64,000 nt of DNA from Pseudoxanthomonas mexicana (GTDB taxonomy: Bacteria > Pseudomonadota > Gammaproteobacteria > Xanthomonadales > Xanthomonadaceae): the NCBI RefSeq assembly GCF_010093385.1, contig NZ_PDWV01000017.1:1-64000 (forward strand), given 5' to 3'. Position numbers and translations under genes: made by a program. The notes under the pieces are model-generated. The model did not search any database. It saw nothing but the letters and a program-made list of their open reading frames with translations, and was not told the origin of the DNA. Shown in pieces: positions 1 to 64,000 of this stretch. Within the stretch, counting starts at the first letter, position 1; each line of letters begins with the position of its first letter.

Positions 1-30
1 CCCCCCTCCTCCACCGTAGAGAGAACCACC

Positions 31-861
31 ATGGGCCTGTTCACCACCAAAGACGACGTACAGATCTACTTCAAGGACTGGGGCCCGAAGGACGGCCCGG
101 TCGTCACCCTCAGCTACGGCTGGCCCCTGAATGCCGACAGCTGGGAGTCGCAGATGTACCACCTGGCCGCGAACGGCTGCCGCGTGATCGCGCACGACCG
201 TCGCGGCCACGGGCGCTCCAGCCAGCCGTGGGACGGCAACGACATGGACCACTATGCCGATGACCTGGCGCAGCTGATCGAACACCTGGACCTGAAGGAC
301 ATCGCGATGTTCGGCTTCTCCACCGGCGGCGGCGAAGTGGCGCGCTACATCGGCCGCCACGGTACGAAGCGGGTGAAGAAGGCCGGCCTGGTCTCGGCGG
401 TGCCGCCGCTGATGCTGAAGACCGACGCCAACCCCGGCGGCCTGCCGATCGACGTGTTCGACGGCATCCGCGCCGGCCTGCTGGCCAATCGCGCGCAGCT
501 GTTCAAGGACATCCCCAGCGGCCCGTTCTTCGGCTACAACCGTCCGGGCGCGAAGCCGTCGCAGGGCGTGATCGATGCGTGGTGGCTGCAGGGCATGATG
601 GGCGGCCACAAGAACACGTACGACAGCATCAAGGCGTTCTCGGAGACCGATTTCACCGAGGACCTGAAGAAGTTCGACGTGCCCACGATCATCATCCACG
701 GCGACGACGACCAGGTCGTGCCGATCGACGCCGCGGCGCGCGCGTCGGCCACGCTGGTGAAGAACAGCCAGCTGGTGGTCTATCCGGGCGCCCCGCACGG
801 CATCACCGACACCCACAAGGACAAGCTCAACGCCGACATGCTGGCGTTCGTCAAGAGCTGA
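31..861 (+). CDS. alpha/beta hydrolase (non-heme chloroperoxidase-like)
   Basis: A 276-residue cytoplasmic alpha/beta hydrolase of the cofactor-free haloperoxidase/esterase group. The nucleophile elbow is visible at about residues 95-100 (GFSTGGGE, Ser97; the family usually has GHSTGGGE). The acid is in HGDDDQVVP near residue 226 and the catalytic His is in GAPHG (H256), so the triad is complete. The length is normal for the family and there is no signal peptide. The ATG follows a purine-rich GAGAGAAC. The true substrate cannot be read from sequence: family members are mostly esterases or perhydrolases, and 'chloroperoxidase' is a historical name. It is monocistronic as far as visible, with a GC-rich hairpin just downstream. 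Confidence 0.9.
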
Positions 862-874
862 TGCCCGACCGCCG

Positions 875-898
875 CCGGCGCGCGTGACGGCGCGCCGG
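875..898 (+). terminator. putative terminator hairpin
   Basis: A perfect 9-bp inverted repeat (CCGGCGCGC / GCGCGCCGG) with a 6-nt loop lies 14 nt after the hydrolase stop codon. It is followed by only two T's, so it would be a weak intrinsic terminator. Confidence 0.5.
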
Positions 899-975
899 TT
901 CTGCCCGCCCTGTTCACCGATTGCGCCGCCCGCGCTTGCGGGGCGGCGGCGATTTGGGTATCACAGGGGCACGGG

Positions 976-3900
976 GTGTCGGCCCCGCAGGGGATGGCAT
1001 TGGCGATACACCAGGACCTATGGCGGCCCGTGCAGTGGGCGCAGCGTTTCGCCGCCGCGCTGGCATGGGCGATGGCGGCCGGCTTCATGCTGGCGAACAT
1101 GGGCAGTGGCCACTTCGTCGACGACAGCGTGCCGCTGGTGGGGGTGCTGGTGGCCATCGCCACCTGGCGCAGCGAACACCGCCAGGTGCGCGGCGCGGTC
1201 GCGGGCCTGCTGTCGCTGCTGTTCGTGTTGCATCTGTGGCAGTTCCACGGCCTGGGCACGTGCCTGGTGCTGGCGGCCGCGGCGGTCATCGCCTGGGCCC
1301 GCCTGTGGCGGGGGTACTGGCCCGAATTCGTGATGCGTGTGTCGGCGGCGGCGCTGCTGCTGCTCGCCGTGCAGCCGGTCCTGGGCGCCCTGCAACCCCC
1401 TGCCCCGCCGGCCGATATCGGCTGGTCGCTTGCGCTCTCGGCGCTGGCGATCTTCCTGCTGGTGTATACGCCGTCGCTGCGGGCTGGACAGGCCCTGGAC
1501 ACCAGTGCCGAACTGATCGCCTTCGTGCTGGCGTTCGCGGTGCTGGCCCTGGTGGGCTGGCACGTGCCCGGCAGCCTGGTGGGCAGGATGGGCGTGGACT
1601 ATCCGCCCATGCGCCCCATCTCGACGCTGGCCGTCGCCCTGCTCGCGCTGGCCCTGTTGCTGCGCCAGCGCGACCGCGAGCATGCCGCCTGGCTCCTGAT
1701 GGCCATCGTGGCGGTCCCCCTGGTGCTCACGCTGCTGCAGACGCTGGGCCAGGTCACCACCCCGCTGAACGCCCTGCTGCACCGGGTGGGATGGCTGCCC
1801 CGCGCCAGCACGCCCCTGATCGGCGGCTATACCGACTACGGCGTGCTGACCGCGTGGGTGGGGGTGGCCCTGCTGCCGCAGGCGCTGCAACGTTGGGAGA
1901 ACGTGCGCTGGGGCCTCGTGCGCGGGCTGGGCATCGCGATGGCGTCGGTGGCGGGCATGGCAGCGCTGGGCCTGCTGATCCAGTTGCCCTACCCGCGCGA
2001 AGGCATGTCGGTCTACCAGATTTCGCTGACCGCGACGGCGCAGCTGGTCGCGATGGGCCTGGCGCTGGCGGTCGCGGGCGAGAACTCCCTGCGCGAGCGT
2101 CTCTTCGGCGTGTTGCCGATGGCCGCCGCGCTGGCACTGGGCGGCATGTTCTGGCTGGCCGCCAGCGCGGACCGCGATGCGATGGCTCGCCGGGTGATGG
2201 AAACCCAGACGGCGAGCGCATCGGCGACGTTCCTGCGCGGCGTGGAGCTCCGCCGCGGCGCGCTGCGGCAGTTGTCGGCGTCGCTGGTGGCCGCGCGTCC
2301 GGAGGTGGCGGAAGCGCTGTTCGATCGCCATGTCGCCGACATGGTCCGCGCGTTCGCCGCGTTCCGCGTGGTGCGCAGCGTGGGCGATGCAGGCGAGTTC
2401 CGCTGGGTCGAACCGGGGTTCGACGCACCTGCCGCGCCGTCGCCACCGTCGCCGGTCGCCGACGAAGGCCTGCTGCAGCCGGTGCCGGGCGGGTGGTGGC
2501 TGACGGTGGACGAAGCCGGGCGGCGCACGCAGGCCTTCATCGCGTTGGACGGCTTCGTCATGACCCTCAACAAGGCGATGTTCTCCGACCGCCCGGTACG
2601 CGCGACCGCGGATGGCATGGTGATGGTGGAACAGGGCCAGACCTTCGGCGAGCCGCTGTCGGTGCAGACCGTCGCCCTGCCCGGCCACGAGGTGGAGCTT
2701 TCGTTGTGGGCACCGCCCTCACTGACCTCGTTCGCGTTGCCGCGCGCACTCGTCGTGGGCGGCCTGAGCAGCGGCCTGCTGATCGCGTTCGTGCTGTTCC
2801 TGCTCGACCTGTCGCGGCGCCGCTCCACCGAGGCGGCGGAAACGGCGCGCTCGCTGCTGACCGAGACCGAACGCCGGCTCGATGCGCAGCGGCGGCTCAA
2901 CGATGCGGCCGCGATGGACAGCGCCACCGGCCTGCCGCGGTTCTCGGCGCAGGCGACCCTGATCACCGAGCAGATCGGCACGCAGGCGCCGTCCGGGCAC
3001 GGGCTGGCCATCGTCGACCTGGACGGGTTCGGCATGGTCAACGATTCGTTCGGACACGATGGCGGCGACGAAGTGCTGCGCCGCATGGGCCAGCGCATCT
3101 CGGGCGCGGTGGGCGAACAGGGCCGCGTGTACCGCTATGGCGGCGAAGGCTTCCTGGTGCACTTCATCGATACCGACATCGACCAGCTCAGCCGCTGGGC
3201 GGAGGAGATCCGGCGCGCGGTGGGACAGCCGATCGCGCTGTACTCCACCCATCCCTCGTTCACCGTCACCGCCAGCATCGGCCTGGCGCATGCGCCCGAA
3301 CACGGCATCGACCTGCAGAGCCTGCTCCGCAGTGCGGACGACGCGCGCCACCTGGCCAAGCGCGCGGGACGCAACCAGGTGCGGCTGCCTTCCGCCGGTG
3401 CGCAGCAGGATGCCAACGATCGCCTGAGCCGCGTCACCGCCCTCCGCGAGGCCGTGGCGCGCGGCCAGTTGCGCCTGGCATACCAGCCCGTGGTGGCGGG
3501 CGACACCCTGCAACTGATCGGCTTCGAGGCGCTGGCACGCTGGCGCCATCCGGCATGGGGCGAGGTACCGCCGTCGGTCTTCATCCCGCTGGCCGAAAGC
3601 GCGGGCCTGATGGAGGACATCGGCCACTTCGTGCTGGAACAGGCCTGTCAGCAGCTCGCCCGCTGGCGGGCGATGGGGCTACGCACGCTGTGCATGGCGG
3701 TCAACCTGTCGCCCAGCCAGCTGGGCCAGCCGACGCTGGCGCCGTGGATCGCCGACTGCCTGCAGCGGCATGCGCTGCCGGCCGACGCGCTGACCCTGGA
3801 ACTCACCGAGAGCGTGCTGGTGGAGGACATGGGCGCGGCGCAGCGGATCCTGCAGTCGCTGCACGAACTCGGCGTGCGCCTGGCGCTGGACGACTTCGGC

Positions 3901-4206
3901 ACGGGTTATTCCAGCATGTCCTACCTGCAGCGCCTGCCGCTGGACGTCATCAAGATCGACCGCAGTTTCGTGGACGGCATTGCCGCGGAGGACAGCACCG
4001 ATCGCGCCATCGCCCGCACGATCCTGGTGCTGGCCCACGAAATGGGCCTGCGCACCATCGCCGAAGGCGTGGAAACCGTGGAACAGATGAACGCACTGCA
4101 GCAGATGCAGTGCGACGAGATGCAGGGCTACTTCTTCGGCCGGCCGATGGAAGTGGACGAAGCGACCGCGCTGGCGCGCGGGCAGTTGCGGCAGGCGACG
4201 ATCTGA
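976..4206 (+). CDS. membrane GGDEF-EAL hybrid, probable c-di-GMP phosphodiesterase
   Basis: A 1076-aa protein with an N-terminal half of many hydrophobic helices (roughly residues 15-400), a soluble segment (about 400-590) and one more helix near 590-615. GGDEF (about 650-810) and EAL (about 815-1070) domains follow. The GGDEF signature is degenerate, GGEGF instead of GG[DE]EF, so cyclase activity is doubtful. The EAL domain keeps the key residues: FEALARW, NLSPSQ, ELTES, LDDFGTG, IKID, AEGVE and QGY. It is therefore likely a membrane-anchored c-di-GMP hydrolase with a regulatory GGDEF domain. The listed start is GTG; an in-frame ATG at 994 is an equally good start with no clear ribosome site for either. 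It converges with the next gene 15 nt away. Confidence 0.9.
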   Translation: MSAPQGMALAIHQDLWRPVQWAQRFAAALAWAMAAGFMLANMGSGHFVDDSVPLVGVLVAIATWRSEHRQVRGAVAGLLSLLFVLHLWQFHGLGTCLVLAAAAVIAWARLWRGYWPEFVMRVSAAALLLLAVQPVLGALQPPAPPADIGWSLALSALAIFLLVYTPSLRAGQALDTSAELIAFVLAFAVLALVGWHVPGSLVGRMGVDYPPMRPISTLAVALLALALLLRQRDREHAAWLLMAIVAVPLVLTLLQTLGQVTTPLNALLHRVGWLPRASTPLIGGYTDYGVLTAWVGVALLPQALQRWENVRWGLVRGLGIAMASVAGMAALGLLIQLPYPREGMSVYQISLTATAQLVAMGLALAVAGENSLRERLFGVLPMAAALALGGMFWLAASADRDAMARRVMETQTASASATFLRGVELRRGALRQLSASLVAARPEVAEALFDRHVADMVRAFAAFRVVRSVGDAGEFRWVEPGFDAPAAPSPPSPVADEGLLQPVPGGWWLTVDEAGRRTQAFIALDGFVMTLNKAMFSDRPVRATADGMVMVEQGQTFGEPLSVQTVALPGHEVELSLWAPPSLTSFALPRALVVGGLSSGLLIAFVLFLLDLSRRRSTEAAETARSLLTETERRLDAQRRLNDAAAMDSATGLPRFSAQATLITEQIGTQAPSGHGLAIVDLDGFGMVNDSFGHDGGDEVLRRMGQRISGAVGEQGRVYRYGGEGFLVHFIDTDIDQLSRWAEEIRRAVGQPIALYSTHPSFTVTASIGLAHAPEHGIDLQSLLRSADDARHLAKRAGRNQVRLPSAGAQQDANDRLSRVTALREAVARGQLRLAYQPVVAGDTLQLIGFEALARWRHPAWGEVPPSVFIPLAESAGLMEDIGHFVLEQACQQLARWRAMGLRTLCMAVNLSPSQLGQPTLAPWIADCLQRHALPADALTLELTESVLVEDMGAAQRILQSLHELGVRLALDDFGTGYSSMSYLQRLPLDVIKIDRSFVDGIAAEDSTDRAIARTILVLAHEMGLRTIAEGVETVEQMNALQQMQCDEMQGYFFGRPMEVDEATALARGQLRQATI

Positions 4207-4221
4207 CGATCCGGCGCGGCA

Positions 4222-5355
4222 TCAGCCGCGCAGCAATCCCGTCATCGCACGCGCGCCCTGGCTGTCCGGGAACACGCGCGCGTCCAGCGCCGACGTCGCG
4301 ATGCCGAGGTGGTCGCCGAGCACGCCCTTGAACACGCTACGCAGGTCGGTGGTCGCGCGCAGGTCCCGGCCTTCATTGAGCTGCGCCGGTGCCAGCCCGG
4401 GCCAATCGCCGGCGATGCGGCCGCCCGCGACGGCGCCGCCGGCCAGCATCGCCAGCGCGCCCGTGCCGTGGTCGGTGCCACCGGTGCCGTTGACCGCGGC
4501 AGTGCGGCCGAATTCGGTGACCACCATCACCACCGTACGCGACCACAGCGCGCCGACACCTTCGTGGAACTGGCGCAGACCCTGATCGAGTTCGGCCAGC
4601 TTGCGCGCGAGCACCGGCTCCTGCTGCGCGTGGGTGTCCCAGCCGGTGTTCTCGACGAAGCCGATGCGCGGCCCGTCCGGCGCAGCCATGAACTGCGCCG
4701 CCGCCGCCATCGCCTGCGGCAGTCGCGCCACGTTGCCGGCGGCCTGCATGCCTTGCGCCGCGGCCGCCTGTTCAAACGGATACGCGAGCTGCGCGTCGGC
4801 CGCGTAGAGCGACTGCAGGCGTTGCAGCAGGATCGGGTTGACGTCCTCGGGCAACGGCGGCGACCACGTCGTCGCATCGGCCGGGCCGCGCAGGATCAGC
4901 GGCATCACCGTGCTGACCGACAGCGCGCGCGAGGACGGCAGCGCGGCGACGCAGCGGTTGAGCCAGCCGTTCGCCACGCCGCCGCCAGCGGGCGTGCCGC
5001 TTTCCAGGTTGTCCTGCGCTTCGAAGTGCGAGCGCAGCCGGTACGGCGGCGCGACCGCGAGCACCGGCAACCATTCGCGTCGCGCGTAGAGTTGATGGCT
5101 GAAAGCCAGGGCCGGATGCAGCGCGAAGTCTGCGTCGAGCGCGCGCGCGCCGTCCGCGGCCAGACCGCCGCGCAGGCGCGCGAACGCCGGATCGCCGAGA
5201 GGCGTGACGGCGTGCAGGCCATCGAGGCCGCCGCGCAGCAGCACGACGAGCAAGCGCGTGTCCTGCGCATCCGCCGCACGCGCCAGGTGCGGCCACAGGC
5301 TGAGCGTGGTGACGGCACCGCCAGCGGCGAGGAAATGGCGTCGGGTGAGTTTCAT
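4222..5355 (-). CDS. DUF1501 secreted protein (Tat substrate)
   Basis: A 377-aa member of the DUF1501 family. The start at ATG 5355 is chosen because GGAGG lies at good spacing upstream and the protein then begins with a Tat signal (TRRHFLAAGG, cleavage likely after ARA near residue 27). Family-typical segments follow, such as LLRGGLDGLHAV and a sulfatase-like VVMVVTEFGRT. The function of DUF1501 is not established; the fold resembles sulfatase/alkaline phosphatase. It lies 2 nt after the stop of the DUF1800 gene, and DUF1800-DUF1501 pairs of this kind are widely conserved, so the two products probably work together in the cell envelope. Confidence 0.9.
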   Translation of the reverse strand: MKLTRRHFLAAGGAVTTLSLWPHLARAADAQDTRLLVVLLRGGLDGLHAVTPLGDPAFARLRGGLAADGARALDADFALHPALAFSHQLYARREWLPVLAVAPPYRLRSHFEAQDNLESGTPAGGGVANGWLNRCVAALPSSRALSVSTVMPLILRGPADATTWSPPLPEDVNPILLQRLQSLYAADAQLAYPFEQAAAAQGMQAAGNVARLPQAMAAAAQFMAAPDGPRIGFVENTGWDTHAQQEPVLARKLAELDQGLRQFHEGVGALWSRTVVMVVTEFGRTAAVNGTGGTDHGTGALAMLAGGAVAGGRIAGDWPGLAPAQLNEGRDLRATTDLRSVFKGVLGDHLGIATSALDARVFPDSQGARAMTGLLRG

Positions 5356-5357
5356 GA

Positions 5358-6758
5358 TCACGTCCTCCACTGGAAGGCGGGACTGGCGAACAGCAACGCC
5401 AGCCCTTCGCGCGGCGATTCGGCACGGCGCACCGCCAGCGCGGTGTCCGCATCCAGGTGCGGACCGAACACGTCGCCTGCGGTACGCAGCGGATCCGGCG
5501 CCGTGCCGCCCGCGGTTTCCGCCAGCGTCTGCGCGGCCTGGATCCGCTTCCACACCGCATCCGCGCCGCTCCATTCCGCGGCGTCATCGGCGAAGCCCGC
5601 CGGCGAGCGCGGCGTGAAGGGAGGCTGCCCTAGCCGGCCGAGCAAACCGACCAGCGCGCGCGGTTGCTCGTTCGGCAACGTTCCGGTGCTGCGCAGGGCC
5701 GATACGACGAAGTCGTCTGGTGTCTTCAACTTGCGCGCGTCGTCGGCCCAGGCTTCGGGGCTGTCGATCATCGCTGCATACACGGTGCGCAACGCACCAC
5801 CACTGCGCGCCCAGGCGGTCGCCATACGGTCCACGAGCGCACGTGGCGGCGTATCGCTGACGAAATGCCGCGCGAGCTTGCAGCAGACGTGGCGCGCGGT
5901 CGCCGGGTGCTGCGCCAGGTCGTGCAGGATGGCGCGGCCCTGCGCTTCGCCCTCGGCCGCATAGCGACGCCCAAGCACCGCGCGCGGGCCGGCTTCGTGT
6001 GCGTTGGCGCGGAAGCGGAACGTAGCGGCGCCGGCGGCGTCGAGGTCGCGCGGCAGCGGCACGCTCCAGCCGGTGAGCGCGCGCGCCAATTCGCGCACGT
6101 CGTCCTGTGCGTAGCCGCCGTCCACGCCAAGCGTGTGCAATTCTAGGATCTCGCGCGCGAGGTTTTCGTTGAGGCCTGCGCGCCGTGCGCCGTCTTCGTC
6201 CATGCGCCGCCGCTGGCGTTTCGCCAGCGGCGATTGCTCGCCCACCGAGCGCACGTTGTCCAGGTAACGCAGCATCGCCGGATGCTGCTCCACCGCGACC
6301 AGCAGGTCGGCGAACGTCCCGGTCACGTGCGGACGGATCGCCTCGCGCTCCATCGGCGCCGCATACAGCGCTGCGGCGCGCTTGTCGGCGGACACGGCGA
6401 AGTGGTTCGACCAGAACCGCACCAGCCGTTCGATGAAGTCATGCTCAGTGGCCACCGCCTGCCGGTAGCGCCAGCCGAGTTCACCCAGCTGCAGCCGTGC
6501 GAAGCGCTGGCGGAATCCCATCACCGCGTTGTCCGGGCCGTTGCCCTCGTTCTTGCGTGCGGCGCGCCGGTCGCGCAGGTAGTCGTACTCCTGCCGCAGG
6601 TAATCGGCGCTGGTGTGCAACGAGGTGCGTGATACGGCCGCAGGTGCATCGAGCTGGGCCTGCAGCCATGCGCGCGGGTCGTCGACCTGCGCCAGCGTGC
6701 CGGGGCGTGCGCCCAGGCCGAAACGGTTGGCGGCACTGGTGGTTTCGCGTCGGATCAT
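5358..6758 (-). CDS. DUF1800 domain protein
   Basis: A 466-aa DUF1800 protein: an N-terminal AANRFGLGARPG motif, a central LVRFWSNHFAVS, then AREILELHTLGVDGGY and GWSVPL segments that recur in this family. The start at ATG 6758 matches the family's usual opening (MIRRE...AANRFGLG). The longer upstream reading frame is a shadow of the LysR region. No signal peptide is obvious. It forms an operon with the DUF1501 gene 2 nt downstream. The biochemical role is unknown. Confidence 0.9.
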   Translation of the reverse strand: MIRRETTSAANRFGLGARPGTLAQVDDPRAWLQAQLDAPAAVSRTSLHTSADYLRQEYDYLRDRRAARKNEGNGPDNAVMGFRQRFARLQLGELGWRYRQAVATEHDFIERLVRFWSNHFAVSADKRAAALYAAPMEREAIRPHVTGTFADLLVAVEQHPAMLRYLDNVRSVGEQSPLAKRQRRRMDEDGARRAGLNENLAREILELHTLGVDGGYAQDDVRELARALTGWSVPLPRDLDAAGAATFRFRANAHEAGPRAVLGRRYAAEGEAQGRAILHDLAQHPATARHVCCKLARHFVSDTPPRALVDRMATAWARSGGALRTVYAAMIDSPEAWADDARKLKTPDDFVVSALRSTGTLPNEQPRALVGLLGRLGQPPFTPRSPAGFADDAAEWSGADAVWKRIQAAQTLAETAGGTAPDPLRTAGDVFGPHLDADTALAVRRAESPREGLALLFASPAFQWRT

Positions 6759-6871
6759 CACGGCATCCCGTGGGGCGATGTTCCTTGCAACGCGCGGCCT
6801 GCGCCCGGGTTGACAGCTGCGCCGCGTGGTCAGCGATGTCGACGCGGTTTCATCCGCATGAACACGACGGA

Positions 6872-7762
6872 TCAATCCGCGCACAGTTGCGCAAGGAAGG
6901 CACGTCCGGCCGATCCGGGCGGCGTGTCCTTGCGCCAGACCGCACGCATCGGCATCTGCGCGTACCGCGGATCGGCCTCGGCGATGCGCAGGCGCTTGAG
7001 GCGGCCTGCGGCGAGATCCTCTTCGACGATGTGCAGCGGCATGTGGCCCCAGCCCAGGCCCGCGCGCAGGAAGGCGTGCTTCGCACCCAGGTCGGCCAAG
7101 CGCCAGGTGAGCGGCGACTGCACCGCGAAATCGCGCCCCGCCGTCAACGGCGTGCGGTCGGTGAGCACGAGCTGCACATGCTTCGACGCGGTCTTCACCG
7201 GCACCGTGCCGCGCTGCGCCGCCATCGCGTGCGTGGGCGCCGCGACAGTGACGAAGGGCACCGCCAGCAGCGGTTCGGCCACCAGGTCGGCGGGCAGGTC
7301 GGGCAGCGAGCCCACCACGCCGATGCGGCACGTGCCCTCCAGCACGGGCTGGATCACGCCCCCCAGGACCTCCACGTACAACCGCAGCGGCGTGTGCGGA
7401 AACGCGGCGCGGCTGTGGGTGGCGGCGCGCGTCAGCGCATCCATGGGGAACATCACGTCCACGGCCACCGAGAGTTCGGGCTCGAGTCCTTCCGCCACGC
7501 TGCGGGCGCGCGCCTTGAACGTGTCCATGTGCTCGGCGACCGCGCGCGCTTCGACCAGCAGCAGTCGGCCGGCCTCGGTCAGTTGCGGGTAGCGGGCGCT
7601 GCGGTCGAACAGGCTGACGCCGAGCTGCAGCTCGAGATTGGCCAGCGTCTGACTGACCACCGACTGCGCACGGCGCAGCTTGCGGCCCGCAGCGGAAAAG
7701 CTGCCCTGCTCGGCGGCGGCGATGAAGGTGCGGAGCTGGTCGAGCGTGACGGCATCCAGCAT
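6872..7762 (-). CDS. LysR-family transcriptional regulator
   Basis: A 296-aa LysR-type regulator. The N-terminal winged helix-turn-helix spans about residues 6-65 (LRTFIAAAEQGSFSAAGRKL, then SVVSQTLANLE and LFDRS), followed by a periplasmic-binding-protein-like effector domain. The start at 7762 (MLDAVTLDQLRTF) is the usual distance from the HTH; the longer frame adds unlike sequence. It is divergent from the DoxX gene, 115 nt away, with a LysR-box-like dyad between them, so DoxX is its likely target. The inducer is unknown. Confidence 0.93.
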   Translation of the reverse strand: MLDAVTLDQLRTFIAAAEQGSFSAAGRKLRRAQSVVSQTLANLELQLGVSLFDRSARYPQLTEAGRLLLVEARAVAEHMDTFKARARSVAEGLEPELSVAVDVMFPMDALTRAATHSRAAFPHTPLRLYVEVLGGVIQPVLEGTCRIGVVGSLPDLPADLVAEPLLAVPFVTVAAPTHAMAAQRGTVPVKTASKHVQLVLTDRTPLTAGRDFAVQSPLTWRLADLGAKHAFLRAGLGWGHMPLHIVEEDLAAGRLKRLRIAEADPRYAQMPMRAVWRKDTPPGSAGRAFLAQLCAD

Positions 7763-7775
7763 GTATCGCTCCAGA

Positions 7776-7790
7776 CGATGGTTTTCATCG
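7776..7790. promoter_or_regulatory. LysR-box-like dyad in lysR/doxX intergenic region
   Basis: The inverted repeat CGATG-gtttt-CATCG contains a T-N11-A (T79 to A91), the classical LysR-type site. It is directly followed by an AT-rich TATATA (7794-7799) that could be the -10 of the doxX promoter. Assignment to this LysR is inference from position. Confidence 0.5.
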
Positions 7791-7877
7791 AAATATATAG
7801 GCTTCCGGGATGCATCGCCACGCCCTAACCTGCGCTCCGTACCCGCTGCACCCACCCCTCATTCCCCGGAGTCCACC

Positions 7878-8291
7878 ATGTCAACCGTTACCACTACCCC
7901 GAGCACCACCCGCGTTCCCGCCCTGCGTGGCGCCGTCGACCTCGTCGGCCGCAGCCTGCTGGCGTCCCTGTTCGTCATCTCCGGCCTGGGCAAGCTGGCC
8001 GCCTACGCCGGCACCGCCGGCTACATGGAGTCCGTCGGCGTGCCCGGCGCCCTGCTGCCGCTGGTCATCGCGCTCGAAGTACTGGGCGGCCTGGCCATCG
8101 TCGCCGGCTACCAGACCCGCATCGTCGCAAGCCTGCTGGCGGTGTTCTCGATTGCCAGCGCGGCGCTGTTCCACAGCAATCTGGACGACCAGATCCAGCA
8201 GATCATGTTCCTGAAGAACTTCGCCCTCGCCGGTGGCTTCATCACCCTGGCGGCCCGCGGCGCCGGCGGCTGGAGCCTCGACAACCGCTGA
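7878..8291 (+). CDS. DoxX family membrane protein
   Basis: A 137-aa protein with four hydrophobic segments and the DoxX pattern: LVGRSLLASLFVISGLGKL, then a GVP motif, LEVLGGLAIVAGY, and a final GGFITLAARG. DoxX-like proteins are inner-membrane proteins of uncertain role, some tied to quinone or thiol redox. ATG 7878 is preceded by CCCGGAG. The longer upstream frame runs into the LysR gene and is rejected. It is probably controlled by the divergent LysR regulator and ends at a clear hairpin terminator. Confidence 0.9.
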   Translation: MSTVTTTPSTTRVPALRGAVDLVGRSLLASLFVISGLGKLAAYAGTAGYMESVGVPGALLPLVIALEVLGGLAIVAGYQTRIVASLLAVFSIASAALFHSNLDDQIQQIMFLKNFALAGGFITLAARGAGGWSLDNR

Positions 8292-8317
8292 AGCAGCATC
8301 GCTTCATGCACCACCCG

Positions 8318-8347
8318 GAACGCCGGCCCATGCCGGCGTTCTTCGTT
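8318..8347 (+). terminator. intrinsic terminator after doxX-like gene
   Basis: A 10-bp perfect stem (GAACGCCGGC / GCCGGCGTTC, loop CCAT) is followed by TTCGTTT, 26 nt after the DoxX stop codon. Confidence 0.7.
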
Positions 8348-8429
8348 TCCGGCGCGTGCCCGCACGCGGGTACAAGCCTGCCCACAACGAGCATGCCAGC
8401 GTGCGCCTGCCCCTTCGCGGAGCCCACGC

Positions 8430-9509
8430 ATGCGCCGCCACCTGCTCGCCATCGCCATCGCCGCCCTGTCGATCGCCGGACCCGCCGTCGTCGCGGATAC
8501 CGGTCGCCTGCCAGTGGCGCCGTTCGCCACGTTGCCTGCCGACGTGCGGCATCCGGAAAGCCTGGACGTGGACCCCGCGACCGGCGAGGTCTACGTGGGC
8601 CCCTTCGACGCGCGCATGCCGGAGTCGGCCCGTAACAACCAGGTGTTGCGTTTCGCCGCCGACGGCCGGCTGCTGGCCCAGCGCCACTTCGGGCCGACGC
8701 CGCTGACAGGCGTCTCCTTCCATGACGGCCAGGTCTACGTACTGAACTTCGGCGCCTCGAAACTGCAGCGGCTGCCGGCGCGCTTCGATGCGGACAGCGC
8801 GATCGAGGATGTGGCCACGTTCGCCGCACTGTCGCCCCCCGCGCCGCCAGCGCGGCGCATCGACAATCCCGATGGCAGCCACGACACGATCACGTTCGGG
8901 TCGCAGGGCTTCTCGGCCATCAACGGCCTGGTGTTCGACCGCGCCGGCACGCTGTATGTCTCCGATTCGTTCCAGGGCGCGGTCTACCGCATCGCGAACG
9001 CGGCGACCTGCCGTCCGTGCAAGGTGGACGTGTTCGCACGCGATCCGCTGCTGGCGACGACCGGCGCATTGCCGTTCGGCGCGAACGGCATGGCCTTCAA
9101 CGCCAACCAGTCCATGCTCTACATCAACAACGCCGGCGACGGCCGCGTCCTGCGCAAGCGCATGCCTGACGGCGCCATCGAGGTACTGGCCGACAGCGTC
9201 TACGGTGCCGACGGGCTGCTGTTCCACGAAGGCCTGCTGTGGGTATCCGCCAACCAGATCGACGCGCTGGTGGCACTGGATGAGCGCGGCCGCGTCCGCC
9301 ATCGTGCCGGCGACTTCCTCGGCGTGGATGGGCAGGGTGCGCCGCGTGGCCTGCTGTTTCCTGCGGCCAGCGCCGTGCAGGGCCGCCGCATGATCGTGGC
9401 CAACCTCGCCCTGCCGCTCAGCGCCGCGACCGGCGACGAGTGGGAAGAGGACGTCACCCGCTGGAACCTCATGCAGTTCGATCTTCCCGATCCGCCGCCT
9501 GCCCACTGA
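8430..9509 (+). CDS. secreted SMP-30/gluconolactonase-like beta-propeller
   Basis: A 359-aa protein with a Sec signal peptide (about residues 1-22, ending PAVVAD). The rest shows repeated propeller blades typical of SMP-30/gluconolaconase/NHL-like proteins: HPESLDVDPATGEVYVGP, INGLVFDRAGTLYVSDS, GANGMAFNANQSMLYINN and GADGLLFHEGLLWVSA. A pair of cysteines in CRPC may form a disulfide. It is probably periplasmic and perhaps a lactonase, but metal ligands were not verified. It is followed after 10 nt by a small membrane protein gene, suggesting an operon. Confidence 0.8.
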   Translation: MRRHLLAIAIAALSIAGPAVVADTGRLPVAPFATLPADVRHPESLDVDPATGEVYVGPFDARMPESARNNQVLRFAADGRLLAQRHFGPTPLTGVSFHDGQVYVLNFGASKLQRLPARFDADSAIEDVATFAALSPPAPPARRIDNPDGSHDTITFGSQGFSAINGLVFDRAGTLYVSDSFQGAVYRIANAATCRPCKVDVFARDPLLATTGALPFGANGMAFNANQSMLYINNAGDGRVLRKRMPDGAIEVLADSVYGADGLLFHEGLLWVSANQIDALVALDERGRVRHRAGDFLGVDGQGAPRGLLFPAASAVQGRRMIVANLALPLSAATGDEWEEDVTRWNLMQFDLPDPPPAH

Positions 9510-9519
9510 GGAGCATCCC

Positions 9520-10026
9520 ATGCTCAACATCACCCCGTTCGGTTGGTTCCATACCGCCATCAGCCTCGTCTCGCTGTTCGGTGGCCTGTACGCGCTGCTG
9601 CGCCACCATGACATCCGCTACGCGACGCCGCTGGGCAAGACCTACACCTGGTTCACCGTCGCCACCTGCCTCACCAGCTTCTTCCTGATGCGGACCGGCA
9701 AGCTGAGCGAAGCTCACGGGCTGACCGTACTGACGCTGGTCGTGCTGGCGGCAGCCGTGTTGCTGGGACGCAATGCGGTGACCGGCTCCTGGCGGCACGT
9801 CGCCTCGGCGCTGGCGTTCACGCTGACGGTGTACTTCCACTTCATTCCCGGCTTCACCGAGACGCTGACCCGCGTGCCAATCGGCGCACCGCTGGTGTCC
9901 GGCCCGCAGGATCCGCTGCTGCAGAAACTGGTCGGCGGCACCTTCCTGGTCTTCCTCGTGGGCATGGTGCTGCAGGTTCGCGCATTGCGCCGTGGGCGCA
10001 CGACGTTGGCCCAGCCTGCGACCTGA
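9520..10026 (+). CDS. hypothetical inner-membrane protein
   Basis: A 168-aa protein with four or five hydrophobic helices and no signal that I can assign to a named family. GAGGAG sits at ideal spacing before ATG 9520, overlapping the stop region of the propeller gene, so the two are probably cotranscribed. The HD-like gene begins 17 nt downstream. Function is unknown. Confidence 0.8.
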   Translation: MLNITPFGWFHTAISLVSLFGGLYALLRHHDIRYATPLGKTYTWFTVATCLTSFFLMRTGKLSEAHGLTVLTLVVLAAAVLLGRNAVTGSWRHVASALAFTLTVYFHFIPGFTETLTRVPIGAPLVSGPQDPLLQKLVGGTFLVFLVGMVLQVRALRRGRTTLAQPAT

Positions 10027-10042
10027 GCCGGTTTGCGCGGCC

Positions 10043-10576
10043 ATGCTGACCGCGTTGCCCACGCTGGACGCCCTGCTCGCCGCGCACGCAGGGTCATTGG
10101 GTGAAGACGCCACCGGGTATCGCCACCATGCGTACCGGGTGGCGAACTTCTACTGGCAACTGGCGCCCGGCGATGCGGATGCGCTCGAGAAACTGAGCAT
10201 CGCCGTGGCCTTCCATGACCTCGGCATCTGGACGGCCGGCACGTTCGACTACCTGCCACCCTCGCGGGTGCTCGCGAGGGACTACCTGCACCAGACGGGA
10301 AAGGCGGCCTGGATGGTCGAGATGGATGCGATGATCGAATGCCATCACAAAGTCACGCGCACGCCTGCCGGCACATCGCCCGCAGTGGAAGCCTTCCGCC
10401 GCGCCGACTGGATCGACGTCAGCCTGGGCATGCGCCGGTTCGGCCTCTCGCGGCGTGTCGTGCGCGAGGTGATGGCGGCCTTCCCGGACGCAGGCTTCCA
10501 CCGGCGGTTGGCGGAACTGACGCTCATGCGCCTACGCCACCATCCACTCGATCCGCTGCCGATGGTGCGCTGGTGA
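10043..10576 (+). CDS. HD-domain-like protein
   Basis: A 177-aa soluble protein with features of the HD metal-dependent phosphohydrolase superfamily: YRHHAYRVANF early (about residues 30-40), VAFHDLGIWT (the HD pair, about 58-67) and MIECHHKVTR further on. It is short for an HD hydrolase and its substrate is unknown. ATG 10043 is chosen because the upstream extension overlaps the membrane-protein gene. It closes a likely three-gene operon with the propeller and membrane proteins. Confidence 0.75.
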   Translation: MLTALPTLDALLAAHAGSLGEDATGYRHHAYRVANFYWQLAPGDADALEKLSIAVAFHDLGIWTAGTFDYLPPSRVLARDYLHQTGKAAWMVEMDAMIECHHKVTRTPAGTSPAVEAFRRADWIDVSLGMRRFGLSRRVVREVMAAFPDAGFHRRLAELTLMRLRHHPLDPLPMVRW

Positions 10577-10613
10577 CACGGTGGGCCTGCCGCATCGTGC
10601 CGACGAACGGTCA

Positions 10614-10642
10614 TTGACTTATATATTTAGGACTCCTAACTT
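10614..10642 (+). promoter_or_regulatory. MarR promoter with palindromic operator
   Basis: TTGACT (10614-10619) and TAACTT (10637-10642) are 17 nt apart. A 13-nt perfect palindrome, TTAGGAcTCCTAA (10627-10639), sits in the spacer and overlaps the -10. This arrangement fits autorepression by the MarR protein encoded just downstream. A transcript from here would begin about at the GTG start codon, suggesting a leaderless message. The stretch is markedly AT-rich compared with its surroundings. Confidence 0.6.
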
Positions 10643-10649
10643 ATTCGTC

Positions 10650-11294
10650 GTGATCGATACCCCCTTCCAGCGCAGACAGGCCACGCGCGGCTTGGAACAG
10701 CTCGCCCACCTGGTGCGCGCACAATCGTGGCGCCAGGACGGCACACCCTCGCTGCCGCCAACGCAGGCCGCGGTGCTGCGGATGCTGCAGGGCGTGCAGG
10801 ACGGCCTGCGCGCCCGCCATATCGCCGAGCGCCTGGGCGTATCGCCCGCCAGTCTCAGCGACTCCTTGAAGGCGATGGAGGGCAAGCAGTGGATCCGTCG
10901 CACCCCCGACCCCGACGATGCGCGCGCCTCCCGTGTGAAGCTGACCTCTGCCGGCTCGCGCATGGCCACCCTGCTGCATCGCCCGGACCAGGGCATGGGT
11001 TCGCTGATCGAATCGCTCGACGAAACCGACCTCGGCGCGCTGTTGCGGGTCACCCAGTTGCTGGTCAACGAAGCGCAGGAACAGGGGCTGGCCACCGGCC
11101 GGCGGACCTGCCTGGGCTGCGAGTTCTTCCGGCCGTTCGCCTCGGGCGAACGCACGGCGCCGCATGTCTGCGCCTTCCTGGACAAGGCCTTCGGCGACAG
11201 CGAACTGCGCGTGGACTGTGCCGAACAGCAGCCTGGCGACGACGAACACCGGCTTGGAAGCGTGGCCCGCTTCCGCCAACCGACTCCGCCCTAG
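10650..11294 (+). CDS. MarR-family regulator with C-terminal cysteine module
   Basis: A 214-aa regulator. The winged helix is clear at about residues 38-100 (PTQAAVLRMLQG, then RHIAERLGVSPASLSDSLKAM and RRTPDPDDARASRVKLT). After about residue 145 it carries an extra cysteine module (TCLGCEFFRPF, PHVCAFLD, VDCAEQQ), which is suited to binding a metal or sensing redox. GTG 10650 is chosen because the only longer start lies upstream of the promoter palindrome. It is likely autoregulated and likely controls the secreted protein and thioredoxin-like genes downstream. The effector is unknown. Confidence 0.88.
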   Translation: MIDTPFQRRQATRGLEQLAHLVRAQSWRQDGTPSLPPTQAAVLRMLQGVQDGLRARHIAERLGVSPASLSDSLKAMEGKQWIRRTPDPDDARASRVKLTSAGSRMATLLHRPDQGMGSLIESLDETDLGALLRVTQLLVNEAQEQGLATGRRTCLGCEFFRPFASGERTAPHVCAFLDKAFGDSELRVDCAEQQPGDDEHRLGSVARFRQPTPP

Positions 11295-11385
11295 GCGGAA
11301 AAAAGAAGGACGGCGCCCGACTGCCATCGGACGCCGCCCGGTACCTCCCACCCACCCTACGAGAGCAAGCAAGAGGAATTTCATT

Positions 11386-12144
11386 ATGTGCCAGAACACC
11401 CCCCGACGTTTCGCCTTGGCCGCAGCACTCACGCTGGCCATCGGCGGCGTGCACGCCCATGACGGCAAGGCCCACACCGGCGGCATTCCGTCCACCGCCA
11501 ACAAGGCGGTGACCGCCGATTTCGACATCGTCCACACCAAGATCAGCACCGACAAGAACATCGCCACGTTCCACATGGCCGTGTCCGGCAAGGCCGGCAA
11601 CAGCACGCCTGCCGCCACCGGCAAGCTGGCCGGCAGCGACGTGTTCTCCTACGTGTGGCCGACCACCATCGATCCGTACGAAGTCGGCTTCGAGAAAGGC
11701 GCCGGCATCCTGGCGATGGCGGTCACCGCGCATCCCGATTTCGACGACACGCCGCTGTACGACGAGAACGGCGACGGCAAGCGCGATAACGACGGCAATC
11801 TCTGGCACAGCCACTGGGTCGTGCTGAAGCCGAACGACGCCTGCGGTCCCGGCGCGCTGGGCGTGGTCGACATTCCCGAAGGCAGCAGGCCGCGTTTGCC
11901 GAAGACCTGGCCCGGCTTTCCGATCCTGCTCGACAGCCCCGGCTGGAGTCCGACGCTGAATGCAGAGACGGTCGAAGTGAAAGTGCCGTTCGACGATATC
12001 GGCGTGGTCACCGCTGGCAGTTTCGACGGCGTCACCGCCGGTCTGCGCGTCAACGCCAGCGTGCACGCACCGCTGCTGTGCGTGGTGGACGTGTTCAAGG
12101 TCGCCTCCGGCAACCTGAGCCTGCCCGGCAAGCCGAACCAGTAA
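11386..12144 (+). CDS. secreted hypothetical protein
   Basis: A 252-aa protein with a Sec signal peptide (cleavage likely after GGVHA, residues about 1-22); the mature protein begins HDGKAH. A loop DENGDGKRDNDGN (about residues 126-138) resembles a calcium-binding EF-hand-type loop, next to WHSHW, so metal binding is plausible. I do not recognise the family. AAGAGGAA precedes ATG 11386, and longer frames overlap the MarR gene. It lies between a MarR regulator with a cysteine module and a CPGC thioredoxin-like protein, which suggests a shared redox or metal stress role (inference). Confidence 0.82.
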   Translation: MCQNTPRRFALAAALTLAIGGVHAHDGKAHTGGIPSTANKAVTADFDIVHTKISTDKNIATFHMAVSGKAGNSTPAATGKLAGSDVFSYVWPTTIDPYEVGFEKGAGILAMAVTAHPDFDDTPLYDENGDGKRDNDGNLWHSHWVVLKPNDACGPGALGVVDIPEGSRPRLPKTWPGFPILLDSPGWSPTLNAETVEVKVPFDDIGVVTAGSFDGVTAGLRVNASVHAPLLCVVDVFKVASGNLSLPGKPNQ

Positions 12145-12202
12145 TCGCACCCTACTCGCTCCGGTCCGCACGGGCCGGCTGCGACCCCACGAGAATATTG
12201 CC

Positions 12203-12751
12203 ATGAACGCCATGGATCGCCCGGCGCCACCCTGGCAGGTGGACCGCTGGTTCAACACCTCCCGTCCCCTGTCGCTGGAAGCGCTCCGCGGCAAGGTCAT
12301 CGTGCTCGAGGCCTTCCAGATGCTGTGCCCGGGTTGCGTGTCGCACGGCCTGCCGCAGGCGTCGCGCGTGCATGCGACGTTCCCCGCGGACCAGGTCGCC
12401 GTTGTCGGCCTGCATGCCGTGTTCGAACACCACGCGGCGATGACGCCGGTGGCGCTGGAAGCCTTCCTGCACGAGTACCGCATCGCGTTTCCGGTGGGCG
12501 TGGACCGCCCCGGCACGCCGGGCCCGATTCCGCAGACGATGGAGGCCTACGCCATGCGCGGCACGCCGACGCTGGTACTGATCGACGCACACGGTCGGAT
12601 CCGCCACCAGCATTTCGGCCAGGTCAGCGATCTGGTACTGGGGGCGCAGATCGCCTCGCTGGTGCATGAAGCTCAACTCACCGCGCGGGAACGGGACGGC
12701 GCCAGGATCGCACCGGGCTGCGGTCCAGAAGGCTGCGCGCTACCCGCCTGA
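12203..12751 (+). CDS. TlpA/AhpC-like thioredoxin-fold protein
   Basis: A 182-aa protein with a thioredoxin fold of the TlpA/redoxin kind: GKVIVLEAFQMLCPGC near residues 30-45, where CPGC takes the place of the redox CxxC, then AVVGLHAVFEH and the cis-Pro segment RGTPTLVLIDAHGRI near residue 118. The C-terminal tail adds GCGPEGC, a second cysteine pair not usual in TlpA. No signal peptide is present, so it is probably cytoplasmic. It is 58 nt downstream of the secreted protein gene and probably in the MarR operon. Confidence 0.85.
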   Translation: MNAMDRPAPPWQVDRWFNTSRPLSLEALRGKVIVLEAFQMLCPGCVSHGLPQASRVHATFPADQVAVVGLHAVFEHHAAMTPVALEAFLHEYRIAFPVGVDRPGTPGPIPQTMEAYAMRGTPTLVLIDAHGRIRHQHFGQVSDLVLGAQIASLVHEAQLTARERDGARIAPGCGPEGCALPA

Positions 12752-12775
12752 CCGCCTGACCGCCTGACTGCCTGG
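12744..12775 (+). repeat. octamer tandem repeat CCGCCTGA
   Basis: Three perfect and one imperfect copies of the 8-mer CCGCCTGA overlap the stop codon of the thioredoxin-like gene. Each copy brings a TGA, so slippage here would leave the protein end almost unchanged. Confidence 0.7.
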
Positions 12776-12855
12776 CCGGTGCCGCCCGTCGGCGGCGTTG
12801 GAACTGACACAGGGGCTTCACGGCGCGTTCGCGCCAATCAGGTTTGCATAGCACC

Positions 12856-12954
12856 ATGCACCGCGCACCCGCCCCCTTCTCGCTGCTGCACCGACTGGCC
12901 TTCATGGGACTGGGGATGACGCTGGCGGCGCTCAGTGGGGCCTTGTTTCTCTAG
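12856..12954 (+). CDS. possible 32-aa membrane peptide
   Basis: A short open frame encodes a peptide with a basic start (MHRAPAPF) and a hydrophobic helix of about 20 residues ending GALFL. The composition fits a small single-pass membrane protein, but there is no clear ribosome site and no homolog that I recognise. It is convergent with the SpoIIAA-like gene. It may be chance. Confidence 0.3.
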   Translation: MHRAPAPFSLLHRLAFMGLGMTLAALSGALFL

Positions 12955-12958
12955 AGGT

Positions 12959-13348
12959 TCAGGGCTCGGGAGTATGCGGATCGAGTTCCGCAACCCATGC
13001 GAGCGCGAGTATGCGCTCGTCCTGCGCGAACGTACGCACCTCCGTATTCGGCATCAGGTGTGCTGCGAATTCCGTCACGGTCACCAGCCACCGCTTGTCG
13101 GTGACGATCGCTGCGCGCGCGAACCGGCCGAACTCGCCCAGCTTCGATGCCGCATAGCGCAGGTCCTTCCCGATCGCCTCCAGCGACACGCCCTGCATGT
13201 CGCTGAGGTCGCTCAGCACGGCAATGCGCGGAAACTGCGCCAGCCGCGCTTCCAGGTCGGCGATGCAGGCATCGTAGTCCTCGCCGCTGAGCTGGCCGGT
13301 GAACCGGTACGCGGCCACGTATGGCGGGCTGGTCAGGGTTTCGATCAT
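12959..13348 (-). CDS. SpoIIAA-like / STAS-related protein
   Basis: A 129-aa protein that resembles the SpoIIAA-like (DUF3478/SEC14-like) family of small cytoplasmic alpha/beta proteins. It shows the alternating strand-helix pattern (PRIAVLSDLSDMQG, then RAAIVTDKRWLVTVTEF). No catalytic residues are evident. The role of this family is not established; lipid binding or regulation has been suggested. It stands alone on this strand. Confidence 0.75.
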   Translation of the reverse strand: MIETLTSPPYVAAYRFTGQLSGEDYDACIADLEARLAQFPRIAVLSDLSDMQGVSLEAIGKDLRYAASKLGEFGRFARAAIVTDKRWLVTVTEFAAHLMPNTEVRTFAQDERILALAWVAELDPHTPEP

Positions 13349-13415
13349 GCAGACACTCCCTCATGCGGAAGCGGCGACCATAGCCGCCGCCGTGCACGAC
13401 GGCGTCAAGAAGACT

Positions 13416-14174
13416 TCACGAAGCGGGATCGCGGGTCACGTCGCGCCCCATCACCATTTCGATGAAGCGTGAAGAGCCGCCTTCGTGGAAGCCAGTCTGC
13501 GAAGCGAACTCGCGGGGATTGTGGAAGGTACCGAACAACAGGTCGAACACCGGAAGTTCGGAATAGTTCTGCCGGTGCAGGCCGCGCGCATGGTGCCAGG
13601 AATGCATCTCCGGCCGCTCCACGAACCAGCCCAGCCAGCGCGGGGTGCGCACGTTGGTGTGGGTCAGCATCGCCAGCAGCGTGGCCGCCAGCAGCGACGC
13701 CGTCGTGGCTTCCGGACTCAGGCCGACGATCACCGTCAGCGCCAGGCTGCCGACGGCCGTCCAGCCCACCGTGTCCAACGGGCTGAACCAGAAGGCGCTG
13801 AACGTATCGAGCCGCTCGGTGCTGTGGTGCAGCTGGTGGCCGAAGCGCCACAGCCAGTCGTTGCCGTGGATGGCGCGGTGCCAGGCGTAGGCGCAGGCCT
13901 GGTAGACCAGCAGCCCGACCAGCCCGCCGACCGGCCACGCGAGATGGCTCAGGTCGAACAGCTGCAACGGCAGCAGGAACTGCGTCCACAGCATCGGCAG
14001 ATAGGAGGACAGTAGGAAGTAGAACACCGCCGCGAGCAGGCCGCGCGTACGCCAGCGTGCGATGCGCGGCAGGACACGCGCGGGGGCGATCGCCTCCCAC
14101 AGCATCAGCACGGCGTACATGCCGAAGAAGGCGAAGGACAGCGGATGCAGAAGGAGTTCAAGGGGCGTTGGCAT
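13416..14174 (-). CDS. sterol desaturase / fatty acid hydroxylase family protein
   Basis: A 252-aa integral membrane protein of the di-iron fatty-acid hydroxylase superfamily. The three histidine clusters are present: WHRAIH (about residue 98), HQLHHS (about 113) and HSWHHARG (about 191), followed by NYSELPVFDLLFGTFHNP, typical of bacterial sterol-desaturase-family proteins. Several hydrophobic helices flank them. The substrate is unknown; lipid hydroxylation or desaturation in the inner membrane is likely. It diverges from the GlxA-type regulator, 100 nt away. Confidence 0.9.
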   Translation of the reverse strand: MPTPLELLLHPLSFAFFGMYAVLMLWEAIAPARVLPRIARWRTRGLLAAVFYFLLSSYLPMLWTQFLLPLQLFDLSHLAWPVGGLVGLLVYQACAYAWHRAIHGNDWLWRFGHQLHHSTERLDTFSAFWFSPLDTVGWTAVGSLALTVIVGLSPEATTASLLAATLLAMLTHTNVRTPRWLGWFVERPEMHSWHHARGLHRQNYSELPVFDLLFGTFHNPREFASQTGFHEGGSSRFIEMVMGRDVTRDPAS

Positions 14175-14274
14175 GGCGGTAACGGCTCTGGTCTACTACG
14201 GGGGAGGAGGCACGATACGGACCCTTGCGCCGTGCCACCGCAGCCATTTCCGCCGCCAACCTGACATTTCCGTC

Positions 14275-15312
14275 ATGCCGCGCCGTGAACGCCCCACCAT
14301 CGCCCTGCTCGCCACCCACGGCGCCGCCGCCTCGGTGCTGTACGGCATGTACGACCTGTTCCACTCGGCCGGCCGCGACTGGCCGCCGATGATCGGCCTG
14401 CCACCGGGCGAATCGGCCTTTCATCCGCTGATCGTGGCGCGCGACACCGCGCCACTGAACGTCGTCAACGACATCGTCGTCACCCCCCAGGTCGCTTTGC
14501 GCGACCTGCCCGCGCCCGACTACATCTGCATCCCCGACCTGGCGATCTATCCCGGCGACATCGCCCTGCACGGCTACGAAGAAGAAGCCCGCTGGCTGCG
14601 CGACTGCCACGCACGCGGCAGCGTGATCGCCGCGGCCTGCACCGGTGCCATGCTGCTCGCCGAAACCGGGCTGCTCGATGGACACGACGCCACCACGCAC
14701 TGGGCCTATTGCGACGCGCTCGCCACGCGTCACCCCAACGTGCGCGTGCACCCGCAGCGCGTCGTCGTCACTGCCGGCCCCGACCAGCGGCTGGTGATGG
14801 GCGGCGGCGGCTCCAGCTGGCACGACCTTTCGCTCTACCTGATCGCGCGCGTGGCCGGGATCGAATGCGCGATGCAGACCGCGCGCGTGTTTCTGATCGA
14901 CTGGCACCAGACCGGCCAGCAGCCGTTCGCCAGCCTGGCGCGCACGCGAACGACCTCCGACGCGGCCGTCTCGCAGGCGCAGGTGTGGATCGCGCAGCAT
15001 TACGATACACCCTCGCCCGTCGCCGGCATGCTGCAGGCCAGCGGCCTGGCCGAGCGCACCTTTGCGCGCCGCTTCCAGCAGGCCACCGGACTGTCGCCGC
15101 TGGAGTACGTGCACACGCTGCGCCTGGAAGAAGCCAAGCAGCACCTGGAAACCGGCGACGAGGCCATCGAAGCCATCGCGCAGGCCGTGGGTTACGAGGA
15201 CGCCGCCTACTTCAGCCGGCTGTTCCGACGGAAGGTGGGCTTGTCGCCGGCCCAGTACCGCCGGCGCTTCGGCGGCATGCGGCGGATGCTGCGGGACGCG
15301 GGCGCGCGTTAG
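14275..15312 (+). CDS. GlxA-type AraC-family transcriptional regulator
   Basis: A 345-aa regulator with an N-terminal DJ-1/PfpI-like domain (about residues 7-190; elbow Cys in AACTGAMLLAETGLLDG) and a C-terminal AraC HTH domain (about 230-330; FARRFQQATGLSPLEYV, AVGYEDAAYFSRLFRR, GLSPAQYRRRF). ATG 14275 gives the usual opening for this family; the longer frame overlaps the divergent gene. Its targets are unknown, although the divergent desaturase-family gene is a candidate. Its stop codon overlaps the convergent GNAT gene's stop by 4 nt. Confidence 0.9.
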   Translation: MPRRERPTIALLATHGAAASVLYGMYDLFHSAGRDWPPMIGLPPGESAFHPLIVARDTAPLNVVNDIVVTPQVALRDLPAPDYICIPDLAIYPGDIALHGYEEEARWLRDCHARGSVIAAACTGAMLLAETGLLDGHDATTHWAYCDALATRHPNVRVHPQRVVVTAGPDQRLVMGGGGSSWHDLSLYLIARVAGIECAMQTARVFLIDWHQTGQQPFASLARTRTTSDAAVSQAQVWIAQHYDTPSPVAGMLQASGLAERTFARRFQQATGLSPLEYVHTLRLEEAKQHLETGDEAIEAIAQAVGYEDAAYFSRLFRRKVGLSPAQYRRRFGGMRRMLRDAGAR

Positions 15313-15992
15313 CCCGCGTCGATCCGGCGCAGCGACCAGAACCCGATGTCGCGCCGCACGCGGTAACCGAGGCGTTCGTATAGACCCAGCGCACGCGGAT
15401 TCTCGTAACTGACGTGCAGGAACGGCTGCCGGCCATGCGCCAGCGTGTCGTTGGTCAGCCAGGTGGTGAGGTGGCCCGCGTAGCCAAGCCCATGGAAGTC
15501 GGGATGCGTGCAGATCGCGCTCATCTCGCGACGGCCTTCGTCGCCCAGGCGCTCGCCGATCATCGCGGCGAGCCGGCCTTCGTGGTAGATGCCGAAGTAG
15601 CGCCCCAGGTCCATCGTCCGCGGGCGGAAGTAATGCGGATACACCAGGGCGGTCAATGCCAGCACGTCTTCGCGGTGCGTGTCGCCCAGCGGTACGATCT
15701 CCGGCCCCTGGGTGGGCGCGAGCGGCGCGTCGCACACCATCTGCGCGAGCGGGCGGAACGCCTGCAGCTGCCATCCCGGCGGCAGCGTGGGTACCACCCC
15801 GAGCAGGTACACCGACTCTCCCGGCGTCACCAGGCGACGGAGCGCATCGCCCACGCGCACGTCCGCATTGGCTACGCCCAGGAAGGGCGCGTAGTCGGCC
15901 GGATAGCGTGCCACCTCGCCGGCGCGCAGGGCGATGCCGTCATGGATCGAAGCGAGGGCGGACCAGAACGGGGTGTCGAGGGGCGCTGTCAT
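15309..15992 (-). CDS. GNAT family N-acetyltransferase
   Basis: A 227-aa acetyltransferase. The C-terminal half carries the acetyl-CoA site (ICTHPDFHGLGYAGHL) and the closing FLHVSYENPRALGLYERLGY of the GNAT fold. The N-terminal half (about residues 1-110) matches the non-catalytic half seen in two-domain FR47-type proteins. ATG 15992 is chosen because longer frames run into the divergent DUF1615 gene's leader. The acceptor is unknown. Confidence 0.9.
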   Translation of the reverse strand: MTAPLDTPFWSALASIHDGIALRAGEVARYPADYAPFLGVANADVRVGDALRRLVTPGESVYLLGVVPTLPPGWQLQAFRPLAQMVCDAPLAPTQGPEIVPLGDTHREDVLALTALVYPHYFRPRTMDLGRYFGIYHEGRLAAMIGERLGDEGRREMSAICTHPDFHGLGYAGHLTTWLTNDTLAHGRQPFLHVSYENPRALGLYERLGYRVRRDIGFWSLRRIDAG

Positions 15993-16074
15993 CGACGTGC
16001 ACGCGGGAGGAATCAAGATTATCCCTGCAGGGAGCCCCGGTGCATCCGGCGGGGGCGCTCCGTATGCTGCGCCC

Positions 16075-17178
16075 ATGACCACATCGCCCGCCTTCCGTTC
16101 CCTGCTCCGCGCCGCGACCTCCGCGTCCATCCTGCTGCTGGCCGGCTGCGTGACCGCACCGCCGGCCCCCACGCGACCGCCTGCCGACACGCGCAGCGAG
16201 ATCGTGCGGCGCATGCCGGCCAAGGTGTCGGACCGCGACCGCTGGGCCGCCGACATCGAGACCGCGTTCGCCGCGCAGCGCATCGAGCCCACCAGCGAGA
16301 ACATCTGTGCGGTGCTGGCCATCACCGAGCAGGAATCCGGTTACGTCGCCAACCCAGCGGTGGCGAACCTCCCGAAGATCGCCCGTGGCGAGATCGACCG
16401 CCGCGCGGCCGCCCTGCACGTACCGAAGTTCATGGTCGACGCGGCACTGGCAGTGCGCTCGCCCGACGGCCGCAGCTATGCCGAGCGCCTGCGCTCGGTG
16501 CGCACCGAGCGCGACCTCAGCGAACTCTACGAAGACTTGATCGGCAGCGTGCCGCTGGGCAAGCGGCTGTTCGCCGACTACAACCCGGTGCAGACCGGCG
16601 GGCCGATGCCGGTGGGCATCCCGTTCGCGGCAGCAAATGCCTCGCGCTATCCCTATCCGGTCGAAGGCAGCATCCGCGATGAAGTATTCACCCGACGCGG
16701 AGGCCTGTACTTCGGCATTGCCCATCTGTTGGGCTACCAGACGCCTTACACGCGCAAGGTGCACCGCTTCGCCGACTACAACGCCGGCTGGTACGCCAGC
16801 CGCAATGCGGCGTTCCAGAACGCCGTGGGCATCGCTGCCGGCGTGACGCTGGCGCTCGACGGCGACCTGCGGAACCCCGGCGCCCCGATGGACAAGCCCG
16901 GCCAGACCGAGCGCGCCGTGCGCCGCCTGGCCGGCGAGCTGCACTTGGACGAGCGCGAAATCCGTGAGGCGCTGCAGCGCGGCAGCCGCCTCGATTTCGA
17001 CGACACCCCGCTGTATGCGCGGGTTTACGCGCTGGCGGAAGCGCGCGCCGGCACGCCGCTGCCGCGCGCGATGATCCCGGGCATCACGCTGGAAAGCCCG
17101 AAGATCACCCGCAAACTGACCACCGCGTGGTTCGCCACCCGCGTGGACGAACGTTACCGACGTTGCATGCAGCGATAG
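16075..17178 (+). CDS. DUF1615 lipoprotein
   Basis: A 367-aa protein with a lipoprotein signal peptide (lipobox LAGC, Cys near residue 25), so it is anchored in the envelope. The mature part resembles the DUF1615 family: ICAVLAITEQESGY resembles a lytic-transglycosylase-like E-S segment, and there are conserved FADYNPVQTGGPMPV and RKVHRFADYNAGWYASRNA stretches. Peptidoglycan cleavage is a reasonable guess but unproven. ATG 16075 opens the signal peptide. It converges with a membrane-protein gene 7 nt away. Confidence 0.85.
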   Translation: MTTSPAFRSLLRAATSASILLLAGCVTAPPAPTRPPADTRSEIVRRMPAKVSDRDRWAADIETAFAAQRIEPTSENICAVLAITEQESGYVANPAVANLPKIARGEIDRRAAALHVPKFMVDAALAVRSPDGRSYAERLRSVRTERDLSELYEDLIGSVPLGKRLFADYNPVQTGGPMPVGIPFAAANASRYPYPVEGSIRDEVFTRRGGLYFGIAHLLGYQTPYTRKVHRFADYNAGWYASRNAAFQNAVGIAAGVTLALDGDLRNPGAPMDKPGQTERAVRRLAGELHLDEREIREALQRGSRLDFDDTPLYARVYALAEARAGTPLPRAMIPGITLESPKITRKLTTAWFATRVDERYRRCMQR

Positions 17179-17185
17179 GGCTGAC

Positions 17186-17917
17186 TCAACCGCCCAGCGC
17201 CGCCCACCCGTGCGCGAACGACTGCCATGCCTGCGTTCCCGGCACCACGTGCATCAGCACGAAGTTCAGCGCGAACACCGCGGCGACGAAGCGGAACACG
17301 CCGCGTCCGCGGGGCGCCGCGCGATCGAACACGATCAGTACGGTCAGGATTGCAAACGTCACCGCATAGCCACCCCATGACGGATTGAAACGCGCGCCCT
17401 CGGGTAGCAACGCCAGCATCAGGCGCGCGGCTGCCGGATCGATCATCACCAGCGCCGTTGCGACCATGTAGCGCGCGTGCAGGGCCGGTTCGCGCCGGTG
17501 GACGATGGCCAAGCCCCAGAACAGGGCCAGCATCAGCGACGCGGCGGTGCCCAGGTACAGCAGCATCGACTGCAGGCCGAACATCTCCGGCGGCGCGGCC
17601 GCGATCCGCAGCTGCGACAGCCACAGTGCCGTCAGCAGCACGCCGGGCATCACGCCGTAGGAGAACTGGCCGATCTGCCGGTGCAGCGCCATCCGCCGCG
17701 TGCGGATCAGCCAGGGCTGCACCAGCAGCATCGCCATCCAGGCCAGCATCAGGCCCGCGTGCAGATGCGTGACCGCGTCGGCCAGGCCCAGGCGGCTGAA
17801 ATAGGTCTTCCAGAAGCCCACGCCCACCAGGGCCACCAGGCCCCACATCCACGCACCGCTGCCGATGCCCCACGGGCCCGGTCGGCGCGGCGCCGCGCCC
17901 GTTGCAGAAACCGCCAT
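17186..17917 (-). CDS. hypothetical multi-pass membrane protein
   Basis: A 243-aa inner-membrane protein with about six or seven hydrophobic helices and some histidines within them (THLHAGLMLAWMA, ALHRQIGQFSYG) that could be heme ligands. I do not recognise a named family with confidence. ATG 17917 is preferred; a GTG immediately upstream (17920) is the alternative. Function is unknown. Confidence 0.8.
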   Translation of the reverse strand: MAVSATGAAPRRPGPWGIGSGAWMWGLVALVGVGFWKTYFSRLGLADAVTHLHAGLMLAWMAMLLVQPWLIRTRRMALHRQIGQFSYGVMPGVLLTALWLSQLRIAAAPPEMFGLQSMLLYLGTAASLMLALFWGLAIVHRREPALHARYMVATALVMIDPAAARLMLALLPEGARFNPSWGGYAVTFAILTVLIVFDRAAPRGRGVFRFVAAVFALNFVLMHVVPGTQAWQSFAHGWAALGG

Positions 17918-18057
17918 CACGCCACCTTCGTCCTGATCGTGGCAGGTTGAACGCCCACGTCGGCGGACACCGGCCAGCCGCCTGTCGAATTCCGCCCTCC
18001 TCGTTCGTCATGTTCAGGAAGGCGTCATCCCGATGCCCTGTTTCCGGAGGTTTCCCC

Positions 18058-18795
18058 ATGCCGTACATCGATGGTTTCGTGGCCGCCGTGCCCACCGCCA
18101 ACAAGCAGAAGTTCATCGATCACGCCCGCCTCGGCGACCCCGTGTTCATCGAACAGGGCGCAACCCGCGTGATCGAGTGCTGGGAGGACGATGTGCCCGA
18201 TGGCAAGGTCACCGACTTCCGCAGGACCGTGCAGGCCAAGCCCGACGAAAGCGTGGTGTTCTCCTGGATCGAATGGCCGGACAAGCCGACTCGCGACGCC
18301 GGCATGAAGAAGATGATGGACGACCCGCGCATGTCGCCGGAGAACAACCCCATGCCGTTCGACGGCAAGCGCCTGATCTATGGCGGCTTCGTGCCGACGC
18401 TGGAACTGGGCGACGGCGCCACGCCTTCGTCCTACGTGGACGGCTTCATCCTCGCCGCGCCGACGAAGGACAAGGCCGCGTTCACCGATTACGCCACCAC
18501 CTTCGACACGATCTTCATGGGCTTCGGCGCCACGCGCATCATCGAAGGCTGGGGCGACGACGTGCCGCGCGGCACGCAGACGGATTTCTACCGCGCGGTG
18601 GAGGCGAAGGACGACGAGACCGTCGCGTTCTCGTGGGTGGAGTGGCCGGACAAGGCCACGCGCGATGCCGGCATGCAGAAGATGATGGAAGACCCGCGTA
18701 TGGATCCGTCGAACAAGGACAATCCGCCGATGCCCTTCGATGGACAGCGCATGGTGTTCGGCGGATTCAAGCCCGTGGTGGAGCTGCGCGCCTAG
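18058..18795 (+). CDS. tandem DUF1428 protein
   Basis: A 245-aa cytoplasmic protein made of two clearly related halves of about 120 residues (residues 1-118 and 122-245). Each runs through Y-[IV]-DGF, GATR[VI]IE, WxDDVP, FSW[IV]EWPDK, TRDAGM, MPFDG and GGF. Single DUF1428 proteins are about 120 aa, so this is an internal duplication or fusion. The fold is a dimeric ferredoxin-like barrel with unknown function; the fused halves may form a pseudo-dimer. CCGGAGG precedes ATG 18058 at good spacing. A strong bidirectional hairpin follows. Confidence 0.9.
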   Translation: MPYIDGFVAAVPTANKQKFIDHARLGDPVFIEQGATRVIECWEDDVPDGKVTDFRRTVQAKPDESVVFSWIEWPDKPTRDAGMKKMMDDPRMSPENNPMPFDGKRLIYGGFVPTLELGDGATPSSYVDGFILAAPTKDKAAFTDYATTFDTIFMGFGATRIIEGWGDDVPRGTQTDFYRAVEAKDDETVAFSWVEWPDKATRDAGMQKMMEDPRMDPSNKDNPPMPFDGQRMVFGGFKPVVELRA

Positions 18796-18806
18796 GATTC
18801 GCACAC

Positions 18807-18838
18807 CGCCATCGCCCGTCCCCGGACGGGCGATGGCG
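18807..18838. terminator. bidirectional terminator hairpin
   Basis: A perfect 15-bp inverted repeat with a 2-nt centre (CGCCATCGCCCGTCC and its complement) lies between the convergent DUF1428 and M20 genes. It lacks a T run, but its position and strength fit a shared terminator. Confidence 0.65.
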
Positions 18839-18861
18839 TGCGGAAACGTCTGTCGCGCGCC

Positions 18862-20427
18862 TCAGCGGCTCTCCGACAGCGCATGCAGGATGTCCACGTA
18901 GGACTTCTCGATGTCGGCCAGGCCCGCCGCTTTCACGCCCTGCGCGGGATGGATCAGCATGAACTCGTCCGGCCCGTGCGCGCCCGTGCCGTATCCCAGC
19001 CCGCCGAACACGAACGGCAGGCCCAGCGTGCGCGTGAACTGGTAGAACGGCGCGCTGCCGCCCAGCCCCGGCGACCCCCGCGCAGGCGCCCCGTACTTGT
19101 TGAGCACGCCCCGCATGGCCTGCACCAGGGGAGCGTCGACCGAAGTGGAGGCGGCGGGATATCCGGACAGGGGGCGTATCACGACGTCGTCGAAGCCCTT
19201 CGCATCCAGGTGCGCGCGGATCATCCGGTGGGCATCCTCCGGCTCGAGTCCGGGCGGCAGGCGGGAGTCCATCTTGGCCGTCGCGACGTGCGGCAGGATG
19301 GTCTTCATGCCCGCGCCGGTGTAGCCGCTCCACAGCCCATCCACATTGAGCGTCGGCTCGAACAGGTCGCGCACGATGGCCTCGCGTCCGGTCAGCCCAT
19401 CGATCCAGCGCGATACGCCCAGGCTGCGCTGCAGCGCCGCATCGTCGGCGCCGGCCGCCAGCGCATTGACCAGGCGCTGCTGTTCCACGGTCGGCGGCGT
19501 CACCGGCGCGTAGTAGCCCGGAATGGTGATGGTGTTGCCGTCCGGCGTGGTCATGGAGGCGATCGCCTGCACCAGCCGCAGCGTGGGCGAATCCACCAGC
19601 GATTTCACCGAGCCATGCACTTCGGACCGGGCCGGCCCGCCCCACGCGCCTCCCTTCGATTCCAGCTCGAAGTACACGATGCCCTTCACGCCCAGGTTCA
19701 GCGACGCGGAGCCGTCGGGCCGCTGGATGTTCATCGGGAAGAAGGCGCCGTCGGCCTGGCGCAGGCGATCCAGCCACGGCTCGAAGATCCGTCCGACGTT
19801 CGGCGAGCCCAGTTCCTCCTCGCCCTCGGCGACGACGTACAGGTTCACCGGCAGCGTGCCGGTGGTCTTGATCATCGCGTCCAGTGCGTTGAGGAACGCC
19901 CGCTGCGGTCCTTTCTGGTTGGTCGCGCCGCGCGCCATCAGCACCATGCCGTGTTCGTTCTCCACCAGCGATCCGGCGAACGGGTCGTCGATGCGCCAGT
20001 TGTCCTCCACCGGCTGCACGTCGTACATCATGTATACCACCAGCGTGCGGGCGGCTCCGGCATCGTAGTAGCCCAGCACGCCGGGATGGCCGGGCGTCTC
20101 TACCTGCCTCACCTCATCGAACCCCAGCGCGCGCAGATCGTCGGCGACCATGGCCGCCATCGCATCGATGCCATCGTCCTGCGCGCTGATGGAGCGTTGC
20201 CTTACCCAGCGCTGCAGGTGCGCGACATGCGCCTCCAGGTCCGCATCGATGCGCGCGTACACCGCATCATGACGCCCTGCGTACGTCGGCACGCGCGAAA
20301 CGTCGAAGGCCTCGGTGGTCGTCCATGCGTAAGCGGGGCGGGGGGAATCCGCGGCGCGGGCGGCAAGCGCGGTGGCGCACGACAGTGCAAGGGCAAGGCT
20401 GATCGAAAGCGTACGCAGGCCGGACAT
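18862..20427 (-). CDS. M20 family peptidase-like protein with altered metal ligands
   Basis: A 521-aa secreted protein (signal peptide about residues 1-26) of the M20 zinc-peptidase family. The catalytic acid pair is present (VVAEGEEELGSP), as is the late His (GTGAHGPDE). The first metal-ligand motif, normally GHYDVQP, reads YMMYDVQP, and the bridging-ligand motif, normally GRGxxDxKG, reads ARGATNQKG. The first His and bridging Asp are therefore replaced by Met and Asn, so normal di-zinc chemistry is doubtful unless this is a distinct subfamily. AGGGAG precedes ATG 20427. It is 95 nt downstream of a same-strand propeller gene. Confidence 0.88.
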   Translation of the reverse strand: MSGLRTLSISLALALSCATALAARAADSPRPAYAWTTTEAFDVSRVPTYAGRHDAVYARIDADLEAHVAHLQRWVRQRSISAQDDGIDAMAAMVADDLRALGFDEVRQVETPGHPGVLGYYDAGAARTLVVYMMYDVQPVEDNWRIDDPFAGSLVENEHGMVLMARGATNQKGPQRAFLNALDAMIKTTGTLPVNLYVVAEGEEELGSPNVGRIFEPWLDRLRQADGAFFPMNIQRPDGSASLNLGVKGIVYFELESKGGAWGGPARSEVHGSVKSLVDSPTLRLVQAIASMTTPDGNTITIPGYYAPVTPPTVEQQRLVNALAAGADDAALQRSLGVSRWIDGLTGREAIVRDLFEPTLNVDGLWSGYTGAGMKTILPHVATAKMDSRLPPGLEPEDAHRMIRAHLDAKGFDDVVIRPLSGYPAASTSVDAPLVQAMRGVLNKYGAPARGSPGLGGSAPFYQFTRTLGLPFVFGGLGYGTGAHGPDEFMLIHPAQGVKAAGLADIEKSYVDILHALSESR

Positions 20428-20522
20428 CACGACTCCCTGTGGGTTGCCATGCCCGGACCTTACACGAGCCGGATCGCATGCGCCGCGACACGGACGGCGT
20501 TTCGCGACAGGCAGCGCGTGGT

Positions 20523-21446
20523 TCAGGGCGATTCGCCCCCGCGGCGCGTGCCCTCGTCCGGGCCGGCACAGGCCGGTGGCCACGCGGGATCGCTGCCAGG
20601 CGCGAGTTCGACAAGGAAGAACTCGCCCGATGCAGGCCCGTCGGCTTGGGCGAACAGCAGGCGCTTCGCATCGGGCGACAACAGGGGACCGACCTGGAAC
20701 ACGTCCTCGCGCGCAGGCACACGACCCCGCTCGTGCCAGCCGTCGGCGTCCAGGTCGTACACGTACAGGTGCGAACGCACACCGCGATGGGCCACGACCA
20801 CCAGCACGCGGCCATCGCGCGACAGGTCGGCCTCGTACTCGTCGCCGGCAGTGTTGACCGGCGCAGGCAGCGGCTCGACCTCCCAGTGGCCATTGCCAAG
20901 CGGCGTGGCGATGTAGAGATCCCTGCCCCCGATCCCGCCGGGCCGGTGCGAGCCGAACAGCAGGCGGCCGTCGGCCAGCGGGCGCGGCAGCAGTTCGGTC
21001 TGTGGGGAGTTGACCGGTCCCGGAAGGCGCTCGGGTTCACCCCACTGTCCCTCGGAACCGCGCGCCCCGCGCCAGATATCCAGATCGCCCGCGTTCGCCC
21101 GGTCGCTGGCGTAGTAAAGCCATCCGCCGTCGGGACTGTAGGCGGGATCGGTCTCCAGCGCAGCGTCGGGGCCGGAGAACGCGGGTTCGCCGGCTTCACT
21201 CCACTGCCCGTCTTCGCAACGCGACATGCGCAGCCGGTATCGATCGAACGCCGGGGGCGCCCGGAAGAACATCAGCTCGCGTCCGTCGGGAGAGAACACC
21301 GGCGATGACTCGTACTGATCGGTGCTCAAGGCCTGCGGCGTCCAGCGCGCCGGCGGCGCCGGCACCTGCAGATCGCCCGCCCACGCATCGCGACACCAGA
21401 GTCCCAGCGCGATCCCGCAGGCGGACAACAACACGCACATCCTCAT
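20523..21446 (-). CDS. secreted PD40/TolB-like beta-propeller protein
   Basis: A 307-aa protein with a signal peptide (about residues 1-24, ending DAWA) and repeated WD40-like PD40 blades: SSPVFSPDGRELMFFRAP, DPAYSPDGGWLYYASDR, LADGRLLFGSHRPGG and DLSRDGRVLVVVAH. Such periplasmic propellers bind proteins or peptidoglycan or sense substrates; none can be assigned here. AAGGGAGACGG lies before ATG 21446. It may share a transcript with the M20-like gene downstream. Confidence 0.85.
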   Translation of the reverse strand: MRMCVLLSACGIALGLWCRDAWAGDLQVPAPPARWTPQALSTDQYESSPVFSPDGRELMFFRAPPAFDRYRLRMSRCEDGQWSEAGEPAFSGPDAALETDPAYSPDGGWLYYASDRANAGDLDIWRGARGSEGQWGEPERLPGPVNSPQTELLPRPLADGRLLFGSHRPGGIGGRDLYIATPLGNGHWEVEPLPAPVNTAGDEYEADLSRDGRVLVVVAHRGVRSHLYVYDLDADGWHERGRVPAREDVFQVGPLLSPDAKRLLFAQADGPASGEFFLVELAPGSDPAWPPACAGPDEGTRRGGESP

Positions 21447-21604
21447 GATCCGTCTCCCTTGAGCCGGCGCCACCCTATCCGGGTTCGCCCCAAGCGGGTA
21501 GCGAGCATTCCACAACCCAGCCTTGAGCCTGATTCAACCGCGCGCCGCTTCCGCTCAAGCCGGTTGGCCGATACGGTATCCGTAGCCCGAGATGGAGGTG
21601 GAGG

Positions 21605-22006
21605 ATGACCCGGACAGGCGGATGCCGCTGCGGCGCGGTGCGCTACACGCTGAGCGCGGAGCCCTTTGCGGTGCGGTTGTGCTGGTGCCGCGACTGCCAG
21701 TACTGGAGCACCGGCAATGCGGCGGTGAATATGCTCGTCCCGCGCGATGCCGTGCGGGTGGACGGTGAACTGGACGGTTGGGACAGCATGGCCGAGAGCG
21801 GAAACCACATGCGGCGCTCGTTCTGCCCCCGGTGTGGGACCCCGATGTTCAGCGAGGCGCGCGAGAACGCCGAGCGCATGGTGATCCGCGTGGGCACGCT
21901 CGACGATGCCACGGGCATCGTGCCGACCACCGTCATCTGGACCGACTCGGCGCCGGCATGGGCCCCTATCGATCCCGCCCTGCAGGCGTTCCCGAGACAA
22001 CCCTGA
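21605..22006 (+). CDS. GFA family protein (CENP-V/formaldehyde-activating-like)
   Basis: A 133-aa zinc protein of the GFA family. The zinc-binding cysteines are clear: GGCRCGAVRY at the start, CWCRDCQYWS near residue 27 and SFCPRCGTPMFSE near residue 72. The name derives from glutathione-dependent formaldehyde-activating enzyme, but most members have unknown substrates. AGGTGGAGG precedes ATG 21605. It ends 2 nt from the convergent DUF4130 gene. Confidence 0.92.
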   Translation: MTRTGGCRCGAVRYTLSAEPFAVRLCWCRDCQYWSTGNAAVNMLVPRDAVRVDGELDGWDSMAESGNHMRRSFCPRCGTPMFSEARENAERMVIRVGTLDDATGIVPTTVIWTDSAPAWAPIDPALQAFPRQP

Positions 22007-22007
22007 A

Positions 22008-22832
22008 TCAGTCTTCCCGCTTGCGCAGGCGTTCCGGAATCCGCCGCCGCGGCGCCTGCGCCTCGCGCTCGTCCATGTCGCGCACGCGCCGGCCGGCCTC
22101 GCGGACCAGATCCGGCAACAGGTGCGTCTCGGGCAGATGCTTCCAGTATTTCTGCGGCATCTCCTGCCGCATCATCCGGGTGTTGAGACGCGCCGGGTTG
22201 AAGATGTTGGCGTAGTAGGTGCGCCACAAGGCGTCTTCGGCATCGTCGGCCGGGGCATCCGAACGCTGGGCGCCCTCGCCCGCCCACAGATGTTCACCAT
22301 CCCACTGCACGCTGCGATAAGGGGTGAGGATGGCCCAGCGCATCCCGGCGAAGCGGCGCATGAAGAACGGCGCCACGCGATCGACGATGTAGTGATCGGG
22401 CTCGAACCAGGCGATGTAGGCATTGTCTTCGCCCTCGGCCTGGCGGAAGCGCACGAACGCCTTCATCTTGTGCGTATCGCGACGGACGGCCTGTGCCCAG
22501 CGCGTTGCGCGATGCACGTCGGCATCGGTGGCGCGATCCAGCAGCGCGCGCTCGCCGTTGCCGATGCGCCACAGCAGACGGTACAGCAACGCGTGCCGGC
22601 CAGGATCGCGATGGCAGAGCACCGAGGCGGCGAACGCCATGAAATCCGCCGGCACCGACAGGCCCTGCCGGCGTGCCGGCTGATCGGTGACGGCGGCGCT
22701 GGCGAGCAGTTCTCCCTGCGCATCCGCCTGCCATTCCACGACGTCCGGCGGCAGGCCGGCCTCCCATGCATGGCGCGCCTGCGCACGCCACGCATCCAGA
22801 TCCCAGGCCGGGGTGACGGTGGCGCGGAACAT
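22008..22832 (-). CDS. DUF4130 / TIGR03915-type putative DNA repair protein
   Basis: A 274-aa protein of the DUF4130 family. It shows the family's TRWAQAVRRDTHKMKAFVRF, AWFEPDHYIVDRVAPFF and PQKYWKHLPE segments. This family is regularly encoded next to a specialised radical-SAM protein, as here, with 8 nt between the genes. It has been proposed to act in DNA repair or modification, but the reaction is unknown. Some relatives are fused to uracil-DNA-glycosylase-like domains, which this one lacks. Confidence 0.9.
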   Translation of the reverse strand: MFRATVTPAWDLDAWRAQARHAWEAGLPPDVVEWQADAQGELLASAAVTDQPARRQGLSVPADFMAFAASVLCHRDPGRHALLYRLLWRIGNGERALLDRATDADVHRATRWAQAVRRDTHKMKAFVRFRQAEGEDNAYIAWFEPDHYIVDRVAPFFMRRFAGMRWAILTPYRSVQWDGEHLWAGEGAQRSDAPADDAEDALWRTYYANIFNPARLNTRMMRQEMPQKYWKHLPETHLLPDLVREAGRRVRDMDEREAQAPRRRIPERLRKRED

Positions 22833-22840
22833 CGTGTGCC

Positions 22841-24091
22841 TCAGCCGAACAGATCGGCCTGGCGCGGCGCCGGCGCCAGCTCGCGACGCAGGCGCGCCGG
22901 ATCGTCCAGTCGCTGGCGTGGGTGATGATCCAGCAGCACCACGAACGGCAGCAGCTTCTGCAGCGGCGCGCGCAGGCGCGCAAGGTCGGCCACGCGCAGC
23001 TTGCCCGGGCGGCGCGAATCGACGATGCGCTGGACGTTGCGTGCGCCCAGCCCGGGTACCCGCAGCAGCATCTCGCGCGGCGCCGTGTTGAGATCGACCG
23101 GGAAGCGATCAGGATGGCGCAGCGCCCATGCCAGCTTGGGGTCGATGTCCAGGTCGAGCATGCCGCCCTGCCCCGGAACGTCCTCCACGATTTCGTTCAC
23201 GTCGAACCCGTAGAACCGCAGCAGCCAGTCGGCCTGGTACAGGCGGTGCTCGCGCAGCAGCGGCGGCGCGCGCAGCGGCAGCTGGGTGGAGGCATCGGGG
23301 ATGGGACTGAAGGCGGAGTAATACACCCGGCGCATGCGGAACTGGCGGTACAGCGCATCGCTGCTGACCAGGATCGCGCGGTCGTCCGCGGCATCGGCAC
23401 CGACGATCATCTGCGTGCTCTGCCCGGCCGGCGCGAACTTCGGCGGTCGGCGGCGCTTCGGCTGCGCTTCCTGCTTGCTGGGCCTGGCCGCGAGGATGCG
23501 CGTATGCAGTTCGCCCATCGCGGCGCGGATGCCCGGCGCGTCTTTCTGTGGCGCGAGCTGCTTCAGGCCGGCTTCCGTCGGCAGTTCCACGTTGATGCTC
23601 AAGCGGTCGGCGTAGCGTCCTGCGGCCGCCAGCAACTCGGGAGACGCCTCGGGAATCGTCTTCAGGTGGATGTAGCCGGCGAAGCGATGGTCCTCGCGCA
23701 GGCTCCGCGCCACTTCCACCAGCTGCTCCATGGTGTAGTCGCCATTGCGGATGATGCCGCTGGAGAGGAACAGGCCTTCGATGTAGTTGCGTTTGTAGAA
23801 CTCCAGCGTCAGCCGCACCACCTCGGCGGTGGCGAAGCGCGCGCGCGGCACGTTGCTGGAGACACGGTTGACGCAGTAGGCGCAGTCGTAGATGCAGAAG
23901 TTGGTCAGCAGGATCTTGAGCAGCGATACGCAGCGTCCGTCCGGCGTGTACGAGTGGCAGATGCCCATGCCCTCGGTGCTGCCGATGCCGCCCTTGCCCA
24001 GCGAATGCCGCTTGCCCGCGCCGCTGGATGCGCACGAGGCATCGTACTTGGCCGCATCGGCCAGGATCGCCAGCTTGTCTTTCAGTTGCAT
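22841..24091 (-). CDS. putative DNA modification/repair radical SAM protein
   Basis: A 416-aa radical-SAM enzyme of the TIGR03916 type. The iron-sulfur signature CIYDCAYC (Cx3Cx2C) is at about residues 66-73. A C-terminal helix-hairpin-helix segment (LNTAPREMLLRVPGLGARN, about 320-345) is a DNA-binding hallmark. The N-terminus reads KLAILADAAKYDASCASSG, as in the family, with extra cysteines. It is transcribed ahead of the DUF4130 gene, and the two form a conserved pair distantly reminiscent of spore photoproduct lyase. The substrate is unknown. Confidence 0.92.
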   Translation of the reverse strand: MQLKDKLAILADAAKYDASCASSGAGKRHSLGKGGIGSTEGMGICHSYTPDGRCVSLLKILLTNFCIYDCAYCVNRVSSNVPRARFATAEVVRLTLEFYKRNYIEGLFLSSGIIRNGDYTMEQLVEVARSLREDHRFAGYIHLKTIPEASPELLAAAGRYADRLSINVELPTEAGLKQLAPQKDAPGIRAAMGELHTRILAARPSKQEAQPKRRRPPKFAPAGQSTQMIVGADAADDRAILVSSDALYRQFRMRRVYYSAFSPIPDASTQLPLRAPPLLREHRLYQADWLLRFYGFDVNEIVEDVPGQGGMLDLDIDPKLAWALRHPDRFPVDLNTAPREMLLRVPGLGARNVQRIVDSRRPGKLRVADLARLRAPLQKLLPFVVLLDHHPRQRLDDPARLRRELAPAPRQADLFG

Positions 24092-24174
24092 GGCCGGATT
24101 CTAGCGAGCGACTGCATGCAGGGACTGAGACGATCCGTCATGACCCTGAAGCCGACGCCACATTCCGACGCCTT

Positions 24175-24203
24175 GCGGACAGGACGTGTCGCGTCCTGTC
24201 CGC
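24175..24203. terminator. strong hairpin between two minus-strand genes
   Basis: A perfect 12-bp inverted repeat (GCGGACAGGACG) with a 5-nt loop lies 28 nt beyond the stop of the outer-membrane barrel gene. No T run follows on either strand, so it may be a factor-dependent or mRNA-stabilising hairpin rather than a classical terminator. Confidence 0.5.
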
Positions 24204-24230
24204 GAAGCCGAGACGACGTGGACGTCGCGT

Positions 24231-25013
24231 TCAGAAATCGAAGCGCGCCGCGATGGAGATCGGCACCGAAACGCGCTTGCCGGTGTCGTTGATGGAGCCC
24301 AGTCCCAGTCCGCCGATGGCGCTGTCGTCGCCTTCCAGGTCGGCGACATAGCGCACGCCCGCCTGCGCGGTGATGCTGAAGGCCTCGCTGACCGGAATCA
24401 GCACGCCCACGTCCACGCCGGCGGTGGCCGCCCACTTCTTCTCGGTGAACGGCGCGTTGGCGATGGTGATGGCGGCATCGGGGATCTCGAACGTCGCGCG
24501 GATGTCGTCGGTCTGGGTGGCGCCCAGACGCCCGGCGACGAACGGACGCGCCGAACCGGGCTGCATGAAATAGTAGCGATAACCGGCTTCCAGGCTGAGC
24601 GCCTTGTAATCGCTGAAGGTGCCGTACACCGGCAGTTCGGTGTTGAGTGCCGGCACGAAGGCACCGCCGACGCGCACCGTGCCCGGGTCGGCTTCGGTGC
24701 GGCGCACCTGGCCGAAGACTTCGGCGCGGTCGCTCAGCCCATAGGAGAACTCCAGGCCGTAGGTGAAGGCCTGGTCGTAGATGTCCTCGTGGCTGCGCGG
24801 CTGGATGCGCAGTTCGGCGCTGACGCCGGCCAGATCGGGATTCAACGGTCCCAGGTCGGGAACGGGCGCCACCGCGCCATCATGCACGTCGCCGCTGATG
24901 GGCGTGTCCGCGCCACCGAACAGCGACATCGAAAACTTGCCCTGTTCCGGGCCTGCCGCAAACGCCGGAGCGGAAACGGCAAACAGCATCAAGCCAGCCA
25001 GCCTTGTGTTCAT
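24231..25013 (-). CDS. outer-membrane beta-barrel protein
   Basis: A 260-aa protein with a signal peptide (about residues 1-20, ending AFA). Alternating hydrophobic strands end in the outer-membrane C-terminal signature ARFDF. Strand-like repeats (LEFSYGLSDRAEVFGQVRR, SLEAGYRYYF, ITAQAGVRYVADL) suggest an 8-10 strand barrel. No specific function can be assigned. ATG 25013 opens the signal peptide; the longer frame adds unlikely residues. Confidence 0.85.
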   Translation of the reverse strand: MNTRLAGLMLFAVSAPAFAAGPEQGKFSMSLFGGADTPISGDVHDGAVAPVPDLGPLNPDLAGVSAELRIQPRSHEDIYDQAFTYGLEFSYGLSDRAEVFGQVRRTEADPGTVRVGGAFVPALNTELPVYGTFSDYKALSLEAGYRYYFMQPGSARPFVAGRLGATQTDDIRATFEIPDAAITIANAPFTEKKWAATAGVDVGVLIPVSEAFSITAQAGVRYVADLEGDDSAIGGLGLGSINDTGKRVSVPISIAARFDF

Positions 25014-25377
25014 GGTGATGGTATCCAGATGTGATGGGTGGAGTTCCGCGGCGACATGCACGCGGCCCTTCCCCTACGCGGCATCGCGCCGCTTGGATTC
25101 ATTCCGATGCGGAAATCGCCGCGAGCGCACTGCTTTCACGCGTTATCGACGTGCATTAACAGGCATGGGTGGAAGCGGAATGTCGCGCACGCGCAGAGCG
25201 CGCCAGGCCACCGATGAAGATCACCGCTGCATGCGCTGCGTCTCCCATTGAGCGGGGAGCAAATGGCGACGACGTGCGCGTTTGAGCGACGCGCATGCCA
25301 ACGCAGCGACGCCGGGCGCGCGATACCGCGGATGAGCCAAGGCATGCAAGAATCGCGCACCCCGACTGGAGGCGACC
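25014..25377. other. 364-nt intergenic region, no gene seen
   Basis: This divergent gap holds the promoters of the outer-membrane barrel gene (minus) and the PH-domain gene (plus). It is locally less GC-rich around 25125-25165. An 83-codon minus-strand frame (25136-25387) has no family resemblance and is probably chance. No repeat or RNA gene is recognised. Confidence 0.6.
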
Positions 25378-25935
25378 GTGCCGACATCTCCCGCCCTTTC
25401 CGAGACGCCCCCGCTGCATGCCACGTTCAATCCGCTGATCCGGCCGTATCTGGTGGCGATGGTGGCGTGGTATCTGCTGCTGTCCATCTTCGGCGCACCG
25501 CTGATCCTGGTATGGGTACTGGGGCCTGGACAATGGTGGGCACGGCACTACTTCGACCGGCTGGGCTGCACGCTGGACGATCGCACGCTGCAGTTCCGCA
25601 AGGGCATCCTGTTCCGGGTGGAGAAGACCATCCCGCTGGAGAACATCCAGGACGTGACCTTCATCGAAGGCCCCATCCTGCGGCTCTACCACCTGAGCAT
25701 CCTGCGCGTGGAGACCGCGGGCCAGAGTCCGGGCCAGGCGCACAGCATGCAGCTGGTCGGCATTGTCGACGCGCACGCGCTGCGCGACGAAATCCTCGCC
25801 CGTCGCGAACGCTTGCGCATGCAGCGCACACCAACATCCCAGGTCCCGTACCATCAAGGCGACGCACTGGACGCGATCCGCGCGCGTTTGGACGAGATCG
25901 CGGAGCTTCTACGCGAACACCTGCGCCCGCATTGA
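25378..25935 (+). CDS. bacterial PH domain (YdbS-like) membrane protein
   Basis: A 185-aa protein starting at GTG 25378 (CTGGAGG just upstream). It has one or two hydrophobic helices (about residues 22-55) followed by a bacterial PH domain (bPH2, about 65-140) with the typical YFDRLGCTLDDRTLQFRKG, then EKTIPLENIQDVTFIEGP and LRVETAGQ. The C-terminal tail is a charged helix (DALDAIRARLDEIAELLREH), possibly a coiled coil. YdbS-like proteins are of unknown function, at the membrane. Confidence 0.88.
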   Translation: MPTSPALSETPPLHATFNPLIRPYLVAMVAWYLLLSIFGAPLILVWVLGPGQWWARHYFDRLGCTLDDRTLQFRKGILFRVEKTIPLENIQDVTFIEGPILRLYHLSILRVETAGQSPGQAHSMQLVGIVDAHALRDEILARRERLRMQRTPTSQVPYHQGDALDAIRARLDEIAELLREHLRPH

Positions 25936-25958
25936 CCGGGATATCCGCGCATCGCGAG

Positions 25959-27317
25959 TCAGCCAGCGCACCCCGCAAGCGACTGAACTGCGCGCGCCAC
26001 GGCGTCCGCTTCCGAAGCCTCCTCGTCGGGCGCCAGCGGCTCGCCATAAGCATGGCCCGTGCGATCGACGAACCGGGTGGTGGTCAGCTTCAGCGCGGCG
26101 CCGCCTAGCACCGGAAACAACTGATTTCCGGTGCTGACACCCATGGTGGCCTGGCCCATGCTGCGCGTATGTGCTCGCCCACGGAACGCGACGGCGACGG
26201 CCTCGCCGGAGCTGGCGGTCTTCGCGCCCGTCACCACAACGACGGGGACAGCGGAAAGATCCGGGGCCGTTACGCCCGGCGGCGCGATGCGCCAGGCATT
26301 CTGGCGTCCATCCCGATCACGCATATAGCCCACCGTGGCGTCCCCCAGCAGCGGATGCAGGCCGGACAGCATCGGCCACATGTTGCCGCCCGAGTTGCCG
26401 CGCAGGTCCACGATCCATCCACACGAAGCTGAGGCCGCCCGGTCGGCGATGGCGGTGGCAAGGCCCCGTGCGAAATCGAGCGACGCGGCCTGCTCCGTAC
26501 CCGAGAACCCAGGAACAGCCACGATGCCTACCCGCTGTCGTACTTCCACGCGTGGCACGAAGGATGGCACGCCCTCGGTGGCGGAGCGCCTGACGTCGCT
26601 GGGCGGCAGCACGCCGCTGTGACGGTCGCCCAGTTGGGCAAGCAGACTGCGGATCAGGTCGTAGGCCGCGTCCGCCGTGTGCACCCGCTGCACGCGCGAC
26701 GCGATATCGGCCTGTGTACGGTCCCAGTCGATGCGATCGGCATACAGTGCATGCGCGCGCACATGCCTGACCGCATCCTCCACGATGCGGGCAGGCGGCA
26801 CGCCGTCGTCCGGTGATGGCGGGGCCTGCTCCAGGCGCAGTTCCCGCACGCTCATGCGACCCTTGCCGATCAGCAGGGGGCCGACCAACAGCCGTTCGGC
26901 CGCGGCAGGCACATAGATCTCGACCTGGCGCACCACATCAGCGGCATTGCCGGTCACAGGATTACGTTCGCTGTTGGCGAATGCGACGCGGCCGGACGCT
27001 GCATCTGCGCGCAACCAGATGCGTGCTGTATCCGATACGGCCTGCGTGGAAATGCGCCCGGTCAGGCGCACACGCTTCTCCCGGTAAGGCGTCGCATCGA
27101 TGACGGCAGTGCCGCCACCGAACCGTGTATCCGCCTCGGGCGTTGCGTAGACCGTCAGCGACGCGCCGCGTTCCGATTGCACGTCACCACCCCCATCCAG
27201 GACATAGTGCGCCGGATTGCCGATGAGCGACCATGGTGACGCGGCATGCACGTGCGCAGTGCACGCCACAATCCCCACCACACCCAGCGCCCCCTGCAGG
27301 CATTTCCATACCGTCAT
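25959..27317 (-). CDS. S41 family peptidase (tail-specific protease-like)
   Basis: A 452-aa secreted protease. It has a signal peptide (about residues 1-26), an N-terminal beta-rich domain (about 30-165) and a C-terminal S41 domain (about 180-445). The S41 core shows GWIVDLRGNSGGNMWP, and VTGAKTASSGEAVAVAFRG contains the expected catalytic Ser; the general base was not verified. No PDZ domain is evident, unlike CtpA. AAGGAG is 9 nt before ATG 27317. It probably acts in the periplasm. Confidence 0.88.
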   Translation of the reverse strand: MTVWKCLQGALGVVGIVACTAHVHAASPWSLIGNPAHYVLDGGGDVQSERGASLTVYATPEADTRFGGGTAVIDATPYREKRVRLTGRISTQAVSDTARIWLRADAASGRVAFANSERNPVTGNAADVVRQVEIYVPAAAERLLVGPLLIGKGRMSVRELRLEQAPPSPDDGVPPARIVEDAVRHVRAHALYADRIDWDRTQADIASRVQRVHTADAAYDLIRSLLAQLGDRHSGVLPPSDVRRSATEGVPSFVPRVEVRQRVGIVAVPGFSGTEQAASLDFARGLATAIADRAASASCGWIVDLRGNSGGNMWPMLSGLHPLLGDATVGYMRDRDGRQNAWRIAPPGVTAPDLSAVPVVVVTGAKTASSGEAVAVAFRGRAHTRSMGQATMGVSTGNQLFPVLGGAALKLTTTRFVDRTGHAYGEPLAPDEEASEADAVARAVQSLAGCAG

Positions 27318-27392
27318 CGCGCGCACTCCTTGCTTCGATACGTGCACGCTAGGCGATGGCGGTCGGCGTGGCAAGCTCCATGGAGGCGTCCG

Positions 27393-28061
27393 CTACAGCT
27401 TGAACAGCGGCTGCAGCCGTTGCGCCAGCCAGCCCGGGAAGCGCAGCGGCGCATCCAGTGCGGATACGCAGATGCAGGCGGTGCCGGGCACGGTGACCGG
27501 CTGGTGTTCGACGCCGCTGTCGAGATCGGCGATATCACCGGGCGCGAACTGGCCCAGCGCATCGTGGTAGGCGCCGCGCAGGATCTGGGTCAGCTCGGTA
27601 CCGCCGTGGCTGTGCACCGGCATGCTGCGGCCGGGACCGATCTTCAGCATCAGCAGGGTGCCGCTGCGAGGGCCGGCAGCGCGGATGCAGTGCACGCCCG
27701 GTGCCATCCAGCGCCACTTCAGCGCGCGGTACGAGGCGCCGAAGTACGGATGCAGCGGCGCCGGCAGCCGGTCATCGTCCTCGTAGGGCGTGCCACGGGG
27801 GGCCGCGACGGGTGCCGGCGGCAGCGGTGCATCCAGCTGTTCCAGCATGGAGGCACGCAGGTCGGCCGGGCGGGACGGCGACAACGCCGGCTGCTGGTGT
27901 TCGACCAGCTGCCCGCCGATGCGTTCGGCCTCGTCCACGCGCGCGCGGCAGTGCGCGCAGGTTTCCAGATGGGTGGCGGCGACGACGGCCATCTCCACGG
28001 CCAGCGCGCCGGCCGCGTAGCTGACCACGGTGGAGGGGTCGAGATGATGATGCGGGTTCAC
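27393..28061 (-). CDS. chrR: ChrR-type zinc anti-sigma factor
   Basis: A 222-aa anti-sigma factor of the ChrR family. The N-terminal zinc anti-sigma domain shows an early histidine run (NPHHHLDP), then HLETCAHC (H-x3-C-x2-C) near residues 30-37. The C-terminal cupin domain (about 125-215) includes MPVHSHGGTELTQILRG and EHQPVTV. In Rhodobacter the equivalent protein binds sigma E and releases it upon singlet oxygen. The GTG start at 28061 overlaps the TGA of the sigma gene (GTGA), so translation is coupled. If the sigma gene is truly broken, this protein would lack its partner. Confidence 0.9.
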   Translation of the reverse strand: MNPHHHLDPSTVVSYAAGALAVEMAVVAATHLETCAHCRARVDEAERIGGQLVEHQQPALSPSRPADLRASMLEQLDAPLPPAPVAAPRGTPYEDDDRLPAPLHPYFGASYRALKWRWMAPGVHCIRAAGPRSGTLLMLKIGPGRSMPVHSHGGTELTQILRGAYHDALGQFAPGDIADLDSGVEHQPVTVPGTACICVSALDAPLRFPGWLAQRLQPLFKL

Positions 28062-28683
28062 GGCTGACCTCGTATTTGACCCTGCAGGCGCAGGAACGCG
28101 CGCCGCAGGTGCGACTTCACCGTACCCAGCGGCATCTGCAGCTCGTCGGCGATTTCCTGGTGGCTCTTGGCTTCGAAGTAGGACATGCGCATCAGCCGCG
28201 CCTGCACGGCAGGCAGGTCTTCGATGCGGCGCTGCAGGTGCACGTGCTCGGCATAGTCCTCGGCCGAGGTGAACGGTCGCGCCAGTTCCTCGTCGCTGGC
28301 GGGCGCGGCTTCCTCCAGCCCCTGCACCCAGCCCGGCTCGCGCCGGATGCGGGCGATATGCAGGGTGCGGCCGATGCGGAACAGCCAGGTGGAGACCGCG
28401 CCCTGCTGCGGGTCGACATGGCGGCGCGCTGCCACAGGCGCAGCAGGGCTTCCTGCGCCAGTTCCTCGGCCACGGCCTCGGGGCTGCCCAGGCCACGCAG
28501 GTACAGGCACAGGCGCGGCATGAAGTGGTCGTACAGGCGCATGAAGGCCGCGCGGTCGCGCGCGCGCGCCACCGACAGCATGTCGGCGGTCCAGTCGTGC
28601 GCGTCGCGCGTGAGGGGCGTAGGCGTGGACACCGGGGATGCGGCCCGAAGGGGCGGCGGTCTCCTTGTGAAGTCGGTGGGCAT
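28058..28683 (-). pseudogene. ECF sigma factor (SigE/RpoE partner of ChrR), frameshifted
   Basis: The two halves of an ECF sigma factor lie in different frames. From ATG 28683 the first frame gives region 2 (AAFMRLYDHFMPRLCLYLRG through EELAQEALLRLWQRAA). Near 28420 the continuation HVDPQQGAVSTWLFRIGRT and region 4 (MSYFEAKSHQEIADELQMP, GTVKSHLRRA) shift to another frame. Adding one base in GCCGCCAT (one C, giving AAHVDP) restores a 208-aa protein of normal length and spacing. It is a true pseudogene or an assembly indel. It is adjacent to and coupled with the ChrR gene, and is the presumed regulator of the divergent lipid operon. Confidence 0.85.
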
Positions 28684-28825
28684 GGTATGCCAGGTCCCGG
28701 TGCGTGCGTGATGACGGTCTCTACGAAGATGACCGGGGTTCGGATGCAGAGGCCCGCGCGCTGCCGGAGGCATCCGCCGGACGCCGACCTGCGTAGACGT
28801 TCGGGTCCTGCCCACGGAGCGTCCC

Positions 28826-29604
28826 ATGCCCCGCCGACCCTTGCGCCTGCTGGCCGCGCTGCTGTTGATGGCGCCCCCCGCCTTTGCCGGTACCGACGTC
28901 CTGCGCCAGGAGGCCATCGCCTACGCCCGCAAGGGCGACACCGTGCTCTATCGCGAATCCCACTGGCGCTACCGCCAGGAGGGGGTGGCGCGGCGCCTGG
29001 TGCTGTACCGATGCCCCGACGGGCGCGCGTTCGCCCGCAAGACCGTGGTCGAACGGCCTGCCGCGCAGGCGCCCGACTTCGACTTCGAGGATGCGCGCGA
29101 CGGCTATCGCGAGGGGGTGCGCACCGGCCCCGGCGGGCGCGTGGTCTACGTCAGGGACGTCGGGGACGCCCGTCCGAAGGAGCGCACCCTGGCGACGCCC
29201 CCGATGCCGTCATCGATGCGGGCTTCGACGCCAGCGTGCGCCAGCACTGGGAGGCGCTGAGGTCGGGGCGCGGGGTCACCCAACCCTTCCTGCTGCCGAG
29301 CCGCTTCGCGTTCGTTCCGGTCAAGCTGCAGCCGGGCCCGGCCGTGCGCTGGAACGGCGTGCCCGCCCAGCGCCTGTCGATGAAGCTGGACCGCTGGTCC
29401 GGTTTCGTGGCGCCGACGATGGAGCTGACGTACGCCAGCGAGGACCGGCGCCTGCTGGAGTTCGCCGGCATCGCGACCATCCGCGACGAAGAAGGCCGCC
29501 ATCAGGACGTGCGCATCGTGTTCCCGCAGGCGGCCACCCCTGCCGATGCACGCGCGCTGCAGGGCGCGCTGGCGACGCCGCTGGTGCGGCAGTGCCGCGG
29601 ATGA
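28826..29604 (+). pseudogene. secreted hypothetical protein, frameshifted
   Basis: It starts at ATG 28826 with a Sec signal peptide (about residues 1-21, ending PAFA). The first frame reads well to ERTLATPP near 29200; the continuation DAVIDAGFDASVRQHW...VRQCRG is in another frame and ends at 29604. The switch lies in a run of five C's (around 29197-29202), and a sixth C restores one 259-aa protein. No family is recognised. It is the first gene of the divergent lipid operon, 43 nt before the desaturase, so it probably belongs to that pathway in the periplasm. It is a pseudogene or a homopolymer sequencing error. Confidence 0.8.
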
Positions 29605-29647
29605 CGACGCGTCTTCCCGCATCCAATACCGCCGCTGCGCCGTAGTG

Positions 29648-30625
29648 ATGAACGACGCAACCGAGACCCCCGTGATGCCGGCCCGCGATTCCTCCCCTTC
29701 CATGCCGGTCCGCCGTGCCGCGTCCGTCCTGCGCCGCTGGTTCGACACCCAGGCCCACGGCGACGACGGCGGGCAGCCGGACCGCATCGACTGGCTGCGC
29801 GTGTTGCCCTTCATCGGCCTGCACCTGGCGTGCGTCGCCGTGCTCTGGGTCGGGGTGTCGCCGGTCGCGGTGGCCGTGGCGGTCGCGCTGTACGCGGTAC
29901 GGATGTTCGCCATCACCGGCTTCTACCACCGCTACTTCTCGCACCGCACCTTCCGCACCTCGCGCGTGCTGCAGTTCGTGTTCGCACTGATCGGCGCCTC
30001 CAGCGTGCAGCGCGGACCGCTGTGGTGGGCCGCGCACCACCGCAACCATCATCGCCACGCCGATACCGCGGCCGATCCGCATTCGCCGAACCAGCGCGGG
30101 TTCTGGTGGAGCCATGCGGGCTGGTTCCTGACCCGCGAGGGTTTCCGCACGGACTGGTCGCGCATCCCCGACCTGGCGCGCTACCCGGAGCTGCGCTGGC
30201 TGGACCGCTACGACACCGTGGTGCCGGTGCTGCTTGCCGCCGCCCTGTACGGTCTTGGCGCGCTGCTGGAAAGCACGGCCCCGCAGTTGGGCACCAACGG
30301 GCCGCAGATGCTGGTGTGGGGCTTCTTCGTTTCCACCGTGGTGCTGTTCCATGCCACGGTGACCATCAACTCGCTGGCGCACCGGTACGGCCGCCGCCGT
30401 TTCGACACCCGCGACGACAGCCGCAACAATCTCTGGCTCGCCCTGCTGACCTTCGGCGAGGGCTGGCACAACAACCATCACTTCTTCCCGGGGACCGCAC
30501 GCCAGGGCTTCCGCTGGTGGGAGATCGACCTGACCTGGTACGGCCTGCGCGCGATGGCGCTGTTCGGGCTGGTGCGCGACCTCAAGCCGGTGCCCGCATG
30601 GGTGCTGGCCAAGGCGAGGCGCTGA
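29648..30625 (+). CDS. acyl-CoA/fatty-acid desaturase
   Basis: A 325-aa membrane di-iron desaturase with the three histidine boxes: HRYFSH (about residue 93), HHRNHH (about 130) and HNNHH in [14 protein letters not shown] (about 275). Paired hydrophobic helices are placed as in delta-9 stearoyl-type desaturases. It would insert a double bond into fatty acyl chains in the inner membrane. ATG 29648 is used; a GTG directly upstream is an alternative. Its stop is 2 nt before the next start, making it part of a tightly packed operon that probably supplies unsaturated chains to the methylases downstream. Confidence 0.92.
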
Positions 30626-30627
30626 GC

Positions 30628-31911
30628 ATGCGCATCGCGGTCATCGGATCCGGCATCGCCGGCCTGGCTTCGGCGTGGTGGCTGTCGCGGCGGCACGAGG
30701 TTGTGCTGTTCGAAGCCAACGACTACCTCGGCGGACACACGCATACCCACAACATCGAACAGGCGGGCCGCGAGTACCGCATCGACAGCGGCTTCATCGT
30801 GTTCAACCCGGACCACTATCCGCTGCTGTGCGGACTGTTCGACGAACTCGGCGTGGCATCGCAGCCGACCACGATGAGCTTTTCCGTGCACAGCGAGTGC
30901 AGCGGCGTCGAATACAACGCGACCTCGCTGGATACGCTGTTCTGCCAGCGCCGCAACCTGGCGTCGCCGCGGTTCTGGGGCATGCTGCGCGACCTGGCGC
31001 GTTTCTACCGGGAGGCACCTGCGCTGCTCGAGGGCGATGCCACCGGACCCACCCTGGGCGACTGGCTGCAGGCCGGCGGCTATGGCGACGCCTTCCGCGA
31101 CGAGCACCTGGTGCCGATGGCGTCCGCGCTATGGTCCTCGCCACCGCAGGGCATCCTGGCTTTCCCGGCGCGGTACCTGGTGCAGTTCATGGCCAACCAC
31201 CACATGCTGACGTTGGGCACCCGCCCGCCGTGGCGCGTGGTGACCGGCGGGTCGGCGACGTACGTGGAGGCGCTGCGCCGTCGCTGGGGCGTGCAGGAGC
31301 GGTTGTCCTCGCCTGTGCTGGCGGTACGGCGCGATGCCGATGGTGTCGAACTGGACACGCTGCGCGGCCGCGAACGCTTCGACCAGGTGGTGCTGGCCTG
31401 CCACAGCGACGATGCGCTGCGGCTGATGCAGGACGCCGACGCACGCGAACGCGACATCCTCGGTGCGATCCGTTACCAGTCCAACGACACCGTGCTGCAC
31501 ACCGACGCGCGCCTGCTGCCGCAGCGCCGCAAGGCCTGGGCCGCCTGGAACGCGCACGTGCCGCGCGACCCGTCGGCACCGTGCACGGTCAGTTACTGCA
31601 TGAACCTGCTGCAGGGCGTGGACTCGCCCGAGCCCTTCGTGGTCACGCTCAACCGCAGCCATGCCATCGACCCCGCCCGCGTCCTCCGCCGCATGCACTA
31701 CCGGCATCCGGTCTACGACCACGCCATGGTCGCCGCGCAGCGGCGCAGGCATGAGATACAAGGACAGCGGCGCACGTGGTTCGCAGGCGCCTACTGGGGT
31801 TGGGGCTTCCACGAAGACGGTATCCGCAGTGCGCGTGACGTGGTCGATGCCATCCAGGCGTTGCCCGTCGAAGCGCCCGCGCCGGCCGGCGTCGAACCGG
31901 TGGGCGCATGA
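30628..31911 (+). CDS. NAD(P)/FAD-dependent oxidoreductase (amine-oxidase-like)
   Basis: A 427-aa flavoprotein. The N-terminal Rossmann motif (IAVIGSGIAGLASAWWLS, then VVLFEANDYLGGHTHT) marks the amine-oxidase/phytoene-desaturase-like group. It ends with FAGAYWGWGFHEDGIRSA, a C-terminal FAD contact typical of this family. This is the type often found next to DUF1365 and CFA-synthase genes. In the Rhodobacter furan fatty-acid pathway a desaturase (UfaD) acts on methylated chains, and a related role here is inference. Overlapping start/stop codons tie it to DUF1365. Confidence 0.92.
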   Translation: MRIAVIGSGIAGLASAWWLSRRHEVVLFEANDYLGGHTHTHNIEQAGREYRIDSGFIVFNPDHYPLLCGLFDELGVASQPTTMSFSVHSECSGVEYNATSLDTLFCQRRNLASPRFWGMLRDLARFYREAPALLEGDATGPTLGDWLQAGGYGDAFRDEHLVPMASALWSSPPQGILAFPARYLVQFMANHHMLTLGTRPPWRVVTGGSATYVEALRRRWGVQERLSSPVLAVRRDADGVELDTLRGRERFDQVVLACHSDDALRLMQDADARERDILGAIRYQSNDTVLHTDARLLPQRRKAWAAWNAHVPRDPSAPCTVSYCMNLLQGVDSPEPFVVTLNRSHAIDPARVLRRMHYRHPVYDHAMVAAQRRRHEIQGQRRTWFAGAYWGWGFHEDGIRSARDVVDAIQALPVEAPAPAGVEPVGA

Positions 31912-32684
31912 ACGCGCCCCTGGCCAGCGCGGTGTACGAGGGCTGGGTGCGGCACCGCCGGCATGCGCCACGCGCGCACGCATTCCGCTATCGCATGGCG
32001 CAGCTCTACCTGGACCTGGACGAGATCGAAACGGTGTTCGCCCGCCGCTGGCTGTGGTCGGTGGATCGCCGCAACCTGGCCGAGTTCCGCCGGCACGACT
32101 ACCTGGCACCGCATGACCAGCCGCTGGCCGAAGCCGTGCGCGACCGCGTCGAACGCGCGCTGGGCCACCGTCCGCAGGGTCCGGTCCGTCTGCTGACGCA
32201 CCTGCGTTACGGCGGCTACGTCTTCAACCCGGTCAGCTTCTACTATTGCTTCCAGCCCGATGGCGCCACTCTGGACGCCGTACTGGCCGAGATCACCAAC
32301 ACGCCGTGGCGCGAGCGGCACAGCTACGTACTGCCGGTGCGCGACGGCGTGCCGTATGGCGACGGTTGGGAATGGAGCTTCGACAAGGCCTTCCATGTGT
32401 CGCCGTTCCTGCCGATCGACTGCGCCTACCGCTGGCGCTTCACCGTGCCCGACGAAGCGCTGCGCGTGCACATGCAGGTCGACCGCGAAGGACGGCGCGC
32501 CTTCGACGCCACCCTCACCCTGTTGCGCCAGCCGCTGGACGGCCGTTCGCTGGCGCGCGTGCTGTGGCGCTATCCGCTGATGACAGCGCAGGTGATGACC
32601 GGCATCCACTGGCAGGCGCTGCGCCTGTGGCTCAAGCGCACGCCCGTCCACGACCATCCTTCCCTTGCCCGCGAGACCCCATGA
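31908..32684 (+). CDS. DUF1365 protein
   Basis: A 258-aa DUF1365 protein, recognised from YEGWVRHRRHAPRAHAFRYR at the start, LLTHLRYGGYVFNPVSFYY and ITNTPWRERHSYVL. ATG overlaps the preceding TGA by 4 nt, and its own stop overlaps the next ATG. DUF1365 genes almost always neighbour a FAD oxidoreductase and a CFA-like methylase. The reaction is unestablished, but a role in modifying phospholipid acyl chains is likely. It is probably peripheral to the membrane. Confidence 0.92.
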   Translation: MNAPLASAVYEGWVRHRRHAPRAHAFRYRMAQLYLDLDEIETVFARRWLWSVDRRNLAEFRRHDYLAPHDQPLAEAVRDRVERALGHRPQGPVRLLTHLRYGGYVFNPVSFYYCFQPDGATLDAVLAEITNTPWRERHSYVLPVRDGVPYGDGWEWSFDKAFHVSPFLPIDCAYRWRFTVPDEALRVHMQVDREGRRAFDATLTLLRQPLDGRSLARVLWRYPLMTAQVMTGIHWQALRLWLKRTPVHDHPSLARETP

Positions 32685-33931
32685 ACGAGATCGCCGACAT
32701 TCCCGCCGCCGCTTCCTTCGGTGCGCTCGATCGCCTGCTACGGTCCCAGCTGCTGGCGCGCCTGGATGCGCTGGACCACGGCATGCTGGTGGTCCGCGAC
32801 GCGCTGGGCGAGCACCGCTTCGGACGTACCGGTGGCGATGCGCTGCCCGTCGTGCACCTGCGGATCGACGATCCGTCGTTCTACCGTGCCGTCGCCGCGC
32901 AGGGCAGCGTGGGCGCGGGCGAGGCCTACATCGCCGGCCAGTGGCGATGCGACGATCTGGTGGGCCTGGTGCGCCTGCTGGTACGCAACCGCGAGCTGCT
33001 CGACGGCATGGAAGGCGGGCTGGCGCGGCTGGGGGGCTGGGCGCTGCGCAGCTGGCATGCACTCCGCCGCAACACACGCGAGGGCAGCCGCCGCAACATC
33101 GCGGCGCACTACGACCTGGGCAACGATTTCTTCGCGCTGTTCCTGTCGCCGGACCTGATGTACTCCTCGGCGATGTTCGCCTCGCCGGACGAGGATCTTG
33201 AAACGGCCTCGTACCGCAAGCTCGATGCCGTGTGCCGCAAGCTGGCGCTGGCGCCCGGCGACCGGGTGATCGAGATCGGCACCGGCTGGGGTGGCTTCGC
33301 GCTGCACGCGGCGCGCCACTATGGGGCCCATGTCACCACGACCACGATCTCGCGCGAACAGCACGCGCTCGCCAGCCAGCGCGTGGCCGAGGCCGGCCTG
33401 CAGGACCGGGTGACCCTGCTGCTGCAGGACTACCGCGACCTGCAGGGACAGTACGACAAGCTGGTCTCCATCGAGATGATCGAGGCGATCGGCGCGCAGT
33501 ACCTCGACACCTTCTTCGGCAAGCTGGGCAGTCTGCTGCGGCCGGGCGGACAGGCGCTGCTGCAGGCCATCACCATCGAGGATCATCGCTACGTGCAGGC
33601 GCGCGACTCGGTGGACTACATCAAGCGCTTCGTCTTTCCCGGCAGCTTCATTCCCTCGCTCAACGCCATGTACGGCGCAAAGACCCGCGTCAGCGACCTG
33701 CAGGTCGTCCACCAGGAGGACTTCGGCCTGTCGTACGCGTACACGCTGCGGGCCTGGCGGCGCCGCTTCATGATCCGGCTGGCGGAGGTGCGCGCGCAGG
33801 GCTTCGACGAGCGCTTCATCCGTCTATGGGAGTTCTACCTGGCCTATTGCGAAGGCGGCTTCCTGGAGCGGTCCATCGGCGTATCCCATTTGCTGATGGC
33901 TCGTCCCGGCCACCCGTCGGGGGCCGCATGA
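32681..33931 (+). CDS. cyclopropane-fatty-acyl-phospholipid synthase-like methylase
   Basis: A 416-aa SAM-dependent methylase of the CFA synthase family. It has an N-terminal lipid-binding domain (about residues 1-115; GEAYIAGQWRCDD) and a C-terminal Rossmann methyltransferase domain with AHYDLGNDFFALFLSPDLMYSS (split at about 140-160), VIEIGTGWGGFALHAA (the SAM site), SIEMIEAIG and FIRLWEFYLAYCEGGF. It would methylate or cyclopropanate unsaturated acyl chains on membrane phospholipid. It is start/stop coupled on both sides within the operon. Confidence 0.93.
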   Translation: MNEIADIPAAASFGALDRLLRSQLLARLDALDHGMLVVRDALGEHRFGRTGGDALPVVHLRIDDPSFYRAVAAQGSVGAGEAYIAGQWRCDDLVGLVRLLVRNRELLDGMEGGLARLGGWALRSWHALRRNTREGSRRNIAAHYDLGNDFFALFLSPDLMYSSAMFASPDEDLETASYRKLDAVCRKLALAPGDRVIEIGTGWGGFALHAARHYGAHVTTTTISREQHALASQRVAEAGLQDRVTLLLQDYRDLQGQYDKLVSIEMIEAIGAQYLDTFFGKLGSLLRPGGQALLQAITIEDHRYVQARDSVDYIKRFVFPGSFIPSLNAMYGAKTRVSDLQVVHQEDFGLSYAYTLRAWRRRFMIRLAEVRAQGFDERFIRLWEFYLAYCEGGFLERSIGVSHLLMARPGHPSGAA

Positions 33932-34725
33932 GTCTCCTGCACTCCCTCGCCTGGGGGGCCCTGGTCGCCGCTGCGATGATGACGCTGGGCTGGCTGTGGC
34001 AGCGGCGCCGCGAGAATGCGGGCATCGTAGATGTGCTGTGGTCGGCCTGCGTGGGCGGCAGCGCGATCCTACTGGCTGTGCTGGGCGACGGCGCGTGGCA
34101 AGCGCGCACCACGCTGGCGGTGCTCGGCGGGTTGTGGGGTGCGCGCCTGGCGCTGCACCTGTGGCACCGCGTGCGCAGCGAGCCCGAGGACGGACGCTAC
34201 CGCTACCTGCGCGAACACTGGCACGGGCATCAGGGCAAGTTCTTCCTGTTCTTCATGGCGCAGGCGCTGTTGGTGGTGCTGTTCGCCCTGCCCTTCGCCG
34301 CCGCGGCGCGCAGTCCGGTCGATGCCGCATGGCCGTGGATCGTGCTGGCGGTGGCCATCTGGGTGGGCAGCGTGGCCGGCGAGGCCATCGCCGACCGCCA
34401 GCTGGCGCGCTTCCGCGCCGATCCCGCCAACCGCGGCAGGACCTGCCGCGAGGGCCTGTGGCGTTACTCGCGCCATCCCAACTACTTCTTCGAATGGCTG
34501 CACTGGTTCGCCTACGTCGCGTTGGCCGTCGGATCGCCCTGGCAGGGGTTGTCGTGGTGCGGGCCGGTGGTGATGTACGTGTTCCTGCGCTGGATCAGTG
34601 GCATTCCCTATACCGAGGCGCAGGCGCTGCGCACCCGCGGCGACGAGTACCGCGAATACCAGCGCACCACGCCGATGCTGTTCCCCTGGTTTCCCAAATC
34701 CGCCACCAAGGAGGCGACACGATGA
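33928..34725 (+). CDS. DUF1295 membrane protein
   Basis: A 265-aa integral membrane protein of the DUF1295 family (related to steroid 5-alpha-reductase and isoprenylcysteine methyltransferases). It has six or so helices and the family motif GLWRYSRHPNYFFEWLHW, then GIPYTEAQALRTRGDEYREYQ. The family's reductase-like fold suggests action on a double bond or lipid head in the membrane; the substrate is unknown. Start/stop overlap (ATGA) ties it to both neighbouring methylase genes. Confidence 0.92.
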   Translation: MSLLHSLAWGALVAAAMMTLGWLWQRRRENAGIVDVLWSACVGGSAILLAVLGDGAWQARTTLAVLGGLWGARLALHLWHRVRSEPEDGRYRYLREHWHGHQGKFFLFFMAQALLVVLFALPFAAAARSPVDAAWPWIVLAVAIWVGSVAGEAIADRQLARFRADPANRGRTCREGLWRYSRHPNYFFEWLHWFAYVALAVGSPWQGLSWCGPVVMYVFLRWISGIPYTEAQALRTRGDEYREYQRTTPMLFPWFPKSATKEATR

Positions 34726-35804
34726 ACGCGATGGTGGAAGAACTGGCCGCCGACCGGGTTGCTCCCGGCCTGCTGGGCCTGGCCGAGCGCGGCCTGTTGC
34801 CTGATGTGCTGATCCGTGCCGGCATCCGCCGGCTGTGCGCGCAGCGGCTGCGTGACGAGACCGCGGGCGGGCAGCAGGCGCAGTCGGCTCTGCTGGCGCA
34901 ACGCCTGCGCGCGCTGCGGCAGGGGGCACTGGCGGTGCACACCGATGCCGCCAACCGGCAACACTACGAACTGCCGGCGGACTTCTTCCGCCACTGCCTT
35001 GGCCACCGGCTCAAGTACAGCAGCTGCTACTACCCCACCGGCACTGAGACGCTGGACCAGGCGGAGGACGCGATGCTGGCGCTGTACGGCGAACGCGCTG
35101 CGCTCGCCGACGGCCAGGATATCCTGGAGCTGGGCTGCGGCTGGGGTTCGCTGACGCTGTGGATGGCCGAGCGCTATCCGAATGCGCGGATCACCGCGGT
35201 CTCCAATTCGCACTCCCAGCGCCAGTTCATCGAGGCGCGCTGCGCCGAACGCGGCCTGCGCAACGTGCGCGTCATCACCTGCGACGTGAACCAGCTGCAG
35301 CTGGAACCGCAGGCCTTCGACCGTTGCGTGTCGGTGGAGATGTTCGAACACGTCAGCAACCATGCCGCCCTGATGCGTCGCATCCATGACGCCCTGCGCC
35401 CGGGCGGCGCACTGTTCGTGCACATCTTCGTCCACCGCCACCTGATGTATCCGTTCGAGACGCAGGGCGAGGACAACTGGATGGGCCGGCATTTCTTCAC
35501 CGGCGGCATGATGCCGTCGGCCGACCTGCTGCTGTTTTTCCAGGAACATCTGCACCTGCAGGAACGCTGGATGCTGGACGGCACGCACTATCAGCGCACC
35601 GCCAACCACTGGCTGGCCCACCACGATGCGCACCGCGACGAGGTGATGTCCGTCCTGCGCGCCGCCTATGGCGAGGCAGCGCCACTGTGGAACCAGCGCT
35701 GGCGGATGTTCTGGATGGCCTGTGCGGAACTGTTCGGCTACCGCGACGGACAGGAGTGGCTGGTGGCCCACTATCGCTTCCAGCGGCCGGCGCGGGAGCA
35801 CTGA
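34722..35804 (+). CDS. second CFA-synthase-like SAM-dependent methylase
   Basis: A 360-aa methylase of the CFA/coclaurine N-methyltransferase-like branch: HYELPADFFRHCLGHRLKYSS, ILELGCGWGSLTLWMAERYP (the SAM site, about residues 130-150), SVEMFEHVSNH and FVHRHLMYPFE. It lacks the full N-terminal lipid-binding domain of the first methylase. Two different methylases in one operon suggest two successive methylations of the same acyl chain, as in dimethylated furan fatty acids where a separate methylase (FufM in Rhodopseudomonas) acts last; this is inference. ATG 34722 overlaps the previous stop. Confidence 0.92.
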   Translation: MNAMVEELAADRVAPGLLGLAERGLLPDVLIRAGIRRLCAQRLRDETAGGQQAQSALLAQRLRALRQGALAVHTDAANRQHYELPADFFRHCLGHRLKYSSCYYPTGTETLDQAEDAMLALYGERAALADGQDILELGCGWGSLTLWMAERYPNARITAVSNSHSQRQFIEARCAERGLRNVRVITCDVNQLQLEPQAFDRCVSVEMFEHVSNHAALMRRIHDALRPGGALFVHIFVHRHLMYPFETQGEDNWMGRHFFTGGMMPSADLLLFFQEHLHLQERWMLDGTHYQRTANHWLAHHDAHRDEVMSVLRAAYGEAAPLWNQRWRMFWMACAELFGYRDGQEWLVAHYRFQRPAREH

Positions 35805-35805
35805 C

Positions 35806-36342
35806 ATGCGCACCCTGCCCTTCGTGCTGCTCGCCCTGATGGTCGCCACCACCACCGCCGCCTGCCGCTCCGGCAACGTCAAGCCGTCCATCCCCACGGC
35901 GGCACCGGTCGACGTGGACCGCTTCATGGGCGACTGGTACGTCATCGCGCATATCCCCTCGTTCCCCGAGCGCGAAGCCTATGCCGCCGTGGAGTCGTAC
36001 GCGAAGCTGCCCGACGGCCGCATCCAGACCACGTTCCGCTTCCGCAAGGGCGCATTGGACGGACCGGAGAAGACGATGCATCCGGTCGGCACGGTCACGC
36101 CCGGCACGGGCGGTGCGGTGTGGGGCATGCAGTTCATCTGGCCGATCCAGGCCGAGTACGTCATCGCGTACGTGGACGCCGACTACCAGCAGACGATCGT
36201 GGGGCGCAGCAAGCGCGACTATGTGTGGCTGATGGCGCGCACGCCGCGGATATCCGACGCGGACTACGAAGCACGGATCAGGCAGATCCAGGCATTGGGA
36301 TACGACGTGTCGAAGATCCGGCGCGTGCCGCACGCACCTTGA
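35806..36342 (+). CDS. lipocalin family protein (Blc-like)
   Basis: A 178-aa bacterial lipocalin. The N-terminal signal peptide ends in a lipobox-like TTAAC (Cys near residue 20). The lipocalin signature VDVDRFMGDWYVIAHIPSF is at about 37-55, and LMARTPRISDADYEARI resembles the Blc C-terminus. It would be an outer-membrane lipoprotein binding fatty acids or lysophospholipids. It lies 1 nt after the second methylase and is the last gene of the operon, so it may carry or protect the modified lipids. Confidence 0.92.
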   Translation: MRTLPFVLLALMVATTTAACRSGNVKPSIPTAAPVDVDRFMGDWYVIAHIPSFPEREAYAAVESYAKLPDGRIQTTFRFRKGALDGPEKTMHPVGTVTPGTGGAVWGMQFIWPIQAEYVIAYVDADYQQTIVGRSKRDYVWLMARTPRISDADYEARIRQIQALGYDVSKIRRVPHAP

Positions 36343-36597
36343 AGCCCAGGCGCGTAATCGCGCTTACCGGGCCGCCTGTCAGCGCGCGCTTTCCTGCGCC
36401 CTCCCGCAGGCGCTAATGTGGCCGGACCGCAGCGCCCACCGCGCCGCGGTCCGACGCCTCAAGTCGGGCCTCCCCCCCGCCGATGCCGAGGGAAGGGACT
36501 CGACGACACCGGGGGTCGGGCAGGCTGCGCTGGGGGGCTGCATGGCGACAACACCGTTCCACACTGCCGACGCGCTGCGCCAGCGCATCGCCGACGC

Positions 36598-38133
36598 GTG
36601 TGCCACGAGAAGATCTACCCCGCCTACCAACCCATCGTCTGCCTGCGGACCCGTGCCATCCACGGATTGGAAGTGCTGGCGCGCTGGCACGATCCCGACT
36701 TCGGCGCCGTGCCGCCAAAGGATTTCATTCCCATCGCGCTGCAGGCTTCGCTGCTGCCGCTGCTGACACTGAATCTGGTACGCCGCGCCTGTGCGGAAGC
36801 CAGCACGTGGCCTGGCCGATTCTGCCTGGCGTTCAACGTGCCGCCATCGCTGCTACAGGACGCACCGGCGGTGCGCCTGCTGCTGGAGGCGATGGCCGAG
36901 TCGTCGTTCCCGCTGGACCGCATCTGCATCGAGATGACCGAGGACGAACTGGTCGAGGACGAACCCGCCGCGGAACGGGCTTTCGGCTATCTGAAATCCC
37001 ACGGCATCCGCGTGGCTCTGGACGACTTCGGCACCGGATTCTCCAGCATGGTGCGGCTGAGCCGCTTCGGCTTCGACGAACTGAAGATCGATGGTGGCCT
37101 GATCCAGCGCCTGACCACCGACCGCGAGAGCCGCAAGGTGGTGTCGGCCATCATCGGCCTGGGCCACAGCCTGGACGTGCCGGTGGTGGCCGAGTGGGTG
37201 GAGACCGAAGCGCAGGCGGACGTGCTGCGCGAGCTGGGCTGCGATTACGCGCAGGGCTGGCTGACCGGCCGGCCCATGCCGGGCGGCGCGGTGGCGCAGC
37301 TGCTGGCGACGGCGCCCGTGCATACCGCCTCGCCCGCATCGCAGCCGATGTCGCCCTACCTGCGCCAGCACCAGCTGTCCTCGCTCTACAACAGCGCACC
37401 GGTGGGCCTGGCGTTCCTGGACCTGGACATGCGCTACGCGGCGGCGAACACTCAGTTCGCACGCATGGTGGGCCGGCCGCCCTGCGAGATCGTGGGTTCG
37501 CATGTCCGAGAGGTCTACGCGCCGGATATCGCGGCATGGATCGTGCAGGCATCGCAACGGATCCTGGACAGCGGCGACACCTCCCGCATCGAATTCCGCT
37601 TCCCGGGCCGCGAAGAGACCTTTCTGGTGGTCGGCTCACGGGTGACCGATGAAACGGCCCAGCCCATCGGCATCTCCGTGGTCAGCATCGACATCACCGA
37701 CCGCAAGCGCGTCGAGGAAGAGCTGCGCGCCCGCGAAGCGACCTACCGCGCCGTCGTGGAACTGGGGCCCAACGTGCTGTGGGTCAGCGATGCCGCCGGC
37801 ACCCTCACCTACATCAGCCCCGTCCCGCAGGAGCCGGAAGGCTGCTCGATGGAAACGCGCATGGCCGCCTGGTATGCACGCATGGACGAGAACGACCGCG
37901 TGCGCGTGCGCGCCGAATGGCTGGCCGCCGTACACACCCGCGACACGTTCGAGACCCGCTTCCGCCTGCGCTGGTTCGACGAGCGCTGGCGCTGGGTCTC
38001 CAGCCGCGCCACGCCCCGGACAGCCCCCGACGGCACCCGCTGCTGGTTCGGCGTGTTCACCGACATTTCGCGGCAGGTGGAACTGGAGCAGCAGCTGGCA
38101 AGGCGGGATCCGGCACTTCCCAGCCCGGATTGA
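36598..38133 (+). CDS. EAL-PAS-PAS protein, 5' end probably frameshifted
   Basis: About 511 aa from the in-frame GTG at 36598, which has no ribosome site. The EAL domain (about residues 5-240) has an EVL variant (HGLEVLARW) but keeps N (AFNVP), E (EMTEDEL), DD (LDDFGTG), K (LKID), E (AEWVE) and Q (AQGW), so c-di-GMP hydrolysis is possible. Two PAS domains follow (about 255-380 and 385-500), an unusual order. ATG 36542, with a GGGGGG ribosome site, begins MATTPFHTADALRQRIADA in another frame; removing one TG from GTGTG near 36599 would fuse it smoothly to CHEKIYPAYQPIV. A short frame disruption is therefore likely. Confidence 0.75.
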   Translation: MCHEKIYPAYQPIVCLRTRAIHGLEVLARWHDPDFGAVPPKDFIPIALQASLLPLLTLNLVRRACAEASTWPGRFCLAFNVPPSLLQDAPAVRLLLEAMAESSFPLDRICIEMTEDELVEDEPAAERAFGYLKSHGIRVALDDFGTGFSSMVRLSRFGFDELKIDGGLIQRLTTDRESRKVVSAIIGLGHSLDVPVVAEWVETEAQADVLRELGCDYAQGWLTGRPMPGGAVAQLLATAPVHTASPASQPMSPYLRQHQLSSLYNSAPVGLAFLDLDMRYAAANTQFARMVGRPPCEIVGSHVREVYAPDIAAWIVQASQRILDSGDTSRIEFRFPGREETFLVVGSRVTDETAQPIGISVVSIDITDRKRVEEELRAREATYRAVVELGPNVLWVSDAAGTLTYISPVPQEPEGCSMETRMAAWYARMDENDRVRVRAEWLAAVHTRDTFETRFRLRWFDERWRWVSSRATPRTAPDGTRCWFGVFTDISRQVELEQQLARRDPALPSPD

Positions 38134-38220
38134 CGGGACGGACCGTCGTTTCCGCACCCCGCCAGGAGGTGAACGCAAGAGGGTTCCTTCCGATGCAGGC
38201 GGCAGGGGCTCCCTCGCCTC

Positions 38221-39558
38221 TCATCGGGACGCATAGGGGCCGAACACGGCCTTGATCTTCATCGTCTCGTCCGCATCGTCCAGCACGAACACCCGATAGC
38301 GCGCGCCCCCCTTCTCCACCCTGATGACGACATGGCCCTGCGTACTGGCCGCTGCGCTCACGCCATAGGTCGTCTTCGCGGTCGCATCCGACAGGTGGGT
38401 GATGAAGATATCGCGCTGTCCGGGCCAGACGGCGTCCGAGGTCATCCGCTTGTAGGCATTCACCGCGGGATGACCGTCGGCGCGCGTGGCGATGACGATC
38501 ACCCGCGGCTGCAATGCCGCCAGGAAGGGGATGCTGTTGGCATCCCAACTGCCGTGATGGTTGGCCTTCATCGCATCGACCGGGCCGCAGGCACGCCCCA
38601 CTTCTGGCTCGACGTTCTTCCACGCGGCAGGCCCGAACGCGACCTCTTCGTCGACGGAGGAGAGATCGCCACCGGTGTAGTAGTCGAACCCGCCGTAGCG
38701 CACACGGAACGCGATGCTCAGCTTGTTCTCGCCCGGCACGCCTTGCTCCGCCATCCGTTCCGCCGAGGGGAAAAGGGCGCGCACGGTCTCTCCCTCGCCC
38801 GTCCAGAGCAGGCCGTTCGCATAGAGGTTTCGGATCTCGAAACCGGGATAGGCGCCGTCGTCGTTCACCGGTACGATCTGGTCCTTGCGGCCCGGCTCGA
38901 ACCTCTCCACCTTCATGCCGCGGTGCCGCACCTGCCAGTCGAGGAACCGGCGATAGTTGTCCATGGTCGCGCCGCGGAGCGGCACCGGATCGTCGTAGCC
39001 GGGCCATCCGCGATCGATGACCTTGGCGATCGGTACGGACTCGGCGACCTGGGTGATGCCGCTGAGTTGGTAGCCCTTCGCCGAGGCGGGCGAGTCCGCA
39101 GTGATCGCGCCCATGTGGTCGCCGTGGAAGTGGCTGACGACCGCGTAGTCCAGCCCCTTCGCTTCCTCGGGCAATACGCGCTGTAGGTAGCGTGCCACCC
39201 ACTCTCCCGGCGCGCGGGATGCGTCCGGCCGGGTGGGCAGCGAGAACGGCGCCTGCTCGTTCGTCTTGCCGCTCATGTCCACCAGCACGCTGCTGCCATC
39301 CGGCAGGATCATCAGCTGGGCCTCGCCGCGTCCGGTGTTGATGTGGTGGATGTCCAGTTCGCCCTCGCGCCATGCGGGCAGTGTCCGGCCCGGTCCGGAC
39401 GCGACATCGGAGCTGGCCAGCAGGGGAAGTGCCAGCAGGAGCAGTACCGGAGAAAGCAGGCATGCTGCGTGTCCGTTCGCCCGAGCACGATGCCCGCAGA
39501 GCCTGTCGTGCGACCGGCCGGAACTCCGGAAGCGGCGGCGTTCAATCGCGGCGGTCAT
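38221..39558 (-). CDS. metallo-beta-lactamase fold hydrolase (ComEC-type), secreted
   Basis: A 445-aa secreted protein with a hydrophobic export segment (about residues 33-50, after a long basic N-region). The metallo-beta-lactamase signature SHFHGDHMG (HxHxDH) is at about 142-150. Further metal-site candidates include GGDLSS and ANHHGS, as in ComEC/Rec2-like MBL domains that cleave phosphodiesters. ATG 39558 overlaps the PhoD gene's TGA by 4 nt, which supports this start and coupled translation. With PhoD it probably degrades phosphate esters outside the cytoplasm (inference). Confidence 0.88.
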   Translation of the reverse strand: MTAAIERRRFRSSGRSHDRLCGHRARANGHAACLLSPVLLLLALPLLASSDVASGPGRTLPAWREGELDIHHINTGRGEAQLMILPDGSSVLVDMSGKTNEQAPFSLPTRPDASRAPGEWVARYLQRVLPEEAKGLDYAVVSHFHGDHMGAITADSPASAKGYQLSGITQVAESVPIAKVIDRGWPGYDDPVPLRGATMDNYRRFLDWQVRHRGMKVERFEPGRKDQIVPVNDDGAYPGFEIRNLYANGLLWTGEGETVRALFPSAERMAEQGVPGENKLSIAFRVRYGGFDYYTGGDLSSVDEEVAFGPAAWKNVEPEVGRACGPVDAMKANHHGSWDANSIPFLAALQPRVIVIATRADGHPAVNAYKRMTSDAVWPGQRDIFITHLSDATAKTTYGVSAAASTQGHVVIRVEKGGARYRVFVLDDADETMKIKAVFGPYASR

Positions 39559-41144
39559 GCGGGCTGGATGCCTGGCTTGCCGTGCTCAACCGCCAGGCGG
39601 GCGTTCACGGTCTTCGTCCCTCCGGGGGCCGACACCTTGTCCACGCCGATCACCTCGGTACGCCACAGCCGGGGACCGATGTCGAAGACCTGATAGCCAC
39701 GGCGGTCATTGAGCAGATGGGTGTGGGGATTCTCGGATGGCACGTGTTTCCAGCCGGAAGGGATATCGCTGCCATCGCCGCCGGAGGCGATCGAGGTGGT
39801 GACGAACTCGGTCGCCACCGGCGTGCTGAGCAGATCGCCATCCACGGAGGGGATCACGCCGGCATGATGCTTGTGCACGTCGCCCGTCGCGACCACGACA
39901 TTGCCCTGCCCTCTTTCCCGGAGGGTGTCGACCAGACGCGCGCGCGCCGCCGGGTAGCCGCTCCACGAGTCGGTATTGATGGGTCCGGACTTGCGGCTGT
40001 CCGGATAGGCGTAGGGCATCACCATCACCTGCGGCGCAAGCAGGTGCCAGTGCACGCCGCTGTCCAGGCCGGCGCCCAGCCACTGTTCCTGCGCGCTGCC
40101 CAGCATGTGCTCCGGTCCGGCCACCGCATCGGTGCGGCAGGGCCTGGTCGTCCCCCGTTCGCACCGTTGCTTGCTCCGGTACTGCCGCGTGTCCAGCAGA
40201 TGCACCCTCAGCGTCCGGCCATAGTCCAGCCGCCGATACAGGGTGATGCCGCCCTGCGGTGAGGGAAACAGCGCGCGCCGCACCGGCATGTTCTCGTACC
40301 AGGCCTGCATGGCGGCGAATTTCCGCAGTGCGAAGACCTCGGGAGGCGTGCCGTCCTGGTCGAGCGCAGCGGCCCAGTTGTTGTCGAACTCGTGGTCGTC
40401 CCAGGTGGACAGGAAGGCGGTGGCGGCGTGGGCGGCCTGCAGGTCGGGATCGCTCTTGTACTGCGCGTAACGCCTGCGATAGTCGTCCAGCGCGTAGATT
40501 TCGCCGCCCACGTGCCTGCGATCCACGCGGCGGCCGTGGGTGTCGACAAAGGACAGCGCACCCTCCTTGCCTGCCCCCTCGTAGATGTAGTCGCCGTAGT
40601 GGAACACCGCATCCAGGTCCTGCTCCTGGCTCAGATGGCGGTAGGCGGTGAAGAGCCCGGCTTCGTGGTGCTGGCAACCGGCCACGCCGATGCGGATGCG
40701 CTCCGGCGAATCCGCTGCCGCGGGTGCGGTACGCACCGTTCCCACCGGACTCGGCGGCTGCCCCGCGACATGGAAGCGGTACCAGTAGGGGCGACGCGGG
40801 CGCAGCCCCTGCACGTCCACGTGGATGCTGTGGCCAAGCTCGGGACGCGCGATGGCCTCTCCCCTGCGCACCACGGTGGCAAAGGCCTCGTCCTCGGCGA
40901 CTTCCCAGCGCACGGGAACGGCGACCATGGGCATGCCGGCATGTTCATCCAGCGGACGCGGCGCCAGGCGCGTCCAGATCACGAAGCCATCCGGCACGGG
41001 ATCGCCCGACGCGACGCCCAGCAGGAACGGATACGCGGGAAAGGGCGCCGAGGCCCACACGCGCGCGGCCGGAGCCAGTCCCGCAAACAGGGCCAGGCGG
41101 CCGGCGGCCTGCAGGAAGGTGCGGCGATCGAATCGGGTAGACAT
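39555..41144 (-). CDS. phoD: PhoD-type alkaline phosphatase/phosphodiesterase
   Basis: A 529-aa enzyme with a Tat signal (RRTFLQAAGRLALFAG, about residues 7-22). An N-terminal fibronectin-like PhoD domain (FLLGVASGDPVPDGFVIWTR onward) is followed by the metallophosphatase core: GVAGCQHHEAG, FHYGDYIYEG, STWDDHEFDNNW, and VVATGDVHKHHAG. The iron/calcium ligands typical of PhoD are recognisable, so it should hydrolyse phosphomono- and diesters in the periplasm or outside. The start at 41144 puts the twin arginine near the N-terminus; ATG 41183 is an alternative. It lies 102 nt after the TonB receptor, same strand. Confidence 0.93.
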   Translation of the reverse strand: MSTRFDRRTFLQAAGRLALFAGLAPAARVWASAPFPAYPFLLGVASGDPVPDGFVIWTRLAPRPLDEHAGMPMVAVPVRWEVAEDEAFATVVRRGEAIARPELGHSIHVDVQGLRPRRPYWYRFHVAGQPPSPVGTVRTAPAAADSPERIRIGVAGCQHHEAGLFTAYRHLSQEQDLDAVFHYGDYIYEGAGKEGALSFVDTHGRRVDRRHVGGEIYALDDYRRRYAQYKSDPDLQAAHAATAFLSTWDDHEFDNNWAAALDQDGTPPEVFALRKFAAMQAWYENMPVRRALFPSPQGGITLYRRLDYGRTLRVHLLDTRQYRSKQRCERGTTRPCRTDAVAGPEHMLGSAQEQWLGAGLDSGVHWHLLAPQVMVMPYAYPDSRKSGPINTDSWSGYPAARARLVDTLRERGQGNVVVATGDVHKHHAGVIPSVDGDLLSTPVATEFVTTSIASGGDGSDIPSGWKHVPSENPHTHLLNDRRGYQVFDIGPRLWRTEVIGVDKVSAPGGTKTVNARLAVEHGKPGIQPA

Positions 41145-41246
41145 GAGGGATCGGTCTGCTCTCTGGAAGGGGAGACGAGGCATGGCGCGGCGCCCTGCCG
41201 CCGGCGACGCGCACCAGCGGCATGCACACCCGCCGCCATCGGATGC

Positions 41247-44200
41247 CTAGAAGCGCGCCCGGATGCCGAGCGAGGCGCGACGGCCGCTGGTGATGTAGAT
41301 CTGGCTGTGGTGGCCGCCCGCGCCCAGTCCGACCGGGCCGTTGGAGTAGACGGTGTGGCGGTTCTGGTCGAAGAGGTTGTTGGCGCTGAAGTACACCTCC
41401 AGCCCCAGCCAGTTGTCGCGGGTCTTGGGAATGAGGGTGTAACTGCCGGACAGGTTCACCTCCAGGTAGTCGTCGAAGGGCTGCTCCTGGACGACCGAAT
41501 AGGCGCCATTGCCGTTGTTCACGCTTACCGCGCTGGTCGGGCCGCGATCCTTCTCGTCGCTCCACACGCTGTTGAGGTTCAGGCGTATGGGCCCGTACTT
41601 CCAGCCGAAGCCGAGGCCCGCCACCTGCTGGGCCACGCGCGAAAGCTTCTTCGACGGGTTGGTGTTGGTGAAATGGCCGCGCAGGGTCAGCCCGCTCAAT
41701 GGACCCGGCAGGTAGTCCATGGCGTGGTTGAACTCGAACTCGTAGCCGTTGACGGTGATGTCCGCCGCGCTGTTGGTCGCGGTGCTGACCAGGTCGACGG
41801 GCTCGTCGCCGTCGTAGCCGAACTCCTCCGGCGTCAGCGTGGCCGTATCGATCAGGTCCTTGATCCGGTTGTGGAACACGCCGAACGCCACCAGCCCGAC
41901 CGGCTCGAAGTACTGCGTCGCGCGCAGGGAGAAGTTGTCCGAGTACTCCGGCTTCAGGCTGGCGTTGGGCGCGCTGAGCACGTTCCCGTCTTCGGTGCCG
42001 TAGGCGATGGACCACACGCCGGCCAGGTCGCCGACCTCCGGACGCATGATGGTCTTACTGTAGCCTGCATGGATGTCCAGGCTGTCGGTCACGCTGTACT
42101 TGAGCGACGCGCTGGGAAAGAAGTCGTCGTAGCGGCCCTCGGTTTCCTTCCGCGGGTTGGTCAGATACTGGTACTTCAGGCCGTCGACCGTGGCGGCCCG
42201 GCCCGTGGCCGCGGAAACGGCATACCCGGCAGCGCGCACCTGGTCGGGGCTGAGCGGGTCGAAATCGTAGCCGATCTCACGGGTCCTCTCCCAACGCAGA
42301 CCGGCCTGGCCCTTCAGCCGTTCGGTGAAATCCGCGGTTCCCATGAAATAGAGCGAGGTGATCCGTTCGTCCAGCTCGTTCACGTTCGCGATATGGGCGT
42401 TGTACCACTGCGCGGCCGTCTCGCTGCGTATCCACTGCTCGGGATTGGCCTGCATCATCTGGTGGATCCTGGCCAGGCTGTAGAGATATACGTCGCCGCC
42501 GCTCAGCGTCCTGATGTCCATGCCGCTCTCGCCCCCGTGCCAGACGTTGCGGCTCTGCACGGCGCGCAGGAACTCGGCGTTGCTCAACGGGCCGTTGTAG
42601 GTCCAGATGTTGGCGTCGGAGGTGTTGCCGAACTCGTAGCCGGCACGGGTCGCCTTGACGCCGGTCTTCCATGTGACCGGAATGCGGCCGATGTCCTGGT
42701 AGAACTCGACATTGAGCGCCCCGCCCCGGTAGTCGAGCTCGGCCGAACTGCCGCTGGTGGTGCGGATGGACGGCCTCGTGGACGCACCCAGCGCGCCGGC
42801 ATACGACCCCAGCGTGAATGCGTCGGGGCTGGCCCAGTCGATGCCGTCGATCTGCTGGATCTGCCAGTCCTGGTGCATCCAGTCGCTGCGAGAGGCGCTG
42901 TAGTTGCCGCGCGCGCTCAGCGTATTCAGCAGATTGGAGACCTGTCCCTTCTTGACCGAGTCGTAGCGGCTGGTGGACGTGGCGGAGAACAGGTTGCCAT
43001 CCACTTTCAGGTTTTCGTTCTGCCAGACGAAGCTGGGCACGAAGTTGCGCGAGTAGCCGACCTTGTAGGTGTAGCTGTGGTTCAACGCCAACGTGTTGGT
43101 GCTGGCGGGATACCGGGTCGTCCAGTCCAGCGAAGGATCGCCCTCATGCGGATTGGCAGCGGTCGCGCGGCCGTTGGTGAACGTGGGCGTGATGGTGTTG
43201 GGATCGATGTCGCCGCGGCTCAGGTTGGCCGAGAGCGACAGGATCAGCGTATCGGTCGCCTTGAAGTCCGCATTGAAGGACGCGACACGCCGGTTGTATT
43301 CGCGGTCGTAGCCCGACGCGGCGATCGACGTCACGGCATACGGATAGGGACTGGTGGCCGTCGCCACGTAGTTCCGGCCGGCCGTGATCTGTGCCTGTTC
43401 CACCAGGTTGGTGATGCTGCTAATGCCGGCGGTGATGCCGAGGCGCTTGTCGAAGAACACGTCCGAATACGTGATGGAGCTGCTGGGCAGCCACTTGGTG
43501 TCGTAGCCGCCTTCCATCCACCCGGTGTTCCTGCTGTCCCACAGGCCGGAGTGCGTGGTACCGCCGAGGGACACGACGACCCGCCGCCCCTTGGCGTCGA
43601 ACGCCTTCCTGGTCCGGATGTCGATGGTGCCGGCCGGTGCGTTCGCATCCATGTCGGCCGAGGCGGTCTTGTTGATGCTGATCGAATCCACGCCCGCCAG
43701 TGCGCTCTGTTCGAAGCTGAAGGTACGCGAGCTCGACGAGTTGGCATCTATCCCGGGAAGGCTGACGCCGTTGAGCGTCACTCCCGTGTACTTCGCCGGC
43801 AGGCCGCGCAGGCTGATGTTGCGCGGCGCATCGTCCGCCACCACGTCGAAATCGACACCCGGCATGTACTTGAGGAACTCGCCCGGATTGCCGTCGCCGA
43901 TCTCGCCGAAGCTGTCGGCCGACAGCGTGTTGGTGATGTTCATGGCGGCGCGCTGCTCCATGATCGCCCTGGCATCGCCCTCGCGCACCCCGACCACCTG
44001 CAGCGAATCCAGCGTACGCGTGCCGGAGGTGCCTGCCTCCACCCACGTGCTGCGCAACTGGAACTCCAGCCGCTCGCGTTCGCCCGGCTCAAGCTCGATG
44101 GTGCGCCGCTCCTCGTGGAAGCCGGTGTAGCTCACCGTCACCTCCACCGTGCCCACCGGCACCCCGGCCAACTGGAACTCGCCCCGCTCGCCCGAATGGA

Positions 44201-44624
44201 CGACACGCGTGCCGGCGCTGCTGGTGATGCGCACGACCGCGTCCCGGAGATAGCCGCCCGTCGCCGGATCCAGCACGCTGCCCAGCACCGTTCCACTTCC
44301 CGCGCCCGGTTCGCCGGCTCGCGAAGGCTGCAGCAGGATCACGCGACCGTCATCGGACTTGATTTCCAGACCGGTATCGCGCAACAGCGTACGCAACGTC
44401 TGCCGCGCGTCGCCTTCGCCCACCACCGCCTGCGTGTTGACGCCATCCAGCGCATCCGCGGGGGCGATGATCTGCAGCTGCGCCTGGCGCGCGAACTCCG
44501 GGATGCCGGTCACCGCCGGCTGCGTGGGGACGTTGAACTGGCGCCGTTGCGCCATCGCGTGCGGCGCGGAGGTCAGCGCGATCGCGACGGCAGTGGCCAG
44601 GAGAAGCTTGTTGCAGCGGATCAT
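41247..44624 (-). CDS. TonB-dependent receptor with STN and carboxypeptidase-like domains
   Basis: A 1125-aa outer-membrane receptor with a signal peptide (about residues 1-26, ending AMA). An STN signalling domain follows (about 35-105; QPAVTGIPEFARQAQLQII), then a carboxypeptidase-regulatory-like domain (about 110-195), plug (from about 220; FLKYMPGVDFD, RNISLRGLPAKYTGVTLNG) and a long barrel ending GIRARF. The STN domain marks it as a transducing receptor that signals through FecR to an ECF sigma factor, both encoded just upstream. The PhoD neighbour suggests an organophosphate substrate (inference). The N-terminal ATG at 44624 is chosen to open the signal peptide. Confidence 0.93.
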   Translation of the reverse strand: MIRCNKLLLATAVAIALTSAPHAMAQRRQFNVPTQPAVTGIPEFARQAQLQIIAPADALDGVNTQAVVGEGDARQTLRTLLRDTGLEIKSDDGRVILLQPSRAGEPGAGSGTVLGSVLDPATGGYLRDAVVRITSSAGTRVVHSGERGEFQLAGVPVGTVEVTVSYTGFHEERRTIELEPGERERLEFQLRSTWVEAGTSGTRTLDSLQVVGVREGDARAIMEQRAAMNITNTLSADSFGEIGDGNPGEFLKYMPGVDFDVVADDAPRNISLRGLPAKYTGVTLNGVSLPGIDANSSSSRTFSFEQSALAGVDSISINKTASADMDANAPAGTIDIRTRKAFDAKGRRVVVSLGGTTHSGLWDSRNTGWMEGGYDTKWLPSSSITYSDVFFDKRLGITAGISSITNLVEQAQITAGRNYVATATSPYPYAVTSIAASGYDREYNRRVASFNADFKATDTLILSLSANLSRGDIDPNTITPTFTNGRATAANPHEGDPSLDWTTRYPASTNTLALNHSYTYKVGYSRNFVPSFVWQNENLKVDGNLFSATSTSRYDSVKKGQVSNLLNTLSARGNYSASRSDWMHQDWQIQQIDGIDWASPDAFTLGSYAGALGASTRPSIRTTSGSSAELDYRGGALNVEFYQDIGRIPVTWKTGVKATRAGYEFGNTSDANIWTYNGPLSNAEFLRAVQSRNVWHGGESGMDIRTLSGGDVYLYSLARIHQMMQANPEQWIRSETAAQWYNAHIANVNELDERITSLYFMGTADFTERLKGQAGLRWERTREIGYDFDPLSPDQVRAAGYAVSAATGRAATVDGLKYQYLTNPRKETEGRYDDFFPSASLKYSVTDSLDIHAGYSKTIMRPEVGDLAGVWSIAYGTEDGNVLSAPNASLKPEYSDNFSLRATQYFEPVGLVAFGVFHNRIKDLIDTATLTPEEFGYDGDEPVDLVSTATNSAADITVNGYEFEFNHAMDYLPGPLSGLTLRGHFTNTNPSKKLSRVAQQVAGLGFGWKYGPIRLNLNSVWSDEKDRGPTSAVSVNNGNGAYSVVQEQPFDDYLEVNLSGSYTLIPKTRDNWLGLEVYFSANNLFDQNRHTVYSNGPVGLGAGGHHSQIYITSGRRASLGIRARF

Positions 44625-44715
44625 CGGGCAAGCACTCGCATTGTTGGCCGCAGGAATTGCGGACCTCGAATGCTTGAGACGCCGTGGCCCAGCTTCCGCC
44701 ATGCGTCATGAAAAT

Positions 44716-45723
44716 TTAATCTTCCGGAACGATGACGATCTCGCGACTGGTTTCCTGTCGGACTTCGGCACCGAACACATCCGCCACCGCGCGACTGAAC
44801 CCTGCCGGATTGTTGGCGGCGAACAGGCCGGTAATGGACGCATTTGCCAGGCGCGGATCGGAAATGACGATCCGGACATCGCTGTAGCGCGCGAAGGCCT
44901 CGGCCGCTTCGGCCAGGCGCTCCCCGTGGAAGGCGAGCTTGCCTTCGCGCCACGCCAACTCGCGATGCATCTGGTCTGCTGACAGCGACGCCACCTCGAC
45001 GCGGCCGGCGACGCTCTTCCACGATCCACGCTGGTGCGCCGCGAGCGACTTCACCGATCCGTCGGGCGCAGGCAGAGCCACTTCGCCGTCCTGCACCACG
45101 ACCTGGGCCGGCTGGCCATCCAGCTTGCGTACCACGAAGGCGGCGACGCCGGCACGCAGCTGCACTCCATCGACTTCCACCAGCAGGGGCTCGCCGCTTC
45201 CGGACGCTTCAACGAACACCTCCCCGCGCCGGATCCTCACGCGCAGGCGGCGCTCCTGTTCATACACGTCGACGCGGCTTTCGGTATTGAGGGTGAGCGT
45301 GGAACCATCGATCAGCGGTACCCGGCGCATCTCTCCCTTCGCCGTCGCGTAGGCCATCGGCATCGGCATGCTGGCGACCACCAGGACGAACAGCATGATC
45401 GACGCCGCCAGCGCAGCGACCCCGCGGCGCAGTGCCGGACCGGTGCGCCGTGGTGCGCGATCCGTGCGATGCCCGCATGGCCTGGCGGGCGCGGGCACCT
45501 CCTCCAGCGCGTGCAGGACCGACGGTTGCGCCACGCGGGCGATGACGTCCGGGCGGCGCCACAAGGCCCGCGCCCGGATGAACGCACCGCGCCTGCGCGC
45601 ATCGCCGCTCAGCCAATGCTGGAGTTCTCCCTGTTCCTGCGCGTCGAGCGGTCCGCGATCCATCCGCGCAACCCATTGCGCAGCCTTCCGCTCAATCGCC
45701 TGACTGGTTTCGCGACCGTCCAT
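44716..45723 (-). CDS. FecR-family anti-sigma factor/signal transducer
   Basis: A 335-aa FecR protein. It has a DUF4880 N-terminus (AIERKAAQWVARMDRG, LQHWLSGDARRRGAF), a single transmembrane helix (about residues 105-125), a periplasmic FecR domain (STLTLNTESRVDVYEQE, RIRRGEVFVEA, VVQDGEVAL) and a C-terminal STN-like segment (WREGKLAFHGERLAEA). It would hold the ECF sigma factor inactive until the TonB receptor is occupied. It overlaps the sigma gene by 32 nt and precedes the receptor. Confidence 0.93.
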   Translation of the reverse strand: MDGRETSQAIERKAAQWVARMDRGPLDAQEQGELQHWLSGDARRRGAFIRARALWRRPDVIARVAQPSVLHALEEVPAPARPCGHRTDRAPRRTGPALRRGVAALAASIMLFVLVVASMPMPMAYATAKGEMRRVPLIDGSTLTLNTESRVDVYEQERRLRVRIRRGEVFVEASGSGEPLLVEVDGVQLRAGVAAFVVRKLDGQPAQVVVQDGEVALPAPDGSVKSLAAHQRGSWKSVAGRVEVASLSADQMHRELAWREGKLAFHGERLAEAAEAFARYSDVRIVISDPRLANASITGLFAANNPAGFSRAVADVFGAEVRQETSREIVIVPED

Positions 45724-46321
45724 AGACCCTCCTGGTATCCCGACCACTCCCCTTGGAGACGTCAGACACCCCGTTTCCGCCATCGGCCAGCCGTTCGCCC
45801 AGCCATCGGATGCCACGCGCGATGTGTTTCTCGACGGTGTTCTCGGAAATCCCCATGCGTCGGGCGATCTCCCGCTGGGGCAGCGCATGGATGCGGCGGA
45901 GGACGAAGGCCTGGCGCGCCTGTTCGGGCATGCCCGCGATCAGGTCGGCCAGGTGGCGGAGATCGTCCCGGCCCATGGCATCGCGTTCCGGCGTAGCCGC
46001 CTTGTCGGCCAGCTCGACGCTGCCCAGCTCCTCGATCGCCAGGATCGGTACGATCCGCGCGCGGCGGATGTTGCGCAACATCAGCGAGTGCGCGACCTGG
46101 AACAGATACGCGCGGGGATTGAGGATGTCGTCCAGCCGCTCGCGCTCCAGGAGCAGCGCATAGCTCTCCTGGATGATGTCCAGTGCATCCGGATCCTGGA
46201 CCCGGAGCCGTGTCAGCCAGCGCCGCAGGGACACTTCGTGGGGCAGGATGTTGACCGCGAACCAGTGCTCGCGCCCGGCATCGTCGGGCACGGCCTCTTC
46301 GACCGGATATTGGAGCGACAC
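45692..46321 (-). CDS. ECF sigma factor (FecI-like)
   Basis: A 209-aa sigma-70 family ECF factor. Region 2 (DALDIIQESYALLLERE, LFQVAHSLMLRNIRR) and region 4 (MPEQARQAFVLRRIHALPQ, REIARRMGISENTVEKHI) are intact. It is the FecI type expected upstream of FecR and a transducing TonB receptor and should direct transcription of the receptor, possibly PhoD too. A long arginine-rich tail follows region 4, within the overlap with fecR. Confidence 0.92.
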   Translation of the reverse strand: MSLQYPVEEAVPDDAGREHWFAVNILPHEVSLRRWLTRLRVQDPDALDIIQESYALLLERERLDDILNPRAYLFQVAHSLMLRNIRRARIVPILAIEELGSVELADKAATPERDAMGRDDLRHLADLIAGMPEQARQAFVLRRIHALPQREIARRMGISENTVEKHIARGIRWLGERLADGGNGVSDVSKGSGRDTRRVYGRSRNQSGD

Positions 46322-46464
46322 GACGGATCCCCGAACGTGCCCAGGGGGAGGACAGGCACGACCGCCCCATTCTGGGCAGCGGGGATGACGCGGATATTAC
46401 GGTGCGCCGCATCGGGAAGACGGCTCGCCGTGACTGGCCGTCTTCGATCACGGCAGACGATGGC

Positions 46465-48132
<1,668 letters not shown>

Positions 48133-48239
48133 GGCGGGTTCCAGATGCAGGTATGCGGCCATTATCGGCGGGAGGCCCCCCCCTGCGCGAGCCGCAGCGA
48201 TGCTGCAGGGCGCGAAGGCATGCGTGGCAGAATCGGGTC

Positions 48240-48974
48240 ATGAATCCTGTCCGCCGCGCTTTTCCGGCCCTGCTGGCGGCCAGCCTGCTGTTTGCCGTGC
48301 CTGTGCAGGGCGCCCCACCCGACCGCGTCCTGGTGTTCACCAGGACCGAGGGTTTCCGCCATGACGCCATCCCGGCCGCCGTGGAAGCGCTACGGCGGCT
48401 GGCGGCGGACGAGGGCATGGCGCTGGACCACACCGAGGATGCGCAGGCGTTCCGTCCGGCCAACCTGGCGCGCTATCGCGTGATCGTGTTCGCGAGCACC
48501 ACGGGCGACGTGCTGGATGAAGCACAGCAGGCGGCGATGGAAGGCTTCGTGCGTCAGGGGGGCGGCTTCCTCGGCGTGCATGCGGCCGCGGACACGGAGT
48601 ACGACTGGCCCTGGTACGGTCGGCTGGTGGGCGCGTACTTCAAAAGCCATCCACAGGGCCTGCAGTCCACCCATGTGCAGCCCGAACGCCATGGCAAACC
48701 GATCGGCACGCCATGGCCGATCACGGATGAGCTGTACAACTACCGCACCCATCCGCGTGGACGGGTGCGGGGGATCGCCACGGTGGACGAGCGGCAATAC
48801 GAGGGCGGCCCGATGGGCGCGGACCATCCCATCGCGTGGTGCCATGCCTTCGATGGCGGTCGTGGCTGGTACAGCGGACTCGGGCACGATGCGGCGGTCT
48901 ATGCCGACCGCCACTTCATCGCCCAACTACGTGGCGGCCTGCGCTACGTCGCGGGACGTTCGGACGACTGTTGA
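48240..48974 (+). CDS. ThuA domain protein (trehalose utilisation-like)
   Basis: A 244-aa secreted protein with a signal peptide (about residues 1-24, ending VQG). A ThuA/GATase1-like domain follows: VLVFTRTEGFRHDAIPAAVE, VIVFASTTGDVLDE, FVRQGGGFLGVHAAADTEY and GADHPIAWCHAFDGGRGWY. ThuA-like proteins often act on sugars in the periplasm, but the reaction is not well defined. It is divergent from hutU and its start is 108 nt from that gene's. Confidence 0.9.
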   Translation: MNPVRRAFPALLAASLLFAVPVQGAPPDRVLVFTRTEGFRHDAIPAAVEALRRLAADEGMALDHTEDAQAFRPANLARYRVIVFASTTGDVLDEAQQAAMEGFVRQGGGFLGVHAAADTEYDWPWYGRLVGAYFKSHPQGLQSTHVQPERHGKPIGTPWPITDELYNYRTHPRGRVRGIATVDERQYEGGPMGADHPIAWCHAFDGGRGWYSGLGHDAAVYADRHFIAQLRGGLRYVAGRSDDC

Positions 48975-49016
48975 CGCCTTCGCTCTCCACACTCACGTAA
49001 AGAGCGAAAACCAACC

Positions 49017-49367
49017 TTACCGAATCGAGGGGTCCAGGGTACGCAAGGCCTCGGCCAGACTCGGCTGGCCCGTGCGGTCCAGATCGTCCTTCGAGTAGGA
49101 ACGCCCGGGTTGGCCGTTGCACGCGGTCTTGGCATCGCGCTGGCGGATGCGGCTGCCGGTCTGCCGGATGCAGTTGAGGTCGGACAGGCGCGGCGTGTCC
49201 TCGTTCTTCACCGGCATGGCGGCCGACGTGGCGGCATCCAGCGGCGGGTCGACAACCGGCGCAGGCGTGGGCGCGGGTGACGGCTCCGGCGTCGATGCGG
49301 GGGACTGGGCCTGCGCGGTGGTCGCCATCAGGCAGGCAACGAGGGCCAGGAGGGGGAGATGCTTCAT
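49017..49367 (-). CDS. small secreted protein
   Basis: A 116-aa protein with a signal peptide (about residues 1-20, ending AQAQ), a Pro/Ala-rich linker (about 24-45) and a short C-terminal part with two cysteines (LNCIRQTGSRI, TACNGQPGRSY), probably disulfide-bonded. I do not recognise a named family. AGGAGCTCC-type purines lie near the start. It is 87 nt downstream of the DUF4440-like gene, same strand. Confidence 0.7.
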   Translation of the reverse strand: MKHLPLLALVACLMATTAQAQSPASTPEPSPAPTPAPVVDPPLDAATSAAMPVKNEDTPRLSDLNCIRQTGSRIRQRDAKTACNGQPGRSYSKDDLDRTGQPSLAEALRTLDPSIR

Positions 49368-49454
49368 GAGGGAGCTCCGGAGGAACGTGGTCTACACGGT
49401 ACGCCCCGGCGCGCGCCCGCGTCGCACGCTTCCATCCTGCGGTTCAGGTGCTCC

Positions 49455-49976
49455 TCATGCCGCGGGACACTGTTCCCGGCGCCCCTCGTGGAAGCGCTGG
49501 ATGGCCGCGGCATCGGCTTTCTGTGGCGAGACGCCGTCGTCGAACAGGACGCGCCACACGCCATCGTCGCCGCGATGCCAGACCGAGCCGAAGCGGCCGA
49601 TGCGGCTTTCCCCGGTCTTGGGATCCTCGTATAACGCCGGCCCGCTGGAGTACGCCGTGCGGCCGTCGCCTCCCAGGGTCACCACGGCGGGGTACCAGCT
49701 GAGCTTCAGCGACGTACCCTGGATCAGGGGCGTCCACTCGCGGGTGATGGCGTCGCGCCCGCGCGTGGGTGTCCTGCTGACGCCGAAGGCCGCCTCGGGA
49801 TGCAGATGCTGGGCGAAGGCGGCAGCGTCGTGGTCGGCGACGGAGCGGGCGAAGCTGAGCTCGCGCTGCCAGACCTGGCACTCGGCCTGCGGGACAGTCG
49901 CCGGCGCTGCGGCCAGTGCGTGGCCCGCCAGCAGGCCCAGGACCAGCGTGGACGAAAGTCGGAGGCGCGTTGTCAT
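49455..49976 (-). CDS. secreted DUF4440/SnoaL-like (NTF2 fold) protein
   Basis: A 173-aa protein with a signal peptide (about residues 1-23) and an NTF2-like cone fold of the DUF4440 kind: ELSFARSVADHDAAAFAQHLHPEAAF, RGRDAITREWTPLI and GRFGSVWHRGDDGVWRVLFDDG. Such proteins are small-molecule binding or unassigned. ATG 49976 opens the signal peptide. The role is unknown. Confidence 0.82.
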   Translation of the reverse strand: MTTRLRLSSTLVLGLLAGHALAAAPATVPQAECQVWQRELSFARSVADHDAAAFAQHLHPEAAFGVSRTPTRGRDAITREWTPLIQGTSLKLSWYPAVVTLGGDGRTAYSSGPALYEDPKTGESRIGRFGSVWHRGDDGVWRVLFDDGVSPQKADAAAIQRFHEGRREQCPAA

Positions 49977-50032
49977 GCGGAATGTCCCGGAGTCTGCCAA
50001 GCTGTCCCCGTTCTAGAGTGATTACGTAGCCT

Positions 50033-51298
50033 ATGCACCTGCCAATCGTCAGGGGGGCGTGGCTGGCCATGCTGGTGTTGCTGGCCGCCTGCAGCTCTCC
50101 CGCCCGACGCGCCGATCCGGCACCTGCCGCCGCTTCAGCTTCGCCGCCCACCCTGCTGCTGGTCTCCATCGATGGCCTGCGCGCCGACATCCCCGGCAGC
50201 GGCCGCATGCTCACGCTCGATGCGCTGTTCGCCCAGGGTGCGCGGGCGGCGTGGGTCAATCCGTCGTACCCCACGCTGACCTTCCCCAACCACTACACGC
50301 TGGTGACGGGATTGCGCCCGGATCGGCACGGCATCGTGCACAACGACCTCGAGGACTCGATGCTGGGCCGATTCGAGTCCAAGAAGGCGTCGGGGCGGGA
50401 CGGCAGGTTCTGGGGCGGCGAACCCATCTGGGTGGCCGCGCGCCGTGCGGGATTGAAGACGGCAACGATGTTCTGGCCCGGTTCGGAAGCGGAGATCGCG
50501 GGTACGCGCCCGGACCATTGGCGGCCGTTCGACGGCAAGCTGACGCCCGACCAGCGCGTGGCCGAAGTGCTGGCGTGGCTGGATCTTCCGGCGGGCGAAC
50601 GCCCGCGGTTCATCACCCTGTACATGGAACAGTACGACGTCGCCGCGCATGCGGCGGGAACCTTCTCGCCCCAGGCCATGGAGGCCATGGAGACCATCGA
50701 CGCCGCGCTGGCGAAGCTGCTGGCCGGACTGGATGCACGCGGTCTTCGCGCCGACACCAACCTGATCGTGCTGTCCGACCATGGCATGGCGGACGTACGC
50801 ACCTCGGACACGGCCTATCTTGACGATGTGGTGCCGGAATCGCTCTACGCGTGGACATCTTTGGGCCCTGTCGCCCACATCACGCCGCACCCGGGTCAGG
50901 CGGCCGAAGTGCGCCGCCGGCTGCTCGGGCGCCATGATCATTACGCCTGCTGGGACAAGGCCTCCCTACCGCCCGCCTGGCACTACGGCCGCAACCCCCG
51001 CATCGCATCCATCGTCTGCCAGGTGGATACGGGCTGGCGCCTGCAACTGCGCCGTCACCCGCTGCCGCATCAACCCCTGAAGGGCGAACACGGCTTCGCG
51101 CCCGAAGACCCGCAGATGCGCGCCTTCTTCGTGGCCTCTGGGCCCGACTTCGTTCCGAGCGCGACCTTGCCCGCCTTCGACAACGTCGACGTCTATCCGC
51201 TGCTGGCCCACCTGCTGCGCATCCACGCAGTGCCGAACGACGGAACGCTGCAGACGTTCACCCCGGCGCTGAAACCGCGGGCGACACCGGCGCATTAA
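50033..51298 (+). CDS. ectonucleotide pyrophosphatase/phosphodiesterase-like lipoprotein
   Basis: A 421-aa lipoprotein (lipobox LLAAC, Cys near residue 20) of the alkaline-phosphatase superfamily, nucleotide pyrophosphatase type. It has the first metal site LLVSIDGLRADI and the nucleophile Thr in YPTLTFPNHYTLVTG (about residues 78-92). YMEQYDVAAHAAG (in place of the usual PDxxGHxxG), LSDHGMAD and GEHGF supply further metal ligands. It should hydrolyse phosphodiesters or nucleotides in the periplasm. Confidence 0.9.
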   Translation: MHLPIVRGAWLAMLVLLAACSSPARRADPAPAAASASPPTLLLVSIDGLRADIPGSGRMLTLDALFAQGARAAWVNPSYPTLTFPNHYTLVTGLRPDRHGIVHNDLEDSMLGRFESKKASGRDGRFWGGEPIWVAARRAGLKTATMFWPGSEAEIAGTRPDHWRPFDGKLTPDQRVAEVLAWLDLPAGERPRFITLYMEQYDVAAHAAGTFSPQAMEAMETIDAALAKLLAGLDARGLRADTNLIVLSDHGMADVRTSDTAYLDDVVPESLYAWTSLGPVAHITPHPGQAAEVRRRLLGRHDHYACWDKASLPPAWHYGRNPRIASIVCQVDTGWRLQLRRHPLPHQPLKGEHGFAPEDPQMRAFFVASGPDFVPSATLPAFDNVDVYPLLAHLLRIHAVPNDGTLQTFTPALKPRATPAH

Positions 51299-51347
51299 TG
51301 TCCGGAAACGGTGAGTCGACGCGTGGATGCGGTGCTAGCCTGCCTCC

Positions 51348-52847
51348 ATGGTCCCGTCCGATGCCACCTCCCTGCCCGATCGCCACGTCTGCGAACAGGC
51401 GCGGCTGAGCCGCGACGCGCGCTTCGACGGCCTGTTCTTCACCGCCGTCACCAGCACGCGGATCTACTGCCGGCCGGTGTGCCCGGCACCGGCACCGAAA
51501 CCGCAGAACATCGTCTACTACCGGAACGCGGCGGCCGCAGAAGCCGCGGGCTTCCGGCCCTGCCTGCGCTGCCGTCCCGAACTGGCACCGGGCGATGGCA
51601 CGTGGCGGCGTGGCGATGAGGTCGTGGCGCGCGCGTTGAAGCTGATCGACCAGGGCGCATTGACCGAGGCGCCATTGTCGGACCTTGCGCAGCGCGTGGG
51701 CCTGGGCGAACGGCACCTGCGTCGGCTGTTCACCGATCGCCTCGGTGCCACACCGGTCGACGTGCACGGCACGCGTCGCCTGCTGTTCGCCAAGCAGCTG
51801 CTGACCGAGACCACCTTGCCGATCACGCAGGTGGCGCTGGCGGCGGGCTTCGGCAGCCTGACCCGCTTCAACACCGCCTTCCGCGAGGAATACCGGATGG
51901 CGCCGCGCGATCTGCGCAAGCGCGAACTGCCGGTCGCCCGCGATGCGATGACGCTGCGGCTCGGTTACCGACCACCGTACGATTTCGGCGCCATGCTCGA
52001 TTTCCTGCGCGGGCGCGCACTGCCGGGCGTCGAAGTCGTCGACGACGTCAGCTATCGGCGCGTGATCGGCACGCCCGATACGCCAGGCTGGTTGCGGGTC
52101 AGCGCCTGGGGCGGGGAGACGCATGCGCTGAAGCTGGAGCTGCAGGGCGGTGCGGCGGCGGACCTGCTGCAGATCGTCAACCGCCTGCGGCGCATGTTCG
52201 ACCTGGATGCCGATCCGCAGGCGATTGCCGCGGCGCTGGGCCATGACGACCGCCTGCGCCCGTTGCTGGAGGCGCGGCCGGGGCTGCGCCTGCCCAGCGG
52301 CTGGGACGGTTTCGAGATCGCGGTGCGTGCGGTGATCGGCCAGCAGGTCAGCGTGGCCGCCGCGCGCACGCTGACGGCGCGCCTGGCGCAACGGCATGGA
52401 ACACCGCTGGCGATCCCGTTCGATGGGCTGACGCACCTGTTCCCGACGCCGGAGGCGCTGGTCGATGCCGACCTGACCGAGATCGGCCTGACCCGTGCGC
52501 GGGCCGACACGATCCGCGGGATGTCGCGGGCACTGCTCGATGGCCGCGTCGATTTCCGGCCGGAGCGCACGCTGGAGGAATTCACCGCGCGCTGGGTCGC
52601 CCTGCCCGGCATCGGTCCATGGACGGCGCACTACATGGCGCTGCGCGCGCTCGGCCATCCGGATGCATTCCCCGCCGACGACCTGGTGCTGCAGAAGGCC
52701 GTGCCGACCGATGGCACGCGGATGACGGCGAAGGCGCTGACCGCGCGCGCGGAGTCTTGGCGGCCATGGCGCGCCTATGCGGTGATCCACGTGTGGAAGG
52801 CCAGTATGCCGGCGCAGAAGGCAATGCCTTCTGTAGGAGCGACGTGA
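51348..52847 (+). CDS. Ada-like/AlkA fusion: DNA-3-methyladenine glycosylase
   Basis: A 499-aa fusion. An Ada-type zinc domain (about residues 1-80; RIYCRPVCPA and CLRCRPE supply the four cysteines) is followed by an AraC helix-turn-helix domain (about 90-185; LAQRVGLGERHLRRLF, VALAAGFGSLTRFN), AlkA N-terminal domain (about 200-275) and an HhH-GPD glycosylase domain (about 310-485; VIGQQVSVAAARTL, LPGIGPWTAHYMALRALG). It both senses and repairs alkylated DNA, and the Ogt gene follows. The final residues SVGAT and the stop codon come from a REP repeat, so the ancestral C-terminus has been altered. Confidence 0.93.
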   Translation: MVPSDATSLPDRHVCEQARLSRDARFDGLFFTAVTSTRIYCRPVCPAPAPKPQNIVYYRNAAAAEAAGFRPCLRCRPELAPGDGTWRRGDEVVARALKLIDQGALTEAPLSDLAQRVGLGERHLRRLFTDRLGATPVDVHGTRRLLFAKQLLTETTLPITQVALAAGFGSLTRFNTAFREEYRMAPRDLRKRELPVARDAMTLRLGYRPPYDFGAMLDFLRGRALPGVEVVDDVSYRRVIGTPDTPGWLRVSAWGGETHALKLELQGGAAADLLQIVNRLRRMFDLDADPQAIAAALGHDDRLRPLLEARPGLRLPSGWDGFEIAVRAVIGQQVSVAAARTLTARLAQRHGTPLAIPFDGLTHLFPTPEALVDADLTEIGLTRARADTIRGMSRALLDGRVDFRPERTLEEFTARWVALPGIGPWTAHYMALRALGHPDAFPADDLVLQKAVPTDGTRMTAKALTARAESWRPWRAYAVIHVWKASMPAQKAMPSVGAT

Positions 52848-52917
52848 GTCGCGACCGCAAGAATGAAATGCTGTTGCGACCCGAAGTATCCCGGTCGCGA
52901 CTAACGTCGCTCCTACA
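52832..52917. repeat. inverted pair of GTAG-type REP elements (SMAG-like)
   Basis: Two 26-nt arms, 52832-52857 and 52892-52917, are inverted copies (TGTAGGAGCGACGT at the left edge, ACGTCGCTCCTACA at the right, with a base difference). Each arm holds its own GCGAC/GTCGC dyad. The style matches GTAG-REPs of Stenotrophomonas and relatives, mobilised by RAYT transposases elsewhere in such genomes. The left arm overlaps the 3' end of the AlkA fusion gene. Confidence 0.85.
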
Positions 52918-52929
52918 TCGAACGCTCGT

Positions 52930-53439
52930 ATGCTGCCCACCATGATCCTCTACCGCGAACTCGACAGCCCCGTCGGCACGCTCACCGTCGCCGCAACGGA
53001 CGCGGGTCTGCATGCCATCGAATTCCCGCGCAACCGGCACCCGGCAGACCGTGAGGGATGGATGCCCGGCGATCACCGCCTGCTGGATCTGGCGGCACGC
53101 CAGCTGGACGACTACTTCGCCGCGAAGCGGTGCGTGTTCGACCTGCCGCTGGCGCCGCGCGGCACCGAGTTCCAGCGCGCCGTATGGATGGCACTCGCCG
53201 GGATCGGCTACGGCGAAACGATCAGCTATGCGCAGTTGGCGCAGCGGGTGGGCAAACCCACCGCGATGCGCGCCGTGGGCGCGGCGAACGGGCGCAACCC
53301 GTTGCCCATCGTGTTGCCCTGCCACCGCGTGATCGGCGCGGACGGCGCATTGACGGGATTCGGCGGCGGCCTGCCGACCAAGCAGTTCCTGCTGGAGCTG
53401 GAGGGCGCCCTGCCGAAGTCCCGCGACCTGTTCGGCTGA
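52930..53439 (+). CDS. ogt: methylated-DNA--[protein]-cysteine S-methyltransferase
   Basis: A 169-aa (or 165 aa from ATG 52942) O6-alkylguanine-DNA alkyltransferase. The active-site LPCHRVIG is at about residues 128-135, preceded by GETISYAQLAQRVGKP and the DNA-binding RAVGAANGRNPLPI. The N-terminal domain is complete. It transfers alkyl groups from guanine to its cysteine in a suicide reaction. It follows the Ada-AlkA fusion, separated by the REP pair, and forms an alkylation-repair unit with it. Confidence 0.95.
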   Translation: MLPTMILYRELDSPVGTLTVAATDAGLHAIEFPRNRHPADREGWMPGDHRLLDLAARQLDDYFAAKRCVFDLPLAPRGTEFQRAVWMALAGIGYGETISYAQLAQRVGKPTAMRAVGAANGRNPLPIVLPCHRVIGADGALTGFGGGLPTKQFLLELEGALPKSRDLFG

Positions 53440-53445
53440 GCGCGG

Positions 53446-54207
53446 TCACATCCCGCGGAAGCGCTGCTGGAACGCGCCGCTGACCGGCAGCACGTCGTTG
53501 CGTCCCTTCACGCTCAGCTGGTGGCGGCCCAGTTCGTCCTTGCGCACGCGGTCGATCGCCTGCACGCGCACCAGCACCCCGCGGTGCACCTGCCAGAACA
53601 CGTCCGGATCCAGGCCGCCGAGCAGTTCCTTCAGCGACATGCGGATGATGGCTTCGTCATCGGCGGTCACCACGCGCACGTACTTGTCCTGCGCCTGGAA
53701 GAACAGCACCTCGTCGATGGCGATCATGCGCACGCTGTCGCCGACACTGGCGGTGATCCAGCGGATCAGGCGGTCGCCCTGCGGCCGCAGGCGCGCTTCC
53801 AGGTCGTCGATCAGCGAACGCATGTCCGGCGCGCGCGCCTCGGCCAGACGCGCCCGCATGCGCTCCACCGCCTGCGCCAGCCGCGCGTCCTGCCCCGGCT
53901 TCAGCAGGTAGTCCGCCGCCCCCGCCTCGAAGGCGCGGATCGCGTAGTCCTCGTAAGCGGTGGTGAACACGACCAGGCCGCCTTGGGCGACTACCTGCCG
54001 GGCGACGTCCAGTCCACTGACGCCCGGCATGCGGATGTCGAGGAAGGCGACGCGCGGGCGATGTTGCGCGACGGCGTCCAGCGCCGAGAGCCCGTCCTCG
54101 CAGACCGCCACGACCTCCAGCTCCGGCCAAGCCGCGCGCAACTGCTGCTGCAGCGCGCGTCGCTGCGGCGCTTCGTCCTCGGCGATCAGGGCGGTGACGG
54201 TGTTCAC
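53446..54207 (-). CDS. LytTR-family response regulator
   Basis: A 253-aa response regulator. The receiver domain (about residues 1-120; ALIAEDEAPQRR, AFLDIRMPGVSG with the phosphorylated Asp, FTTAYEDYAI, YLLKPG) is followed by a LytTR DNA-binding domain (about 150-250; IDEVLFFQAQDKYVRVVT, FWQVHRGVLV). The start at GTG 54207 overlaps the TGA of the sensor kinase gene (GTGA), showing coupled translation. Its targets are unknown; the AlgR/LytR type often controls envelope functions. Confidence 0.93.
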   Translation of the reverse strand: MNTVTALIAEDEAPQRRALQQQLRAAWPELEVVAVCEDGLSALDAVAQHRPRVAFLDIRMPGVSGLDVARQVVAQGGLVVFTTAYEDYAIRAFEAGAADYLLKPGQDARLAQAVERMRARLAEARAPDMRSLIDDLEARLRPQGDRLIRWITASVGDSVRMIAIDEVLFFQAQDKYVRVVTADDEAIIRMSLKELLGGLDPDVFWQVHRGVLVRVQAIDRVRKDELGRHQLSVKGRNDVLPVSGAFQQRFRGM

Positions 54208-55421
54208 GCAGCCGACCCTAGCGGTACGCGGATTTCCGCGCAAACGCCACGACCTTCGGCGGCCGGCGACAGGACGAAGGCAGCGCGCGCGCCGTAGCGT
54301 GCCGCCAGCTGTTCGCGCACGTTCGCCAGACCGACGCCGGTGCTCAGGCCAGGCTGAAGACCCGCGCCATCGTCGCGCACCTGCACGCGCAACGCGTCGC
54401 CGTCGCGCACCGCGTCGATCTCGATACGGCCCGGACCGGGCCGTGGTTCGATGCCGTGCTTGATCGCATTCTCCACCAGCGTGATCAGCAGCGACGGCGG
54501 AAACGGCGTCGCACGCAGCGCCTCGTCGGCCCGCACGTCATAGGTCAGTCGCCCACCCATGCGCACCTGCATCAGCGCCAGGTAACTGCTGCAGAGGTCG
54601 AGCTGCTGGCCGAGCGTGGCGTGCAGTCCGCGGTCCTCGCGCAGCTTCGGAATCGTGGCGCGCAGGAAATCGACCAGCGCATCCAGGGTCGCTTCAGCCT
54701 GGGCCGGATCCTGCCGCACCAGCGCGCGAAGGGAGGCCAGCGTGTTGAACAGGAAATGCGGCTCCACCTGCGCCTGCAGTATCCCCAGGCGAAGGTCGGC
54801 TTCATGCACGCGGCTTTCGAGCGCGTTCAGTTCACGCACATGGCGGTGCTCGTCCCAGCGGCGGTGTTCGCTGAAGTAGGCACGCAGGGCGAGGCCGCCA
54901 CCGAACAGGCCGTAGATCACCACCAGCGCCGCCACGTTGATGGCCAGTCCGATCGCCTTCACGACCGGCGAGAGCACGGGTGGCTTAACTGCCAGGCCGG
55001 CGGCGGCCAATTCCGGCTTAACCAGTTGATCGATGTACGACGAAGCCACCCGATCGACGAAGAAGCTGAGCACCATGCCGGCCAGCACGGCTACCACCAC
55101 GGCCTTGCGCTCCCACGCCACCGGCCAGCCGCGATGGCGCACTGCGGTGGCCAGTGCCGGGCCCAGCGTCGCCATCAGGCTGAAGGCGATGAACTGGGTG
55201 ATGCCTACCCTGATCGCGATGCCGGGGTCCTGCAGGGCCACGCCGGTACCCGCACCGATGAATGCGGCGACCACCGCGATCACGCCGCAGAACAACAGGC
55301 TGCGGCCGAGCAGCCAGCGCAGGCCGAACACCGGGTACTGGCGATAACGGCTCCACACCGCGTTCCCGCCCACCAGCACCTCGGCCGGCAGCTTCTGCCG
55401 CAGCGGATAGGTCCGTTCCAT
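54204..55421 (-). CDS. LytS/AlgZ-type sensor histidine kinase
   Basis: A 405-aa kinase with about four transmembrane helices in the first 190 residues, then a His_kinase domain (QVEPHFLFNTLASLRALV, phospho-acceptor His near residue 219) and a C-terminal HATPase (LVENAIKHGIEPR, VRDDGAGLQPG, GVGLANVREQL). It partners with the LytTR regulator whose start overlaps its stop. It starts 2 nt after the serine hydrolase stop, so the three are one operon. Confidence 0.93.
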   Translation of the reverse strand: MERTYPLRQKLPAEVLVGGNAVWSRYRQYPVFGLRWLLGRSLLFCGVIAVVAAFIGAGTGVALQDPGIAIRVGITQFIAFSLMATLGPALATAVRHRGWPVAWERKAVVVAVLAGMVLSFFVDRVASSYIDQLVKPELAAAGLAVKPPVLSPVVKAIGLAINVAALVVIYGLFGGGLALRAYFSEHRRWDEHRHVRELNALESRVHEADLRLGILQAQVEPHFLFNTLASLRALVRQDPAQAEATLDALVDFLRATIPKLREDRGLHATLGQQLDLCSSYLALMQVRMGGRLTYDVRADEALRATPFPPSLLITLVENAIKHGIEPRPGPGRIEIDAVRDGDALRVQVRDDGAGLQPGLSTGVGLANVREQLAARYGARAAFVLSPAAEGRGVCAEIRVPLGSAA

Positions 55422-55423
55422 GC

Positions 55424-57067
55424 TTACTTCCTTTCTCCGCGCAACTGCTGGCCTGCCTGCTTCAGCGTCAGCGCGATCACCTTGCCGGCCGCATCACGCT
55501 CGAAGCGGATCTCCGCGCCCACGGCGTCCATCACGAAGACATCGCGCGCCACCGCCTGCACGGGCAGGGCCGGCTGTCCGGTACCCTGGATCGTCAAGGT
55601 GTCGCCCTGCGCCTTCACAGCGAGCGAGAACGCGGGCATGAGCGGATAGTCGCCCTCATAGTCGCGCAGGGCAGCGGCGTCGAGCTTCAGCACCGGCGCC
55701 GACGCGGCGGCATCGATGCGCTTGGCCGGCAGCGCGGCGCCCATCTGCATCCAGGTGAAGGACTGGCCTTCCGCCGTGCGCCGTGGGCGCAGCACGGCAT
55801 CGAACTCGCGCGGATAGAAATCGCCCGCACTGTCGTAGCCCATCGCATACGTGCCCTGCCCGGCCGGCTGGATCTCCAAGGCGTCGCCTGTCCGGCGCAG
55901 CGTCATCTTCATGCCGCCCGCGAGTTCGTACTCGCCAGCCAGCGCATCCAGCAGCGTGCCGTCCGGCTTGGCTTCTCGCCGCGGCGCGCCCAGCGGGAAA
56001 CTGGCATCGACCAGGTGCAGTCCCAGGGAACCCAGGCTGCCGATCGAGTTCCAGGTGGTGTCGGACAGGATCACCACGCCACGCTGTTTCTCGATGTCGA
56101 AGGACACGAACGACGAGAAGCCGCCCGTGCCGCCCTCGTGCACGTGCACCGTGCGTCCGCCGACCGGCATCAGCATCCAGTTCATCGCCATCGGCGGGGA
56201 CTCCGACACTTTCTGCTGGGAGCGCTGCAGCGCCGCCGAGATCGGCGTGGGCTCGGTCCCCAGCTGGCCCTGCACGTAACGCACCATGTCGTCTAGCGTC
56301 GCGCGCACGCCGCCGACGCCGGCGAGATTGGTCTGGAAATGCCAGGCCGACGTGACCCGCGCGTTCGGCGTATGGCCCACGGCCGCACGCACGCCGTCCG
56401 GCGCCGTGTTGACGTAGGCATGCCGCATGCCCAGCGGCGCGAACAGGCGCTGCTTCAGCAGCCTCTCCATGTCGGCGCCCGCGCGGCGGGCGACGGCGTA
56501 CGACAGCACCATCGAGGCGAAGTTGGAGTACTCGAACTTCGTGCCCGGCGCCGCGGTGAGCGTGACATCGCCCAGCGAGGCGAGCAGTGCCGTTTCGTCC
56601 AGTTTCGCGTACGGATCGGTCATGTCGGCCGCTCCCATGCGCGAGGGCAGCGCCGGCAGGCCGGAGGTGTGGGTGACGATGTGGCGCAGCAGGATGGGCA
56701 TGCCCTGGTAGTCGGGCAGCTTCGTGCCTTCCGGGAGCCAGGCGGACAGCGGATCGTCCAGCGAGCCCTTGCCCTGCGCGATCAGGTCGGCCAACAGCGC
56801 CGCCGTCATCGTCTTGCTGACCGAGCCGATCTCGAACGCGCTGTCGGGCCCGATGCGCGACAGGTCCTTCGCATCCGCGCACTGGTACGTGCGGGCGACC
56901 GTGCCGGCCTCGACGACCGCCACCGCCATGCAGGCCCCGGTGCGATCGCCCTGCAGGCGTTGTTTCACCATGCCAGCCAGGGCCTGGTCGGTCATCGCGT
57001 GGGCGGGCGCGAAGACGGTGAGGCCGGCGGCGGCCAGGGTGACGGCGAGCGAATGGGCGTAGGCCAT
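55424..57067 (-). CDS. secreted serine hydrolase (class C beta-lactamase family)
   Basis: A 547-aa secreted hydrolase with a signal peptide (about residues 1-24). The beta-lactamase domain has SxxK in EIGSVSKTM (about residue 80), YSN (about 180) and the HEGGTGGF box in place of KTG (about 310). The C-terminal third is a DUF3471-like beta-domain pair. Such proteins are esterases, peptidases or penicillin-interactive enzymes. AGGAG precedes ATG 57067. It leads the operon with the LytS/LytTR pair, which suggests it acts on or senses a cell-wall signal (inference). Confidence 0.9.
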   Translation of the reverse strand: MAYAHSLAVTLAAAGLTVFAPAHAMTDQALAGMVKQRLQGDRTGACMAVAVVEAGTVARTYQCADAKDLSRIGPDSAFEIGSVSKTMTAALLADLIAQGKGSLDDPLSAWLPEGTKLPDYQGMPILLRHIVTHTSGLPALPSRMGAADMTDPYAKLDETALLASLGDVTLTAAPGTKFEYSNFASMVLSYAVARRAGADMERLLKQRLFAPLGMRHAYVNTAPDGVRAAVGHTPNARVTSAWHFQTNLAGVGGVRATLDDMVRYVQGQLGTEPTPISAALQRSQQKVSESPPMAMNWMLMPVGGRTVHVHEGGTGGFSSFVSFDIEKQRGVVILSDTTWNSIGSLGSLGLHLVDASFPLGAPRREAKPDGTLLDALAGEYELAGGMKMTLRRTGDALEIQPAGQGTYAMGYDSAGDFYPREFDAVLRPRRTAEGQSFTWMQMGAALPAKRIDAAASAPVLKLDAAALRDYEGDYPLMPAFSLAVKAQGDTLTIQGTGQPALPVQAVARDVFVMDAVGAEIRFERDAAGKVIALTLKQAGQQLRGERK

Positions 57068-57193
57068 GGCGGTTCTCCTGAGGGGTCGGTCACCATGCTG
57101 TCGAAGGACATCGCCCCGCGTGCGGGTCTGCGATGGGCGGAGCGCTGACGGCGACGAAACCCGCGATCCGGACGACGGCCGGCGCGTCATGCG

Positions 57194-58450
57194 TCAATCC
57201 TCCAGCAACCGGCGCACCGTCGCACCGTACCTACGCACAATGGCCTCATGGTCGACATGGCGTCCATCGGCCACCACATCGCGCCCGCCTACCCGGACCG
57301 ACCGGACCAGTGGCCGGTTGCCGGCGAACAGCCAGCGGTCCACCAGATCCTCCGGGGTGGCGCCGGCCAGCACCGGGGCGTCCGCATCCAGACAGACGGC
57401 ATCCTGCGGATCCGGCGCGAGGCCCGTGGCATCCGCGGCGCTGTCCAGCACCCCCGCCAGCAGGGTGCGCCCCACACTGGGCGAGCCCGGCAATACCGCG
57501 ATGTTGCGATGGCGCGTGACCAGTCGCTGGCCGTACTCCAGCCAGCGCAGTTCCTCCACCGGCGACACGGACACATGGGAATCCGAACCGATGCCCCAGC
57601 GTCCGCCCGCCTGCAGGTACTCGCGCAGCGGGAACAGGCCGTCGCCGAGGTTGGCCTCCGTCGTGGGGCAGATCGCGACGGTCGCGCCGCTGGCGGCGAT
57701 GCCGCGTGTTTCCTCGCCCGTCAGGTGGGTGGCATGCCCCAGCGTCCAGCGCCGGTCGACCGGGAACTCGCGCAGCAGCCACTCCACCGGCCGCGCGTTG
57801 CGCAGCGCCAGGCAGTCCTGCACTTCGCCCACCTGTTCGGCGATGTGGATGTGCACCGGCGCATCGGCCGGCAGTGCGGACAGCACCTCGCGCATCGCGG
57901 TTTCCGGAACCGCACGCAGGCTGTGGAAAGCGCAGCCCACGCGCAGCGATGCGTTCTGCAGCGGGCGCAGGATGTCGAGCAGGCGGAGGAAGCCGTCCAC
58001 GTCGTGACCGAACCTCCGCTGGCGCACCGCCAGTTCGCGACCGTCGAAACCGCCGGTCATGTAGAGCACTGGCAGCAGGGTCATGCCGATGCCGGTGTCG
58101 CGCGCAGCAGCGATCAGCGCCCTGGACATGGCCGCAGGATCTGCGTACGGCCTGCCGTCGGGCTGATGGTGCACGTAGTGGAACTCGCACACATGCGTGT
58201 AGCCGGCTTCCAGCATTTCGGCGTACAGCTGCGCCGCCACTGCGTAAGTGCTCTCCGGCGTCATCCGTGCGGCGAACCGGTACATGATCTCGCGCCAGGT
58301 CCAGAAGCTGTCTTCCGGGTGGGTCTGGTGTTCGGCCAGGCCCGCCATCGCCCGCTGGAAGGCGTGCGAATGCAGGTTGGCGATGCCGGGCATGCGCCAG
58401 CCGGCGTCGGTGGCGACGATCTGGCCTGCGAGGGGATCGGAGTTCGACAT
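57194..58450 (-). CDS. hutF: formimidoylglutamate deiminase
   Basis: A 418-aa amidohydrolase-family enzyme that deiminates N-formimidoyl-L-glutamate to N-formyl-L-glutamate, the HutF branch of histidine degradation. Metal-binding elements are visible: IANLHSHAFQRAMAGL (about residues 23-38), VHIHIAEQVGEV, LGHATHLT and GIGSDSHVSVSP. The N-terminus is shorter than that of most HutF proteins, and an in-frame stop 12 codons upstream rules out an extension. It is divergent from a membrane peptide gene and hutI. Confidence 0.93.
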   Translation of the reverse strand: MSNSDPLAGQIVATDAGWRMPGIANLHSHAFQRAMAGLAEHQTHPEDSFWTWREIMYRFAARMTPESTYAVAAQLYAEMLEAGYTHVCEFHYVHHQPDGRPYADPAAMSRALIAAARDTGIGMTLLPVLYMTGGFDGRELAVRQRRFGHDVDGFLRLLDILRPLQNASLRVGCAFHSLRAVPETAMREVLSALPADAPVHIHIAEQVGEVQDCLALRNARPVEWLLREFPVDRRWTLGHATHLTGEETRGIAASGATVAICPTTEANLGDGLFPLREYLQAGGRWGIGSDSHVSVSPVEELRWLEYGQRLVTRHRNIAVLPGSPSVGRTLLAGVLDSAADATGLAPDPQDAVCLDADAPVLAGATPEDLVDRWLFAGNRPLVRSVRVGGRDVVADGRHVDHEAIVRRYGATVRRLLED

Positions 58451-58532
58451 GCGATGCTTGCGGCGGCGACGGGGTGCGTTAGGCTACCGCGTCATCCCCG
58501 CCAAGACACGCCCGCGCAGGTCGCCCACGTCC

Positions 58533-58727
58533 ATGCTTGCCATCGTCCTTTCACTGCTTGCCGTCGCCATCGCGCTGATGGTGGTCTTCATCGCCGTGCA
58601 GGCGAAGAACAAGGGGACCCGGGCCGCCGAGGGTGCCGGCGAGAGCGCCAGCGACCCTGCGCTTGCCACGCATCGCGAGGCGGAATGCGCATCCGATGCG
58701 GGCGGCTGCGACGGCGGAGGCGACTGA
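58533..58727 (+). CDS. 64-aa single-pass membrane peptide with cysteine tail
   Basis: A 64-residue protein: an N-terminal transmembrane helix ([20 protein letters not shown], about residues 2-21), then an Ala/Glu-rich linker and a tail [13 protein letters not shown] with two cysteines. No named family is recognised. Its stop is 1 nt before hutI's ATG and hutI's GGAGG ribosome site lies inside it, so it is cotranscribed with hutI. The longer frame from 58248 is a shadow of hutF. Confidence 0.6.
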
Positions 58728-58728
58728 T

Positions 58729-59955
58729 ATGGACACACGCTGGGACGGTCTGCTGGTCAATGCACGTCTGGTCACCCTGGCCGGCGATGCAGGTTACGGC
58801 GTGATCGAGGACGGTGCGCTGGGCTGGCACGACGGCATGATTGTCTTTGCGGGCCATCGTACGGACCTGCCGGCGCCCCCCGCGTCGCTGGCCGATGAAC
58901 GGGTGGATGCGCAGGGCGAATGGGTCACGCCCGGGCTGATCGACTGCCACACCCACGTGGTGTTCGGCGGCGACCGCGCCGGCGAGTTCGAACAGCGCCT
59001 GCAGGGCACCAGTTATGAGGACATCGCACGCAGCGGCGGCGGCATCGTTTCGACCGTGCGCGCCACCCGCGCCGCAAGCGAAGACGACCTGTTCGCGCAA
59101 TCGCTGCCGCGGGCGCGCGCCTTGCGCGACGACGGCGTGACAACGCTGGAGATCAAGTCCGGCTACGGCCTGGACTTCGACAACGAACGCAAGATGCTGC
59201 GCGTGGCACGCCGCATCGGCGACGCGCTCGGCATCAGGGTGCGCACGACGTATCTGGGCGCGCATGCACTGCCGCCGGAATTCGCCGGGCGCGCCGACGA
59301 TTACATCGATGCCGTATGCCGCTGGCTGCCCGCCCTGCACGCGGAGGGCCTGGTGGATGCGGTGGATGCGTTCTGCGAGCGCATCGGATTCACGGCCGCG
59401 CAGACGCAGCGGGTGTTCGAGGCGGCACGCGCATTGGGCATCCCGGTGAAGCTGCATGCCGACCAGCTGAGCGACGGCGGCGGCGCGGCGCTGGTGGCCG
59501 GCTTCGCAGGCCTGTCGGCCGACCACGTGGAGTACACGTCGGAAGCGGGCGTCGCGGCATTGAAGCAGGCCGGCAGCGTCGCCGTGCTGCTGCCTGGCGC
59601 GTTCCACGTGCTGCGCGAAACGAAACTGCCGCCACTGGACGCGTTCCGCGCCCATGGCGTGCCGATGGCGGTGGCGACCGACTGCAATCCCGGCACCTCA
59701 CCCCTGCAGTCGCTGCGGTTGGCCATGTCGCTGGCCTGCACCCCCTTCCGCCTGACACCGGAAGAAGCGCTGCGCGGCGCGACCGTCCACGCCGCCCGGG
59801 CGCTGGGTTTGGAGGATCGCGGCCGCCTGGTGGTAGGACAGCGTGCGGACTTCGTGCGCTGGCGCATCGGCCAGCCGGCGCAACTGGCTTACTGGCTGGG
59901 CGGCGACCTGGTGTCGGCCGTCCACGCAGGCGGCCGCCTCATCGTCGGCGCCTAG
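58729..59955 (+). CDS. hutI: imidazolonepropionase
   Basis: A 408-aa enzyme that opens the ring of 4-imidazolone-5-propionate to N-formimidoyl-glutamate. Family motifs are intact: [19 protein letters not shown] (about residues 72-90), [38 protein letters not shown] and [10 protein letters not shown] (iron site and substrate contacts). GGAGG precedes ATG 58729. It acts just after HutU and before HutF in the pathway. It ends at a strong terminator. Confidence 0.97.
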
Positions 59956-59960
59956 AAAAC

Positions 59961-59988
59961 GAAAACCCCGGCGATGGCCGGGGTTTTC
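59961..59988. terminator. bidirectional intrinsic terminator
   Basis: A perfect 12-bp stem (GAAAACCCCGGC / GCCGGGGTTTTC, loop GATG) begins 6 nt after the hutI stop. The stem ends give an A run on one side and T run on the other, so it can serve hutI and the convergent THX gene. Confidence 0.9.
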
Positions 59989-60020
59989 TGTCGCAACCGG
60001 CAGCGCCGGTGCGGATGGCA

Positions 60021-60197
60021 TCACGCCTTGGCGACAGCCTTCTTGGCCACGGCCTTCTTCGCCGGCGCCTTCACCACCGACTTCTTGGCGGTGGCGGTGG
60101 CCGCCCCGCCGGCCTTGGCGACGGCGTGCTTGCGCGCATTGCCGTAGCTGGACGAATAGCGCTTGCCCTTGGCCGTCTTGCGATCACCCTTGCCCAT
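60021..60197 (-). CDS. 30S ribosomal protein THX with histone-H1-like tail
   Basis: A 58-aa protein. Residues 1-24 (MGKGDRKTAKGKRYSSSYGN...) match the bacterial ribosomal protein THX family, which binds the head of the 30S subunit. Residues 25-58 form a Lys/Ala-rich tail with PAKKAVAKKA repeats like histone H1 or Hc1-type proteins. AGGAG precedes ATG 60197 at normal spacing. It is convergent with hutI, sharing its terminator. THX proteins are usually about 25-45 aa, so the tail is an addition that may bind rRNA or DNA. Confidence 0.88.
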   Translation of the reverse strand: MGKGDRKTAKGKRYSSSYGNARKHAVAKAGGAATATAKKSVVKAPAKKAVAKKAVAKA

Positions 60198-60339
60198 CTT
60201 TGTTCTCCTGATTCATTGAAAAGTCCGCCCTGGACGGGGCGATGCACGGGCATCCACAGCTCGGGGGCGCCGCGCGCGAGGCCGCAAAGCCTACCACAGC
60301 GGGGCCTTCCGGGCCCGCCGCAGGTCTGGCGGGACGGGC

Positions 60340-60747
60340 CTAGTGGGCGCACCTGGCGTCGTGGACATGCCAGTGGTTCAGGCGCAGGTTCAGCAGATGG
60401 GCCAGGCCCACCAGCGTGCCGCCCACGGTCATCACGATGGCATGCGGCACCACCGAGGCATGCAAGGGGGGGTACAGCACCCCGACCCACAGCGCCGCCA
60501 GGCCCGCCAGCAACATGCCGAGCGCGCGGAAGACGCGGTGTCGGCGGTAGCCCCAGATCAGGCTGAAGGCACCCAGCACCGTGACGAACACCACGAAGAT
60601 CTCCTCCAGGCTTTCCCCCAGCCACAGCGACAGGCCCAGCGACGGCGCCAGCGCCAGCAGCAACGGCACCAGGGCGCAGTGCAGCGCGCAAACCAGGGAG
60701 CCGGCGGCGCCCAGACGATCGAGCAGGTGGCGGAACGAAGACTTCAT
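60340..60747 (-). CDS. MerC domain membrane protein
   Basis: A 135-aa protein of the MerC family with four hydrophobic helices. The first carries the metal-binding CALHCALVPLLLALAP (Cys pair near residues 20-24). A histidine-rich end (HWHVHDARCAH) is suited to binding zinc or other soft metals. MerC itself transports mercury, but here it stands opposite a zinc receptor with a Zur-box-like site between them, so zinc uptake or trafficking is more likely (inference). The start at 60747 drops an unlikely N-terminal extension that runs through the operator. Confidence 0.9.
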   Translation of the reverse strand: MKSSFRHLLDRLGAAGSLVCALHCALVPLLLALAPSLGLSLWLGESLEEIFVVFVTVLGAFSLIWGYRRHRVFRALGMLLAGLAALWVGVLYPPLHASVVPHAIVMTVGGTLVGLAHLLNLRLNHWHVHDARCAH

Positions 60748-60788
60748 GGCGGCAAGTATGACTTCCGGGAGGGTTACATTGTTGCTAT

Positions 60789-60806
60789 TGGTATAATATA
60801 ACATCA
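60789..60806. promoter_or_regulatory. Zur-box-like operator between merC-like and znuD-like genes
   Basis: The AT-rich stretch GTATAATATAACAT (60791-60804) resembles the gammaproteobacterial Zur operator core TGTTATAATATAACA, with a near-palindromic TATAATATA centre. It contains a perfect TATAAT (60792-60797) as a -10 candidate for the receptor gene. It sits 17 nt before the receptor ATG and 44 nt before the MerC-like start. Zur is encoded 2.6 kb downstream. Confidence 0.7.
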
Positions 60807-60820
60807 TTCGTTATCCCCAC

Positions 60821-63010
60821 ATGAGTGACTCCGTGCCCATGCTCTCCCTGCAACGCCCCGCTCCCAGCCTGCTCGCCACCGCCCTCGCCTTGGCCCTGGC
60901 CCTGGCCTCCCCTGCCGCGTTCGCCGAGACCGCCAGCGATGCCCAGACCAAAGACCTGGAGGCCGTGGTGGTCACCGCTTCGCCGCTGAAAGGCAACGCG
61001 GAATCCGTCGCGACCCCGGTGGACGTGCTGTACGGCGAAGACCTGGACAAGGCCAAGGCCGGCACCCTCGGCGAGACCGTCGCCAAGCTGCCGGGCGTGC
61101 AGACCACCTACTTCGGCACGGGCGTCGGCCGCCCGATCATCCGCGGCCAGGAAGGCCCGCGCGTGCAGGTGCTGTCCGGCGGCATCGGTTCGATGGATGC
61201 CTCCACCGTCAGCGCCGACCACGCGGTCAGCATCGAACCCTTCCTCGCCGACCAGATCGAAGTGCTGAAGGGACCGGCCACCCTGCTGTTCGGCAGCGGC
61301 GCCATCGGCGGCGCGGTCAACGTGGTCGACGGCCGCCTGGCCGAATCCATTCCCGACCAGCCGCTGAGCGGCCGCGCCGAAGTGCGCGGCAATACCGTCA
61401 ACGACGAGCGCACCGGCATGTTCCGCCTGGACGGCGTGAGCGGAAACTGGGTACTGCATGTCGACGGCCTGGTCCGCGACACCGACGACTACGACATTCC
61501 CGGCGTCGCCATCCTGCACGACCACGAAGAAGGCGAAGAACACGAGGAGGAACCCCAGCCGAAGGGCACGCTGCCCAACAGTTCGGTCAGCACGAAGGCA
61601 GGCGCCGTGGGCGCCACCTACCTGGGGGATCGGGGCTACTTCGGCCTGGCCGCCAGCACCTACCGCAGCAACTACGGCATCCCTGCCGGTGCCCACGTGC
61701 ATGGCGAGGAAGACCATGACCACGACCATGATGGCGAAGCCGACCACGACGACGAAGCGCACGAGGAAGGCGCCGTGCGCATCGACATGACGCAGAACCG
61801 CTTCGACATGAAGGCCGGCGTCTACGAACCGGTCTCGTTCCTGCAGAGCATCAACCTGCGCGCCGCCTGGAACGACTACGAGCATGTCGAGCTGGAAGGC
61901 GGCGATGTGGGCACGCGCTTCAGCAACGAGGGCTACGACGCCCGCCTGGAAGCGGTGCAGAAGACGTGGAACGGCTGGCGCGGCGCCTGCGGCCTGCAGT
62001 TCGGCAGCACCGATTTCAGCGCGGTGGGCGAAGAGGCCTTCGTACCGTCCACCGTCACCGACGCGCTGGGCCTGTTCGTGGTGCAGGAGAAGGATTTCGG
62101 CCCGTGGAAACTGGAGCTGGGCGGCCGCTACGATCAGGTCAAGCTGAAGCCGGATGACCGCACATCCACCGATTTCAGTGCGGTGAACCTGTCGGCCGCC
62201 GCCATCTGGCGCCTGAGCGACGGCTTCGACCTGCGCTTCGGCCTGGACCGTTCCGAGCGTGCGCCGACCAACGAGGAACTGTTCGCCGGCGGCACCCACG
62301 TCGCCACCCAGTCCATCGAGATCGGCGATGCGTCGCTGGATACGGAAAAGGGCGTGCGCGCCGAGATCGGCGCGCATTGGCACACCGACCGCGTCGACCT
62401 GAAGCTTGCCGTCTATCAGACCCGGTTCAAGGACTTCATCTACCTCACCGACACCGGTGTGGAGGAAGAAGGCTATCCGGTGCGCCTGTGGACGCAGGAC
62501 GACGCCACCTTCACCGGCGCCGAGGCCGAAGCGAAGATCCAGTTGGCCGACACCGCCGCCGGTGCGTGGGACCTGCGCCTGTACGGCGACTACGTGCGGG
62601 CGAAGCTGGATGGCAGCGGCCTGCGCACGGTGGCGTTCGAGGTGCCGCACGGCGACCACACGCACGGCTACGAGGTCGACATCGCGCAGGGCGGCTACTT
62701 GCCCCGCATCTCGCCGATGCGCTTCGGTGCGGACCTGGGCTGGTCGCTGGGCGGCTGGCGCGCCTCGCTGGGCGCGGTGCGCTACGGCAAGCAGGACGAT
62801 GTGGCGCAGAACGAAGAACCGAGCGACGGCTACACGCTGGTCGACGCGCACGTGGCCTACCGCTGGGACCGCCCGGCCTCCAGCTGGGAGGTGTTCCTGG
62901 ACGGCAGCAACCTGACCGACGAGGAAGCCCGACCGCATACCTCGCTGCTGCGCGACTACGCTCCGCTGCCGGGCCGCGGCGTGGCCTTCGGCATCCGCGC
63001 GTACTTCTGA
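60821..63010 (+). CDS. ZnuD-like TonB-dependent zinc receptor
   Basis: A 729-aa outer-membrane receptor with a signal peptide (about residues 1-35), plug (VVVTASPLKG, LPGVQTTYFGTGVGRPIIRG) and barrel ending in GIRAYF. Two His/Asp/Glu-rich loops are striking: HDHEEGEEHEEEP near residue 230 and EEDHDHDHDGEADHDDEAH near 295-315, as in ZnuD of Neisseria and similar zinc-scavenging receptors. No STN domain is present. The upstream Zur-box-like site and the nearby zur gene support zinc import. An intrinsic terminator follows. Confidence 0.92.
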   Translation: MSDSVPMLSLQRPAPSLLATALALALALASPAAFAETASDAQTKDLEAVVVTASPLKGNAESVATPVDVLYGEDLDKAKAGTLGETVAKLPGVQTTYFGTGVGRPIIRGQEGPRVQVLSGGIGSMDASTVSADHAVSIEPFLADQIEVLKGPATLLFGSGAIGGAVNVVDGRLAESIPDQPLSGRAEVRGNTVNDERTGMFRLDGVSGNWVLHVDGLVRDTDDYDIPGVAILHDHEEGEEHEEEPQPKGTLPNSSVSTKAGAVGATYLGDRGYFGLAASTYRSNYGIPAGAHVHGEEDHDHDHDGEADHDDEAHEEGAVRIDMTQNRFDMKAGVYEPVSFLQSINLRAAWNDYEHVELEGGDVGTRFSNEGYDARLEAVQKTWNGWRGACGLQFGSTDFSAVGEEAFVPSTVTDALGLFVVQEKDFGPWKLELGGRYDQVKLKPDDRTSTDFSAVNLSAAAIWRLSDGFDLRFGLDRSERAPTNEELFAGGTHVATQSIEIGDASLDTEKGVRAEIGAHWHTDRVDLKLAVYQTRFKDFIYLTDTGVEEEGYPVRLWTQDDATFTGAEAEAKIQLADTAAGAWDLRLYGDYVRAKLDGSGLRTVAFEVPHGDHTHGYEVDIAQGGYLPRISPMRFGADLGWSLGGWRASLGAVRYGKQDDVAQNEEPSDGYTLVDAHVAYRWDRPASSWEVFLDGSNLTDEEARPHTSLLRDYAPLPGRGVAFGIRAYF

Positions 63011-63033
63011 TCCAGCGCTGAGTCTCTCCCCCG

Positions 63034-63064
63034 GGCGGCTGGCCGGTACGGCAGCCGCCTTTTT
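63034..63064 (+). terminator. intrinsic terminator of znuD-like gene
   Basis: GGCGGCTG pairs with CAGCCGCC, with further CCG/CGG pairing in the loop, and is followed by TTTTT. It begins 24 nt after the receptor's stop. Confidence 0.9.
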
Positions 63065-63209
63065 GGTGTAGGAATGCTCGGGCGACTATACGGGAATGTG
63101 GTGAGTCGACATGGCGCTGGCTGTAATCGCGGCGATCGCAAACCTGCCGATACGGGAGTGTTCACCGAGGGCGGTAGCGGCAGCGGCCTGAGAAGCATGT
63201 CGATGCGAC

Positions 63210-63360
63210 TGTAGGAGCGACGTAAGTCACGACCGCAAGGCATCCGTTGCCAGATATCCGAACCGGCTTCGTACACCGTCGGGCGATGGCTCCATCCCCC
63301 GCGCGCGACAAGGATTCAGTGCTCTGCAGGTCTGCGGTCGCGACTTACGTCGCTCCTACA
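63210..63360. repeat. inverted pair of GTAG-type REP elements (second copy)
   Basis: The arms TGTAGGAGCGACGT... (63210-63235) and its inverse (63335-63360) match the pair at 52.8 kb closely. The spacer is 99 nt here, compared with 34 nt there. The right arm ends 13 nt before the zur stop. Confidence 0.85.
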
Positions 63361-63372
63361 ACAGCTCAACCC

Positions 63373-63861
63373 TCACGCCGCCGCGCAGCGCGCGCACAGG
63401 CCATGCACTTCCAGCGTCTGCGCCTGCGGCTGGAAACCCAGCGCTTTCGCACGTGCATCCAGCGCGGCCACCACGTCGCGGTACTCCAGTTCCACCGCGC
63501 TGTGGCAGCGGTCGCAGATGAGGAATGGCACCGAGTGTTGTGCGCTGTTCGGGTGGTGGCAGGCGACGAAGGCGTTCACCGATTCCAGCTTGTGCACGAA
63601 ACCGTTGGCCATCAGGAAGTCCAGCGCGCGATACACCGTCGGCGGCGCATCGGCGCCGACGCCCTTGGTGGCGCGCACCCACTCCAGCAGCTCGTACGCC
63701 TTCACCGGCTTGCCGGCTTCGGCGATCAGTTGCAGCACGCGCGCGCGGATCGGCGTCAGCCGCAGGCCACGTTCCTGGCACGCATGTTCCACCGCCGCCA
63801 CGAACGCCTTGGCGTCATGGACGTGATGGTGCGGGTCGGTGCAGGCGTGGGCGTTGGGCAT
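63373..63861 (-). CDS. zur: zinc uptake regulator, Fur family
   Basis: A 162-aa Fur-family repressor. It has an N-terminal winged helix (about residues 20-95; RGLRLTPIRARVLQLIAE, TVYRALDFLMANGFVHKLE), then FVACHHPNSAQHSVPFLICD and the structural zinc cysteines CDRC and CARC. The His-rich start (DPHHHVHD) is unusual. These features and the neighbouring zinc receptor with a Zur-box-like site favour Zur rather than Fur. It begins 13 nt after the gltX stop, so it may be read from the same transcript. Confidence 0.92.
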   Translation of the reverse strand: MPNAHACTDPHHHVHDAKAFVAAVEHACQERGLRLTPIRARVLQLIAEAGKPVKAYELLEWVRATKGVGADAPPTVYRALDFLMANGFVHKLESVNAFVACHHPNSAQHSVPFLICDRCHSAVELEYRDVVAALDARAKALGFQPQAQTLEVHGLCARCAAA

Positions 63862-63874
63862 GGGCGATCCGGAT

Positions 63875-64000
63875 TCAGGCGGACGTACTGCACTTGATGA
63901 GTGCGGCGTCGATGCGTTTCAAGGCTTCCACGCGACCGGCCAGGTAGACGGTATGCGAAATGTCGGGGCTGACCTGGGTACCGGTGATGGCCACGCGCAG
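63875..64000 (-). CDS. gltX: glutamate--tRNA ligase, C-terminal part
   Basis: The last 41 codons of a minus-strand gene run off the window end. The reading [14 protein letters not shown], then [19 protein letters not shown], matches the anticodon-binding C-terminus of glutamyl-tRNA synthetase. The stop is at 63875. The rest lies beyond 64000. Confidence 0.85.

Follow-up and report, generated by a model that had tools for sequence, protein, structure and literature searches.

What kind of lipid is made by an operon in which two methylases, a desaturase, an FAD oxidase, two DUF proteins and a lipocalin are encoded beside a ChrR/ECF sigma factor pair? Such an operon lies in the window, by which we mean the whole 64,000-nucleotide stretch of Pseudoxanthomonas mexicana DNA that was analysed. 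Plants, fish and some bacteria have furan fatty acids, which act as antioxidants in the membrane. In the literature compared, the whole furan pathway has been proven only for two alphaproteobacteria, and one step of it for Halomonas. We consider it probable, at roughly 0.75 as judged from sequence, that this operon is under sigma-E/ChrR control and makes dimethyl furan fatty acids carried by membrane phospholipids. We infer the chemistry in the host organism, and likewise the roles of DUF1295, the desaturase and the lipocalin. 

Gene layout

The sequence-only reading had placed divergent ChrR and ECF genes beside seven packed genes and a secreted-protein gene, and these positions and the expected domains were confirmed (Table 1). 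At the six junctions of the packed genes there is a 4-base overlap in four cases and a gap of 1-2 bases in two. The chrR gene lies almost entirely outside the range of 28058-36342 given in that reading, and the open reading frame after it (25959-27374) seems by eye to be a peptidase gene rather than chrA. The true start codon of the desaturase may be downstream of 29648, at 29675 or 29702. How general is this layout? A counterpart of CFA2 (FufM) is present in 63 genomes of the host family; 20 of their loci were inspected, and the six-gene core is the same in 19, which goes beyond chance.

Relative to the close relative G117, the frames of the ECF and secreted-protein genes are each broken by one base. 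Beyond the operon, the EAL gene likewise shows a one-base difference from G117, near 36598. Because there are such differences elsewhere in the window, the broken frames may equally well reflect errors of assembly or decay, and for the same reason decay of the ECF gene was not upheld as a functional signal. When the ECF pieces were searched separately, Sigma70_r4_2 was found at 52.7 bits, above its cut-off, and Sigma70_r2 at 22.2 bits (cut-off 24). Neither piece of the secreted protein matched a Pfam or NCBIfam family.

Table 1. Genes and promoter-like sites of the locus (positions in the window; percentages are identities, XCP being a Rhodopseudomonas palustris genome and G117 a close relative of the host)
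Feature	Position	Strand	Evidence
chrR, zinc/cupin anti-sigma factor	27393..28061	-	TIGR02451 164 bits (above cut-off), Cupin_7 39 bits; 96% in G117
ECF sigma factor gene, frame interrupted near 28416	28058..28686	-	in frame in G117
Promoter-like GCATCC-N16-CGTA before ECF gene	28722..28747	-	motif scan
Promoter-like GCATCC-N16-CGTA before secreted-protein gene	28770..28795	+	motif scan
Secreted protein gene, frame interrupted near 29200	28826..29604	+	signal peptide by eye; in frame in G117
Promoter-like GCATCC-N16-CGTA before desaturase gene	29619..29644	+	motif scan
Acyl desaturase	29648..30625	+	FA_desaturase PF00487 93 bits
UfaD-type FAD oxidase	30628..31911	+	Amino_oxidase 81 bits; 43% to XCP UfaD
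UfaO-type DUF1365 protein	31908..32684	+	PF07103 292 bits; 38% to XCP UfaO
UfaM-type methylase (CFA1)	32681..33931	+	CMAS 270 bits; UfaM clade 99/96; 42% to XCP UfaM
DUF1295 membrane protein, predicted NADPH-type C=C reductase	33928..34725	+	PF06966 228 bits; Steroid_dh 30 bits, above cut-off
FufM-type methylase (CFA2)	34722..35804	+	CMAS 138 bits; FufM clade 100/100; 53% to XCP FufM
Blc-type lipocalin lipoprotein	35806..36342	+	Lipocalin_2 PF08212 138 bits; lipobox-like start by eye

Counterparts of the furan fatty acid enzymes

Are the FAD protein and the methylases akin to the Ufa/Fuf proteins? The identities of 43% to UfaD, 42% to UfaM and 53% to FufM of R. palustris argue that they are. 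The match of the FAD oxidase to UfaD extends over 418 residues, and UfaD searched against the host genome has its sole match at E <=0.001 in 30628-31887. The UfaO-type protein is the sole DUF1365 match of the host genome; no solved structure is alike to it by sequence at E 1. The earlier view of DUF1365 as an uncharacterised step was wrong, as UfaO (Lemke 2020) is itself described as a DUF1365 protein (PMC7380195). A CFA tree was built from 21 of 66 FufM rows, 19 of 45 UfaM rows, the two window rows and 4 plain CFA rows. CFA1 falls within the UfaM clade and CFA2 groups with R. palustris FufM, and from the latter placement dimethyl-furan acids are predicted. With counterparts of UfaD, UfaO, UfaM and FufM in one operon, homology thus favours the earlier proposal that the two methylases may give a dimethylated product.

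The pathway would then proceed as follows. The desaturase would provide a monounsaturated chain, which UfaM (CFA1) would methylate; UfaD, the FAD protein, would introduce a second double bond, and UfaO would insert oxygen from O2, closing a monomethyl furan. FufM (CFA2) would add the second ring methyl. Following FufM, the membrane protein DUF1295 may reduce a C=C bond, either in the dimethyl-furan lipid itself or in what its oxidation leaves. The ring would be sacrificed to reactive oxygen, and the lipocalin may deal with damaged lipid at the outer membrane. In the literature seen, we found no fatty acid measurement for any operon of this type.

Could the locus instead be an ordinary stress operon whose products are cyclopropane and unsaturated fatty acids, as the authors of the Stenotrophomonas maltophilia study suggest (PMC11832516), the DUF genes being accessories? 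Two genes are annotated as CFA synthases in that study, and CFA1 and CFA2 do carry the CMAS domain. Against it, the host genome has a separate plain CFA that keeps the cyclopropane-synthase ligands, of which CFA1 is without two. At these positions, which we take to be the bicarbonate ligands C139 and H266 of E. coli Cfa, S/A and Q stand in 46/46 UfaM rows, and C and H in 4/4 CFA rows. CFA2 scores 243.5 bits against coclaurine N-methyltransferase and 91.7 bits against CFA synthase, so the former is the closer relative, and we know of no place for UfaD or UfaO in cyclopropane synthesis. We therefore regard a cyclopropane operon as very improbable. It is also unlikely that the pathway goes no further than a methylated ene or diene or a monomethyl furan, with CFA2 methylating something else. 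Such an end would suit the N-methyltransferases that are the closest solved relatives of CFA2, and the 3 of 33 FufM genomes without UfaO (4 are without DUF1295). In G063, a genome of the same genus, FufM is even present without the cluster, so FufM may have other substrates. However, the 100/100 clade with R. palustris FufM and the 53% identity speak for the furan step, as does the operon that CFA2 shares with UfaM, UfaD and UfaO in 19/20 host-family loci inspected.

The DUF1295 protein

Which part of the operon is new to the pathway? It appears to be DUF1295, travelling with the FufM step. Among 151 UfaO-bearing genomes, DUF1295 is present in 29/30 with FufM versus 11/121 without it (within-family permutation p 4e-4). 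In the named Rhodopseudomonas loci inspected, the gene immediately preceding fufM codes for DUF1295; the window protein, the sole DUF1295 of the host genome, is 40% identical to the R. palustris counterpart. Judged by synteny, the DUF1295 gene of R. palustris is probably RPA0923, for which Lemke 2020 lists a deletion. A tie to UfaM, UfaD and UfaO alone was thus rejected, the association being with FufM, and a strict tie to FufM was rejected on account of the 11 FufM-negative carriers. In three of these (G207, G262, G407) DUF1295 lies beside UfaD/UfaO, in four (G237, G355, G431, G449) the matches are weak, at 104-130 bits, and in four (G149, G377, G416, G440) no operon gene was found around it. 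A DUF1295 tree was built from 37 of 70 rows and the window sequence, in which four FufM neighbours (L117, L119, L120, L121) fall outside the main clade. A second independent recruitment to FufM was not upheld, as a single clade of all 31 is unrejected (p-AU 0.456).

What could DUF1295 do? The second methylation can do without it, since adding FufM alone yielded the dimethyl product in R. sphaeroides. The predicted model has a pLDDT of 88. In a Foldseek search its four best rows (three structures) are sterol or steroid reductases with probability 1.00, TMq 0.47-0.56 and E 0.011-0.056, none at 0.001. In the sequence comparison with solved structures, the D, N and E in the NADPH region of SRD5A line up with DUF1295. 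The DUF1295 alignment for the structure work drew on 49 of 59 usable frames, from 63. As regards the reductase part alone, it is possible, though doubtful, that DUF1295 is instead an ICMT-like methyltransferase that uses SAM and acts on the lipid or on a thiol. Of the solved structures, the ICMT chain 4a2n matches its sequence best, across the C-terminal third, with E 6.5e-4 (single) and 1.5e-4 (profile), against 0.13 and 0.78 for the steroid reductases 7c83 and 7bw1. But the whole-fold search gave ICMT a probability of about 0.5 and TMq of 0.25-0.27, and in Pfam Steroid_dh is above its cut-off and ICMT under it. For the reductase we tentatively propose, as a speculation, that DUF1295 is a recycling enzyme of the dimethyl-furan pathway. 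On quenching singlet oxygen the furan would open to an ene-dione (dioxoene), whose activated C=C the steroid-5-alpha-reductase-like protein would reduce with NADPH to a 1,4-dione, and this would close to the furan again by dehydration. If so, the membrane antioxidant would be catalytic and not spent once.

Probable control by the sigma factor and ChrR

As in the ECF11/ChrR system, the ChrR anti-sigma gene adjoins an ECF sigma gene, the frame of which is interrupted in the assembly. The three promoter-like sites of Table 1 differ from the published P. syringae form of the ECF11-type promoter, TGATCC-N16-CGTA, in the first two bases (TG there, GC here). In the host family the site is found before the ECF gene in 9/9 loci having this ECF, before the secreted-protein gene in 8/10 loci having it, and before the desaturase in 16/19 loci with a desaturase (15 N16, one N17). 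Of 23 further promoter-like sites, 8, picked by eye, were traced to a gene; photolyases, folE, a fasciclin and a second lipocalin are among the genes preceded. These sites lend support to the predicted sigma/ChrR control. The singlet-oxygen part of the earlier proposal fared worse: S. maltophilia mutants treated with Rose Bengal or tBOOH hardly differed from the wild type, and there was no singlet-oxygen phenotype (PMC11832516).

Comparison with known loci

The operon layout is already known from S. maltophilia, but there it is unlinked to furans. The genes smlt2375-smlt2367 with rpoEc-chrR-chrA were described in 2025 as sigma/ChrR-controlled, and "furan" is absent from the main text (PMC11832516). 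The earlier claim of an undescribed gammaproteobacterial unit with a lipocalin is thus wrong. By the published description, sigma/ChrR genes are divergent there too, and the order matches that in the window: periplasmic protein, desaturase, FAD oxidoreductase, cytosolic protein, CFA, two inner-membrane proteins, CFA and lipocalin, nine genes in all, against the eight of this operon. The additional inner-membrane protein is likely to be DUF2878. A gap of the size of its gene lies between UfaM and DUF1295 in 16/19 host-family loci, the gene in the one such gap examined (L104) is DUF2878, and the window has no DUF2878 gene. In a single RNA-seq run the S. maltophilia genes were 165-697-fold up in a chrR mutant, an effect lost without the sigma factor (PMC11832516).

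R. palustris has all four enzymes, as the window does, and in strain CGA009 all four genes were tested by deletion (PMC7380195). They occupy two separate loci there and one operon here. The XCP genome shows the order UfaD-UfaO-UfaM and three CMAS proteins with FufM remote, which fits RPA2571-2569, RPA3082 and RPA0924; no desaturase or lipocalin match was found beside the ufa/fuf genes in the loci inspected. With R. sphaeroides (RSP1091-1087 and the RpoE/ChrR regulon) the sigma/ChrR control, UfaD and UfaO are in common by description; ufaM lies apart, the host is photosynthetic, and FufM had to be added for the dimethyl acid (PMC7380195). In Halomonas ufaM, ufaD and ufaO are consecutive, and its UfaM gave 11-methyl-octadec-12-enoate in E. 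coli, in a strain that also had cyclic acids (PMC12089945). Among the SAK1-dependent singlet-oxygen genes of Chlamydomonas are CFA1, CFA2 (named coclaurine N-methyltransferase in Table 9 of that paper), DUF1365, DUF1295, DUF2177 and a fasciclin-like gene; this is a eukaryote with no operon, no furan chemistry is mentioned in the part available, and the likeness is by gene annotation (PMC4067076).

Implications

If the furan reading holds, what follows? FufM is present in 63/119 sampled genomes of this gammaproteobacterial family, so that about half of them could make the dimethyl form, and the capacity would extend to certain plasmids from Acinetobacter, Burkholderia and Cupriavidus. On the recycling proposal, the five-part kit of UfaM, UfaD, UfaO, FufM and DUF1295 may also be at work in green algae and plants. 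Among solved structures FufM is nearest to plant coclaurine N-methyltransferase, which hints at the origin of plant alkaloid N-methylation. An S. maltophilia regulon would acquire a chemical meaning, and the role of DUF1295 could be put to the test, probably in an existing mutant.

Operon structure and its probable control

The sequence-only reading placed divergent chrR and ECF sigma genes beside a gene set running from desaturase to lipocalin, and this arrangement is present in the window as claimed, with the seven genes from desaturase to lipocalin closely packed. The ECF and secreted-protein frames each differ by one base from those of the close relative G117, in which both are in frame. 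3' of the lipocalin, a gene assigned by eye to the EAL-domain type has a one-base frameshift near 36598 relative to G117. The one-base differences in these ECF, secreted-protein and EAL genes may be assembly error or decay.

Features of the operon and related loci
Feature	Location	Strand or orientation	Remark
chrR and ECF sigma gene	window	minus	
Secreted-protein gene	window	divergent from chrR/ECF	1st in order
Desaturase	window	divergent from chrR/ECF	2nd
FAD oxidase (UfaD type)	window	divergent from chrR/ECF	3rd
DUF1365 (UfaO type)	window	divergent from chrR/ECF	4th
CFA-like 1 (UfaM type)	32681..33931	plus, divergent from chrR/ECF	5th
DUF1295	window	divergent from chrR/ECF	6th
CFA-like 2 (FufM type)	34722..35804	plus, divergent from chrR/ECF	7th
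Blc lipocalin	window	divergent from chrR/ECF	8th
EAL-domain gene	36554-38133		
Second Blc-type lipocalin	L074:896-1477 (own genome, contig C27)		31% identity to operon lipocalin

Is such a unit undescribed in gammaproteobacteria, as was proposed for its combination of DUF1295 and Blc? It is not, for S. maltophilia has an operon of the same gene order. In a single transcriptome experiment, loss of ChrR raises the expression of that operon 165-697-fold, and loss of the sigma factor brings it down again (PMC11832516). The paper reports no singlet-oxygen phenotype, and the word 'furan' is absent from its main text.

The promoter of the P. syringae homologue itself is given as TGATCC-N16-CGTA (PMC5507510). 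In the window NNATCC-N16-CGTA has 4 sites against 0.8 expected, and three of them, all beginning GCATCC, lie at the starts of the ECF, secreted-protein and desaturase genes. The 3.97 Mb genome contains 26 copies of GCATCC-N16-CGTA, whose GC was picked after these sites were seen, compared with 2 copies of the reversed pattern. When 20 family loci were scanned with the wider pattern [TG][GC]ATCC-N15-17-CGTA, 33/38 sites were at most 300 bases upstream of a desaturase, an ECF gene of the window type or a secreted-protein gene; the desaturase is preceded by a site in 16/19 loci, the window-type ECF in 9/9 and the secreted gene in 8/10. Eight of the 23 other genomic GCATCC-N16-CGTA sites, picked by eye, were traced to genes, and 7/8 have a recognised gene downstream: GTP cyclohydrolase I, a second lipocalin (L074, its site 23 bases 5' of the start), two photolyase families, a molybdopterin oxidoreductase, a fasciclin and an HlyD-type protein. 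Photolyase is a member of the published core regulon (PMC5507510).

Six loci from part of the family (L096, L097, L098, L101, L102 and L109) have no ChrR within the stretch read and carry a different ECF (29-34% identity) 5' of the operon, with an RskA-type anti-sigma gene 3' of it in the two tested (L097, L109). GCATCC-N16-CGTA is kept before the desaturase in 6/6, so that the sensor was apparently swapped while the promoter stayed unchanged.

Probable identity of the enzymes as a furan fatty acid pathway

Published work on R. sphaeroides and R. palustris examined UfaM, UfaD, UfaO and FufM through gene deletions or in vitro assays (PMC7380195). It classes UfaO as a DUF1365 protein, and DUF1365 therefore loses the status of an uncharacterised step. 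The proposed kinship is supported: identity between the window proteins and their R. palustris XCP counterparts is 43% for UfaD, 38% for UfaO, 42% for UfaM and 53% for FufM. This genome has three CMAS proteins, one adjoining DUF1365, one plain and one remote, in agreement with the arrangement given for strain CGA009 (PMC7380195); two other Rhodopseudomonas genomes have three, and a fourth has two. In XCP, UfaM is 28% identical to FufM and 36% to the plain CMAS protein; the values given for CGA009 proteins against R. sphaeroides UfaM are 26 and 38% (PMC7380195).

A tree of 46 CFA rows puts CFA-like 2 with FufM (100/100) and CFA-like 1 with UfaM (99/96), leaving four plain CFAs outside. At positions matching the ligands of E. 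coli Cfa, Cys and His are lost in 46/46 UfaM rows and His is kept in 67/67 FufM rows. The closest solved structure to FufM is coclaurine N-methyltransferase 6gkv (243.5 bits, against 91.7 for CFA synthase), so that among solved structures FufM lies nearer to plant alkaloid N-methyltransferases than to CFA synthases, with which first group it may share an origin. This fits the reported resemblance of plant AT4G33110 to FufM (PMC10940516). A Halomonas UfaM in E. coli gave the expected methyl-ene acid, plus cyclic acids (PMC12089945).

Distribution in the family and on plasmids

Counting the window's own genome, 63/119 genomes of the family have a CFA-like 2 counterpart at 60-100% identity, with the next best match at 35%. 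The S. maltophilia layout points to a Xanthomonadaceae-like family. Loci were read in 20 of these 63, and 19/20 have the core desaturase-UfaD-UfaO-UfaM-DUF1295-FufM, 14/19 with the lipocalin. The remaining locus, L108, from a genome of the window's genus (G063), has a FufM counterpart (61% identity) and none of the other operon genes within the 13 kb read around it. No DUF1365 match accompanies FufM in three genomes (G152, G478, G497). UfaM and DUF1295 stand about 0.6 kb apart in 16/19 core loci, and in the single locus tested this space is occupied by DUF2878, which the window lacks.

FufM was also found in 44/72,556 plasmid records. Four of these plasmids were read. Three, from Acinetobacter piscicola, Burkholderia anthina and Cupriavidus, share a FAD oxidase, DUF1365, another CFA-type gene, DUF1295 and a lipocalin, and the Acinetobacter plasmid has the desaturase as well. 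The Ensifer plasmid has FAD oxidase, DUF1365, DUF1295 and ChrR; its gene table, which is incomplete, lists neither a second CFA nor a lipocalin. Added neighbours on the four (L269-L272) are a chalcone-isomerase-like protein (3/4), photolyase (2), DUF2878 (1) and DUF2177 (1); DUF2177 also stands in a Chlamydomonas singlet-oxygen table (PMC4067076).

DUF1295 as a partner of FufM

Among 398 genomes of the phylum, 151 have DUF1365, 49 DUF1295 and 33 the FufM type. Within the 151, DUF1295 is present in 29/30 genomes with FufM vs 11/121 without, and by family in 12/12 vs 6/30; shuffling within families gave p 4e-4 (observed 29, mean 24.1). Outside the 151, DUF1295 is in 0/3 FufM genomes. A DUF1295 match is present in 63 of 80 named FufM loci, which come almost entirely from Bradyrhizobium, Rhodopseudomonas and their relatives; of the 17 loci with none, one lacks sequence. 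The end of DUF1295 is at most 130 bases from fufM in all 59 loci with a usable frame. In all annotated Rhodopseudomonas loci it is directly upstream, which makes it very probable that the DUF1295 gene is RPA0923, the number before that of fufM (RPA0924); RPA0923 deletions are listed in a strain and plasmid table (PMC7380195). The DUF1295 tree has 38 rows, of which a 100/100 clade unites 27 (23 adjoining FufM, 4 adjoining UfaD/UfaO). Outside it fall 4 more FufM neighbours together with 7 unlinked rows; a single clade of 31 was not rejected.

The operon layout and the enzymes are already known. In full-text literature, with most subscription journals outside coverage, furan fatty acid gave no match with DUF1295 or with Stenotrophomonas, nor FufM with coclaurine N-methyltransferase, and DUF1295 and DUF1365 met only in the Chlamydomonas paper (PMC4067076); DUF1295 by itself occurs in 14 papers. 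The link of enzymes to operon in the window's lineage and the DUF1295-FufM partnership therefore appear unreported in searchable literature. In that paper SAK1-dependent singlet-oxygen genes include CFA1 (log2 5.9), CFA2 (4.1), DUF1365 (3.5), DUF2177 (3.3) and DUF1295 (3.0); a 2021 review mentions furan modification in Chlamydomonas as under study (PMC8491031).

Then what might DUF1295 do? By sequence its best solved match is ICMT, a methyltransferase, over the C-terminal third only. In a fold search with the predicted model (pLDDT 88.2), the four best rows are sterol or steroid reductases, at probability 1.00 but E 0.011-0.056, and ICMT follows at about 0.5. On this model a reductase is likely.

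Singlet oxygen oxidises furan acids to dioxoenes, that is ene-diones, whose activated C=C is of the kind 5-alpha-reductases reduce, and Paal-Knorr chemistry can turn a 1,4-dione back into a furan. Dioxoenes also arise from furan acids via radical pathways (PMC12595405). As a reductase, DUF1295 might reduce the C=C of the dioxoene left by a spent furan, giving a 1,4-dione that would close again to the furan. Such a recycling or clearing role would explain why DUF1295 accompanies FufM and yet is dispensable for FufM activity.
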